IMG/VR virus record: IMGVR_UViG_3300026473_000726
Span: 1 to 40,078 of that record
DNA from: a virus
Direction: 5' to 3' (one strand)
DNA: 40,078 bases
Positions 1 to 40,078 of this stretch are shown in pieces. Positions within the stretch are counted from its first letter, which is position 1; every line of letters begins with the position of its first letter. The notes beneath the pieces were generated by a model, which saw only the letters and a program-made list of their open reading frames with translations, searched no databases and was not told the origin of the DNA. The translations under genes were made by a program, and so were the position numbers.

Positions 1-177
1 CCAGAAAGGAGAAGCCAAAGCCCCAGAGCAGATAGACTTATCCACAACCAACTGAACAAAACTTCCCTAAAACCAGTGGCTCAATATTCAACGTGAACAC
101 TGGCTCAGTTTGGCTGATGAATCAACACAAAAGGTGATGATCTGAATGCCCGTGATGACGCGGGCAATACGCCGCTC
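1..177. other. Leader region upstream of the sigma factor gene
   Basis: No independent gene is supported here. Visible elements are a perfect DnaA-box consensus (TTATCCACA) at 38-46, an inverted repeat CCAGTG/CACTGG at 73-78 and 98-103, and three TGGCTCA/TGGCTGA copies (77, 101, 112). A single DnaA box is not evidence of an origin. The inverted repeat could be an operator for the defence operon, which is an inference only. From 121 onward the reading frame of the downstream sigma gene is open and encodes ankyrin-like sequence, so 142-177 is probably coding. Confidence 0.4.
131..144 (+). promoter_or_regulatory. Candidate ribosome binding site and CTG start for the ankyrin-sigma gene
   Basis: AAGGTGAT (131-138) is a long match to the anti-Shine-Dalgarno sequence and is followed by an in-frame CTG at 142. 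Starting there completes the ankyrin repeat, whose conserved DxxGxTPL segment would be lost by starting at the ATG at 178. The in-frame stop at 118-120 excludes a start further upstream. CTG initiation is rare, so a lost ATG or small deletion upstream is the alternative explanation. Confidence 0.4.
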
Positions 178-2541
178 ATGATTGCGGCCAGAAAAAAACA
201 GACCAATGCTTGCAGGCTACTGCTGGAGAACGGGGCCGACCCTCTCCTATTGGACTTGGAGGGGAAAGATGCATTCACCATAGCCTCCGATGCAGGATGT
301 GGCGAGACCGCTGCACTCATACTGTCGTTCATGCCAGTTCCTGTTGCAGCTCAGCCGGTGGAACAGGCACCAGACCTCCCGCCTCCCGTCACAACTGAAC
401 AGGCAACGGAGCCCTCTGCAGCATCAAACGACTTCACAGTCGATCCTGTTCAGGATGACTTGGATTCGGAATGGAACATCGGGGATTGGGAACCGGAAGA
501 GGAAGCCCCTCCCCCTGAAGAAAATCCTGAAATTGCGCTCAAGGTCAAAGTTCAGCAAAAAGCGATTTCAAAGCACGTTGCGATTGACACTTCAGCCGAC
601 TGGGAAGATTTTGATGTCTCGCTTCCCGAGTTCGCAGAACCGATTGTCAGAACTGCCATCGCGGAAACACGTGCTGCGATTAGAAGTGCACTGCTGAGAG
701 TCCTGCGGGAGGGCAGTGTTCCGGATTTCCAGATCCAGGACATTGCGTTGTCGGAGTTCGGAATTGAAGATCTGGATTTTTCCAACAACATCCGTCAGGT
801 CATCAACGATCTGGGGGGGCAGACGGACGAACGGCACGAATATGTGTCCATATTTGATGACTTCACTGTTCACTTGCATGATGAAGAGACGGCAGAGGAA
901 GAGCGCACCTTAGATAGTGCACTCGAATACCTGGACGACCTTTCGGGATCATCCAACGACCCAGGACGCCTCTACATGCGCGAAATGGGCAAGGCTGAAC
1001 TGTTGTCACGTGAAGGTGAAATCAAAGTAGCCAAGCGCATCGAGAAAGGCTTGATGGACATGATGGAGGCGATCAGCGCATCGCCCGCCACCATCGCTGA
1101 AATCCTGGCCATGGCCAATGAAATCCGAGAAGGAAAAGTCAGCGTCTCAGTCATCGTCGATGGCTTTACCAACCTCAACGAATCCGACGACTATGTGGCC
1201 GAAGATGACTTCGTCGAATTCGACGATGCCGATGAAGACGAAAGCAATGGCGATTCCCGTGCCCAGAGCAAGCAGCTCGAAGAACTGAAAAACCAGGCTC
1301 TGGAACGATTTGACAAGATAGCCAATCTGTTTGAAGTGTTGCACCAGGTCTACGACAAGGAGGACTGGGGAACACCTAACTACGTCAGGGCTCAGACTGC
1401 GCTATCCGAAGAGCTGATGACCATCCGCTTCACCGCCAAGGTGATTGAAAAGCTTTGCGAAATGGTGCGCGGCCAGGTGAACGATGTGCGGAAGAAAGAG
1501 CGTGAACTGCGCCGCATCATCGTGGACAAGTGCAGCTATCCGCAGGACCAGTTCCTGGCCGAATTCGGTAGCCGTGACAAGACGGGCAGCCGCGTAGCTT
1601 CACATCTGCTCGACCTCAAGTGGATAGAGAAGCAGGCTGCTTCCGGCATGCCCTGGTCTGCCAACATGGGGCGGAACATTTCGCAAATTCAGGATATTCA
1701 ACAAAATCTGATCGATTTGCAATGTCGCGTTGTGGTTCCACTGGATGAACTCAAGGACATCACCAAGCGCATGAACGCTGGCGAGAGCGCCTGCCGAGAT
1801 GCCAAGAAAGAAATGATCGAAGCCAACCTTCGGCTGGTGCTTTCGATCGCAAAAAAATACACCAATCGCGGACTGGAATTCCTGGATCTTCTTCAGGAAG
1901 GAAATATCGGCCTGATGAAGGCTGTGGACAAATTTCAATATCGTCGTGGCTACAAGTTCTCGACCTATGCCACCTGGTGGATCCGTCAAGCCGTTACCCG
2001 CGCCGTTGCCGACCAGGCACGCACCATCCGTATTCCGGTGCACATGATCGAAGTCATCAACAAACTCAACCGGATCTCTCGGCAATATTTCCAGGAGCAC
2101 GGGACCAAGCCAGACGTTTCCCTCTTATCGGGCCGGATGGAGATACCCGAGGACAAGATTCGACGGATCATGAAATTCGATATAGAGCCCGTACCCCTGG
2201 ATACGCTGCTCGATAAAGAGGGAAATCTGCCGGCTGAACTGATTGAAGATGACGCTCAATCAGCTCCCATGAATGCCGCATTGCAGCACAACATTCATGA
2301 AACAGTCAGGGATATTCTGGACAGTTTGACACCCAACGAGGCCCGCATTCTGCGGATGCGGTTTGGAATTGACTTGTCAACAGATCACACGCTAGAGGAA
2401 ATTGGACAGGTATTTGGGGTGACACGAGAACGCATCCGGCAGATCGAGTCCAAAGCCATGCGGAAGTTGAAGCATCCGTCCCGAAGCGACAAACTCAAAG
2501 ACCTATTGGATACCGCCCATGAGCCCATCCAAACAGAATAA
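178..2541 (+). CDS. RpoD-type sigma-70 factor with N-terminal ankyrin repeat
   Basis: Predicted alternative sigma factor of group-1 (RpoD) architecture that would direct RNA polymerase to specific promoters. Residues 1-60 (numbered from the ATG at 178) resemble ankyrin repeats ([13 protein letters not shown]). An acidic/proline-rich linker follows to about 150, then a region 1.1-like segment to about 250. Region 1.2 ([18 protein letters not shown]) begins near 265. After the long non-conserved region, region 2 (about 549-622) carries the -10 recognition and melting helix with YATWWIRQA. Region 3 follows, then region 4 (about 717-768) with a helix-turn-helix ending [17 protein letters not shown]. 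At 787 residues it is longer than typical RpoD. The ankyrin sequence extends upstream of the ATG, so the true start may be CTG 142. The 3' end overlaps the GHKL ATPase gene by 23 bases, placing it at the head of the defence operon. It could be a regulator of that operon; this is inferred. Confidence 0.85.
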
Positions 2542-4042
2542 CCAGATGGCTACAAGGAACGCACCACCAAGGGCCAGCGCCATGCTGGAATCTCTGCGTG
2601 GGCTTGGTTACTCGACCGCTGCTGCTCTGGCCGACATCATCGACAACAGCATTTCCGCTGGTGCCACAACGCTGGATATCCAATTCAACTGGAAAGAGAA
2701 GTCGAGCAACATCTATATTCTGGACAACGGGTCCGGAATGAGTGACCAGGAGCTTGAGAGCGCCATGACACTTGGCGACAAAAACCCTCTCGACGCACGA
2801 TCACCGAACGATCTTGGCCGATTCGGCATGGGGCTCAAGACTGCCTCATTTTCGCAATGCAAACGCCTCACGGTTGCATCCAGAAAGAACGGCATCAGCA
2901 GCTGTCTGCGATGGGATCTGGATTTGCTCACAGCCAATCCGGACATGGGATGGGTCCTGATTGAAGGACCGGCACCCGGCTCTGAGGACCTGCCTGGGAA
3001 GCTGGAATCTCTCGACCACGGGACAATCGTGATTTGGGAGATGCTTGACCGCATCGTCACTGAAAGCTTTACGGTCAATGACTTCCTGGCCTTGATGGAA
3101 GAACAGGTCGAGCGTCACTTGGCCATGGTTTTTCATCGGTTGCTCGAAGGACACCATCCCAAACTGCGACTAAACCTGAATGGGAAAAAGATCGAGGCAT
3201 GGGATCCTTTCCTGAGTGGTCATCCCGCAAAACCATGGACATCTCCTGTCCAGAGGCACATGACCTCATGCGGAAACATTGAAGTTCAATGCCACGTCCT
3301 CCCTCACAGGGACAAATTGACAGATAGGGAATACGAGATCAACGGTGGTCCTGCCGGGTGGAACGCTCAACAGGGTTTTTACGTTTACCGAAACCAGCGG
3401 CTTCTGGTCGCTGGTGGATGGCTGGGACTGGGACAGCCCAGAGCCTGGAACCGCGAAGAGCCCCATAGACTTGCCCGTATTCGGCTGGACATCCCCAACA
3501 CGGCAGATGCAGACTGGAAAATTGACGTCAAGAAGTCAGTTGCACGCCCTCCTGTAGCGTTGCGTGCCTGGTTGACCAGTATGGCAACTGACACGCGGGA
3601 ACGTGCCCGCCGGGTCTTTGCCTACCGAGGAAGCCCAACCAATATCAATGCGGGTACACCAATCGAGCAAGCCTGGAAGGTAGAGCGTACGTCCAAGGGA
3701 ATCCGCTACAGGATCGACGAGGCGCATCCAAGCATTGCAGCGGTTCTTGATGACGCCACCTCCACCCAGAAGGATCTGATCCTCAGCATGCTGAGGGTCA
3801 TTGAAGAGACTGTTCCTGTTCAGAAAATCTGGCTGGACACCGCCGAGCAAAAGGAAACGCCAGTCACAAGCTTCGCTTCCAGCTCAGACGAAACGGTTCT
3901 GAAGGTAATGAAAACCTTGTTCAGGAATATGGTTATCCGAAAGGGCATGGATATCGCGGATGCCAGGGCGAGACTGGCCTGCACAGATCCATTTCAGAAT
4001 TTTCCTCATCTGATTGCACAGCTTTCCGATCCGGAATCCTGA
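2519..4042 (+). CDS. GHKL (MutL/MORC-like) ATPase, defence component
   Basis: Predicted ATP-dependent conformational clamp of the Hsp90/MutL/histidine-kinase ATPase fold. The N-box is [13 protein letters not shown] (about residues 37-49), the G1 box DNGSGM (about 69-74) and the G2 box [11 protein letters not shown] (about 100-110). These are the hallmarks of the MutL/MORC-like branch, not of sensor kinases, and no membrane segment or phospho-acceptor domain is visible. Residues beyond about 200 form the transducer-like and C-terminal regions, with no recognised catalytic domain. The gene overlaps the sigma gene by 23 bases; an alternative ATG at 2546 lies just after the sigma stop. Comparative genomics links such ATPases to restriction-modification systems together with Z1 helicases and PD-(D/E)XK nucleases, exactly the neighbours here. 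It probably loads or gates the helicase-nuclease partners on DNA. Confidence 0.85.
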
Positions 4043-4077
4043 ATGCGAGGATGAATCAGACCAGACTGGAATAGCAA

Positions 4078-6975
4078 ATGAGCGAATTCAACAAGCCAAC
4101 AAGCACCGTCATCAGCAATGCACAGAACCTGCTGATGGAACAAGCCACCCAGAACCCAACCGCTTCGCTGATCAAGGAAATGGTTGAGCTGGCCGCGTCC
4201 ATCATGCCCCGACGGGAGGATGAACCAATTGATATCGAAGGTGCCATCGCTGAACTAATCCGTCGTTACAGCATCTGGATCGGCAAGAACTCCACACTCT
4301 CCGATGACAGTGATCACGAAACCTGGCTTGGTTCATCCCGAAAAAAGGGCTGGCGATATTGGCCAAGGTACAGGGACATGCTGGAGCGGAAAATGCCTCC
4401 GGCCGCCATAGACGCGCTGGAAATTTCTACCGACGAAGTGCTTGGCCTACTTGAAGACCCCAACCGGACAGGTTCCTGGGACAGGCGTGGTCTGGTGGTC
4501 GGGCATGTTCAATCCGGAAAAACCGCAAACTACACAGGACTGATTTGTAAAGCGGCTGACGCTGGCTACAAGATCATCATCATCCTGGCAGGTCTTCACA
4601 ACAACCTTCGATCCCAGACCCAGATTCGACTCGAGGAAGGGTTTCTGGGCTACGAAACATCTGCCAATAACGATGTCGTCAAATTCATCGGAGTAGGCGA
4701 AATGGGACGCGACCTGGAGATCAAGCCCAATTGCGCTACTAACCGAACTGAAAACGGTGACTTCAGCACAAAGGTTGCGAACCACCTGGCCATCACTCCA
4801 GAGGAACGCCCCTGGTTATTCGTCGTAAAGAAAAATAAAACCGTCCTTGATCGCCTGCTGAAATGGATCAAGAACCATGTCGCCGATGCCAGAGATAACG
4901 AAACCGGTCTCAAATACGTTACCAATCTCCCTCTGCTACTGATCGATGACGAGGCAGATAACGGGTCAGTTGATACCGGGGAGCAGACATTTGATTCCGA
5001 AGGCAACCCCGATCCGGATCACGAGCCCAAGGCAATCAACAGCCGAATCCGGAAAATTCTGCACAGCTTTGCAAAGTCAGCCTATGTCGGATACACGGCC
5101 ACCCCGTTCGCCAACGTGTTTATCCACAGGCAAGGGAAGACCACTGATGAGGGCGCGGACCTGTTTCCCAAGTCATTCATCATCAATCTCGCAGCTCCTT
5201 CCAATTACGTCGGTCCTACTCGCATCTTTGGCCTGAAAGATGTCGATGGAAGAACCGGAGGTCTTCCTCTCATGCGCGTCTTCAAGGACCACATGAGCGA
5301 AGACCGTCAGTCAGGCTGGATGCCTGAAAAACATGACAAGCATCATCAACCTTTCTATCTTGGCGTTGACGCCCCCCCCCCCTCGCTGAAGAACGCAATC
5401 CAGTCATTTGTGCTGGCCTGTGCTTCCCGCGAGTTACGCGGCCAGGGCAGCGAGCATTCATCGATGCTGATTCACGTTACCCGCTATATCCAGGTTCAGA
5501 AGGATGTTCACAGGCAGGTAAAGGAATACGTCACAGGGCTTCGCCAACGTATTACCCGTGGCGTTGATGACACCGAGTCGCTGGAGCAGATGCGCAAACT
5601 CTGGGAGGAGGATTTCTCGCCAACACGCACGGCTGTGATCGAGAGACTGGTTGAATCCGAAACCCAGCCGCCAGATCATTCCTGGGAAGAAATTCGACAG
5701 AAACTGGGAGATGTACTGTCCGATATTGAAGTACGGATGATCAACGGCAAGGCAAAGGATGTTCTTGATTACGCCACTCCAGGCACCAAGGGACTGAAAG
5801 TGATTGCTGTCGGCGGCGACAAGCTCGCTCGGGGCCTTACGCTTGAAGGGCTTTGCACCAGTTACTTTGTCCGCACATCAAAAATGTACGACACCCTCAT
5901 GCAAATGGGGCGATGGTTCGGGTACCGCCCAGGCTATCTGGATCTTTGCCGCCTGTACACCACCGATGATCTGATCGAGTGGTTTCAGCACATTGCTGAT
6001 GCATCCGAGGAACTGCGCGACGAATTTGAAGCCATGAAGGACAGTGGGGCAACCCCCAAGGACTATGGTCTCAGGGTCCAGTCGCATCCGGTTCTGCTGG
6101 TCACATCCCCTCTGAAAATGCGAACAGCAAAGGATTTGCAACTGTCTTTCAGCGGCGAAATCCTTGAGACTGTGGCGCTGCACAGCACTGCTGAAATCCT
6201 GTCGAAGAATCTGGATGCGACCACGAGACTCCTCCAGGCATGTGGCTCTCCGCAAGAATCACCTGAAATCATCAGAATGCGGGAAGGCAAGCCCAAAAAA
6301 TGGAACGGGCACCTCTGGAACAACGTGTCCAGCGAAGCTATCGCAGACTTTTTTGATGCCTACGCCACCCATCCGGCTGCGCGCAAGGTCAATAGCCCCC
6401 TGATCCGGGATTTCATCCGGTCAATGGCCAAGATCGGTCAATTGACCTCTTGGACAGTCTACCTGGCAGACGGTGGTGCCGGAGTCTCTTACCAGTTCAC
6501 CGGCGGGCCCAGGGTTGATCGCATGATCAAGCGGAAAGCGGATGATTCACGCAGCGACCGCTATGCCATTGGACGCCCCGTCTCACCGCCAGATGAATCC
6601 ATCGATCTTGATGGCCCTGCCTGGGACGCAGCCATGGCTTTGACTCTGAAAAACTGGAATCCAGACGCAGCTCGAGTTAAAGACGGTAAAAAGCCAGATG
6701 CACCCACAGTTCCCAATGGGCTGGCCATCCGCCACATCAGAGGCATGGGCGCTCCAGAACAGGGAATACAGGCTGCCCCTGAGAGAGGCCTGCTGATCCT
6801 GTACCCACTGGACCCGGAGCAGGCCGAATTTGGTCCTGGCTTTGGTGACTGGAAAAAACCTGTCATTGCATTCGGTATCAGCTTCCCTGCAAGCGATGCC
6901 GGGGTGAAAGTCAAATATGCAGTGGATCATTTAACCCAAGCACAATGGGCTCAGGAATATGGCCAGGTTGATTGA
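4078..6975 (+). CDS. Z1 domain-containing superfamily 2 helicase/ATPase
   Basis: A 965-residue Z1-family protein. Walker A is GHVQSGKT (about residues 142-149) followed by NYTGLICKAADAGYK. Walker B is LLLIDDEADN (about 287). Motif III-like GYTATPFANVF lies near 338. The C-terminal helicase lobe has VGGDKLARGLTLEGL near 578 and the arginine-finger motif QMGRWFGYRPGY near 608. This matches the established Z1 domain found in predicted restriction-modification and phage-defence operons, where it is thought to translocate on DNA or remodel it. It starts 35 bases after the GHKL gene and overlaps the following nuclease gene by 17 bases, so the three are probably co-expressed. A run of about 11 C at 5372-5382 (Ala-Pro codons near residue 432) is a possible slippage hotspot that would truncate the protein between its two helicase lobes. 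Confidence 0.9.
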   Translation: MSEFNKPTSTVISNAQNLLMEQATQNPTASLIKEMVELAASIMPRREDEPIDIEGAIAELIRRYSIWIGKNSTLSDDSDHETWLGSSRKKGWRYWPRYRDMLERKMPPAAIDALEISTDEVLGLLEDPNRTGSWDRRGLVVGHVQSGKTANYTGLICKAADAGYKIIIILAGLHNNLRSQTQIRLEEGFLGYETSANNDVVKFIGVGEMGRDLEIKPNCATNRTENGDFSTKVANHLAITPEERPWLFVVKKNKTVLDRLLKWIKNHVADARDNETGLKYVTNLPLLLIDDEADNGSVDTGEQTFDSEGNPDPDHEPKAINSRIRKILHSFAKSAYVGYTATPFANVFIHRQGKTTDEGADLFPKSFIINLAAPSNYVGPTRIFGLKDVDGRTGGLPLMRVFKDHMSEDRQSGWMPEKHDKHHQPFYLGVDAPPPSLKNAIQSFVLACASRELRGQGSEHSSMLIHVTRYIQVQKDVHRQVKEYVTGLRQRITRGVDDTESLEQMRKLWEEDFSPTRTAVIERLVESETQPPDHSWEEIRQKLGDVLSDIEVRMINGKAKDVLDYATPGTKGLKVIAVGGDKLARGLTLEGLCTSYFVRTSKMYDTLMQMGRWFGYRPGYLDLCRLYTTDDLIEWFQHIADASEELRDEFEAMKDSGATPKDYGLRVQSHPVLLVTSPLKMRTAKDLQLSFSGEILETVALHSTAEILSKNLDATTRLLQACGSPQESPEIIRMREGKPKKWNGHLWNNVSSEAIADFFDAYATHPAARKVNSPLIRDFIRSMAKIGQLTSWTVYLADGGAGVSYQFTGGPRVDRMIKRKADDSRSDRYAIGRPVSPPDESIDLDGPAWDAAMALTLKNWNPDAARVKDGKKPDAPTVPNGLAIRHIRGMGAPEQGIQAAPERGLLILYPLDPEQAEFGPGFGDWKKPVIAFGISFPASDAGVKVKYAVDHLTQAQWAQEYGQVD
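5372..5382 (+). repeat. Poly-C homopolymer tract inside the Z1 gene
   Basis: About eleven consecutive C residues encode the end of an Ala codon and a short proline run near codon 432 of the Z1 gene. The present length keeps the frame open. Gain or loss of one base would frameshift the helicase, so this has the form of a phase-variation (slipped-strand mispairing) tract. It may equally be a chance run in a proline linker. Confidence 0.6.
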
Positions 6976-7963
6976 CGAAATTCAGCTTGCCTGGAATTCA
7001 ATCCAGACCGCGCAAGGCACATCCGGATGGAACACAGTGGCAGTGTTGCCAAACCATCCCGGCAGGTTCAGAGCTGGGCGTAATTTCCCGGATCAATGCG
7101 AAGCATTGCTTGCGGGATTTCGCAAAAGTGAAATCTCACGAAACGAAAAATTGCCTGAAGGATTGGGATTCCACGTCACTCGTGTGAATTCTGAACAGGA
7201 TGGATTGGTCTGGCTTGCATTGACCAGGAGTCCGAATGGCAACCTTGAGTTGTTCTCTGCCATGGTTTCGGATGTTCTACAGGCGATCCTGGCCACTGGC
7301 ACCGGAGACCACAGTCGTGAATTGCGCGCTTTCCTTGGCAGGATTCGAGCGTGGCAGGAGTTCATGCGCAAGGGCGCCGTACCTTTGTCTGCAGAAAACG
7401 AAGTCGGTCTCGTAGGCGAACTAACCATGCTGGAGAAAATGCTCGAGGTCGGCTTGGCTGCTGAAGCGGCAATCGGAGCCTGGAGTGGGCCACTTGATGG
7501 GATCAGGGATTTCGAGCTTGGCTTTGGTGCCATCGAGGTCAAGACCACTATTGCCTCGGCTGGAATGGTCGCAAAAATTGGTTCGCTGGAACAACTGGAT
7601 GACACGAACTGCAAGCCCATTTTTCTGGGTGCAGTCAAATATGCGCTGACTGAGAGTGGCCAAACACTCCCCGAAAAGATTTCTGCAATCAGGACACGGC
7701 TGGAATCCGATCCAATCACGCTTTCCGAGTTTGAGGATCGAGTTCTTGCCGCTGGATACATGACAGCGCATGCTTCTCAATACCATCGCAGGTTTTCCCT
7801 CCGGGAACTCGCAATGCTTGAAGTTGGCGAGCATTTCCCCAGGCTGACGCACGGCAACGTGAAGCCTGGAGTAATCAGTGCACGTTACGAAATCAATATT
7901 GAGCCCATGCTCAGCCAGGATATTGGCCTGACAACCGCTCTCAAGAAACTGGAAATGATCTGA
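6959..7963 (+). CDS. PD-(D/E)XK motif nuclease (DUF4420-like)
   Basis: Predicted DNA endonuclease subunit of the defence operon, 334 residues. The catalytic core is seen as D184, then E193-V-K195 (the IEVKT strand), preceded by a helix with the conserved GLVGELTMLEKML. This is the order expected of the PD-(D/E)XK fold and matches the family formerly called DUF4420. No helicase or DNA-binding domain is fused, so target choice probably depends on the Z1/GHKL partners. The ATG overlaps the end of the Z1 gene by 17 bases and the next gene begins 2 bases after its stop, which indicates translational coupling. It is likely the effector nuclease of the set; activity is inferred from motifs only. Confidence 0.85.
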   Translation: MARLIDEIQLAWNSIQTAQGTSGWNTVAVLPNHPGRFRAGRNFPDQCEALLAGFRKSEISRNEKLPEGLGFHVTRVNSEQDGLVWLALTRSPNGNLELFSAMVSDVLQAILATGTGDHSRELRAFLGRIRAWQEFMRKGAVPLSAENEVGLVGELTMLEKMLEVGLAAEAAIGAWSGPLDGIRDFELGFGAIEVKTTIASAGMVAKIGSLEQLDDTNCKPIFLGAVKYALTESGQTLPEKISAIRTRLESDPITLSEFEDRVLAAGYMTAHASQYHRRFSLRELAMLEVGEHFPRLTHGNVKPGVISARYEINIEPMLSQDIGLTTALKKLEMI

Positions 7964-7965
7964 CT

Positions 7966-9744
7966 ATGGAACTGGCTGAATTTTTGAGGGAAACACAGGC
8001 AACTGTGCGCGCGCAGATGCAGGACGGAGCCCTCTACGAAGAACTTGTTTATGCCAACATCGTCATGGATCACATGGCAGAGATTGGCATGACATTCGAA
8101 CCTGTCCAGTGCCATTTCGAAGGCAAGGTTGGCAACGCCATATTGCGGCTGAGTGGCTACGCACTGTCTGACGACAACGATCAGCTAGATCTGTTCGTCA
8201 GCCTCTACCAGGGGGTAGATGAGCCAACGCGCATCCCTGATGTTGAAACGAAAACGGCTGTTGAGCAATGCTTCCGCTTCCTGTCCCTCTGCGCACAAGG
8301 AACGCTCGCTCCAAAACTGGATCCGACCAACGATGTCCGGTCATTGGCCGAGACGCTGCAAGCCATCTACAACGATCTGGAACAGATTCGCATCTTCGTC
8401 ATTACTGACCGTATCGCCAATTCCAAGAGCTTCAAGACAAAAGAAATTAACGGAAAGGCTGTCAGGCTGGAGGTCATGGACATTGAGCGGCTACACCGCC
8501 ACATATCCGAGGGAAAACCGCGTGACGAGCTGGTCATCGATTTCAATGAGCTGTCAGGCCAGCCCCTGCCCTGTGTCTTCGTCAATGGACAGAACGATGA
8601 CTATGACTATGCATTAACCGCCGTTCCTGGTGATGCTCTTCGCCTGCTTTACGAGAAATTTGGGGCCCGACTTCTTGAAGCAAACGTTCGCTCTTTTCTG
8701 AGCGTCAAGGGCAAGGGCGTGAATGCGGGCATACAAAGCACGCTTAGAAATTCACCCGAACGCTTCATGGCCTACAACAACGGCATTGTCATGGTTGCCG
8801 ACGAAATCAGACTGGGAAACTCCCAGGATGGAATGACCGGAATTGCATGGATCAAGGGCCTTCAAATCGTCAACGGGGGGCAAACCACTGCCTCCCTGTA
8901 CTTCACAAAGAAGAAGTATCCTGAAGTCGATCTGTCCAGCGTCCGAGTGGCAGCAAAAATCATTGTCATGAGAGTTCAGGATCCCGCCAAGGAAGAAGCC
9001 CTGGTGTCAGACATTTCCCGTTTCGCGAACAGCCAGAACGCTGTCAGGCAGTCAGACCTCTCTGCCAACAAGCCATTCCATGTGGAGATCGAAAAGATTT
9101 CCCGTACTGTTTACTGCCCAGATGGAGTTAGTCAGTGGTTCTATGAACGCGCTGCAGGAAGCTACAACACCTTGTTGGCCAGGGAAGGAACAACCCCTGC
9201 CAAGCTCAAGAAGATCAAGGACGCCATCCCAACGAGTCGCCGCCTGACAAAAACGGATCTTGCAAAGTATCTGAATGCCTGGGATCAGAAACCTGAGATT
9301 GTCAGCCTCGGCTCCCAGAAAAACTTTGACCGTTTTATGGCTGCGCTCGTCGCTCCAGAGGGACAGGAAGTCAAACTGCCCTCCACCGCTGACTTCAAAG
9401 CCATGATCGCGAAGGCAAAGCTTTACCGGGATGCTCAAAAACTGATCCGCCCCATGTTCCAAGCATTCCAGGCAAACATCACGGCATATACCGTTTCAGT
9501 GACGGCCATGATGCTCGGTGACCGCATCGATCTGGACAAGATCTGGACCAACCAGGCTGTCTCTCATGAACTCCTGAAACAGATTGAGACATGGGCACGC
9601 CAGGTCAGTGATGTGCTCCACGAAAGTGCCAGGGGCAAGATGATTTCGGAATGGGCCAAAAAGCCAGAGTGCAGGGATGCAGTTTTCAGTGCGTCCTACT
9701 CTCCTGTAGCCTCAGGCATTTCTGAAGTTCGCTACAACGGCTGA
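7966..9744 (+). CDS. AIPR family (abortive infection phage resistance) protein
   Basis: A 592-residue protein with the AIPR signature: RFMAYNNGIVMVAD (about residues 265-278) and GLQIVNGGQTTASL (about 297-310). AIPR proteins are known from abortive-infection and restriction-type loci; their biochemical activity is poorly defined. The N-terminal third is alpha/beta with a conserved VMDIERLHR helix, and the C-terminal half is mainly helical. No membrane segment is visible. The gene starts 2 bases after the nuclease stop and ends 5 bases before vsr, so it belongs to the same transcript. It probably acts with the GHKL-Z1-nuclease trio, as a nuclease-associated or target-sensing subunit (inference). 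Confidence 0.85.
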   Translation: MELAEFLRETQATVRAQMQDGALYEELVYANIVMDHMAEIGMTFEPVQCHFEGKVGNAILRLSGYALSDDNDQLDLFVSLYQGVDEPTRIPDVETKTAVEQCFRFLSLCAQGTLAPKLDPTNDVRSLAETLQAIYNDLEQIRIFVITDRIANSKSFKTKEINGKAVRLEVMDIERLHRHISEGKPRDELVIDFNELSGQPLPCVFVNGQNDDYDYALTAVPGDALRLLYEKFGARLLEANVRSFLSVKGKGVNAGIQSTLRNSPERFMAYNNGIVMVADEIRLGNSQDGMTGIAWIKGLQIVNGGQTTASLYFTKKKYPEVDLSSVRVAAKIIVMRVQDPAKEEALVSDISRFANSQNAVRQSDLSANKPFHVEIEKISRTVYCPDGVSQWFYERAAGSYNTLLAREGTTPAKLKKIKDAIPTSRRLTKTDLAKYLNAWDQKPEIVSLGSQKNFDRFMAALVAPEGQEVKLPSTADFKAMIAKAKLYRDAQKLIRPMFQAFQANITAYTVSVTAMMLGDRIDLDKIWTNQAVSHELLKQIETWARQVSDVLHESARGKMISEWAKKPECRDAVFSASYSPVASGISEVRYNG

Positions 9745-9749
9745 TAAAA

Positions 9750-10211
9750 GTGGTCGACATCGTTTCCAGCGCAGTACGCAGCAGGATGATGTCGGGCATT
9801 CAGGCCAGAGACACAAAACCGGAAATCCTGGTTCGCAAGGCACTGCACACGCAAGGGTACAGGTTCAGACTGCACCGCAAGGATTTGCCGGGCAAGCCAG
9901 ATATCGTCTTGCCAAGATTCAGGGCCGTCATCCTGGTTCATGGATGCTTCTGGCACATGCACAAGGGCTGCAAACTTGCGCGCATTCCTTCGACCAGAAC
10001 AGAATTCTGGTCAGCCAAACTTCATGCAAATGCCATGAGGGATCAGACTGCCCACTCCAGACTTATTGCACTCGGATGGCGCGTTCTGACGATCTGGGAG
10101 TGCTACCTGAAGTCCACCTCCCCTGAGGTCCTTCAGGCGGACCTGGCTCGCTGGATTTCAGGGAACGAGGTCTCGGGAGATTTCAACGTCCGGCCGACTG
10201 CAACAGCCTGA
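9750..10211 (+). CDS. vsr: Very short patch repair (Vsr) endonuclease
   Basis: Vsr nicks DNA 5' of the T in T:G mismatches that arise when 5-methylcytosine deaminates, so it protects sites methylated by a cytosine-5 methyltransferase. The 153-residue protein has the family signature across its length: RSRMMSGIQARDTKPE at the N terminus, RFRLHRKDLPGKPDIV with the active-site Asp, VILVHGCFWHMHKGCK with zinc and catalytic His/Cys residues, TRTEFWSAKL, and GWRVLTIWEC. The GTG at 9750 is chosen because residues right after it already align with family members. It starts 5 bases after the AIPR stop. Its 3' end overlaps the convergent methyltransferase gene by 29 bases, the expected partnership. Confidence 0.93.
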   Translation: MVDIVSSAVRSRMMSGIQARDTKPEILVRKALHTQGYRFRLHRKDLPGKPDIVLPRFRAVILVHGCFWHMHKGCKLARIPSTRTEFWSAKLHANAMRDQTAHSRLIALGWRVLTIWECYLKSTSPEVLQADLARWISGNEVSGDFNVRPTATA

Positions 10212-11730
10212 GGACAATTTCAGCGATTTTCCGGGCCAACAGCGGCGGGACAGCATTACCCACCTGGTGGTACTGCTGTGTTCGATTGCCCTCGAAAAAG
10301 TAGTTATCGGGGAACGTCTGCAAGCGCGCAGCCTCTCGAACTGTCAGGCTCCGGCACTGCGAGGGCTCGGGATGAATGTAGTAGTGCCCATCCTTGGCAA
10401 TATGGGACACGATCGTTGTGGATGGCTGGTGGCGTAGCTGGACACGGAATCGATCCACAAATGGAGTTGAATCACTATCCACGTTTTCATGACTCGGAAG
10501 TAACGCATCTGGAAAATCACGCAGTTTTGGAGATCTCTTTTCCTCTCGAGCGAATGAAGAGGCAAACAGATACCGATGCAGATCGGATTCCATATGGCTT
10601 CTTGTTTCATGCAGCGTAACGCCACCGATCCTGGGGTCGAGGTACCAGGCAGCCAGAGGTCCATTCATCGAAATATCCGACTGGATGAATTTTCCACCGG
10701 TTGATTTGTGGATCCATGACTTGGTAACGGCCCACTGGGCGCGCTCCAACACACGCAATGGAACCGCGCTTCTTTTCTTCTCCAGGACCTTCAGTCCGTT
10801 CGTCAGAGCCTTCTGCCAATTGGCGACAGAGTCAGGCATGCCGTCATAACGATTGGACAACTGGCTACGCAGTGCGGGCAATCCATCCAGAACATCCCGG
10901 GCGTTGGTTCTGGGTGACTGTTCCAGACAGAACCGCTCGGGACGGTTCACCAGATCAGGCACTGATTTCGCGACATCGGTTCTGATTCCGAACAGAATGA
11001 CCCTGTGTCGGCTTTGCGGTATGCCGTAATTCTCGGACTTGATCACAAAGTCATCAGGAGCCTCGATATCGCCTGGGACAACAAATGACCTGACCAAATA
11101 TTGATGGCCATTACCGGGGGACTGAAGGTCTGAAAGTATGCGATCGAATATGAAGGACCCAGAATGCTGTGAAGTCAGCATTCCCTTGACGTTCTCCATC
11201 ACAAACACCGAAGGAGAAAATTCCTTGATGATCCGCAGGTACTCACGGTAGAGGAAATGTCGTTTGTCTGCCTCAAATTCCTTCGGATTGCCGCCACGCA
11301 TCCTGGCGCGCCCAGCAAGCGAGTAAGCCTGGCAAGGCGGTCCACCGATCAGGACCCACTCTTTCGCTCCGGCCAACCCTTCCCGGACCCAGGAGTCGAT
11401 CTCCGTGTGATCGTCCTTGCCCAATTCAGCGCATCTGGCTTCTGAATATGCCTTTTCGACATACGGACTGACTGCAGGATCGCTCTCCAGCTGCTCTCGG
11501 GAAATTTCACCCCTGATGTACTGGTAATAGGACGCAGGAATCCTGCCGACGGGAAAAGAACGGAAAAGTGCTCGAAGAGACAAGGTCCTGTGAGCGACGG
11601 GGTCCTTCTCAATCGAGACACGAATGTCAAACGCGCGTGAACCACCGCGTACCAGCGATGCGAAGCCCTCACACAACCCACCAGGGCCAGCGAAAAGATC
11701 AATTACAGGGATACCGCTCTTATTTTGCAT
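10183..11730 (-). CDS. dcm: DNA (cytosine-5) methyltransferase
   Basis: Complete 515-residue C5 methyltransferase that would transfer a methyl group from S-adenosylmethionine to cytosine in a specific site. Visible motifs are I (VIDLFAGPGGLCEGF, residues 9-23), IV (GGPPCQAYS, catalytic Cys133), VI (ENV, 179-181), VIII (PQSRHRVILFG, about 238-248) and X (QVGNAVPPLLA, near 495). The region between VIII and X is the target-recognition domain; the recognition site cannot be read from sequence. No Shine-Dalgarno sequence is evident before the ATG, but motif I lies close to it, supporting this start. It runs opposite to the restriction genes, so it needs its own promoter in 11731-11920. It is the self-protection half of the system, paired with vsr. 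Confidence 0.93.
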   Translation of the reverse strand: MQNKSGIPVIDLFAGPGGLCEGFASLVRGGSRAFDIRVSIEKDPVAHRTLSLRALFRSFPVGRIPASYYQYIRGEISREQLESDPAVSPYVEKAYSEARCAELGKDDHTEIDSWVREGLAGAKEWVLIGGPPCQAYSLAGRARMRGGNPKEFEADKRHFLYREYLRIIKEFSPSVFVMENVKGMLTSQHSGSFIFDRILSDLQSPGNGHQYLVRSFVVPGDIEAPDDFVIKSENYGIPQSRHRVILFGIRTDVAKSVPDLVNRPERFCLEQSPRTNARDVLDGLPALRSQLSNRYDGMPDSVANWQKALTNGLKVLEKKRSAVPLRVLERAQWAVTKSWIHKSTGGKFIQSDISMNGPLAAWYLDPRIGGVTLHETRSHMESDLHRYLFASSFAREEKRSPKLRDFPDALLPSHENVDSDSTPFVDRFRVQLRHQPSTTIVSHIAKDGHYYIHPEPSQCRSLTVREAARLQTFPDNYFFEGNRTQQYHQVGNAVPPLLARKIAEIVLRLLQSAGR

Positions 11731-11920
11731 TTATTTCATTTTGCACAGCCATCACTCTCACAGATCCAGGCTGAGCAGAGGGAACAACACCACTTCGCTT
11801 CGTTTTGGAATATGAAATGACAATGCAATTTACAAGTGACATTATGTTGGACATGAAGGCATGAATTCACCAGTTAGGCAAGTTTTGCCAGACTCGAGTA
11901 GGTACTTTGCCAGGAAGTGC
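11731..11920. other. Intergenic junction between methyltransferase and prophage lysis genes
   Basis: About 190 AT-richer bases without a convincing ORF. They should contain the promoter for the leftward methyltransferase gene; no strong -35/-10 pair stands out. A small perfect hairpin GGCAA-GTT-TTGCC lies at 11877-11889, and the octamer TTTGCCAG occurs at 11884-11891 and 11906-11913. As the last gene of the prophage late operon ends at 11921, this is the likely prophage/defence-island boundary, but no attachment core can be proven. Confidence 0.4.
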
Positions 11921-12436
11921 TTACTCGGGGGCTTGTCCCACCCGATATGAGGTCTGCATGGCCTCAACCCACCGCTGGATCTCCACCAGCATCAGGGTGG
12001 TCTGCGCCGCATCCTTGCTCAGCTGCTCGCAGCTCACTGATCCCGCATCTCCCGGGGAAGCAGGTAAAGAGTCGGAGCGGGCTGGAGCAGCTCTGGCGGA
12101 AGTTTCGGGAACGAGGGGCAGATCCCTGCCACTGGTTGCGGCGCCGTTGCACATCCCGCCAAAACGAGTGTCAGGCTGGCTATCAGCCAGCAGTTTTGAA
12201 CTTTTTTTGTATTCATTCGAGATTTCTTGCGTGATTTGAGATTGGGACAGCCGCACATCAGCTACGTACTGCTCTTGCCTGGTCTGGGCCAACCCGATCT
12301 TTTGCTTTTCTATGTCCCAGGCCTTCTGGACACGGGATTCACCGATCTGAATTCCATACAGCAGCGCCATGGTCAACAGAAGTGCGTCAAAGATGTGCGA
12401 CCAGTTGGCCAGCAAGAATCGATTGATCCAATTCAT
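11921..12436 (-). CDS. Rz-like inner-membrane spanin
   Basis: Predicted i-spanin that, with the outer-membrane Rz1, fuses the two membranes in the last step of phage lysis. It is a 171-residue protein with one N-terminal membrane segment (about residues 13-31, FDALLLTMALLYGIQIG) followed by a charged, coiled-coil-like periplasmic region (about 33-75). The downstream part encodes the Rz1 lipoprotein in another frame, which explains its low-complexity character. The start at 12436 (MNWINRF) is chosen because it overlaps the endolysin stop as ATGA; a longer ORF upstream lacks support. It is the last gene of the leftward late operon. Confidence 0.75.
   Translation of the reverse strand: MNWINRFLLANWSHIFDALLLTMALLYGIQIGESRVQKAWDIEKQKIGLAQTRQEQYVADVRLSQSQITQEISNEYKKSSKLLADSQPDTRFGGMCNGAATSGRDLPLVPETSARAAPARSDSLPASPGDAGSVSCEQLSKDAAQTTLMLVEIQRWVEAMQTSYRVGQAPE
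12034..12216 (-). CDS. Rz1-like outer-membrane spanin lipoprotein, nested in Rz
   Basis: A 60-residue ORF wholly inside the Rz gene in the +1 frame. It has a lipoprotein signal peptide (MNTKKVQNCWLIASL...) with lipobox LAGC, Cys22 being the predicted lipidation site. The mature part of about 39 residues carries nine prolines (for example LPPELLQPAPTLYLLP). A short, proline-rich lipoprotein embedded in the i-spanin gene is the classic Rz/Rz1 arrangement of lambda. It should localise to the inner leaflet of the outer membrane and bind the Rz C terminus. The start is chosen at the MNTKK methionine, which gives a normal signal peptide. Confidence 0.85.
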   Translation of the reverse strand: MNTKKVQNCWLIASLTLVLAGCATAPQPVAGICPSFPKLPPELLQPAPTLYLLPREMRDQ

Positions 12437-12897
12437 GTCGCACCTCCGTCCAAAGCCATCAGGTTGTGCTGCGTCATCAGGCAAATGACCTTGTCTGAAT
12501 ACGTTGGATCAGTGGCATAGCCCGCTTGAGACAGTGCCCTGGCGAACGCAGGAGCAGTAGTGCATGCAAAGCATGCCTTGTACCGGGGGTTGCGCTTGAG
12601 GAACGCAGCATGATCGTCGATGCTGGCCTGCCAGCTCGGGTACTTACGCCATAAGGCAGGTACCACCACCCACTGCCCCTTGATGAACTCCTTGGTGTTC
12701 ATGGTCAGGGTCTGCCCGCGCCAGAGGCTGTCCGCCTTGATCCCGAAGAGATTGTTCCCAGCTTTCGCTAGGCCTGATTCTCCCCAAGCAGACTCGAGGG
12801 CGGCCTGAGCAATCGTGATGCTGGCAGGGACACCCGTAGCTTTGGCTGTTGCGACAGCGACCGAGGTGAGCCGCATGATGAATTCACTGGGATTCAC
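12433..12897 (-). CDS. Endolysin, glucosaminidase (FlgJ-type) family
   Basis: Peptidoglycan hydrolase of the glucosaminidase/FlgJ muramidase family, 154 residues, about one catalytic domain long. Seen: AALESAWGES with catalytic Glu (about E35), NNLFGIKA, the conserved W/Y-rich centre, and YATDPTYSDKV (the YATDP motif) near the end. No signal peptide is visible, so release should depend on the holin. The start is the GTG at 12897, preceded by AAGGAG at optimal spacing and overlapping the holin stop as GTGA. The stop overlaps the Rz start. A longer open frame upstream is an antisense-free extension through the holin gene and is not used. Confidence 0.88.
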   Translation of the reverse strand: MNPSEFIMRLTSVAVATAKATGVPASITIAQAALESAWGESGLAKAGNNLFGIKADSLWRGQTLTMNTKEFIKGQWVVVPALWRKYPSWQASIDDHAAFLKRNPRYKACFACTTAPAFARALSQAGYATDPTYSDKVICLMTQHNLMALDGGAT

Positions 12898-13277
12898 AGC
12901 AACTCCTTCACATCCTTGGCCACCTGATCGATGGAATCGTCTCGGCGCTTGTCGATGAAGGCAAATGTCCACCGCACCATCGCCCATCCAGGCAGACCAC
13001 ACGCAAAAATCAACCCACCCAAAGCGCAAAGCCCCATGGTTGAGAAAGCCCAGTGATGAAGCCCAAAGTGTTCGACGGTGATGGCGCCACCGCCGATGCT
13101 CGACACCACGGTGCTGATCAGCCCAACGGCCCACTCGCGCTTGTTGCGAGGCGGCGTCATCAACATGACCACCACAGCCGCCAAGGTGGCGCCACTGGCT
13201 GCCGCAGCTGCGGAGCCTCCCAGTGCTTTGTAGGCGACCGCCGCTCCGGCGACCCCACTGCTTGTCGGTTCTGGCAT
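12894..13277 (-). CDS. Putative holin
   Basis: A 127-residue membrane protein with three hydrophobic stretches, about residues 14-40 (Ala/Gly-rich, ending VVVMLMTPP), 44-66 (WAVGLISTVVSSIGGGAIT) and 72-95 (STMGLCALGGLIFACGLPGW), and a charged C-terminal tail. Size, topology and position directly before an endolysin and spanins indicate a holin that times lysis by opening the inner membrane. The start at 13277 (MPEPTSSG) is set by a GGAG ribosome binding site six bases upstream. A terminator-like hairpin sits immediately before this site, so lysis expression may depend on read-through or antitermination. Confidence 0.7.
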   Translation of the reverse strand: MPEPTSSGVAGAAVAYKALGGSAAAAASGATLAAVVVMLMTPPRNKREWAVGLISTVVSSIGGGAITVEHFGLHHWAFSTMGLCALGGLIFACGLPGWAMVRWTFAFIDKRRDDSIDQVAKDVKELL

Positions 13278-13287
13278 TCGTAACTCC

Positions 13288-13320
13288 AAAAGAAAAGCCG
13301 CCAGGGCGAACCATGGCGGC
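13288..13320 (-). terminator. Rho-independent terminator-like hairpin before the holin
   Basis: On the - strand GCCGCCA (13314-13320) pairs with TGGCGGC (13297-13303), a 7-bp GC-rich stem with a 10-base loop, followed by TTTTCTTTT. It lies between the radical-SAM gene and the holin, just upstream of the holin ribosome binding site. This is the pattern of an intrinsic terminator or attenuator separating modification and lysis genes. Confidence 0.65.
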
Positions 13321-13369
13321 TGATAACAAAAAATGAACAAAGAATGAAATGAAAGGCTTCTAAGCCAAT

Positions 13370-14791
13370 TTATGCGGCGACAACCGCAATCGGAAACGCA
13401 TTTCGAACCTGCAGGACAGGAACCACGGTCTGCATGTCCCCGCCAGACTCGATAAACGCAAGACTGATGACGTCAATCACGTTCTGTCGTGACGAGCGAA
13501 TTGCATCAGCCTCAATCCGGGTCAGGATCAGCCCTTGGGTCTGGTAGTACAGAGCTGCGGCCATGACCGCCAGGTTGTGCGCGAACGAGTTGTCGCAGGC
13601 AGCGCGCCAGTAGCCGCCCTCCAGAAACAGGCATGCCCCCTTGCAAAGTTGCACCACTGGACAACGTGGGCATTCGATTCGGGTGCTGAAGTGGTACGCC
13701 GTATTCAGTGCGATGTCGTCAAATTGCTCAACGTGACCGATCCTGTGATGGGTCGAAGCACTCATGTTCTGGCAGGTCGTCACATTGCCTTTCATGTCCA
13801 CGGCAATCGAGTCATCACGATCCATGCCGCACTTTTGACCCAAAGTTTTCAGCGGCCTGGACTGTGCCTGCGCCCGCATGAATTCGTCGACTTTGTCACG
13901 CATCGTCCCCACCGACATGCCAGAGCCTGTCACGAGTTCCCAAAACATCTGGTGGCGGTATCGATCGAGATCAGTACCTTCCAGCGTCAGCGAAAGACCA
14001 CCCTGGTCATAGGGCAGCATCACTTCCTCGGTGGCCAACACAATGGCCTGAACTGGCAGATCGAGCTTGTCAGCGAAAAACTGCCTAACCGCCTTGAGGG
14101 ATTGGTTGTGCCGGTGCAGAACCGTGTTGAAGCTCATTCGATCCAGTGGCATGCGCCTGGATACCCATCGCTTGATCTGAACAATCCTTTCAGGATCAGC
14201 CAATGGATCTGGGCCACGGAATGACTGGGCAGGACCGTCATGAGACAAGCCAATCCCGATATCCAGCGCTTCCACCCAAGCCAGTTTTTCGTCATCGAAT
14301 AGCGATCCGTTCGTCACGATCGACAACTGAGCATTGGGATAGCGGCGTTTGACTTCCTCCCCCAGGGGCTCGAGCAATTTCCAATAAACAAAGGGCTCTC
14401 CACCCCAGAACTCGATCTTGACGCCAAAACCCTGGCCATCCTCTCCTCCAGCAAACCACCCCTCGAGTTGCTGCATGAAAGGCTGGACATCGTCCGGGTG
14501 CCCGTCAAGGTCATGGGGCTGGTGCGCCTGTGAGCAGTATTGGCATGCGTAATTGCATTTGAGGCCCAGCTGCAGCTTGAGATGGCGAATTGCCCTTGAT
14601 TTTCCGGCCGGATTGGAGGGGTGATGCAAATGCCAAAAAGGCTGCCACTGCATGCCCTCCTGGCGAGCAAATGCCTGTGGCAATGGCAAAGGCTCCCCAC
14701 TGTCTTTCCAGACCAGGCTGGAGTCCTCAGGGTTGTAGACGGCCTGTCGCTCAAACCCGTTCTTGCCATTGAGGGTGAGTGTAAATTTCAT
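13370..14791 (-). CDS. Radical SAM/SPASM domain protein (peptide maturase-like)
   Basis: Predicted iron-sulfur radical SAM enzyme, 473 residues. The 4Fe-4S/SAM motif is CNYACQYC (C79, C83, C86). An EFWGGEPF segment follows, characteristic of SPASM and anSME relatives. The C-terminal SPASM region has the full cysteine pattern: C321...GNVTTC340, then C374-x2-C377-x5-C383-x3-C387 and C399, expected to hold two auxiliary 4Fe-4S clusters. Enzymes of this class modify peptides (thioether crosslinks in sactipeptides, formylglycine in sulfatases, other RiPP crosslinks). No sulfatase gene is near. Its start overlaps the 69-residue gene as ATGA. It closes an operon of three oxygenases beside a Cys-Asn-rich tail fibre, which is the best substrate candidate (inference). 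Confidence 0.9.
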   Translation of the reverse strand: MKFTLTLNGKNGFERQAVYNPEDSSLVWKDSGEPLPLPQAFARQEGMQWQPFWHLHHPSNPAGKSRAIRHLKLQLGLKCNYACQYCSQAHQPHDLDGHPDDVQPFMQQLEGWFAGGEDGQGFGVKIEFWGGEPFVYWKLLEPLGEEVKRRYPNAQLSIVTNGSLFDDEKLAWVEALDIGIGLSHDGPAQSFRGPDPLADPERIVQIKRWVSRRMPLDRMSFNTVLHRHNQSLKAVRQFFADKLDLPVQAIVLATEEVMLPYDQGGLSLTLEGTDLDRYRHQMFWELVTGSGMSVGTMRDKVDEFMRAQAQSRPLKTLGQKCGMDRDDSIAVDMKGNVTTCQNMSASTHHRIGHVEQFDDIALNTAYHFSTRIECPRCPVVQLCKGACLFLEGGYWRAACDNSFAHNLAVMAAALYYQTQGLILTRIEADAIRSSRQNVIDVISLAFIESGGDMQTVVPVLQVRNAFPIAVVAA

Positions 14792-14997
14792 GAAAAAGCT
14801 TCCTCGAATGCGATGGGGTATGCCTCTCGGCAAACCTGTGCCGGGTCAGCACCCGGCATCATTTGGATGTTGAAAACATGACGGCCAGAAGCTTTGCCGT
14901 CGGGATTGGTGACCAACACAGTCATGCGCAGGGTGCTGTCGTCCACACGGACCACATCCACCTCATAACCTGGACGGGTATGTAAATTCAAAGACAC
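14788..14997 (-). CDS. Small protein of unknown function upstream of radical SAM enzyme
   Basis: A 69-residue acidic protein, probably beta-rich in its first two thirds (VDVVRVDDSTLRMTVLV) with a helical C terminus (QVCREAYPIAFEEAF). No family recognised. It overlaps the oxygenase upstream by 10 bases and the radical SAM gene downstream by 4 (ATGA), so its translation is coupled to both. Its position directly before a SPASM enzyme is where small recognition or chaperone proteins (PqqD/RRE type) often sit, but I see no clear winged-helix pattern and do not assign that function. One Cys only, so it is an unlikely crosslink substrate. Confidence 0.7.
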   Translation of the reverse strand: MSLNLHTRPGYEVDVVRVDDSTLRMTVLVTNPDGKASGRHVFNIQMMPGADPAQVCREAYPIAFEEAFS

Positions 14998-15671
14998 AAC
15001 GTCCCTCCTCTGAGCTCGGTGTACAGATCGCTGTAGTTGTGAGAGGCGACCCGTAGAGTCACCACCAGAAGGGTTCGCTCACCCTGGGCATTGAAGGGGT
15101 TGGTTTCATGCCAGATGCGCGATGGATGCAGGACCACAAGTCCAGGAAAGGTTTCGATGTAGCGAACCTTCTCCCAAAATGGAAACCCCGCCATTGGGCG
15201 GGGATCCTGCAAGATAAGTTCACCGTCACCGACGGTCCAGCTGCGTTGATGCGGTGGACTTCGTCCTTGCCCGCAATCCAGATACAGACACAGGACATGG
15301 TCACAGGTGTGGTGGTAGTGCGGCTGAGCCCGCATGCCAGGCTGGTAATGCACGGGAATGCATCGCGCCTCGATTTTTAGCTCCTGGGCATTGCGCACAC
15401 CATGTGCTTCGAGCAGGTAGTTGCGGTAGGTACGCTCTACCCAGAGTTTCCATGGATGCCAGACTGCCGGTGCATGCGCCTCATGATGGGCATGAAACAG
15501 ATTGAGCTGGACCCTCAGCCGGACGTCCACATCAGGCAAGCCGTGCACGGGTGGATGTGTCTGATGGTCATGAAATCTTTCGACCGTGTAGCGCCGAAGT
15601 TCATCCATTTCAGACTGAATCCAGGGTGCCGTGTCCTTGAGCACTGGCGTTGGCCAGAGGTATTCGATCAT
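14988..15671 (-). CDS. 2-oxoglutarate/Fe(II) oxygenase-like protein (third of three)
   Basis: A 227-residue protein with a probable double-stranded beta-helix fold. Candidate iron ligands are the cluster PHYHHTCDH (H118-D124) and H188 in LHPSRIWHETNPF; R199 may bind 2-oxoglutarate. It also has YLDCGQG and GLVVLHPS, typical strand and turn sequences of prolyl-hydroxylase-like enzymes. The start at 15671 (MIEYLWP) overlaps the stop of the preceding oxygenase as ATGA. This protein diverges clearly from its two neighbours, so the trio is not a recent tandem duplication. It probably hydroxylates a phage peptide or a small molecule; the tail fibre is the suggested target. Confidence 0.75.
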   Translation of the reverse strand: MIEYLWPTPVLKDTAPWIQSEMDELRRYTVERFHDHQTHPPVHGLPDVDVRLRVQLNLFHAHHEAHAPAVWHPWKLWVERTYRNYLLEAHGVRNAQELKIEARCIPVHYQPGMRAQPHYHHTCDHVLCLYLDCGQGRSPPHQRSWTVGDGELILQDPRPMAGFPFWEKVRYIETFPGLVVLHPSRIWHETNPFNAQGERTLLVVTLRVASHNYSDLYTELRGGTLCL

Positions 15672-16246
15672 GGCGCCACCTCCGAACCAAACGCCACCGC
15701 GATACGCAAGGCGTTGCAATAGCGGGAGATCGGACGGGCAGCATGGCGCATGCAGCCATTGATCTGCACCATCCGATTGGGCTTGACCATGGCTGCCGCC
15801 TGGATTTCACCCAGATCGTCCAAGACCACCAAATCCCCTCCCCAATCCGCACTCCACTCGGCTACCGGGTACCAGATCACGGATCTTGCCGTGTCCTGAA
15901 ACTCAGTTGGGAAGTCCCTGTGCAGCGAAGCCTCATCTCCGAACGCTTGCACATTGACCCACAGGCGCGTGATCTCTGCGTTGGGAAAGAACTGATCTTT
16001 GACCTGCAGGGCCACTCTGGCCAGTGGTCCCCCCTGGGCCACAAACGCATCAAAAGTACGTTCTGGCTGCCATGTACCTGCGTCATAGTGGTGGTTGTAC
16101 TTTCCTGGCAGCACAAAATTTCGGTGCCAAAACACCCCAGGGGCCTTGGCATGCGCTTTCCAGCCAAACACCAGGTTCTGGTTCAACAGCCACTGGCGAC
16201 ATTCGGCGGCCAGCTCGTGATCGATCAAGCCATCAACGATTTGCAT
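15668..16246 (-). CDS. 2-oxoglutarate/Fe(II) oxygenase (second of three)
   Basis: A 192-residue non-haem iron oxygenase. The facial triad is seen as H109-x-D111 (SLHRDFP) and H168 (GCMRHAARPISR), with R175 or R181 as the probable 2-oxoglutarate carboxylate ligand. Middle strands read SVIWYPVAEWSADWGGDLVV, common in phage- and cyanobacteria-type 2OG dioxygenases. The start MQIVDGL at 16246 gives a 14-base overlap with the preceding gene; longer upstream frame sequence is not conserved in character. Cytoplasmic, no signal peptide. It belongs to the translationally coupled modification operon. Confidence 0.82.
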   Translation of the reverse strand: MQIVDGLIDHELAAECRQWLLNQNLVFGWKAHAKAPGVFWHRNFVLPGKYNHHYDAGTWQPERTFDAFVAQGGPLARVALQVKDQFFPNAEITRLWVNVQAFGDEASLHRDFPTEFQDTARSVIWYPVAEWSADWGGDLVVLDDLGEIQAAAMVKPNRMVQINGCMRHAARPISRYCNALRIAVAFGSEVAP

Positions 16247-16832
16247 GGTCTTGTCCTTCCAATGCCTGAACCCGGAACTCAAAATGGACCTCCACACTCG
16301 GCCGGGTGCCGTTGTAGGGGTGGGAATGGTGCGCCAGGTAGCTCGGGAAAATCACCAGCAGGCCGGGGTACGGATGGATGATTTCCGAGCGCCAGCCTTC
16401 CCATGGCAATTTGCGGCTGCCGTAAGCACCGCTGGGATTGACCAACACAAAAGCGCCGGAGTAGTCCTGGCGAGAAGGATCTGGCCGAGCATTTCCGTCA
16501 ATCCAATACACCGCCGAGAGATCGGTGTCTTCGGCATGCAGCGGAATGAACTGACCAGGTTGTGTGATGACCTCTCGGGCGGTTTGCCACACGGGTTCAC
16601 ACTGGTAGGCGTGACCAATGGCTTCACGAACCTGATTTACCAGGGGTCTGAAGACGTCACAGCAGCTTTCATGATCGATCAGGGACTGACGGCTTTTGCG
16701 CGCCCAGGGCTGACCGTCCCGATTGAGCCGCTGATGAAAATCCATTGCCCCTTTGAGCATCTGATCACGCAGGCCATCCTCAAAACTCAGTTGTCCCTGG
16801 TAGACCCGAGCAGAAAACAGTTCGCGAATCAT
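16233..16832 (-). CDS. 2-oxoglutarate/Fe(II) oxygenase (first of three)
   Basis: A 199-residue protein resembling the 2OG-FeII_Oxy_5 type found in phages. The first metal motif is PLHAEDTDLSAVYWID (H99 with E101 or D102) and the distal part is IFPSYLAHHSHPYNGTRPSVEVHFEF (written here as two strands, FPSYLAHHSHP and RPSVEVHFEF), with H168-H171 and R177. The expected reaction is oxidation of a substrate C-H bond coupled to 2-oxoglutarate decarboxylation. The start overlaps the stop of the 268-residue gene as ATGA. The three oxygenases differ strongly from one another, which suggests three distinct positions or steps. Confidence 0.78.
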   Translation of the reverse strand: MIRELFSARVYQGQLSFEDGLRDQMLKGAMDFHQRLNRDGQPWARKSRQSLIDHESCCDVFRPLVNQVREAIGHAYQCEPVWQTAREVITQPGQFIPLHAEDTDLSAVYWIDGNARPDPSRQDYSGAFVLVNPSGAYGSRKLPWEGWRSEIIHPYPGLLVIFPSYLAHHSHPYNGTRPSVEVHFEFRVQALEGQDHANR

Positions 16833-17635
16833 GAAAGGACCACCTGAGCATCGGCGCAGCCGGGGTAGAACTTGAAGCCTGCTTTCAATCGGACGGTGTC
16901 GCCTGCTTGAAGCCCCAGGGTCATGACTGTGGCTGTGGTCAGCCCACCCTGCGTTCGGCGTCGACTGACGGGCAGATAGCCATTGACCGACTCCAGGTGA
17001 ATTTCCGCATCGCGGTTGCTGGGGTTGCCCAAGCCGTCGAGCATCTGAACAGTGAATTCGGCTGGGTCGCCCGCCATGACATTTGCGGGGGCAATCACCC
17101 GCAAGTCTGGAAACTCCATTTCCCTCACCTGAGCGGAGGACTGGTAATCGGTGTGTTCTACATCCGTGGACGCCACACCTTCAACCAGACATCCTCCAAG
17201 AGTGGGATGAAGGTTCACCGTCACGAAGCATTCATCAAAGCTGCTGTCCGCAAAGGGGACGTTAAATCCGGTCAGAAAGTTCCCGTTCCAGACATGCCCC
17301 GAAGCTTCTGGCGCTGTGAAACGCGTAGACAAGGTGTAGACATACAAGGGCAGCGGGTCGATGAGCCGTTTTTCTGCCCAGCGGTAACCGGTCATGAAAG
17401 ACTGCCGGTCAGACCACCCTCGGTTGTTTCGCAGCTCACGATAGGCAAACAACTGCTCGGCAACCACCTGGTAAGTCACTCCCTCCACAGAAAAGTCAGA
17501 AGGCTGATCGCTATCTGGACGGTGTCGCAAACCAAAGCGCATGAGCACCTGCTCAGCCGCCTGGTCCACTTTGAGGTGGATGGCGTAATCCAGCGCAGTC
17601 GAGAGCTTGCCCGCGCGCACAAGAAAGACTTTCAT
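16829..17635 (-). CDS. Phage protein of unknown function in the fibre-modification operon
   Basis: 268 residues, not recognised. The N-terminal part (1-165) is mixed alpha/beta with the segment HVWNGNFLTGFNVPFADSSF. The C-terminal 90 residues look like an immunoglobulin-like beta sandwich (VIAPANVMAGDPAEFTVQML, then TVRLKAGFKFY), as in phage tail accessory domains. It begins 9 bases after the tail-fibre stop and overlaps the first oxygenase as ATGA. It may be a fibre-associated structural protein, a fibre chaperone, or a scaffold presenting the fibre tail to the enzymes; sequence alone does not decide. Confidence 0.75.
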   Translation of the reverse strand: MKVFLVRAGKLSTALDYAIHLKVDQAAEQVLMRFGLRHRPDSDQPSDFSVEGVTYQVVAEQLFAYRELRNNRGWSDRQSFMTGYRWAEKRLIDPLPLYVYTLSTRFTAPEASGHVWNGNFLTGFNVPFADSSFDECFVTVNLHPTLGGCLVEGVASTDVEHTDYQSSAQVREMEFPDLRVIAPANVMAGDPAEFTVQMLDGLGNPSNRDAEIHLESVNGYLPVSRRRTQGGLTTATVMTLGLQAGDTVRLKAGFKFYPGCADAQVVLS

Positions 17636-17644
17636 GGTGATCCT

Positions 17645-17755
17645 TCAGCAACAACCGCAGCAGGCACAGTTGCAATTGCAGTTCGTTCGACAGTTGAAAG
17701 CCGTGTTTCCGCAGTTGCAGTTGGTGTAGCTGCCACAGTTGCAGTTGCAATTGCA
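17645..17755 (-). other. Cys-Asn repeat coding segment (fibre residues 301-336)
   Basis: Thirty-six codons in which 14 encode Cys and 10 encode Asn, mostly alternating (CNCNCNC, NCNC, TNCNCNCACC). DNA repeats of TTGCAG type arise only from this codon alternation. Such density is not seen in ordinary tail fibres made in a reducing cytoplasm. It suggests crosslinking, metal binding or enzymatic modification. Confidence 0.85.
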
Positions 17756-18655
17756 GGCTCGGTACCAGCGGTGGTATTCACCCCCACCGATCTCGTCTTG
17801 GGCCAGGTAGTAACCGTCGTAGTTGTAGCCCGTGCTGGGCACAGCGTTGTAGGCATAGGTTGTTCCCCCTGCACCGTCGTATTGGCCCGAGTTAGCGCAA
17901 TAGTTAAACCCCAGGCCCCACGTCCACCAGCTGGTATTGGAAGGTTTCCAGTACGTATTGCCTGCGCAGTTGCCGGTCGGCAAGATGCCGTTGCAGTTAC
18001 CCGCCAGGTCGTCGTAGTACTGGTTGCTGCGCCCCATCTCGCCAATGTCCTGACCATCGTTCATGCGATAGCCAGTGTTGCGAGCGTTGTCAGCCGCACC
18101 GGATTGCGAGGAATAGATCACCGCACCACTGCCCATGTACAGATGACCTGTCATCGTGTCACCGGCTTTGGCCAATCGACTGGACAAATCGATCGGTACG
18201 GTGGCATTGCCACTGGCATCAGGTGCGTTGCCATTGACTGAGCGGACAAAGGCCGTGGAGTCATAGCCATCGAGCTTGTCAGCGTCCGCTGCCTTGGCCG
18301 TGATGCCCAGGTATGCCGCGTTGTGGTTGTGGCCCAGCGCTGCATACGCCGCATCGTGGTTGTGTCCACTGAGTGCAAAACCAGTGGAATCGATGCCGTC
18401 CAGCAAGTCAGCATTGGCCACCTTGCCCAAGGTGGCTGAGAGGTCAATGACCATCTTCCACGTGACAGGACTGACCACGGTAAGGATGTAGAGCTTTTGC
18501 TCATCGGTCCTGAAGCACGGCATGCCCTGCTGCAGATTCACAGTCGGAAACGCCGTTCCGCTAGAGAGCGAGAGCGCCGTCTTGTCGTTGTTCAGGATCT
18601 GCGAAAGCGAGTCCGAGAGCGTCGTCGTGGATGGGATTTCGGTGTAGTTTTGCAT
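17645..18655 (-). CDS. Tail fibre protein with Cys-Asn repeat C-terminal tail
   Basis: A 336-residue phage tail fibre. Residues 1-75 are an N-terminal attachment region. Residues 80-135 contain the fibre repeats ADLLDGIDSTGF, GHNHDAAY, GHNHNAAYLG and ADADKLDGYDSTAF, typical of trimeric fibres. KAGDTMTGHLYMGSG follows, then a Tyr/Trp/Gly/Asn-rich tip (residues 190-298) with scattered NC and CN pairs (GNCNG, GNCAG, FNYCANS). Residues 301-336 form an extraordinary tail with 14 Cys and 10 Asn, starting CNCNCNCG and ending TNCNCNCACCGCC. It lies 11 bases after the preceding tail gene and 9 bases before the modification operon. It probably forms the receptor-binding tip. The tail is the proposed substrate for the radical-SAM and oxygenase enzymes downstream. 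Confidence 0.88.
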   Translation of the reverse strand: MQNYTEIPSTTTLSDSLSQILNNDKTALSLSSGTAFPTVNLQQGMPCFRTDEQKLYILTVVSPVTWKMVIDLSATLGKVANADLLDGIDSTGFALSGHNHDAAYAALGHNHNAAYLGITAKAADADKLDGYDSTAFVRSVNGNAPDASGNATVPIDLSSRLAKAGDTMTGHLYMGSGAVIYSSQSGAADNARNTGYRMNDGQDIGEMGRSNQYYDDLAGNCNGILPTGNCAGNTYWKPSNTSWWTWGLGFNYCANSGQYDGAGGTTYAYNAVPSTGYNYDGYYLAQDEIGGGEYHRWYRACNCNCNCGSYTNCNCGNTAFNCRTNCNCNCACCGCC

Positions 18656-18666
18656 TCAGTACCCTT

Positions 18667-19857
18667 TCAATACCCCTGGGCAACCCAAGAAATGGCTCCC
18701 GTCACGCGGGCGCCGGAGGTGTTTTCCAAAATGGCGGTGAAGCCTGCGGTGGTGACCGATCCAAGAATTCGAGGGATTGCCACGGTGGTACCGCCCTTGA
18801 AGGTCAGAGTGACCTCCGGCGAGACCCGGAAAGTCCGCACAAAAACGACCGCTACGCCACTGGACGCGGTGACCACCTGCGCCGTGCCTCGATCGAATAC
18901 ATCGGGCACGTCCACAGTCACCCGCAGGCCATCGATGTAGCCTCGGTCTGCGTTGCTGGAAGTCAGGATCGCCCTAAAAAGCGCACGCTGGTAGGTGTAG
19001 TCGCCCTGAATGAAGTCCCGGAAGTTGGTGTAACCGGGTGGATGACCAGACTCCAGGATGTCCATGAAGTCCTGCTCGGTGATCTCGGTGTTGGCAACGA
19101 TCATGTCGCTGATCACCCCATTGGCCCGGCGCCGATACTGCTCGGCCAGACCAAAGGCCTCGCTGAGCTTCAAGGTCTGCGCGCGCCTGATCGCCTCGCC
19201 AATGGCAAAGCCTTCGCTGATGGCACGGCGGTACGCGACCGTTCGACCGAGCGCCTCGGCCAGACTGAAGGCCTCGGAGATTTGCTTGACCTGCGACTTG
19301 ACCAGTGCATCGCTAAGCCTGAAGTTTTCAGCCTGTGGCTTGGTCATCCCTTTGGAAGGCTTCTCGGAAAAACTCAGACTTTCGGATACCCGCAGGATGT
19401 AAGCAATGAGGTCCGTGTAGGTCTCAGCCAGCGCCAGCGTCTCGTATTTGCGCAATACCAACTGCCGTGCCAGTCCCTCTCCCACCTGAAAGGTCTCGAA
19501 GACGGCTTTGGTGCCCGTGCGGGCGTACTTTTCCGTGAACGTCAGAGACTCAACGAAACGCAGCACAAAGGCAATCAGGTCGGTGTAGGTCTCGACAAAG
19601 TTCAGGTTCTCGTACTTGTTGAGTGCCAAAGCCCGGCTGGATTTATCCGAGAAGGCCAGGCTCTCAGAATTGCTCTTGATGCCCAATTTCTGAACCAACT
19701 CGGCAAAACTCAGGTCAGTGGCCACGCTCAGGGCGTAAACCGCCGGGTAGGCCGTCGTCCAGTTCTTGCCCGCCGTAGCGCTGCTCCAGGCAAACTTGCC
19801 GGAAGTCCAGGTGTAGTTGGCCCCCGGCGAGCTGGAGACGTTGACGGTCTCGGCCAT
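18667..19857 (-). CDS. Tail protein with tandem 18-20 residue repeats
   Basis: A 396-residue phage tail protein located between a short tail protein and the tail fibre. Residues about 47-250 consist of about eleven tandem units of 18 or 20 residues, each beginning with a pattern like E-[STNAG]-[LF]-x-[FLIV]-x-[ED]. Examples are ESLAFSDK, ENLNFVET, ESLTFTEK, ETLALAET, EAFSLAEA and EGFAIGEA. Two units share TYTDLIA. The regular period suggests an elongated solenoid or fibre shaft. The C-terminal 145 residues contain DFIQGDYTYQRALFRAIL and a beta-rich domain ending GAISWVAQGY. No enzymatic motif is seen. It is probably a structural tail-tip or side-fibre component. Confidence 0.75.
   Translation of the reverse strand: MAETVNVSSSPGANYTWTSGKFAWSSATAGKNWTTAYPAVYALSVATDLSFAELVQKLGIKSNSESLAFSDKSSRALALNKYENLNFVETYTDLIAFVLRFVESLTFTEKYARTGTKAVFETFQVGEGLARQLVLRKYETLALAETYTDLIAYILRVSESLSFSEKPSKGMTKPQAENFRLSDALVKSQVKQISEAFSLAEALGRTVAYRRAISEGFAIGEAIRRAQTLKLSEAFGLAEQYRRRANGVISDMIVANTEITEQDFMDILESGHPPGYTNFRDFIQGDYTYQRALFRAILTSSNADRGYIDGLRVTVDVPDVFDRGTAQVVTASSGVAVVFVRTFRVSPEVTLTFKGGTTVAIPRILGSVTTAGFTAILENTSGARVTGAISWVAQGY
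19107..19719 (-). repeat. Coding tandem repeats (about eleven 54/60-bp units)
   Basis: The units encode the 18-20 residue repeats described for the tail protein. They are diverged at DNA level and clear mainly in protein: spacing between successive E-x-[LF]-x-[FLIV]-x-[ED] motifs is 18,18,20,18,18,20,18,18,20,18 residues. They look like old internal duplications maintained by structure. Confidence 0.65.
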
Positions 19858-19870
19858 ATCAGGTGCCCGA

Positions 19871-20317
19871 TCAGCTCATGGTGAAGGTGAAAACAGCCGT
19901 CAGACTGTCGTCCACGCCTTTGTTCACCACCGGGAAAACGACCCGATCGAACATGGCGCCAGCCGAGGCTGCATTGAAAACGCCTGCCTCGGTGAGCGCA
20001 CCTGTGGCATCACCTGCTGGATAACTGGCCGTGAAAGTGAACACCTTGGTGCCAGCCGTGTGGGCATACGTGGCCGCATTGCGCTTGATTTCGGTGACCA
20101 GGGCAGTCTGAGTGGCAGCAGCGGCCGTGGAGCCAGTGCCCACCGCAATCCAGCCCATGACACCGGGGCGGCTGGCCGAATTGCCAATGGCATCGGCCAC
20201 GAAGTCAAAGCCGCCATTGACGATGATGTTGTCTTTGTGCACCACCTCGACTTCGCCCGTGGGCTTTGCCAGCAGCAGCGTGATTGAGCCTTTGATGCTC
20301 ATGCCTTCTTCAATCAT
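19871..20317 (-). CDS. Phage tail protein, downstream of J
   Basis: About 148 residues, starting MIEEGMSIKG. Sequence features are KDNIIVNGGFDFVADAI, GWIAVGTGST and ALTEAGVFNAAS, which resemble small phage tail proteins that have a jelly-roll-like fold and lie after the host-specificity gene. The start is taken at 20317, after the terminator hairpin; a second ATG at 20302 (MSIKGSI) is also possible. The ORF is open further upstream into J, but that part overlaps the hairpin and the J end and has no phage-like character. It is probably a tail-tip or fibre-associated structural protein. Confidence 0.72.
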   Translation of the reverse strand: MIEEGMSIKGSITLLLAKPTGEVEVVHKDNIIVNGGFDFVADAIGNSASRPGVMGWIAVGTGSTAAAATQTALVTEIKRNAATYAHTAGTKVFTFTASYPAGDATGALTEAGVFNAASAGAMFDRVVFPVVNKGVDDSLTAVFTFTMS

Positions 20318-20330
20318 GGAGTTTTCCGTT

Positions 20331-20373
20331 TCTTCAAACAAAACGGGCGCTGCACCTTTCAATGCAACGCCCG
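20331..20373 (-). terminator. Terminator-like hairpin between J and the next tail gene
   Basis: On the - strand CGGGCGTTGCA pairs with TGCAGCGCCCG across an 8-base loop (20344-20373, one G-U wobble) and is followed by TTTTGTTTG. An 11-bp GC-rich stem with a T-run fits an intrinsic terminator at the end of the J cistron. It would lower fibre-operon expression relative to head and tail genes or require antitermination. Confidence 0.65.
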
Positions 20374-20405
20374 GCGTGGTGGTGATGAGGGTTCTGGGTT
20401 TACGT

Positions 20406-23400
20406 TCAATACAGCCTGAGGACCGTGTATCCGGCAGTGGGTTGCAAAGGACTGCTTGCGCTTTGCACATCGCCGCCCATCTTTCCGACAAAGAGCCTGC
20501 GTTCAGTGGCCGTCTGACACACACCAACGCAAATACGGTCGCTGACGCTCACGAGGTATGGCACGACGATTCGGTTGAACAAGTTGTCTTCCAGAAAGAA
20601 GCTGCCTGCCGCCGCATCGAAGCCCACAAGCAGGCTCACCCCTGCACCAGATGCTGTCCAGATGACCGAGGTGGTGATTTGGTTTGGGATGAACCAAAAG
20701 CTCACATGGAACACCCCCGGGATGCTCACACCCCAGGAAACCCGGGTCGTGTCCTTGATGAGTACCCCACTGCCGTACCGCCCGTCGCCATAGCTCACGC
20801 CCACGGCCTCCCCACTGGTAGGGCTGCCGTACCCTGCCAGCGCACCATTGAGGCGCCAGCCGTACAGCTCTCCGGCCTGCAATGCATCTTCGCGCGCCAT
20901 CTGAAACCTCGCTTCAATGCTTTTGAGCGCGCCGTCATAGGTCCATTGCCGTTTGGCAGCATTGCTGCTCCAGACATAGTTCGCAGTCGACCAGGTTTCC
21001 CTATCATCCAGCGTGGCCCCGATGCTGGCCAGCAGGGTGTTTTGCGCTCGGTAGCTGGTGGGCAGATTCACCTCGAACAGGTACTCGGACTGAGCCACGC
21101 CACTGTCCATGCGCAGCACATCCAGGCTGTTGACCGATTCGACCGACGCGAAATGCTTCACCCCTGGAAACCGGGTGGCTTGTGCATCGATGGTGACCAG
21201 CAGGTTGGCGTTCTGGGGCTGGGCCACCACCGTCGAGACGAAGGTGGCCTCGTCCGAGTAGATGCCCGGCGAGGCGATTGCCTTGATCCAGAAATTACGC
21301 TCACCGTCAAAGCCCGAAGGCAAAGTGAAGCTGCTGGACTTGACCTCGGCAATAAAGATCGAGGTGTCCCAGGCCGTGCCTTCTCGCAGCTCATAGGCCA
21401 CCACTTCCGGCTCAGGATTGGGCAGCCAGCGAAACTCCAGCCGGTTGGCCGACTGGACCACATCAAACTGCCGCACTGCGGCTGGTGCCAGCAGGAGCAA
21501 CTCGAAGGTAGCGACATGCTGGCTGTATTTCCCAGAGGTGTCAAAGGCTCGGATGAAGTAGTTGTACCGACCTGATTCGCTTTGATCATGCACGAGCTGG
21601 GTCCCAGCGGTCTGTCCAACCAGTGTGCCTGCATCCCAGCCCGCTCCCACTCTCACCTCGTACCCTGCCAGATCGGCATCCGTGTTGGCGCTCCAGCTCA
21701 GCAGCAGATCGGTCGTGCGGCGCAGCACCGCAAAGTCCTGCACATCATCGGGCGGCTGCAACTTGCCAAGGATGGTCTGGCTCAAAGTGGCCGAGGCCCC
21801 AAGCTTTCCGGACACTCCCACAGCCCGAACCGTGAAAACATAATCCCCGGCCTCGGCGTTTCGAATCTCCAGATAAGTGCTCGAACTCCGGGGCAAGGTG
21901 ACGTTGTTGCCGCCATTGACCCGATAGTTCACCTGGTACTCCAAGGCGCCGAAGACCTGCTCCCATCCCAACTGAATGAGCACCAACGCCTGATCCTTGA
22001 CCCGGTACAGGCTCTCGGTGACCAACAGGCCCGTAGGCGCCACAGGCGTAGTGGAGAGCACCGTGATATCACGAGGCTGCAGTGCCAGCCCTCGCTCGAT
22101 GGCGTCGTACTTGCTCGGATTGTGAGCCAGTGCTGTGACTTCATGGATGCCAGGCTCGCTCTCGGCGACCTGCACCACCCTGAACAGTTGCGTCTCCACT
22201 TGGCTGGAGGCCAGCACCCAGATGGCACCCACCTGAGGTGCCGATGAGAATGCGCTGGTCACACCGACGGTGCGACCCGACAGGGATCCGACTTGGCGTT
22301 CCTCCACCACTCCCGTGGGCAGCAGCACAGAAATGCGCCACGAACCGGCGGGCAGGTCCTGATCCAGCGTGACGCTTATCGTGGTGGCCGCAGCGATGCG
22401 TCCACCAAGGCGCAGGCCACCCCGGCTGCTGTCTGCAACCTTGATGACATCGCCCGGACGCACAACAGCTCCTTCCAGCCCCGTGCGGAATGTGATGATT
22501 TCCGATTCGGACTGCTCGGAATACAGCAGCCACTTGCCCACCCGATGGGCTTGACCTCGGGAGGTGCAGCCCATGGCCACCACATCGGCCTGAACCACGC
22601 CATAGCGGGCAATGCCTGCCATGTCTTCGACGTATTCCACCTTCTGACGGTAGAAGTCATCCGGATCCACCCAGCTGACCAATGCAACCGTGTGCCGCGC
22701 CTTGGCGGATGACCCCTGGTAGGCAAACTCACCATCGATGACGTTGGCCGCCGTGAACTGGTAGACCGGATCCTGGGGCGCATCCTGAGTGACAGTGATT
22801 GCCCCGCCCGACCAGTAAGCCATGCCCCTGAAGATCGAGGCCATGTCCTGCACCACCTTGTAGGCTTGCTCGCGGCTTTGCAGATACAGGTTGCAGGTAA
22901 ATCGCGGCTCATAGCCACCCAGTCCATTGGGCACGAGTTCGTCACAGTAACGGGCCACCCGGTACAGCGCCCATTTGTCGACCTGAGACTCCGGTATGAA
23001 ACTACCCAGACCGTAGCGGGTATTGGTCACCAGGTCATAAAAGCACCAGGCTGGGTTGTCTGTCCAGGCCACCTTGAAGGTACCGTCCCAGATCCCACTG
23101 TACGCACGGGTCTCTGGTGTGTAGTTCGAGGGGATGCGAACGCGCAGGAGCTTGAGGTCATAACTGCGCCGTGGAATCGAGGTGAATTGTGAGGCATCCA
23201 CCCGCAAGGCCATCAGGGCGCTGTTGGGATAGCGCAGCTTGCTTTCGATTACTTCGGTGTACGAATCTAGAAGTGTCTTGTTCTGCAGGCTGGTCTGCGT
23301 CGAGTCGGCCGTGATGCGGCGCAGGCGCACATCCCAAGGACCAGCGCCAATGAGTGGGACGTAGTAGCTGCGCTGGTAGCGCGAAGTGGTTTTGCCAGAG

Positions 23401-23915
23401 ACCGTGTCGGTAACCACCTGCACATACCCGGCTCCCCGCGCCTGCACGTCGATCGCGTAGCTGACCGAAGTGCCGTTCAGGTCACCGTTGGCGGTGTCTT
23501 GCAGCGTGAGCGTCGGGATACTGACCTTGATGCGCACGGCATCCACGTCAGGATCAGTGATGGAGCGCACCACCGGCTGATTGACTTTGCACTCCACCCC
23601 AACAGCCACTTCGTTTTCCACAGCGGAGAAGCCGGGAATGTAGCTTTGCTGCTGGGTGCCAGGGCGGGTTTCGAGCGTGACCCCTGTGAAGTTGTAGCTG
23701 CCGTCCGGATTCTGGATCGGGGTGTCGTCCAGGTAGACGGATTGCAGGTCAGCGGCCAAGCCCTCGATCTCACCCTCGCAGACGAGGTCAACCACCCTGG
23801 CATAGGCCTTGGAGCGCAGGCTGTCGGGCGCTTCCTGCGCCACACGTGCGCTGCCGCCCCCACTCTTTCCACCGCCACCGGCGCCAATGATCAGAGAAGT
23901 GCTCTGGGTGCTCAT
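20406..23915 (-). CDS. J: Host specificity protein J (tail tip attachment protein)
   Basis: A 1169-residue central tail-tip protein. The N-terminal 600 residues follow lambda J: KSGGGSARVAQEAPDSLRSKAYARVVDLVCEGEIEGL (shown as GEIEGL at about residue 50), SYVPL-type and QVSGKTTSRYQRSYY segments, and KARHTVALVSWVDPDDFYRQK near 410. From about 625 come three fibronectin type III-like domains (VAPTGLLVTES, DVQDFAVLRRTTDLLLSW, AVRQFDVVQSANRLEFRW). The C-terminal 250 residues resemble a LamG/concanavalin-like domain (DGRYGSGVLIKDTTRVSW), suited to binding a surface glycan. It overlaps gene I as ATGA. J trimers close the tail tube and contact the host; the divergent C terminus should set receptor choice. 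Confidence 0.92.
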   Translation of the reverse strand: MSTQSTSLIIGAGGGGKSGGGSARVAQEAPDSLRSKAYARVVDLVCEGEIEGLAADLQSVYLDDTPIQNPDGSYNFTGVTLETRPGTQQQSYIPGFSAVENEVAVGVECKVNQPVVRSITDPDVDAVRIKVSIPTLTLQDTANGDLNGTSVSYAIDVQARGAGYVQVVTDTVSGKTTSRYQRSYYVPLIGAGPWDVRLRRITADSTQTSLQNKTLLDSYTEVIESKLRYPNSALMALRVDASQFTSIPRRSYDLKLLRVRIPSNYTPETRAYSGIWDGTFKVAWTDNPAWCFYDLVTNTRYGLGSFIPESQVDKWALYRVARYCDELVPNGLGGYEPRFTCNLYLQSREQAYKVVQDMASIFRGMAYWSGGAITVTQDAPQDPVYQFTAANVIDGEFAYQGSSAKARHTVALVSWVDPDDFYRQKVEYVEDMAGIARYGVVQADVVAMGCTSRGQAHRVGKWLLYSEQSESEIITFRTGLEGAVVRPGDVIKVADSSRGGLRLGGRIAAATTISVTLDQDLPAGSWRISVLLPTGVVEERQVGSLSGRTVGVTSAFSSAPQVGAIWVLASSQVETQLFRVVQVAESEPGIHEVTALAHNPSKYDAIERGLALQPRDITVLSTTPVAPTGLLVTESLYRVKDQALVLIQLGWEQVFGALEYQVNYRVNGGNNVTLPRSSSTYLEIRNAEAGDYVFTVRAVGVSGKLGASATLSQTILGKLQPPDDVQDFAVLRRTTDLLLSWSANTDADLAGYEVRVGAGWDAGTLVGQTAGTQLVHDQSESGRYNYFIRAFDTSGKYSQHVATFELLLLAPAAVRQFDVVQSANRLEFRWLPNPEPEVVAYELREGTAWDTSIFIAEVKSSSFTLPSGFDGERNFWIKAIASPGIYSDEATFVSTVVAQPQNANLLVTIDAQATRFPGVKHFASVESVNSLDVLRMDSGVAQSEYLFEVNLPTSYRAQNTLLASIGATLDDRETWSTANYVWSSNAAKRQWTYDGALKSIEARFQMAREDALQAGELYGWRLNGALAGYGSPTSGEAVGVSYGDGRYGSGVLIKDTTRVSWGVSIPGVFHVSFWFIPNQITTSVIWTASGAGVSLLVGFDAAAGSFFLEDNLFNRIVVPYLVSVSDRICVGVCQTATERRLFVGKMGGDVQSASSPLQPTAGYTVLRLY

Positions 23916-24517
23916 ACAGCGATCTCATCCACATCAATGCCCGCGCTGATCACGGCCGAACCGACAATGAGTCGGCCGTAACCCACAGGTACGGGATGGC
24001 CCTGCGCCGTGGTGTTGACGGCCCCGTTGAAAACATAACTGGGCTGGTTGCCTGGCCGCTCAGAGGGATCCTGGGCTTTGGCGGTGGGAGCAATCATCTG
24101 AGCCACACCGCCCAGGATCATGGATGTGCCCACTGAATACAAAGTGGCCTGCGACAGAAAAGAGCCTGCTGCGGCCCAGCCCATCGGATTCCACCAGGAC
24201 ACGGCGATCAAGGCAGCGCCCAGCAGGATCTGACCCAGCCCGTTACCACCGGCCCCAGACACGACCGGCGCGATGGTGATGCGCTGTCTGCCACTGGGCT
24301 CGTGCAGGCGGTCGAGACTCAGCGCATCCCGTCCAGCCAGCACCCGGTAGCCCACTCCTCGCTCACCCGAGGCGACCAGTTCCCGCTCAAAACCGGGAAA
24401 GTTGGCACAAAGGGCGCGCACGGCCTCGGCCGCCGAAGTCACCGCCATCCTGTGCCGACGTCCGAAGCGCTTGCCCAGTTCACCGAGAAGAAGGATCGTG
24501 ACCATGCTGGTGTTCAT
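23912..24517 (-). CDS. I: Tail assembly protein I
   Basis: A 201-residue lambda I-like protein. The N-terminal half is a ubiquitin/beta-grasp-like domain (VTILLLGELGKRFG). The middle holds Gly/Ala-rich hydrophobic segments (GLGQILLGAALIAVSWW, SMILGGVAQMIAPT) and the C terminus reads NTTAQGHPVPVGYGRLIVGS, conserved in the family. In lambda it acts with K, L and J in tail-tip initiator assembly. It overlaps K by 38 bases at the start and J by 4 at the end. An alternative start at MVTILLL (24505) is possible. Confidence 0.88.
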   Translation of the reverse strand: MNTSMVTILLLGELGKRFGRRHRMAVTSAAEAVRALCANFPGFERELVASGERGVGYRVLAGRDALSLDRLHEPSGRQRITIAPVVSGAGGNGLGQILLGAALIAVSWWNPMGWAAAGSFLSQATLYSVGTSMILGGVAQMIAPTAKAQDPSERPGNQPSYVFNGAVNTTAQGHPVPVGYGRLIVGSAVISAGIDVDEIAV

Positions 24518-25235
24518 GCAGAAGTTCCCGCAAGAGTTGATGTCTCAGGGTGTGGGTGGTGATCTTTTGCCAGTAGCCGCCATAGACATCGCGGCTGGAG
24601 AGCCTGCCCTGCAGGTGGTGCAGGATGAGACCATCTCCCAGGTAAATGGCAGCGTGGTTGGGCACGGGCGATGCGACCTGCATCAGCAGGACATCACCCA
24701 AATTCATGTCAGCTGGCTCCACCACATGAAAGCCTGCGCCAGCGAAGTTGTCCAGGTAAAGGTTTTCGCCGCGCTTCCACCACTCGTCAAAGCGGGTGAA
24801 ATCCGGCAGATCAATGCCTCGCTCCTGGGCGTACCAATCTCGAATCAAGGAGTAGCAATCAAGCACGCCGTGCGACCACTCACGCCCGACCAGCGGTGCG
24901 CCATAGCCTTGCGGGAGCAGCTCGGTCCACTGCGCGGCAGGAAAACTCGCGATGAACCAGGGCAGTGCCGTGGCTTCGCATGCCACACGGTCCGCCTGGC
25001 TGGGTTCAGGGCTCAAGTTGGGGTGGGAGTGAAACACCCCCACGATCTCGCCAAGCTGGTCGGCGCACACATAGTCCTCGGGGTGGATCACAAACTGATC
25101 GGTTCCCACGCCAATGTTGCGGCACGGAGCATAGGTCTCCCGGCCCTTGTGAATGACGAGCAAGCCACAGGCTTCTCGGGGAAACTCCCGAGCAGCATGA
25201 GCCAGCGCCAGCGTCTGGTTGGCCTCGAGCATCAC
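24480..25235 (-). CDS. K: Tail assembly protein K (JAMM peptidase plus NlpC/P60)
   Basis: A 251-residue two-domain hydrolase of the tail tip. The N-terminal JAB1/MPN+ (JAMM) metalloprotease-like domain has EACGLLVIH and the metal motif HSHPNLSPEPSQAD (HxH...SxxD). The C-terminal NlpC/P60 domain has WSHGVLDCYSLIRDWY with catalytic Cys, and NHAAIYLGDGLILHH with catalytic His. NlpC/P60 enzymes cleave peptidoglycan stem peptides, so this protein may help the tail penetrate the cell wall. Both active sites look intact. It overlaps L by 4 bases (ATGA). Confidence 0.92.
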   Translation of the reverse strand: MMLEANQTLALAHAAREFPREACGLLVIHKGRETYAPCRNIGVGTDQFVIHPEDYVCADQLGEIVGVFHSHPNLSPEPSQADRVACEATALPWFIASFPAAQWTELLPQGYGAPLVGREWSHGVLDCYSLIRDWYAQERGIDLPDFTRFDEWWKRGENLYLDNFAGAGFHVVEPADMNLGDVLLMQVASPVPNHAAIYLGDGLILHHLQGRLSSRDVYGGYWQKITTHTLRHQLLRELLHEHQHGHDPSSR

Positions 25236-25936
25236 CGGATCAACCCCGCTGCAGGAAACCCGCCAAAGGGCAACTCAGCATTCACGCCAAAGCGCTTCTG
25301 ACAGGACACCAGGCGTTTGCCACAGGCATCCTGCGCGCGGGAGCTGACGGTTTCATCGTTAGCGTTGAAGTATGCGGTTCCGGTGTAGCCGCATTCGGCA
25401 CCCTGGTATTGCCAGGGACAGACGTTTTGCACGATCTGGCGCCGGGGCAATGACACCCCTTCCAGATCAAAGGCGGCAGCCAACTCGAACTCGACCACAT
25501 CCCGGGTTTCCCGGGACTTGCGGTCAATGAAATACACGTCCTCCGCGAATTCAGCGGTGGCGTCTGCTGTCGGGTTGGACCCAGAGGCAAAGTTCACCAC
25601 ATCCAGGTATTTAAGGAGCGTGCGCTTTCTTGTGACTTTGGCCCCCACCAGGTCCTGATAGGACAGGATGAGTGCGGTGATGCTGCCTGTGACATTGGCC
25701 ACCTTGAGTTTGGGACGTGGCACCTGGCCGTTGCCGTTGAACTCAAAGCCTTCGGCCTGGATGGGGAACGGCTCATAGGTATTGCCCTGCCAGACCACCT
25801 GCTGACGCAGCTCATTGGTTCCGGCATGAAACCTCACCACCCCCTCGTTGAACAGGGACAGGTCGAGCACAAAAAGCTCGATGACTGCACTCGGGGCCAG
25901 TCTCTGAATTTCTGAAGTGATCGCTTGGCTGGTCAT
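25232..25936 (-). CDS. L: Minor tail protein L
   Basis: A 234-residue lambda L-like tail-tip protein. The N-terminal part includes VIELFVLDLSLFNEG and FPIQAEGFEFNGNGQVPRP, typical of the family. Four C-terminal cysteines, in VCPWQYQGAECGYTG and DACGKRLVSCQKRFG, are placed as in lambda gpL, whose C-terminal domain is known to bind an iron-sulfur cluster. It forms part of the tail-tip complex with I, K, M and J. Starts and stops overlap M and K as ATGA. Confidence 0.92.
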   Translation of the reverse strand: MTSQAITSEIQRLAPSAVIELFVLDLSLFNEGVVRFHAGTNELRQQVVWQGNTYEPFPIQAEGFEFNGNGQVPRPKLKVANVTGSITALILSYQDLVGAKVTRKRTLLKYLDVVNFASGSNPTADATAEFAEDVYFIDRKSRETRDVVEFELAAAFDLEGVSLPRRQIVQNVCPWQYQGAECGYTGTAYFNANDETVSSRAQDACGKRLVSCQKRFGVNAELPFGGFPAAGLIR

Positions 25937-26271
25937 GACATATCAAACACCTGCCGGAAGGTGGCGTGGATGTTTTCCAGATTGGGTTCTTCGATGCTGC
26001 GGCTCCACTCCTCACAAAGGAACTTTCCAACAATGCCGCTCGGAGTGGTCCAGTCAAAGGACTGGACCGCCCCTCTGGCGCGCAGAAAGTTGTCGATCGC
26101 AGCGGCATCAGCCGTGGACTTGCCCCGAAATTCAAGCGACCAGACCTCAGCCTGGGTGTTGATGCCGTAGGCAAGGCGCTGCTCGTACCCGTCCCCAAAG
26201 GAGACCTTACGGACATTGGGTTTTAGGGTGAGGGACGCCCCAATCGAGGCGATCCATGTGAATGTCGCCAT
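25933..26271 (-). CDS. M: Minor tail protein M
   Basis: A 112-residue protein of the phage minor tail (lambda M / distal tail) family, with conserved KPNVRKVSFGDGYEQR near the N terminus and SFDWTTPSGIVGKFLCEEW in the second half. It forms the ring that joins the tail tube to the tip. It starts 17 bases after the tape-measure stop and ends with an ATGA overlap with L. Confidence 0.9.
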   Translation of the reverse strand: MATFTWIASIGASLTLKPNVRKVSFGDGYEQRLAYGINTQAEVWSLEFRGKSTADAAAIDNFLRARGAVQSFDWTTPSGIVGKFLCEEWSRSIEEPNLENIHATFRQVFDMS

Positions 26272-26288
26272 GAGAATCCTTCAATACA

Positions 26289-28733
26289 TCACTGCCGACG
26301 CGGATCCAGCAGACCCCCGGCCCGCTTTTGGTTGAGCAGCTCCTGGCGCACCGCGCTGGAAATCGCCCGCCCAAGATCTTTGCCCTGCCCTGCGCTGCTG
26401 GTCACTCCACCCTCGGCTACGTTGACCGAGATGTTGAATACATCACCGCCCCCTGACGAGGACTGGTTCATCGTGACGGGGATCGAGCGACCATCGGGAA
26501 GCGGCACATAGGCCTCGGCCATAGAACCCTCGCCAAAGACCGCCAACTGAGGCGTGGTGGCCACACCGCCGCTGGCGTAGGCACGCAAGGGCAAGGGACC
26601 AGCCGAGGTCATGATCCCGCCATCGGCAAACCCGAACATGCTGCCCAGCGCCTTGGCCATGGGCAGCGTGATGGCACGCTGGATCTGGATGCGGATCAGG
26701 TCCGAAATGATGGAGGTGGCCAGCGACTTGAAGTCGAGCTTGCCCGTCATCACAAAGTTGGTGAGCGCATCTGTCATTCCATTGAAGGCCTTGGTGGTCA
26801 CCGCCTCCATCTGCTTGCCCACCTGCTCGGTTTCTTCACCCAGGGTGCGAAGCGCCTTGGAGAACCCCGCCCCGGGGTCTGACAACTCAAGGGCCCGTTG
26901 CCCCAGCAAGGTCGCCCCATCGGCTGCCTGACGGGCCGCCTCCTCAATGCGCCTAAACGATTCGGCCAACTTGTCGTTGCCAGGCGTGGCCTCCACCAGC
27001 TCTCTGGCCTTGGCAGCGAAATCCGCAAGCTCATCGGCGCTGGAACGCCTGGCAGCGGACAGACGTTTCAGCGCATCGATCTCGCTGATCGATCCGGTCT
27101 CACGCAGGACCTTGATTTGCTCTTCGGTCGATCGAAGCTGCCCCTGGCTCCTGGCCACTTGCTCCTGCAGATCCTTGAGCGTTTCACCCGGCAGCTTGAT
27201 TTCGCGCTCGAGATTGGACTGCTGGGCTTCACGTTCGAGCTTTTCTCGGCGCAGGGTGATTTCAGAAAGTTTGTCTTGCAGCTTGAGTTTGTCCTGGGCT
27301 GTCTTGGCCACGGTGGCCAGGCCACGCTTCAAGATGGACTCTTCCTGCGCATACAACTCGCCCAGGCGGTCCGTGAATTCCTGCTGGGCGTTCAGCCGGG
27401 CCTCACTGGCCTCCTTGTAGCTGATGTAACCCTGCCCCTCGTAGAGATCAATGATCTTTTGCCGGTCCTTCAGGAGGCCCGTCTCCACATCGGTCAATCC
27501 CTGCAGCTGCTTGATGTCGCTCTCGATCTTGGCCATGGCCGCTGCGGTGAGCGCACCAGTGGCCGAGTTGTAGTTCAGCTTGGGCTTGGCGGCTTCACCG
27601 GCCGCTTCGGTCTCGCCCCGGTTGATGGCGTCAAAGCGCTCTTTGACCGCATCGGCCAGGAGCGGCATCTTCCAGAGATCAACGTAGGTCTGATTGGCCT
27701 TTTCGACGATCGCATTGCGCATTTCCAATGCGGTCTTGAGGGTGGCCTGGTTCTCCTCAGAAAATGGGTTCAGTCCTTTGCCACCAGCGAGGAACGTGCC
27801 AAGCAGCTCAATATCGGCCCAGACCGCCTCGAAGCTGCCCATGACCGCCTTGGCCATCTGGATCACACCCCGCAGCGCATCGATCACGATGGCAATGCCA
27901 TACGCTGTGTCCTGCGCCCAGGTCTTGAGCGTGCCATCGTCTCGCAGCTTGACCATGGCTTCAGCCGTGTTGTGCGTGCCCAGCATCACGGCTTTGAGCT
28001 CACCCACCAGCTCTTCAAGGGCAGGCAGTGCGGCCGTGACGATGGTCTGGGCGACGAAGTTGTGCTCGGCCCGCATGCGGCCCAGTGCCTTGGAGGCCTT
28101 CTCGGCAGATTCGATCTCTGCTTCAGTAAGCCGGATGTTCAGGTCCTGGTTGGCCGCCAGGTCCTTGAGGAAGGGCAGCAGCCCCGCCCCAGATTTGCCA
28201 AACAGTTCAAGCGCAATGGCCGTCTTGCCTGCCCCGTCCTCGAAATTGGACAATTTCAGGGCAATGTCGTTCATGACCTCAGCCGGATCGCGCAGGTTGC
28301 CCCCCGCATCCTTGGCCTTGATGCCCAGAAACTGCAGGGCCTGTGAAGCCCCCTTGGTCTCATCGTCCACCCCGGCCAGCCCCTTGGAGAGTTTGGTCAG
28401 GCCTACGCCAATCTGCTCCATCGCCACGCCAGAAATGGTGGCCACGGGCGCAAAGCCGGACAGGGCCGTGGCACTTGCCCCGGTCTGCTCGGCCAGATCT
28501 TGCAGAGCGGCCACAGTTTCCAGCGTGTGGGCCACCAACTCCTTGAGCGCCCCTACTGACTCCACGCCGATGGCGATGGCAAAAGTGGTCTTGGCAACTT
28601 CGGCCACTTTTTCAAGGGAGCCACGCATGGATTCGGCGTGGCGTTCCAAAAGCAATGCACTTTTGCCCAGGTCTTCGCGGAAGTCGGCCGTTTCCGCAGC
28701 GAGTTTGACCACGAGGGAGCCGATATCAGCCAT
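26289..28733 (-). CDS. Tail tape measure protein
   Basis: An 814-residue tape measure protein that fixes tail length and is ejected ahead of the DNA. The N terminus (GSLVVKLAAETADFREDLGK) is typical of the family. There are Ala-rich amphipathic and hydrophobic stretches, a long coiled-coil region (about residues 400-640) and a lambda-type C-terminal domain with LTNFVMTGKLDFKSLATS, FADGGIMTSAG and FGEGSMAEAYVPLPDGR. It overlaps the end of the T chaperone frame by 8 bases, as in lambda. Confidence 0.92.
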   Translation of the reverse strand: MADIGSLVVKLAAETADFREDLGKSALLLERHAESMRGSLEKVAEVAKTTFAIAIGVESVGALKELVAHTLETVAALQDLAEQTGASATALSGFAPVATISGVAMEQIGVGLTKLSKGLAGVDDETKGASQALQFLGIKAKDAGGNLRDPAEVMNDIALKLSNFEDGAGKTAIALELFGKSGAGLLPFLKDLAANQDLNIRLTEAEIESAEKASKALGRMRAEHNFVAQTIVTAALPALEELVGELKAVMLGTHNTAEAMVKLRDDGTLKTWAQDTAYGIAIVIDALRGVIQMAKAVMGSFEAVWADIELLGTFLAGGKGLNPFSEENQATLKTALEMRNAIVEKANQTYVDLWKMPLLADAVKERFDAINRGETEAAGEAAKPKLNYNSATGALTAAAMAKIESDIKQLQGLTDVETGLLKDRQKIIDLYEGQGYISYKEASEARLNAQQEFTDRLGELYAQEESILKRGLATVAKTAQDKLKLQDKLSEITLRREKLEREAQQSNLEREIKLPGETLKDLQEQVARSQGQLRSTEEQIKVLRETGSISEIDALKRLSAARRSSADELADFAAKARELVEATPGNDKLAESFRRIEEAARQAADGATLLGQRALELSDPGAGFSKALRTLGEETEQVGKQMEAVTTKAFNGMTDALTNFVMTGKLDFKSLATSIISDLIRIQIQRAITLPMAKALGSMFGFADGGIMTSAGPLPLRAYASGGVATTPQLAVFGEGSMAEAYVPLPDGRSIPVTMNQSSSGGGDVFNISVNVAEGGVTSSAGQGKDLGRAISSAVRQELLNQKRAGGLLDPRRQ

Positions 28734-29070
28734 GCTTCATCACCTTGTGCGCGAACATGGCCTTGAACCGGGCCACATTGATCTGTGTTTCGTCTTGAGG
28801 TTGAGTGGGTTGCGGTTTATCCAGGAAAGGCATGAAGTCTTCTGGCCGAAACGGCCCCGCGTCCTTGGCCCGGTGGGCATTGGCAAAGGTGGAGGCCACC
28901 ACACCGGACCTGTAATCGGCCCGGTAATCCCCGAAGGGCTCGAGCTGGTAGTACGCCATCCACTCGGTTAGCTCGTCCGAGCCCATCGATGCGAGCATCT
29001 CGCGCACCGGCAGGCCCAAAGCCAGCGCCAGCCGGAACACAAAACGCCGCGAAGGATGGGCGATCAGGCG
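28726..29070 (-). CDS. Tail assembly chaperone T part of the G-T frameshift product
   Basis: This frame (DUF4035-like; MLASMGSDELTEWMAYYQLEPFG split here as MLASMGSDELTEW and AYYQLEPFGDYR) has no good independent start: the first candidate is a GTG at 29040 without a ribosome binding site. It is continuous with the -1 frame after the slippery heptamer A-AAA-AAC at 29070-29076 near the end of gene G. Translation by -1 frameshifting yields a G-T fusion that binds the tape measure and recruits tail tube subunits, as in lambda. The extension begins RLIAHPSRRF after the slip. It ends 8 bases inside the tape-measure gene. Confidence 0.85.
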   Translation of the reverse strand, partial: RLIAHPSRRFVFRLALALGLPVREMLASMGSDELTEWMAYYQLEPFGDYRADYRSGVVASTFANAHRAKDAGPFRPEDFMPFLDKPQPTQPQDETQINVARFKAMFAHKVMKHG

Positions 29071-29408
29071 TTTTTTGCGGCGTCCACCTGATCAGCGCCG
29101 ATGCCGTTCAGGCGCTGGGACACTGCAAACACTCGGTCGAGTGCCTTGGCGCTCTTGCCACCGAGCGCCGTGATGTCACCATCGCTGAAAAGGCGGCTGC
29201 CTGTCTCATCACACAAGGTGAGCGAGACCAGGCGGGCACGCACGTTCTCAAGGCGGCCTTCCTTGCCAATCAAGCTGGCCTCAAAGGCATCACGGTCGGT
29301 ACCGGTCATGGTGCGCACCTGCACCTCACCGCCCCACTCCGGGACTTGGACAGTTTCACGGGGCAGATCGTCGCTCTGCAGGATTTGTTCACGGGTCAAC
29401 ATGGGCAT
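29064..29408 (-). CDS. G: Tail assembly chaperone G
   Basis: A 114-residue protein in the place of lambda G, between the tail tube and tape measure genes. It has the segment VQVRTMTGTDRDAFEASLIG and helical, acidic middle sequence, typical of the siphovirus tail assembly chaperone family. The last codons GCA-AAA-AAC-GCC-TGA contain an in-phase slippery heptamer, so most ribosomes stop here to give G and a fraction shift to make G-T. The start MPMLTREQ at 29408 follows an AGAGAG-type site; MLTREQ at 29402 is also possible. Confidence 0.87.
   Translation of the reverse strand: MPMLTREQILQSDDLPRETVQVPEWGGEVQVRTMTGTDRDAFEASLIGKEGRLENVRARLVSLTLCDETGSRLFSDGDITALGGKSAKALDRVFAVSQRLNGIGADQVDAAKNA
29070..29076 (-). 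promoter_or_regulatory. Programmed -1 frameshift slippery site (A-AAA-AAC)
   Basis: The heptamer reads A-AAA-AAC in the zero frame of G, two codons before its TGA stop. After a -1 shift the frame runs without stop into the T sequence. Position, phase and the lack of a usable T start together support programmed frameshifting. Confidence 0.85.
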
Positions 29409-29416
29409 GTCTCTCT

Positions 29417-29827
29417 TTAAGCTTCGGTGATGTCGCCATCGATTTCGATGGTCACGGAGGCCTGCACGACCGCGTCCACACCGCCTTGCACGCTAAAGTG
29501 CGTGACATAGCCGTAGAAGGTCCAGGTGGCAGGGTTGGTGTCGGTAAAAGTGATCTTGAACTGGCGGCGCACCCGGTTGGCCCGGTCGGTTCTCAGGCCC
29601 TGATGCACCAGATCGTCGGGGTTGTAGTGCAGGGTCAGGGACAACTGCCCCTCGTCGCGCAGGCCCACGCGCTTTTCCTTGGCGGTGGATGCCAAATTGG
29701 TCACGTCGATCACGGCGGCCTGCCCGCCAGGTCCCTGAAACGAGACCACGTTGGGGATGGTTTCAAAGGCGGTGGTGCCAAACCGGGCAATGGCAATGCC
29801 CTGCGCGGTGATTGCGGTGCTGCTCAT
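29417..29827 (-). CDS. Major tail tube protein
   Basis: About 136 residues forming the tail tube hexamer rings. The beta-rich sequence includes FQGPGGQAAVIDVTNLAS, EGQLSLTLHYNPDD, FKITFTDTNPATWTFYGYV and ASVTIEIDGDITEA, typical of phage tail tube proteins. The start at 29827 (MSSTAIT) is preferred because AAGGAG lies seven bases upstream; the ATG two codons earlier would be too close. The next gene (G) begins 8 bases after its stop. Confidence 0.87.
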   Translation of the reverse strand: MSSTAITAQGIAIARFGTTAFETIPNVVSFQGPGGQAAVIDVTNLASTAKEKRVGLRDEGQLSLTLHYNPDDLVHQGLRTDRANRVRRQFKITFTDTNPATWTFYGYVTHFSVQGGVDAVVQASVTIEIDGDITEA

Positions 29828-29843
29828 GCACATGCTCCTTGTT

Positions 29844-30194
29844 TCACGGTGAACCCACCGGCCGGTGGTAGGTGTAGTCCACGCTCACCCGGTACAGCCG
29901 GGCCTGATCCTCAAATTCACTGAGCCCCATGCGCACATCGGCTACGGTGCTCTTGTCCGCCAGCAGCGCAGTCAGGACCTGGTCTTGCAGGTGCAAGGCC
30001 TCCTGGTACGTTCTGGCGTAGGTGTCGACCTGCACGCGCACACGCTGCAGGCCATGCGGTCCATCGATGCCAAAGATGTGCTCCTGCACGATGGGCGTGT
30101 AGACGATGGCCGGGTACTGGGTGTTTTCTGCTGCGACAAGCGCGTAGACCTCACCCCCGGCCAGATCCTTGATGGCGTCAAAGAAATCCTGCAC
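29844..30194 (-). CDS. DUF3168 tail completion/terminator protein
   Basis: A 116-residue protein of the DUF3168 type (VYALVAAENTQYPAIVYTPI, RVRVQVDTYARTYQEAL, followed by DQVLTALLADK). In this gene order it is the tail terminator or completion protein (lambda U-like position), which caps the tail tube and joins it to the head. The start is GTG at 30194 with AGGAAG five bases upstream, directly after the stop of the gp10-like gene. Confidence 0.85.
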   Translation of the reverse strand: MQDFFDAIKDLAGGEVYALVAAENTQYPAIVYTPIVQEHIFGIDGPHGLQRVRVQVDTYARTYQEALHLQDQVLTALLADKSTVADVRMGLSEFEDQARLYRVSVDYTYHRPVGSP

Positions 30195-30196
30195 AG

Positions 30197-30697
30197 CTAC
30201 TTCCTCTGCTGACCTCTGTAGAGGTTCTTGGCTTCCAGTTCGATGCGCTCACTCAACCGGTCCTTCATGGCCTGCACCGCTTCACGCCGCTTGGCTTCCA
30301 GTGCGGGCCTCAGAAATGGTCGCGCGCGCATTTTTCGGGTGCCAAACTCCACGAAACGCCAGTACCAGGCATCCTGAGAGAGATTGCCCTTCTTGCCTTG
30401 CTTGCGGTACTTCTTGCCGTGGCGCACCGTCACAAAGAAGGTCTGGCGCGTGAGGCTGGAGAGCTCGGGGATCTGTTTCATGATCACCGAGCGCTTGAGC
30501 GTGCCCGGTGGCGGCTGATTCGGTCCCAGGACCTCTGCCGCTTTGGGCGCACGCATGCGGGCTTCATCGCGGATGACCTTGGCTCCGGCATAGACCGAAA
30601 CGCGCAGGCCGTTCTTGGCCACCCGGTCAGGCAATTCGCGCAGGGCTTTGGCCAATTCAGCCAAGCCCTCCACCTTGAAGCGTTCGTGCTTAGCCAT
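30197..30697 (-). CDS. HK97 gp10-like neck/tail-completion protein
   Basis: A 166-residue basic protein of the HK97 gp10 family: FKVEGLAELAKALRELPDRV at the start, RDEARMRAPK, and FVEFGTRKMRARPFLRPAL in the second half, the family hallmark. It acts in head-tail joining. The start at 30697 (MAKHERF) overlaps the preceding gene by 8 bases; an upstream in-frame ATG has no support. Confidence 0.9.
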   Translation of the reverse strand: MAKHERFKVEGLAELAKALRELPDRVAKNGLRVSVYAGAKVIRDEARMRAPKAAEVLGPNQPPPGTLKRSVIMKQIPELSSLTRQTFFVTVRHGKKYRKQGKKGNLSQDAWYWRFVEFGTRKMRARPFLRPALEAKRREAVQAMKDRLSERIELEAKNLYRGQQRK

Positions 30698-31040
30698 CGT
30701 CCAGCCCCTCGCTGGCCAGCAGGGTGACAAGAACGCGCCTCTCGTCTTCGTTCAGGGCCGAATGGATGTTGAAAATCCGCGACCTGTAGAGCACCCTGTA
30801 CTGAGCCACCAGCTGAGGGTTGTCAAAAATGCTCTGGTAGCGCACGGTGATCTGGTGCGTGAGTTCGGCCGAGATCCGGCTGGCAATCACAGCCTCCCGT
30901 CCAGACAAAGGCTGGATGTCTGCCCACACGGTGGCCACATCAATCCATGTCCGACTGGGCGCACCCACGCTGTCTTTAACGGTACTTGGGCGCTGGATCT
31001 TGATGCGGCGGCCCAGCGTTCCGGCTCCGATCGGGTTCAT
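30690..31040 (-). CDS. Head closure / head-tail adaptor protein
   Basis: A 116-residue protein of the phage head-tail joining (SPP1 gp16-like) family: GTLGRRIKIQRPS, TVWADIQPLSGREAV and HQITVRYQSIFDN. It should form the ring that closes the portal channel below the connector. It starts 7 bases after the connector stop, with a GAGG ribosome binding site, and overlaps the gp10-like gene by 8 bases. Confidence 0.88.
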   Translation of the reverse strand: MNPIGAGTLGRRIKIQRPSTVKDSVGAPSRTWIDVATVWADIQPLSGREAVIASRISAELTHQITVRYQSIFDNPQLVAQYRVLYRSRIFNIHSALNEDERRVLVTLLASEGLDDG

Positions 31041-31047
31041 AGAGGCC

Positions 31048-31671
31048 TCATATCAAAGGTACCTTGTAGGGATCGAGCAGGCCATCAATGAAGGGCAAGG
31101 GGTCAATACGCCCTCGCGTCATCGATGCCACCTCCTCGCGGTGGACGTACAGAGAGCCCAAACGAAGCTTGATCCAAGTCTTGATGCCCTCGGGCACGGC
31201 TGAAGCGCTCCCGTATCCGGCATCAAAGATCACGCTCACGGCCCCGATCTGAGGCAAGGCAATCGGCCAGATCTGGCCGAACACGGGGGTGATGCGGGCA
31301 GGCTCGCAGGCGTTGTCGACGGTGTAGTTCGCTGCAGGCATGACCTGCCAGGCACCCGCCATGTCCAGATAGCGGATTTCCACCACCGACTGCACGGGCG
31401 ATTTGGGCAGCAACACAGCGTGCCCGGGCAACGTGAACACCTGACCTGCGGGCACGCCCATGAGGCTCTGTCCAGGAAAGCTGTCGAGCACCATCCGCCA
31501 GCGCGCCGTGACAAGCTGCCGATTGGTCAGCGTCTCGGCCGCCTGTCGGGCAGCCGAGATGAGGACCTGAATCAAGCTGTCGTCGTGATCGAAGTCCACC
31601 CGCAGGTGGAGCTTGGCTTCGGCAAGCGAAACCGGCTCTACTGCAGGCGGGGTGATCAACTGCATAGGCAT
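31048..31671 (-). CDS. Head-tail connector protein (phiE125 gp8 / HK97 gp6-like)
   Basis: A 207-residue connector. The N-terminal PVSLAEAKLHLRVDFDHDD and ISAARQAAETLTNRQLV are the hallmark of the gp6-like/phiE125 gp8 family. The C-terminal AVPEGIKTWIKLRLGSLY is also conserved. It forms a ring under the portal. Position between capsid and head-closure genes agrees. ATG codons at 31671 and two codons later are both possible starts. Confidence 0.9.
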   Translation of the reverse strand: MPMQLITPPAVEPVSLAEAKLHLRVDFDHDDSLIQVLISAARQAAETLTNRQLVTARWRMVLDSFPGQSLMGVPAGQVFTLPGHAVLLPKSPVQSVVEIRYLDMAGAWQVMPAANYTVDNACEPARITPVFGQIWPIALPQIGAVSVIFDAGYGSASAVPEGIKTWIKLRLGSLYVHREEVASMTRGRIDPLPFIDGLLDPYKVPLI

Positions 31672-31691
31672 GCATTGCTCTCCCCGATTTC

Positions 31692-32141
31692 TTAGATCAC
31701 CTGGACCACAGCGGCCTGGTTATTGGCGTCGCCCGGCGCAAACCGGGGATTGACACCAAGCACCTGGGCTGCCGTCAGACTGGCGGCCACGCCCACGGTC
31801 ACCGACAGGCGCACGAAGGCATAGCCGTTGGTCACATCCAGGTCATCCGGGCACAGATTGATCAGCGCCTGCTTGGCCGAGCCACTGGCAGCCTGGGTGA
31901 GCTGCGAGATAGCCTTGCCCGTCAGGTCCTTGGCACCAGTGCCCGAGGCATCCTGGGCCTGCTGGAGCTTGGCATCCAGCGTGGCGTTGGTGCCCAGAGC
32001 GCCGCTTTGGATGAGCGCCAGCAGGTTGTGGTGGTTACCGGCCGAGATCCAGCCGGTAGAGGTGGTGCCGACGGCCTGGCTGGCCGGATCGATGGTGGCC
32101 AGAACCGAGAACAGCTCGCTGCCTTTTGCATTGGGAAACAT
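31692..32141 (-). CDS. Putative head decoration protein
   Basis: A 149-residue Ala-rich protein directly after the major capsid gene, with a strong AAGGAG ribosome binding site. Sequence: KGSELFSVLATIDPASQAVG, then GWISAGNHHNLLALIQSG and NGYAFVRLSVTVGVAASL. No family is recognised with certainty. Genes in this position often encode capsid decoration or head-stabilising proteins expressed in high copy, hence the call. No signal peptide or enzyme motif is seen. Confidence 0.65.
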   Translation of the reverse strand: MFPNAKGSELFSVLATIDPASQAVGTTSTGWISAGNHHNLLALIQSGALGTNATLDAKLQQAQDASGTGAKDLTGKAISQLTQAASGSAKQALINLCPDDLDVTNGYAFVRLSVTVGVAASLTAAQVLGVNPRFAPGDANNQAAVVQVI

Positions 32142-32159
32142 GTGTTTTCTCCTTGATGG

Positions 32160-32171
32160 TCAGGCGCCTGA
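32160..32171. repeat. Perfect 12-bp palindrome after the capsid gene stop
   Basis: TCAGGCGCCTGA, immediately 3' of the major capsid stop codon. It has no loop and no T-run, so a terminator is unlikely. It may be a protein-binding site or chance. Confidence 0.35.
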
Positions 32172-33488
32172 TCAGCGAGCGCCCAGTTGGACAAAGGGCG
32201 ACATGGTCGTGTTGCCCTTGGCGGGGGTGATCGGCGCAGCGATCTTGGATTGGCCATCCATGCGGAACGTCGTGCGGAAAGCCGTGAGGTCCGCATCGAA
32301 GTACAGGTGCATGGAAGTGGCCGTCTGCATGCCACCCGCCTTGGTGATGGTCTGGTAGTACGACAGGTCCGCCAGGAGCACATCGCCTGCAGAGGAGAAG
32401 GTGTTGGCGTGCTGGGAGACGATCACCGGGCGGCCGAGCAGCGTGCCGTAGGGCGAGACCTGAATGCCACCCGGGTTCATGCCGGTGGGCAGATAGATCG
32501 GGTAGTTGCCCAGGGTCAGCGTGAAAAGCGCCGGGAGCACGTCGTTGTTGACGATCCAGACCGACTTGCCGAACGAGCCAGGGGGCAAGCGCGAGATCAT
32601 CTTGGCCAGGTTCTGAGCCAAGAGCGTCTGCGTGGCCTGACCCGATTCCTTGGCCACGGTCACCGTGGTGGCGTTGCTCATGCAGCCCACCGGCAGGCCA
32701 GTGCCCGAGCCGAACAGGATCGACTCGTTGGTCTTCCAGCGAATGGAGGTGGCGATCTTGTCGGGCAGGTAGGTCGACAGGGCATTGGTGTCGTCCAGCA
32801 ACTCGTCGGTCACCGGCACCAGGGCCATGAGCTTTTTGAGGCGCAGGGTCGACAGGCCCAGCACCGGCTTGGTACCGATGGCAGAAGCTGCTTCACCCTG
32901 CCAGTAGGCACGGATGCCGTTGGTACCCCAGGGCGTGGTCTCGTCTTTGGGGAAGGCCATGGTGTTGCCCGTGATCTCCACGTTGTCGGTCATGGGCAGC
33001 AGGGAGTCCTCGCCCAAAGACAACTGGAAGATTTCCTGGGCGAACTGAGGCGGCACCAGAAAGCCGCCGTCCTGGGCCGAGCCTTCATTGCCGAAGGTTG
33101 CAGGCGCCACAGCGTTTCGGCCCGAGCCGATCAGCAGGCGCTCATCGATGGTGCTGCCTGCGTTTTGCGCCTGGCGCACGGTCTTGAGGAAGTCGCCCAC
33201 GCTCTTGAAGCCATGTTTGGGGTCAGACGCAGCGTTGTCCACCACCGTGATCACGGAAGCCGTGGTCAGTTGAGAGGGGTGGTTCATCTGCGCCTCTTCG
33301 GCAATCAGGGCAGCCTCTCGATCAATGGCGGCTGAAGTTGCTTCGATCTTGGCCTTGAGGGCTTCGAAGGCTGCGACTTCTTCGTCGTTCATGTCGCGCT
33401 GCTCGGAGGCAGCGATGTCGGTCAGGGCGCGTGCGTCCTTGACCAGGGTGGCTTTGCGAGCTTGAAGCTCACGCAATTGCTTGCTCAT
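32172..33488 (-). CDS. Major capsid protein (HK97 fold)
   Basis: A 438-residue HK97-type capsid protein. Residues 1-75 form a charged coiled coil (RELQARKATLVKDARALTD; EEVAAFEALKAKIEATSAAI), the scaffolding delta domain that the prohead protease is expected to remove. The rest includes GGFLVPPQFAQEIFQLSLGE, FPKDETTPWGTNGIRAYW, LVPVTDELLDDTNALSTYLP and GTGLPVGCMSN, typical of the fold. The start at 33488 (MSKQLREL) has GGAG upstream; the longer open frame runs into a block of hairpins and is not coding. It is preceded by a terminator-like hairpin and two further hairpins, possibly controlling its message. Confidence 0.93.
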   Translation of the reverse strand: MSKQLRELQARKATLVKDARALTDIAASEQRDMNDEEVAAFEALKAKIEATSAAIDREAALIAEEAQMNHPSQLTTASVITVVDNAASDPKHGFKSVGDFLKTVRQAQNAGSTIDERLLIGSGRNAVAPATFGNEGSAQDGGFLVPPQFAQEIFQLSLGEDSLLPMTDNVEITGNTMAFPKDETTPWGTNGIRAYWQGEAASAIGTKPVLGLSTLRLKKLMALVPVTDELLDDTNALSTYLPDKIATSIRWKTNESILFGSGTGLPVGCMSNATTVTVAKESGQATQTLLAQNLAKMISRLPPGSFGKSVWIVNNDVLPALFTLTLGNYPIYLPTGMNPGGIQVSPYGTLLGRPVIVSQHANTFSSAGDVLLADLSYYQTITKAGGMQTATSMHLYFDADLTAFRTTFRMDGQSKIAAPITPAKGNTTMSPFVQLGAR

Positions 33489-33507
33489 TGGTTTATCTCC
33501 AGAAATG

Positions 33508-33541
33508 AAAAAGCCGCCTGGTCGAAATGACTCAAGGCGGC
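33508..33541 (-). terminator. Terminator-like hairpin just before the capsid gene
   Basis: On the - strand GCCGCCT (33535-33541) pairs with AGGCGGC (33513-33519) over a 15-base loop, followed by five T. It ends about 20 bases upstream of the capsid ATG. It may be an attenuator or a 3'-end that protects the protease message. Confidence 0.6.
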
Positions 33542-33552
33542 GACAGGGATCA

Positions 33553-33597
33553 CGACCAACGGGTCGCAGGGGGGCGCAGCCCTCAACGGAGGGCTGC
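33553..33597. repeat. Two tandem AACG-loop hairpins between protease and capsid genes
   Basis: CGACC-AACG-GGTCG (33553-33566) and GCAGCCCTC-AACG-GAGGGCTGC (33576-33597, nine perfect base pairs). Both have the same 4-base loop sequence. They lie in the 137-base protease-capsid gap with no ORF. RNA processing or stabilising structures are likely. Confidence 0.65.
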
Positions 33598-33625
33598 AAG
33601 GGAAGGGGTTGAAATCAGACCAGCA

Positions 33626-34567
33626 TCAAACCAGTGCGAGAGCGTCCCGCGCCTGTTTCAGGCGGGATTGGCTTTTCTGAGACTGGCCGCGAACGGCGTT
33701 GCTTGTGACCTTGGCCTGCATGCGGGCCAGAACATCGTCAAAGGATGCGATGCCATCGACCATGCGCTGCGCCAAGGCGGCATCAGATCCAAGCACCCGG
33801 CCTTCGCCCATGCCGTTTCGGACATCTTCGACCGACACGCCCCGGCCGACAGCCACAGCCTGGATGAAGGCGTTGTAGTAGTCGTCCACACGAGACTGCA
33901 TGAAGGCTTGGGCCTCGGGATCCAGCGGCACATAGGGGTTGCCCTCGACCTTGAACTTGCCAGCCGAGACCAGGGTGGTTTTGACGCCCTCTTCTTCCAG
34001 CGCTTTCGAATAGTCAAAGTGCGCCTGCCACACGCCAATGGAGCCCACCTCACCGCCAGGGGTAACGTAGAACTCACTGGCCGAGCAGCCAATCCAGTAA
34101 GCCGCCGAGGCAGCCAGGCTGTTGGCCACGGCCACCACGGGTTTCTGGGCTCGTGCCTTGACGATCTCCGAGGCCAGTTCGGCCACGCCATAAACGCTGC
34201 CGCCAGGGCTGTCGATGTCGATCATGATCTGGCCCACCGTGTCGTCGGCCAGGACCTGGCGCAAGGCCGAGGTGAATTGCTGGGTGCTGGTGCTGCCGGG
34301 GCCGGAGATGTCATCGACCATGTTGCCCCGCTGGGTGACAACTCCATACAGTGGCAGCACGGCAATGCCAGAGCCCGCATTGGCCGCAGCCATCTGTTTA
34401 CGGGTATCACGTAGCACCCGCTCCGACTGGATCTGGAACATGGCCTCATCAGTTGGAGGCTCGCCCGCTGACCAGCGGGTCAAGACGCCTGCCATGGCCT
34501 GCAGCCGCTCGGGCATCAGGGCCCACGGGGTGGTCAAAAATTCGGAGAGCAGAAGTTGTCTGTTCAT
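33626..34567 (-). CDS. Prohead protease, S49 (SppA-like) family
   Basis: A 313-residue ClpP/SppA-fold serine peptidase that matures the capsid. Seen: IDIDSPGGSVYGVAELASEI, the nucleophile in SLAASAAYWIG (Ser154) and the general base lysine in SAGKFKVEGNPY (K204 or K206). These are the Ser-Lys dyad features of the S49 family used by lambda C-like phages. The C-terminal part is helical. The start overlaps the portal stop as ATGA. The capsid delta domain downstream is the expected substrate. Confidence 0.9.
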   Translation of the reverse strand: MNRQLLLSEFLTTPWALMPERLQAMAGVLTRWSAGEPPTDEAMFQIQSERVLRDTRKQMAAANAGSGIAVLPLYGVVTQRGNMVDDISGPGSTSTQQFTSALRQVLADDTVGQIMIDIDSPGGSVYGVAELASEIVKARAQKPVVAVANSLAASAAYWIGCSASEFYVTPGGEVGSIGVWQAHFDYSKALEEEGVKTTLVSAGKFKVEGNPYVPLDPEAQAFMQSRVDDYYNAFIQAVAVGRGVSVEDVRNGMGEGRVLGSDAALAQRMVDGIASFDDVLARMQAKVTSNAVRGQSQKSQSRLKQARDALALV

Positions 34568-36048
34568 TTGTGTATTCCCAATTGAATGAGGGACCGGGAC
34601 AGCGCCGGTTCATCCTCGAGTGATGGAGCGCCCTGCGCCCAGTCCTCAACTACCGATAGAGGCAGGCTGAAGGTCTGGGCGATCAGGTTGATTTCGTTGG
34701 AGCCCAAAGCGCCTTTTTTGCAGATGCGACGGGCCAGTCTCTGGGCGTTGGACTCGACCAGCTTTCGCAGGCGTAAGCTCAACTGCTCATCTGGTTCAGG
34801 ACTGGCATCGGTGCCGGAATCCTGAGATTCGATTTCCGCGTCTTCTGCGTCATCCTCTTCGACCATGTTCAGCGGCCGAAGCGGTTGATCGAGCCCTGCG
34901 ATCGGGTTGAGGTTTTCTGAGATGCGGGCCTCGTTGCGGGTGAGCCAGCCGTTCTGGATGCCGCTTTGGTAGTAAGCCGAGCGGCTGGCCGCATCCCCTC
35001 GCATGAGGTTGGCAAAGTCAAACTCGATTTCCAGCGCATCACCATCTGGGAGCAGGTCAGCTTCGATGGATGCCTCCCAACGCTCCGCCCAGGGCGTCAT
35101 GGTGTGCATGACGAATTCAAGGCTTTGCTGCTCGATGTTGGAGAACGTCGCCCGGTCCAGATCCGCAATCATGTGTGGTGGCACTCTGAACAATCGGGCG
35201 ATGTCCGTGATCTGGAACTTGCGCAGCTCCAAGAACTGGGCGTCCTTGTTCGTGACGCCCACCTCGTGAAACTTCATACCGTTCTCAAGCACCAGGACCT
35301 TGCCCCGGTTCGAACCAGACTGCGCTGCCTGATAGGACTCGCGAAACACCCGCTTGGCTTCCGGGTCCTTGAAGGTGCCAGGGAACTCGATCCAGCCCCC
35401 CGTGGGTTTGGCATCGTTGGAGAAGAACCTGGCCCCATAGTCCTGCGCAGCCAGGGCCATGCCCAGGCTTTCTCGCGAGAGATCAATGGGGCTCAGGCCA
35501 ATCAGCCCATCCGAAGACAGCCCCCTCAGATGCCAGACCTCCCCACGAGGCAGGACGATCTCGGAGCCAGCCTGATCCCGGATGCGGTAGCGGTAGTCGC
35601 CTGAGGACAGCAGCTCCATGCGCACCCGGTCAGGGTGAATCGGGATCAGCTCGGTGATCTCACCCCGGCTGTTGGCCAGTATCTGGCAGAAGGCGTTCCC
35701 CCTCAAGGCCAGATGACCCTGAAGCATTTCGCGCCACTCGAATGGGTTCTGGTACCGGTTGGGCCGTTTGCCCAGCAACTGGTAGAGCCAGTGGTCCGTC
35801 ACCCGGTCCTTGCCCCCGTCCTTGCGGGGTCGGTAGACAACGAGAGGGAGTGACGCCATGGTCTCCGAGAGGATGCGCACGCAGGCGTAGACCGCAGCCA
35901 GGCGCATGGCCGAATCGGCCGAGACACGCATGCCCGAGATACTTCGAGCCGAAACAGGCTCGAAATAGAAGTCTCCCCAGGGTGAGCGATCACTTTGGAC
36001 TCCAATCCTGGAAGCTCTGAAGCGGTCAAAGAAATTGAAAAGTCCCAT
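34564..36048 (-). CDS. Portal protein (HK97 family)
   Basis: A 494-residue portal that forms the dodecameric DNA gate at one capsid vertex. Family sequence: AVYACVRILSETMASLPLVVY, HWLYQLLGKRPNRYQNPFEW, then GNAFCQILANSRGEITEL, IADLDRATFSNIEQQSLEFV and GWLTRNEARISENLNPIAG. The acidic C-terminal region (EEDDAEDAEIESQDSG) is variable. It begins 4 bases after the terminase stop. Confidence 0.93.
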   Translation of the reverse strand: MGLFNFFDRFRASRIGVQSDRSPWGDFYFEPVSARSISGMRVSADSAMRLAAVYACVRILSETMASLPLVVYRPRKDGGKDRVTDHWLYQLLGKRPNRYQNPFEWREMLQGHLALRGNAFCQILANSRGEITELIPIHPDRVRMELLSSGDYRYRIRDQAGSEIVLPRGEVWHLRGLSSDGLIGLSPIDLSRESLGMALAAQDYGARFFSNDAKPTGGWIEFPGTFKDPEAKRVFRESYQAAQSGSNRGKVLVLENGMKFHEVGVTNKDAQFLELRKFQITDIARLFRVPPHMIADLDRATFSNIEQQSLEFVMHTMTPWAERWEASIEADLLPDGDALEIEFDFANLMRGDAASRSAYYQSGIQNGWLTRNEARISENLNPIAGLDQPLRPLNMVEEDDAEDAEIESQDSGTDASPEPDEQLSLRLRKLVESNAQRLARRICKKGALGSNEINLIAQTFSLPLSVVEDWAQGAPSLEDEPALSRSLIQLGIHK

Positions 36049-36052
36049 GACG

Positions 36053-37759
36053 TCAGAGCACCATCAACTCGTAGTCGGATCCCAGCACCACCGATTCGCC
36101 CGGTTTGATCGCCCGTGAAAGGGCCATGATCAGTGCAACGATGCCGTCTATCTTGTTTTCTGGTCTTTCCTTCCTTGGATAGATGTTGTCTTTGACGTCC
36201 GTGTGGGCAACCACGTTGCTCGCCATCCAGGCGAACACCGGGTCGCCGTCATGAACGAGCTTCTTTTGCAGGACCAAGGCCTCAAGCGTCTTCATGGGCT
36301 CGCTGAAGTTCAGCACCGTGGGGCGCACTTCGATCATGGGCAGGCCCTCGGACAACATGCGCGTGGACAGTTGCGTGGCCTGGAACGGGTCAAAGGCCAC
36401 GGCTTGCACTGAAAACCGCGACGAGATGTCCAGCAAATCGGCTTCGATCCAGCTGAAATCGATCACGTTGCCTGGCGTCACCGACAGGCGTCCCGTGTGG
36501 GCCCAGCCCTCGTATTGGCTGTTGCCCGCCGCATGGACCGTGTCCTCAGGCAGGTAGTACTTACCAAACACCGCATATGCGTCTGGTGTGTCAGGGTGCT
36601 CAAAAACCATGACGAGCGCCGCAATGTCCGTCTTGCTGGCTAGGTCCAGACCGAGCCAGCAGGGCTGGCCCAGGAACTGATCGAGCTCGAGATCGGGGTT
36701 GGCACTGGCATCCCAGGACCGCATGTCCATCCAGGCCGTATCTGCACTCACCCACTCGTTGAGGTGTTTGGTCTTGAAGTTGTTGACCGCGCTGGGCAAC
36801 TGCATGGCCTTGGCCTGCAGGGGCACCAGGATCTCCTCGCGCACCGAGATGCCCCAATTGGGGTTGGCTTTGATGAGAGAGTCCTTGGCGGCCCAGTCAT
36901 CCCCTTCATCGAGCCCGTAGATGATCCCGAACTGGGAGTCGTCTTCGAACACCCGGTTGAGCAGCTTGGTGACAAAGCTTCGGACCTCGTAGCAGATGCC
37001 CGATCGGTTGCTGCCAGCCGTGGTGATCACCCACAGCAGTGAGTTGTCCCGCTTGCCGGTACCGGTTTCCACAACGTCATAGACCGTTCGGGTCTTGTGG
37101 GCGTGCAACTCGTCGATGCAGCCGAAGTGGATGTTCAGGCCGTCGAGCGTGGAGCCTTCTGCAGAGAGCGCTTCGAACTTGGAGCCGGTTTGCAAAACAT
37201 GCATGTTGTGCGCCCCGACGTTCACGGCAAAACGGTTCCGAAACCCTGGGCTCAGGCGAGCCATGGTCTGGGCATCGCCAAAGACGATCCGTGCCTGATC
37301 GCGGGTGGTGGCCAGCGAGTACACCTCAGCGCCGCCCTCGCGGTCGGCTGCCAGCATGTAAAGACCTACTGCCGAGGACAGGGTGGACTTGGCGTTACCC
37401 CGAGGCACCTCGATGTAAGAACGCCTGAAGCGGCGCTTGCCGTCTGATTTGACCCACCCAAAGACCGTGGACAGGATGAACACCTGCCAGGGCTCCAGAA
37501 CAATCATCTTGCTGGCCAGTGGGCCTTTGACGTGGGGCAGTCGCTCAATGAAGGCGCAAAGGTTGTCCGCTGGCCTGTAGGGCCTGCCATAGCGGTCAAG
37601 CAGTTCCGGGTTGAACTGGAACAGGCTGCTCTTGCGCTTGAAGCGGATCAGGTCATCGAGCTGGCGTTTGCAGGCTTTCTGGACCCACTCGCAGGTCAGG
37701 ATCTGGTGGGAGACAACGCGCTCGGCATATTGTTTGGCGCTCGCGGCGTATGTGCTCAT
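36053..37759 (-). CDS. Terminase large subunit (TerL)
   Basis: A 568-residue packaging motor. The N-terminal ATPase has Walker A in YIEVPRGNAKSTLSSA (residues 119-126) and Walker B FGCIDELHAH (D216, E217), with coupling motif VITTAGSNRSG. The C-terminal RNase H-like nuclease has the first acidic residue in GLDLASKTDIAALVMV (D372). It packages DNA into the prohead and cuts concatemers. It lies 16 bases after TerS, and the whole order TerS-TerL-portal-protease-capsid is canonical for HK97-like phages. Confidence 0.94.
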   Translation of the reverse strand: MSTYAASAKQYAERVVSHQILTCEWVQKACKRQLDDLIRFKRKSSLFQFNPELLDRYGRPYRPADNLCAFIERLPHVKGPLASKMIVLEPWQVFILSTVFGWVKSDGKRRFRRSYIEVPRGNAKSTLSSAVGLYMLAADREGGAEVYSLATTRDQARIVFGDAQTMARLSPGFRNRFAVNVGAHNMHVLQTGSKFEALSAEGSTLDGLNIHFGCIDELHAHKTRTVYDVVETGTGKRDNSLLWVITTAGSNRSGICYEVRSFVTKLLNRVFEDDSQFGIIYGLDEGDDWAAKDSLIKANPNWGISVREEILVPLQAKAMQLPSAVNNFKTKHLNEWVSADTAWMDMRSWDASANPDLELDQFLGQPCWLGLDLASKTDIAALVMVFEHPDTPDAYAVFGKYYLPEDTVHAAGNSQYEGWAHTGRLSVTPGNVIDFSWIEADLLDISSRFSVQAVAFDPFQATQLSTRMLSEGLPMIEVRPTVLNFSEPMKTLEALVLQKKLVHDGDPVFAWMASNVVAHTDVKDNIYPRKERPENKIDGIVALIMALSRAIKPGESVVLGSDYELMVL

Positions 37760-37775
37760 CCTGTGTCCCTTTGGG

Positions 37776-38237
37776 TCAACCCACGATGTCCTCCCAGAGA
37801 TCGAGCTCCTCGCCCGGGCGTTCGTTTGGAATGGAGATGCGCGAGCGAGATGCCGGGGTGAATCCCATCTCGATCGCAGCTTTGGTCATGATTTGGGCCT
37901 GCTTGTTGGCAATGGCCAGGTAAGGCGACTGCATGGGCACGCCGCTGTGGGGCGCCTTCACCAGAAGCCCCGTCTTGCCGATGCCTGCCTGGGCCTGCCG
38001 GTACAGATCAGCCGCACAAGCCCAGATCTCCAGCACGGACATGTCCAGCTTGCGGATCAGCGTGGGCGGGGCGCATTCCAGCGCGTAGCGCCAGGCGGCT
38101 TTGGCACCTTCTGGCATGTAGTCCGGAGGCTCGACCAGCAAGCCCTCAGGGATGGGCTCGTGGTAGTTGGTCCGGCATGGCTGCAAGGTCCCTTTGATCT
38201 GCTTGACTTGAGTCGGCAGTGGCTTGCGTCCACCCAT
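37776..38237 (-). CDS. Terminase small subunit (P27 family)
   Basis: A 153-residue P27-type small terminase. Conserved start GGRKPLPTQVKQIKGTLQP; then PPDYMPEGAKAAWRYAL and LEIWACAADLYRQAQAGI. A C-terminal SPYLAIANKQAQIMTKAAIEMGF segment (given here as SPYLAIANKQAQIM and AAIEMGF) is also family-typical. It recognises the packaging site and loads TerL. It is the first gene of the - strand packaging block apart from HNH. Confidence 0.9.
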   Translation of the reverse strand: MGGRKPLPTQVKQIKGTLQPCRTNYHEPIPEGLLVEPPDYMPEGAKAAWRYALECAPPTLIRKLDMSVLEIWACAADLYRQAQAGIGKTGLLVKAPHSGVPMQSPYLAIANKQAQIMTKAAIEMGFTPASRSRISIPNERPGEELDLWEDIVG

Positions 38238-38401
38238 AAATCACCCGCTTGGTTTGATGTTCATCTGATGCACTGCCTTTGCTGCAGGCTTTGGGGGATA
38301 CCCCCCCTTGTTCAATTTGCACGCACAAAAATTTGCGCAGGCCAACGCATCTTGGGCGGCAGTCTGTAGAGATTCATCCCCCCTACCCCCTCAGGACGGG
38401 G
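38238..38401. other. Non-coding gap between HNH and terS; possible cos region
   Basis: 164 bases with no supported ORF. They hold a tight inverted repeat GGGGG-ATA-CCCCC (38293-38305), C-rich stretches near 38378-38392 and an AAAAATTTGCGC segment. In phages with HNH-TerS-TerL order, the packaging (cos) site is often beside these genes, so this is the best candidate location. No overhang sequence can be assigned. Confidence 0.35.
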
Positions 38402-38770
38402 TCACTGGCGCGAGGACGCGGTCTCTGAGGCGGTCTTCGCGTTGTGACAGGGCACGCACAGGCTCTGCAGGTTCGCTCGCTCAAAGCGCTCACCGCCTTC
38501 TTTGACTGGGACGATGTGGTCAACGACCTTGGCCGGTTGCAACAGCCCCTTGGCCTGGCACCTGCAGCAAAGCGGGTTATCCCGTAGCACTGCTGCACGG
38601 GTGTTGCGCCACCTGGCCGATTGATTGAAGCCCAGCTCCGTATCAAAACCTCTGCGCGCGCGGCCGTATTCACGGTGCACTTTCGACTGGTGATTGGTGC
38701 AGTACCCAGGCACGTTGAGCACCTGTGCGCAACCTGGGTATCGGCATGGAGTAGGCGCACTTCGCGGCAT
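38402..38770 (-). CDS. HNH endonuclease
   Basis: A 122-residue HNH nuclease adjacent to the terminase genes. The N-terminal zinc-like cysteines are in CRYPGCAQVLNVPGYCTNHQ. The nuclease core includes CCRCQAKG and VDHIVPVKEGG, then LQSLCVPCHNAKT with the HNH residues and metal-binding cysteines. Such HNH proteins next to TerS/TerL are known to help cos cleavage and packaging in HK97-like phages. The start at 38770 is chosen for the complete zinc motif. Confidence 0.9.
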   Translation of the reverse strand: MPRSAPTPCRYPGCAQVLNVPGYCTNHQSKVHREYGRARRGFDTELGFNQSARWRNTRAAVLRDNPLCCRCQAKGLLQPAKVVDHIVPVKEGGERFERANLQSLCVPCHNAKTASETASSRQ

Positions 38771-38877
38771 CTCAATCGTCTTTCAAGGAATAAGCGACAG
38801 CTTCAAAAATTGACTTGGCTTCACCTTGATTCAGAGCGTCAATCCATCACATTGGATGAACGAAAGGAACCAAGCCA
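38771..38877. promoter_or_regulatory. Divergent intergenic region between late and accessory genes
   Basis: 107 bases separate the leftward packaging genes from the rightward small genes, so promoters in both directions are expected. On the + strand AAGGA lies upstream of the ATG at 38878. A TTGACT hexamer is present near 38811 but has no good -10 partner. No operator is identified. Confidence 0.3.
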
Positions 38878-39084
38878 ATGAAACAAAACAAGGACCTGAA
38901 CAAGCTGCTGGAGCAGATCGCTCTGAAACATTTCTTTATCGAAACGCTGGAGACACAGCACAGCGATCGCCTGGACTTCCACGACGTCTCGGTCTGGGCC
39001 GTCAAGAGCGCACTGGAGGCTGCTTACGCCGCAGGGAACGAAGCAGGAAAAAACACATCAACAACATCGAAAGACAAACAATGA
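38878..39084 (+). CDS. DUF6900-like small protein
   Basis: 68 residues. It contains LLEQIALKHFFIETLETQHS, then DRLDFHDVSVWAVKSALEAAY, a pattern I associate with the DUF6900 family of small phage/plasmid proteins of unknown function. All-helical prediction, charged C-terminal tail. ATG at 38878 with AAGGA upstream; the stop overlaps the next gene as ATGA. Likely an accessory regulator or host-interaction protein, function unknown. Confidence 0.75.
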   Translation: MKQNKDLNKLLEQIALKHFFIETLETQHSDRLDFHDVSVWAVKSALEAAYAAGNEAGKNTSTTSKDKQ

Positions 39085-39524
39085 AACTCACGGACACCCA
39101 ACGCGCTCTGCTCGAAGCGGCTGCGCAGCATCCACAAAAGAAACTGACCAACTTCCCCGACACCCTCAAGGGCGGGGCTCGCATCAAGGTGCTGAGCTCG
39201 ATGCACAACGCAGAACTCATCGAGCCAAGCGCCGCAGAGCCTGAGGTGTACGTGGCCACATCCACAGGGCTACAGGCGATTGGCATCACGAATCAAGCGC
39301 TGCGCGCCAAACGCGAAGGCACCAAGCAAGCCATACTGATTGAGCTTCTCACTCGCGCAGAAGGTGCGACACTGCCCCAGATGACCGAGGCCACAGGTTG
39401 GCAGGTCCACACGGTGCGAGGCGCCATGGCGGGCGCCCTCAAGAAGAAGCTGGGCCTGGAGATCACCTCGGACAAGCCAGTCGGCGCAGACCGCATCTAC
39501 CGAATCACCAACCAAGCTGCCTGA
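39081..39524 (+). CDS. DUF3489-like winged-helix protein
   Basis: A 147-residue protein with two halves. The first (KLTDTQRALLEAAAQHPQKK) is helix-turn-helix-like. The second (KQAILIELLTRAEGATLPQM, then TGWQVHTVRGAMAGALKKKL and RIYRI) matches the DUF3489 winged-helix domain. Such proteins probably bind DNA and occur in prophages and mobile islands. The start at 39081 overlaps the previous stop (ATGA), indicating a two-gene operon with the DUF6900-like gene. A longer in-frame extension upstream is less likely. Confidence 0.82.
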   Translation: MKLTDTQRALLEAAAQHPQKKLTNFPDTLKGGARIKVLSSMHNAELIEPSAAEPEVYVATSTGLQAIGITNQALRAKREGTKQAILIELLTRAEGATLPQMTEATGWQVHTVRGAMAGALKKKLGLEITSDKPVGADRIYRITNQAA

Positions 39525-39531
39525 GGCTCAC

Positions 39532-39891
39532 ATGAGAACCATGACCATCACGATTGAACGCAAGCCCCTGACCATCCATTTTGATGGCAAGGACATGCAA
39601 GTCGAAGAGCTCGGCATCCGTCTGCCCTTTGGCCGCAAGCCAGCGACCATGAGCGAGATCGCTGGCAGCGAAGACTGCACCGTCTACATCACCGAAACTC
39701 GCGAGATGGAGCCAGCAGAGTTCGACAGCTTTGCAGTGAACCTGCTCCAGTCTCGCGATTGGCTCAATGGCAAGGGCGGCTATTACGGAGATGGCAGGCT
39801 GTGTGTCGAAGTGCATGCACCCGGTCGCCCTTACCTCTTCATCGATCCCTCTGGGTCGAACTACGGCCGCTATTGCGCACGCCTTGGCTGA
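39532..39891 (+). CDS. Phage protein of unknown function
   Basis: 119 residues, not recognised. Beta-rich N terminus (TMTITIERKPLTIHFDGKDM), then ITETREMEPAEFDSFAVNLL and a C-terminal RPYLFIDPSGSNYGRYCAR. No membrane segment or catalytic motif. It follows the DUF3489-like gene by 7 bases and is probably in the same operon. Codon use and composition resemble the neighbouring phage genes. Confidence 0.7.
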   Translation: MRTMTITIERKPLTIHFDGKDMQVEELGIRLPFGRKPATMSEIAGSEDCTVYITETREMEPAEFDSFAVNLLQSRDWLNGKGGYYGDGRLCVEVHAPGRPYLFIDPSGSNYGRYCARLG

Positions 39892-39964
39892 TCAGTCTCC
39901 GCGAAGCGACAGATAAAAAAGATTTGATGAATCGCTTTACTTCATCCCCAAGTAGAGCAATGGA

Positions 39965-40078
39965 ATGGACTCCTCCGCCCCGAAAGGGTTACGGTAGTGG
40001 CTCTATCACCAACCAGGAGACTCAGATGAAACAAATCGCTGTGATCGGGATCGATCTTGCCAAGAATGTTTTTCAAGT
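39965..40078 (+). mobile_element. IS110-family insertion sequence, left end (cut by window edge)
   Basis: The first codons of an IS110-type transposase start at 40026. Upstream, ATGGACTCCTCC at 39965 resembles subterminal sequences of IS110/IS1111 elements, so the element end is placed near there; the exact boundary is not provable in this window. It separates the visible prophage genes from whatever lies to the right. Confidence 0.5.
40026..40078 (+). CDS. IS110-family transposase (5' fragment only)
   Basis: Seventeen complete codons, MKQIAVIGIDLAKNVFQ, the highly conserved start of IS110 transposases. The aspartate in GIDLAKN is the first acidic residue of the DEDD catalytic set. An AGGAGA ribosome binding site lies about six bases upstream. 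The gene runs off the window end, so integrity cannot be judged. IS110 recombinases work with a structured bridge RNA encoded in the element's non-coding end. Confidence 0.85.
   Translation, partial: MKQIAVIGIDLAKNVFQ

Follow-up and report, generated by a model that had tools for sequence, protein, structure and literature searches.

Genes at the tail fibre locus

The window, by which we mean the whole 40,078-nt stretch of an IMG/VR virus record, contains a module of genes that all lie on the minus strand. Its putative substrate is a tail fibre or receptor-binding-type protein of 336 aa with an ATG start (17645–18655), the last 36 codons and stop of which form a Cys-Asn tail (17645–17755). 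Along the minus strand, the gene order is J, a 396-aa protein, the fibre, P268, three 2OG genes, a radical SAM gene and a glucosaminidase gene. The central tail fibre J or host specificity protein (20406–23915, minus strand; phrog_31, E = 0) and the 396-aa upstream tail protein (18667–19857, minus strand; ORF and PHROG search) belong to the context outside the module.

The module genes behind the fibre share its strand and mostly overlap. They begin with P268 (16829–17635), a partner protein of no known family, modelled as a beta domain at the N-terminus and an Ig-like domain at the C-terminus. Three accessory genes follow, encoding a 2OG-Fe(II) oxygenase (OXA, 16233–16832; PF13759, 27.8 bits), a 2OG-Fe(II) oxygenase of a second type (OXB, 15668–16297; PF13640, 27.0 bits) and a 2OG-Fe(II) oxygenase-like protein (OXC, 14988–15719; PF13759, 26.2 bits). 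By Pfam gathering score (cut-off 27 in each case), OXA and OXB pass and OXC falls short by 0.8 bits; the OXA profile also finds OXC. The last gene encodes a radical SAM/SPASM enzyme (rSAM, 13370–14791), the putative tail maturase, with PF04055 and TIGR04085 matches above cut-offs; its mechanically called ORF begins at 14833, and the conserved start is probably the ATG at 14791.

The Cys-Asn tail is a selected protein feature

The fibre terminates in ...EYHRWYRACNCNCNCGSYTNCNCGNTAFNCRTNCNCNCACCGCC directly before the stop codon, and its final 36 residues are CNCNCNCGSYTNCNCGNTAFNCRTNCNCNCACCGCC. Exactly as the first-pass annotation had counted, these contain 14 Cys and 10 Asn; the binomial probability of at least 14 Cys in 36 residues is 6e-20 at the background Cys frequency of 0.88% in 18 other genes of the window. 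Only four further Cys occur in the fibre, at residues 47, 221, 230 and 253. Cys 221 and Cys 230 lie in isolated NC pairs of the tip domain (GNCNGILPTGNCAGN, 17960–18002, minus strand), so the additional pairs that had been reported there are real, and similar NC pairs occur in relatives. The tail contains no His, and hence no His-X-His motif of the T4 gp37 type, and it matched no family in the libraries searched (Pfam, NCBIfam, PHROG and PADLOC). Residues 1–174 of the fibre match gp28 of the Achromobacter phages JWF and 2-1 at 37–38%; the PHROG tail-fibre match is weak.

When the tail codons were compared with those of 18 fibre relatives of the same type, 140 differences were synonymous and 23 non-synonymous. 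The replacements fell on Ser, Thr, Gly, Arg and one Asn without a Cys neighbour, and there were none at Cys or at Cys-adjacent Asn. This synonymous excess, with Cys and Cys-adjacent Asn untouched, argues that selection holds the amino acids and not a DNA repeat. The Cys-Asn tail is therefore a protein-level feature, with strong selection acting on its Cys and Asn. Across tails, the residue between Cys is Asn at 76% of positions, Ala at 11% and Asp at 7.5%, and the tails of two loci (L142 and L144) are built as (Cys-Lys)n. Since spacers other than Asn occur, including Lys, Asn is preferred but not essential.

Two variants of tail organization were also recorded. At three loci (L138:6209–7063, L139:6210–7064 and L221:3–248), a three-residue period (CSYCSYCTYC) stands ahead of the usual CNCNC, and two rSAM genes are present. 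At four others (L205:4306–5959, L179:7111–7907, L183:3830–4710 and L383:4479–5391), two to three small tandem proteins, each with a CN tail, share one rSAM/P268 set.

Tail and enzyme predict each other

Tail proteins that end in alternating Cys-X runs occur repeatedly in IMG/VR contigs, in prophages and in two cultured Achromobacter phages, linked to a single radical SAM/SPASM enzyme family, and a Cys-Asn-tailed tail protein with an adjacent radical enzyme of the peptide-modifying type is found in hundreds of bacterial viruses. In a forward test that was blind to enzymes, IMG/VR was scanned with a degenerate DNA pattern for CNCNCNC. A locus counted as a case if translation of the pattern gave CNCNCNC close to the end of an ORF, and as a control if the same DNA pattern fell in a different frame (mostly structural proteins with repeats of the ATATATV type); near-identical loci were clustered. 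Profiles were built by iteration, starting with the proteins of the window and extending through the ORFs of every locus retrieved; the enzyme profiles were thus trained on the tested loci, but they were seeded from the window and applied equally to the controls. With these profiles, rSAM adjoined 38 of the 45 CN-tail clusters compared to 1 of the 56 control clusters (Fisher 1.7e-19), P268 was present in 34/45 compared to 0/56, and OXA in 18/45 compared to 1/56. The seven cases lacking rSAM comprised four contigs that end near the tail (L019, L089, L103 and L113) and three short spurious ORFs (L104, L107 and L158), and the sole rSAM-positive control (L022) is in fact a CN-tail phage, in which CNCNCNC is in frame and precedes another domain. 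CNCN-tailed fibres lacking adjacent enzymes, which the first-pass annotation had proposed to look for as evidence against a modified tail, thus failed to appear: given enough downstream sequence, a radical SAM/SPASM gene was practically always next door.

The converse was found as well. In a reverse test, IMG/VR and GTDB genomes were searched with the enzyme alignment alone, and loci with at least 5 kb of upstream sequence were counted. A Cys-X tail protein was found at 55 of the 58 IMG/VR enzyme loci (49 by the strict pattern alone) and at 52 of the 65 GTDB loci (again 49 by the strict pattern alone); the tail-less GTDB loci for the most part encode divergent enzymes from Bacteriovoracaceae, Variovorax and Ramlibacter. 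Grouped into lineages at < 72% identity, 82 of 103 enzyme lineages had a tail nearby, with the tail gene upstream in 77 of these 82; P268 lay within 7 kb in 65 of them, a 2OG gene in 36 and neither in 12, and 11 carried more than one rSAM. About ten divergent enzyme lineages have no Cys-X tail nearby, mainly from Bacteriovoracaceae (L266, L268, L269, L271, L281 and L284, etc.) and from Variovorax and Ramlibacter (L277, L283, L285 and L287).

Fibres that are ~90% identical to that of the window over the first 172 residues have entirely different tip domains. Nevertheless, every covered end among these tip-swapped relatives finishes in a Cys-X tail, which in one of them (L346) is placed ahead of a Hint domain, and the enzyme is present wherever the downstream sequence suffices. 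These comparisons indicate that fibre bodies and tips are exchanged while tail and enzyme are retained. The bodies of the tail proteins in 62 of the 82 lineages join one BLAST group, and ten more groups are unlinked, which suggests a spreading cassette and not 82 independent inventions.

Other arrangements were seen at single loci. At L014:3051–10408 and L092:240–5579, CN-tailed proteins of 67–79 aa accompany three to four consecutive radical SAM genes in a multi-enzyme variant, and at L423:6274–6762 the run CQCDCVCACECQCDCLC stands near the N-terminus of an ORF after rSAM, so that the arrangement is apparently inverted.

The enzyme has a complete predicted radical SAM/SPASM machinery

The window enzyme scored 31.5 bits with PF04055 (cut-off 29.5) and 33.4 bits with the SPASM profile TIGR04085 (cut-off 27). 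The CX3CX2C motif and the full seven-Cys SPASM motif (CX9-15GX4C..CX2CX5CX3C..C) were found in 36/36 aligned members; by these motifs, the predicted catalytic machinery is complete. An AlphaFold model (pLDDT 89) gave CteB, ChlB, TigE and anSME as the best PDB fold matches. Among curated NCBIfam profiles, the nif11 maturase (59 bits, cut-off 519), PapB (57 bits, cut-off 340) and QhpD matched best, and SCIFF (29 bits, cut-off 425) and HxsB (42 bits, cut-off 370) scored lower; none of the curated cut-offs of the named maturases (PapB, QhpD, nif11, SCIFF, HxsB and anSME) was reached. As the best profile and fold matches are peptide or protein maturases, all under cut-off, the enzyme is best regarded as a maturase of its own family, and with scores this far below every curated cut-off its reaction cannot be read from family membership. 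Pfam gave no PqqD/RRE match, and the N-terminus of the model is a three-strand segment without the RRE helices. Weak PADLOC matches to viperin were dropped as general radical SAM similarity, since a SPASM domain is present. Radical SAM proteins of Campylobacter phages match only 25–31% of the window enzyme and no Cys-X tail gene is listed alongside them, and they were excluded from the counts. A search of plasmids for a distant rSAM gave no match.

P268 and the 2OG oxygenases are frequent but not constant partners

P268 had no Pfam, NCBIfam or PHROG match, and its homologues occur beside CN tails. Its AlphaFold model (pLDDT 88.5) includes an Ig-like match to intimin D00; the PDB fold search returned Ig-like matches only and no enzyme, and among viral models only uncharacterised phage proteins matched. 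By its modelled fold, P268 is non-enzymatic, and our guess is that it might present the substrate or cap the tip. It is absent from 17 of the 82 lineages that retain tail and rSAM, for example from JWF. The first-pass annotation had also raised hydroxylation of Asn by 2OG oxygenases. Because 2OG genes accompany only 36/82 lineages and the spacer is not Asn at a quarter of positions, this cannot be the common core reaction, and 2OG action on Asn would be accessory at most.

The tail is followed by a stop codon or by predicted self-removing domains

In most lineages, a stop codon follows within a few residues of the tail. In JWF, 2-1, Burkholderia paludis MSh1 and others, the run passes directly into a Hint domain whose first residue is Cys (NCNCDCNCNCS-CFPAGT); that of JWF gp28 matched Pfam Hom_end_hint (PF05203) with 47.5 bits (cut-off 32.1, 3e-12), and Pfam found no Hint domain in the window fibre. 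The DNA pattern for a Hint-type Phe behind the tail mostly hit other frames, and the Hint fusions were found via the enzyme side. On the enzyme tree, the Hint class requires at least three separate changes. Hint-type domains cut the chain before their Cys. At two further loci (L142:1679–2419 and L144:2152–2946), a very long (Cys-Lys) run with > 20 Cys leads into the WSDEKLK/WSDGRLK of a Peptidase_S74 domain, with rSAM a few kb downstream; the Peptidase_S74 intramolecular chaperone cuts itself off in endosialidases. By analogy, Hint and S74 cleavage in CN-tail proteins is a predicted self-removal, and in a few lineages these domains could serve as followers. At L022:41–934, L433:8314–9195 and L205:5168–5959, the CN run is followed by a domain beginning (S/G)KIIC(T/A)KLY..., possibly another removable domain.

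Hosts and cultured carriers

The genomes that match most closely belong to freshwater Comamonadaceae, namely a Hylemonella MAG (95%) and Limnohabitans sp. Jir72 (85%). In a set of 50,697 sequenced phages, matches spanning most of the enzyme are confined to JWF and 2-1, which accounts for the system having stayed unnoticed. These two phages and prophage strains such as Limnohabitans, B. paludis MSh1 and Nereida ignava carry the module in culture, and the two phages provide cultured fibres with a CN run and a Hint domain (L147:5503–6954, JWF gp28; L148:5635–7077, 2-1). In their records, the annotations are limited to Hint, radical SAM and hypothetical proteins. A search of the open-access literature brought up nothing on radical SAM or RiPP chemistry in phage fibres; a pelagimyophage paper describes radical SAM cassettes in a variable region and does not link them to tails (PMC7029224).

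In Nereida, Thalassobacter and Thalassovita (L242, L244, L246, L250 and L279), the order is P268, 2OG, a CN-tail protein of ~95 aa, 2OG and rSAM. This conserved Rhodobacterales module adjoins host polysaccharide genes, and Thalassobacter stenotrophicus has three loci. Gene transfer agents were suspected from the several copies per genome and were rejected, as the host polysaccharide genes of L242 are accompanied by tail fibre genes of the usual phage kind, which encode collagen and S74 domains.

A proposed RiPP-like maturation of the fibre tip

As in RiPPs in general, a ribosomal precursor with a putative core lies beside its own modifying enzyme. We propose, with a probability of roughly 70%, that a virion tail protein carries its Cys-X tail as a fused RiPP-like core, which the adjacent dedicated SPASM enzyme modifies; given tail and neighbouring enzyme, the fibre tip is very probably remodelled chemically after synthesis. 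The rSAM/SPASM enzyme encoded just downstream would recognise the fibre end, probably aided by P268, and modify the Cys of the alternating run. The likeliest reaction would be the formation of carbon-sulfur (thioether) bonds, which we favour because most of the enzyme's closest characterised relatives make such bonds and because the period is built on Cys. In a fibre that is probably a trimer, thioethers could stiffen the C-terminal tip into a rod or cap, and 2OG oxygenases, where encoded, may add a secondary modification. The tail would have to be terminal in the mature particle, whether a stop codon, a Hint domain or a self-cutting S74 chaperone stands behind it. No leader or follower protease was found in the window module, and in most members the putative core would stay on the fibre. 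The fused core peptide that the first-pass annotation had envisaged is thus strongly supported by genetics, its chemistry being a prediction, and the annotation's reading is borne out in part: Asn hydroxylation as the shared chemistry has to be given up.

Other readings were weighed against this proposal. The annotation had itself offered a free tail that binds metal or forms disulfides; in this case, the tail might hold metal or an Fe-S cluster, as in the His-X-His iron tip of T4 gp37, and the neighbouring enzymes would act elsewhere. Cys is the commonest metal ligand, and a trimeric alternating Cys-X strand would offer three Cys per layer in a geometry like that of the HxH tip. However, such a tail leaves the near-obligate radical SAM partner unexplained, and (Cys-Lys)n tails occur within the same family. 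The reciprocal adjacency of tail and enzyme makes a dedicated substrate far likelier, and we consider a free tail improbable; a modified tail may itself bind metal. We attach still less weight to the idea that the enzymes target P268, a host surface molecule or another phage protein and that the tail merely docks or regulates them. P268 is indeed linked to the tail as tightly as the enzyme is (34/45 compared to 0/56), and 11 of the 82 lineages have more than one rSAM, but the 17 without P268 keep tail and rSAM, and the Cys-rich peptides on which SPASM maturases act are encoded by neighbouring genes.

The nature of the modification was considered likewise. An anSME-like conversion of Cys into formylglycine or another carbonyl, giving a reactive aldehyde array that could bond amines of the host surface, would suit a tail that stays free at the chain end; among solved structures, anSME ranks near the top in both the profile search (4k36, E 3e-16) and the fold search, and the JWF homologue carries the GenBank name 'anaerobic sulfatase-maturating enzyme'. 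Against this, the enzyme scored only 34 bits with TIGR03942 (cut-off 349), the tail has no CxPxR-type sulfatase motif, and thioether-forming maturases score equally or better, so we hold this conversion to be unlikely. Epimerisation of alternate residues into an alternating D/L beta-helix, instead of crosslinks, would fit the strict two-residue period, and rSAM epimerases such as EpeE are among the fold matches; yet EpeE ranks low (E 3e-6 compared to 4e-12 for CteB) and the Cys-based period would be left unexplained, which makes epimerisation very unlikely.

Thioether formation on a fused core thus remains our preferred reading. With slightly less assurance than for the modified core itself, we think it probable that the locus represents an undescribed virus-encoded maturation, in which a radical SAM enzyme rewrites a Cys-X fibre tip into a crosslinked or reactive non-proteinogenic one, the modular cassette being kept as bodies and tips are swapped. 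If true, the host contact of many uncultured phages would rest on chemistry invisible to sequence or structure programs, and a virion protein would be made by RiPP-type chemistry. It would also define a new radical SAM family whose protein-fused substrate is directly apparent from genome sequence, and would account for a possible failure of such fibres when they are produced recombinantly.

Comparison with known systems

In ranthipeptide/SCIFF and sactipeptide systems, the maturases CteB, PapB, SkfB and RumMC likewise join a radical SAM domain to a full SPASM domain, and their ribosomally made, Cys-rich substrates are encoded alongside; the phage enzyme matches CteB best by fold, and PapB is among its best profile matches. 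In contrast to these, the putative phage substrate is the C-terminus of a tail protein, mostly of 100–600 aa, and not a free peptide, the tail has a period-two Cys-X pattern, no leader protease or exporter was seen, and the scores lie far under the curated cut-offs. The same SPASM architecture is found in anSME, the second-best PDB profile match, but the phage tail lacks its CxPxR site and the enzyme stays far under the TIGR03942 cut-off. QhpD is a radical SAM/SPASM enzyme that modifies a structural protein, the QHNDH gamma subunit, and not a secreted peptide. It resembles the phage enzyme in profile (E 7e-14) and in having a structural-protein substrate, but the score is 51 bits against a cut-off of 453, the substrate differs and the gene neighbourhood is unrelated. 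In the His-Xaa-Ser system (HxsA–HxsD), a short-period repeat likewise ends a longer protein and dedicated radical SAM enzymes accompany it (E 4e-11 for the HxsB profile), but the repeat is His-Xaa-Ser and not Cys-Xaa, and we know of no such system from phage fibres.

T4 gp37 has an iron-binding HxH tip at the distal end of the fibre. There, too, ligand-type residues alternate at the distal end, but in the phage tail Cys replaces His and a modifying-type enzyme always accompanies the Cys-X run. The gp28–gp30 genes of JWF are a true cultured member of the system, with a fibre carrying NCNCDCNCNCSC, then gp29 and then rSAM (phrog_1802); compared to the window, a Hint domain is fused behind the tail, and P268 and 2OG genes are absent. 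Taken together, these comparisons place the enzyme class among known kinds, and what would be new is a virion tail protein serving as the dedicated substrate of a radical SAM enzyme.
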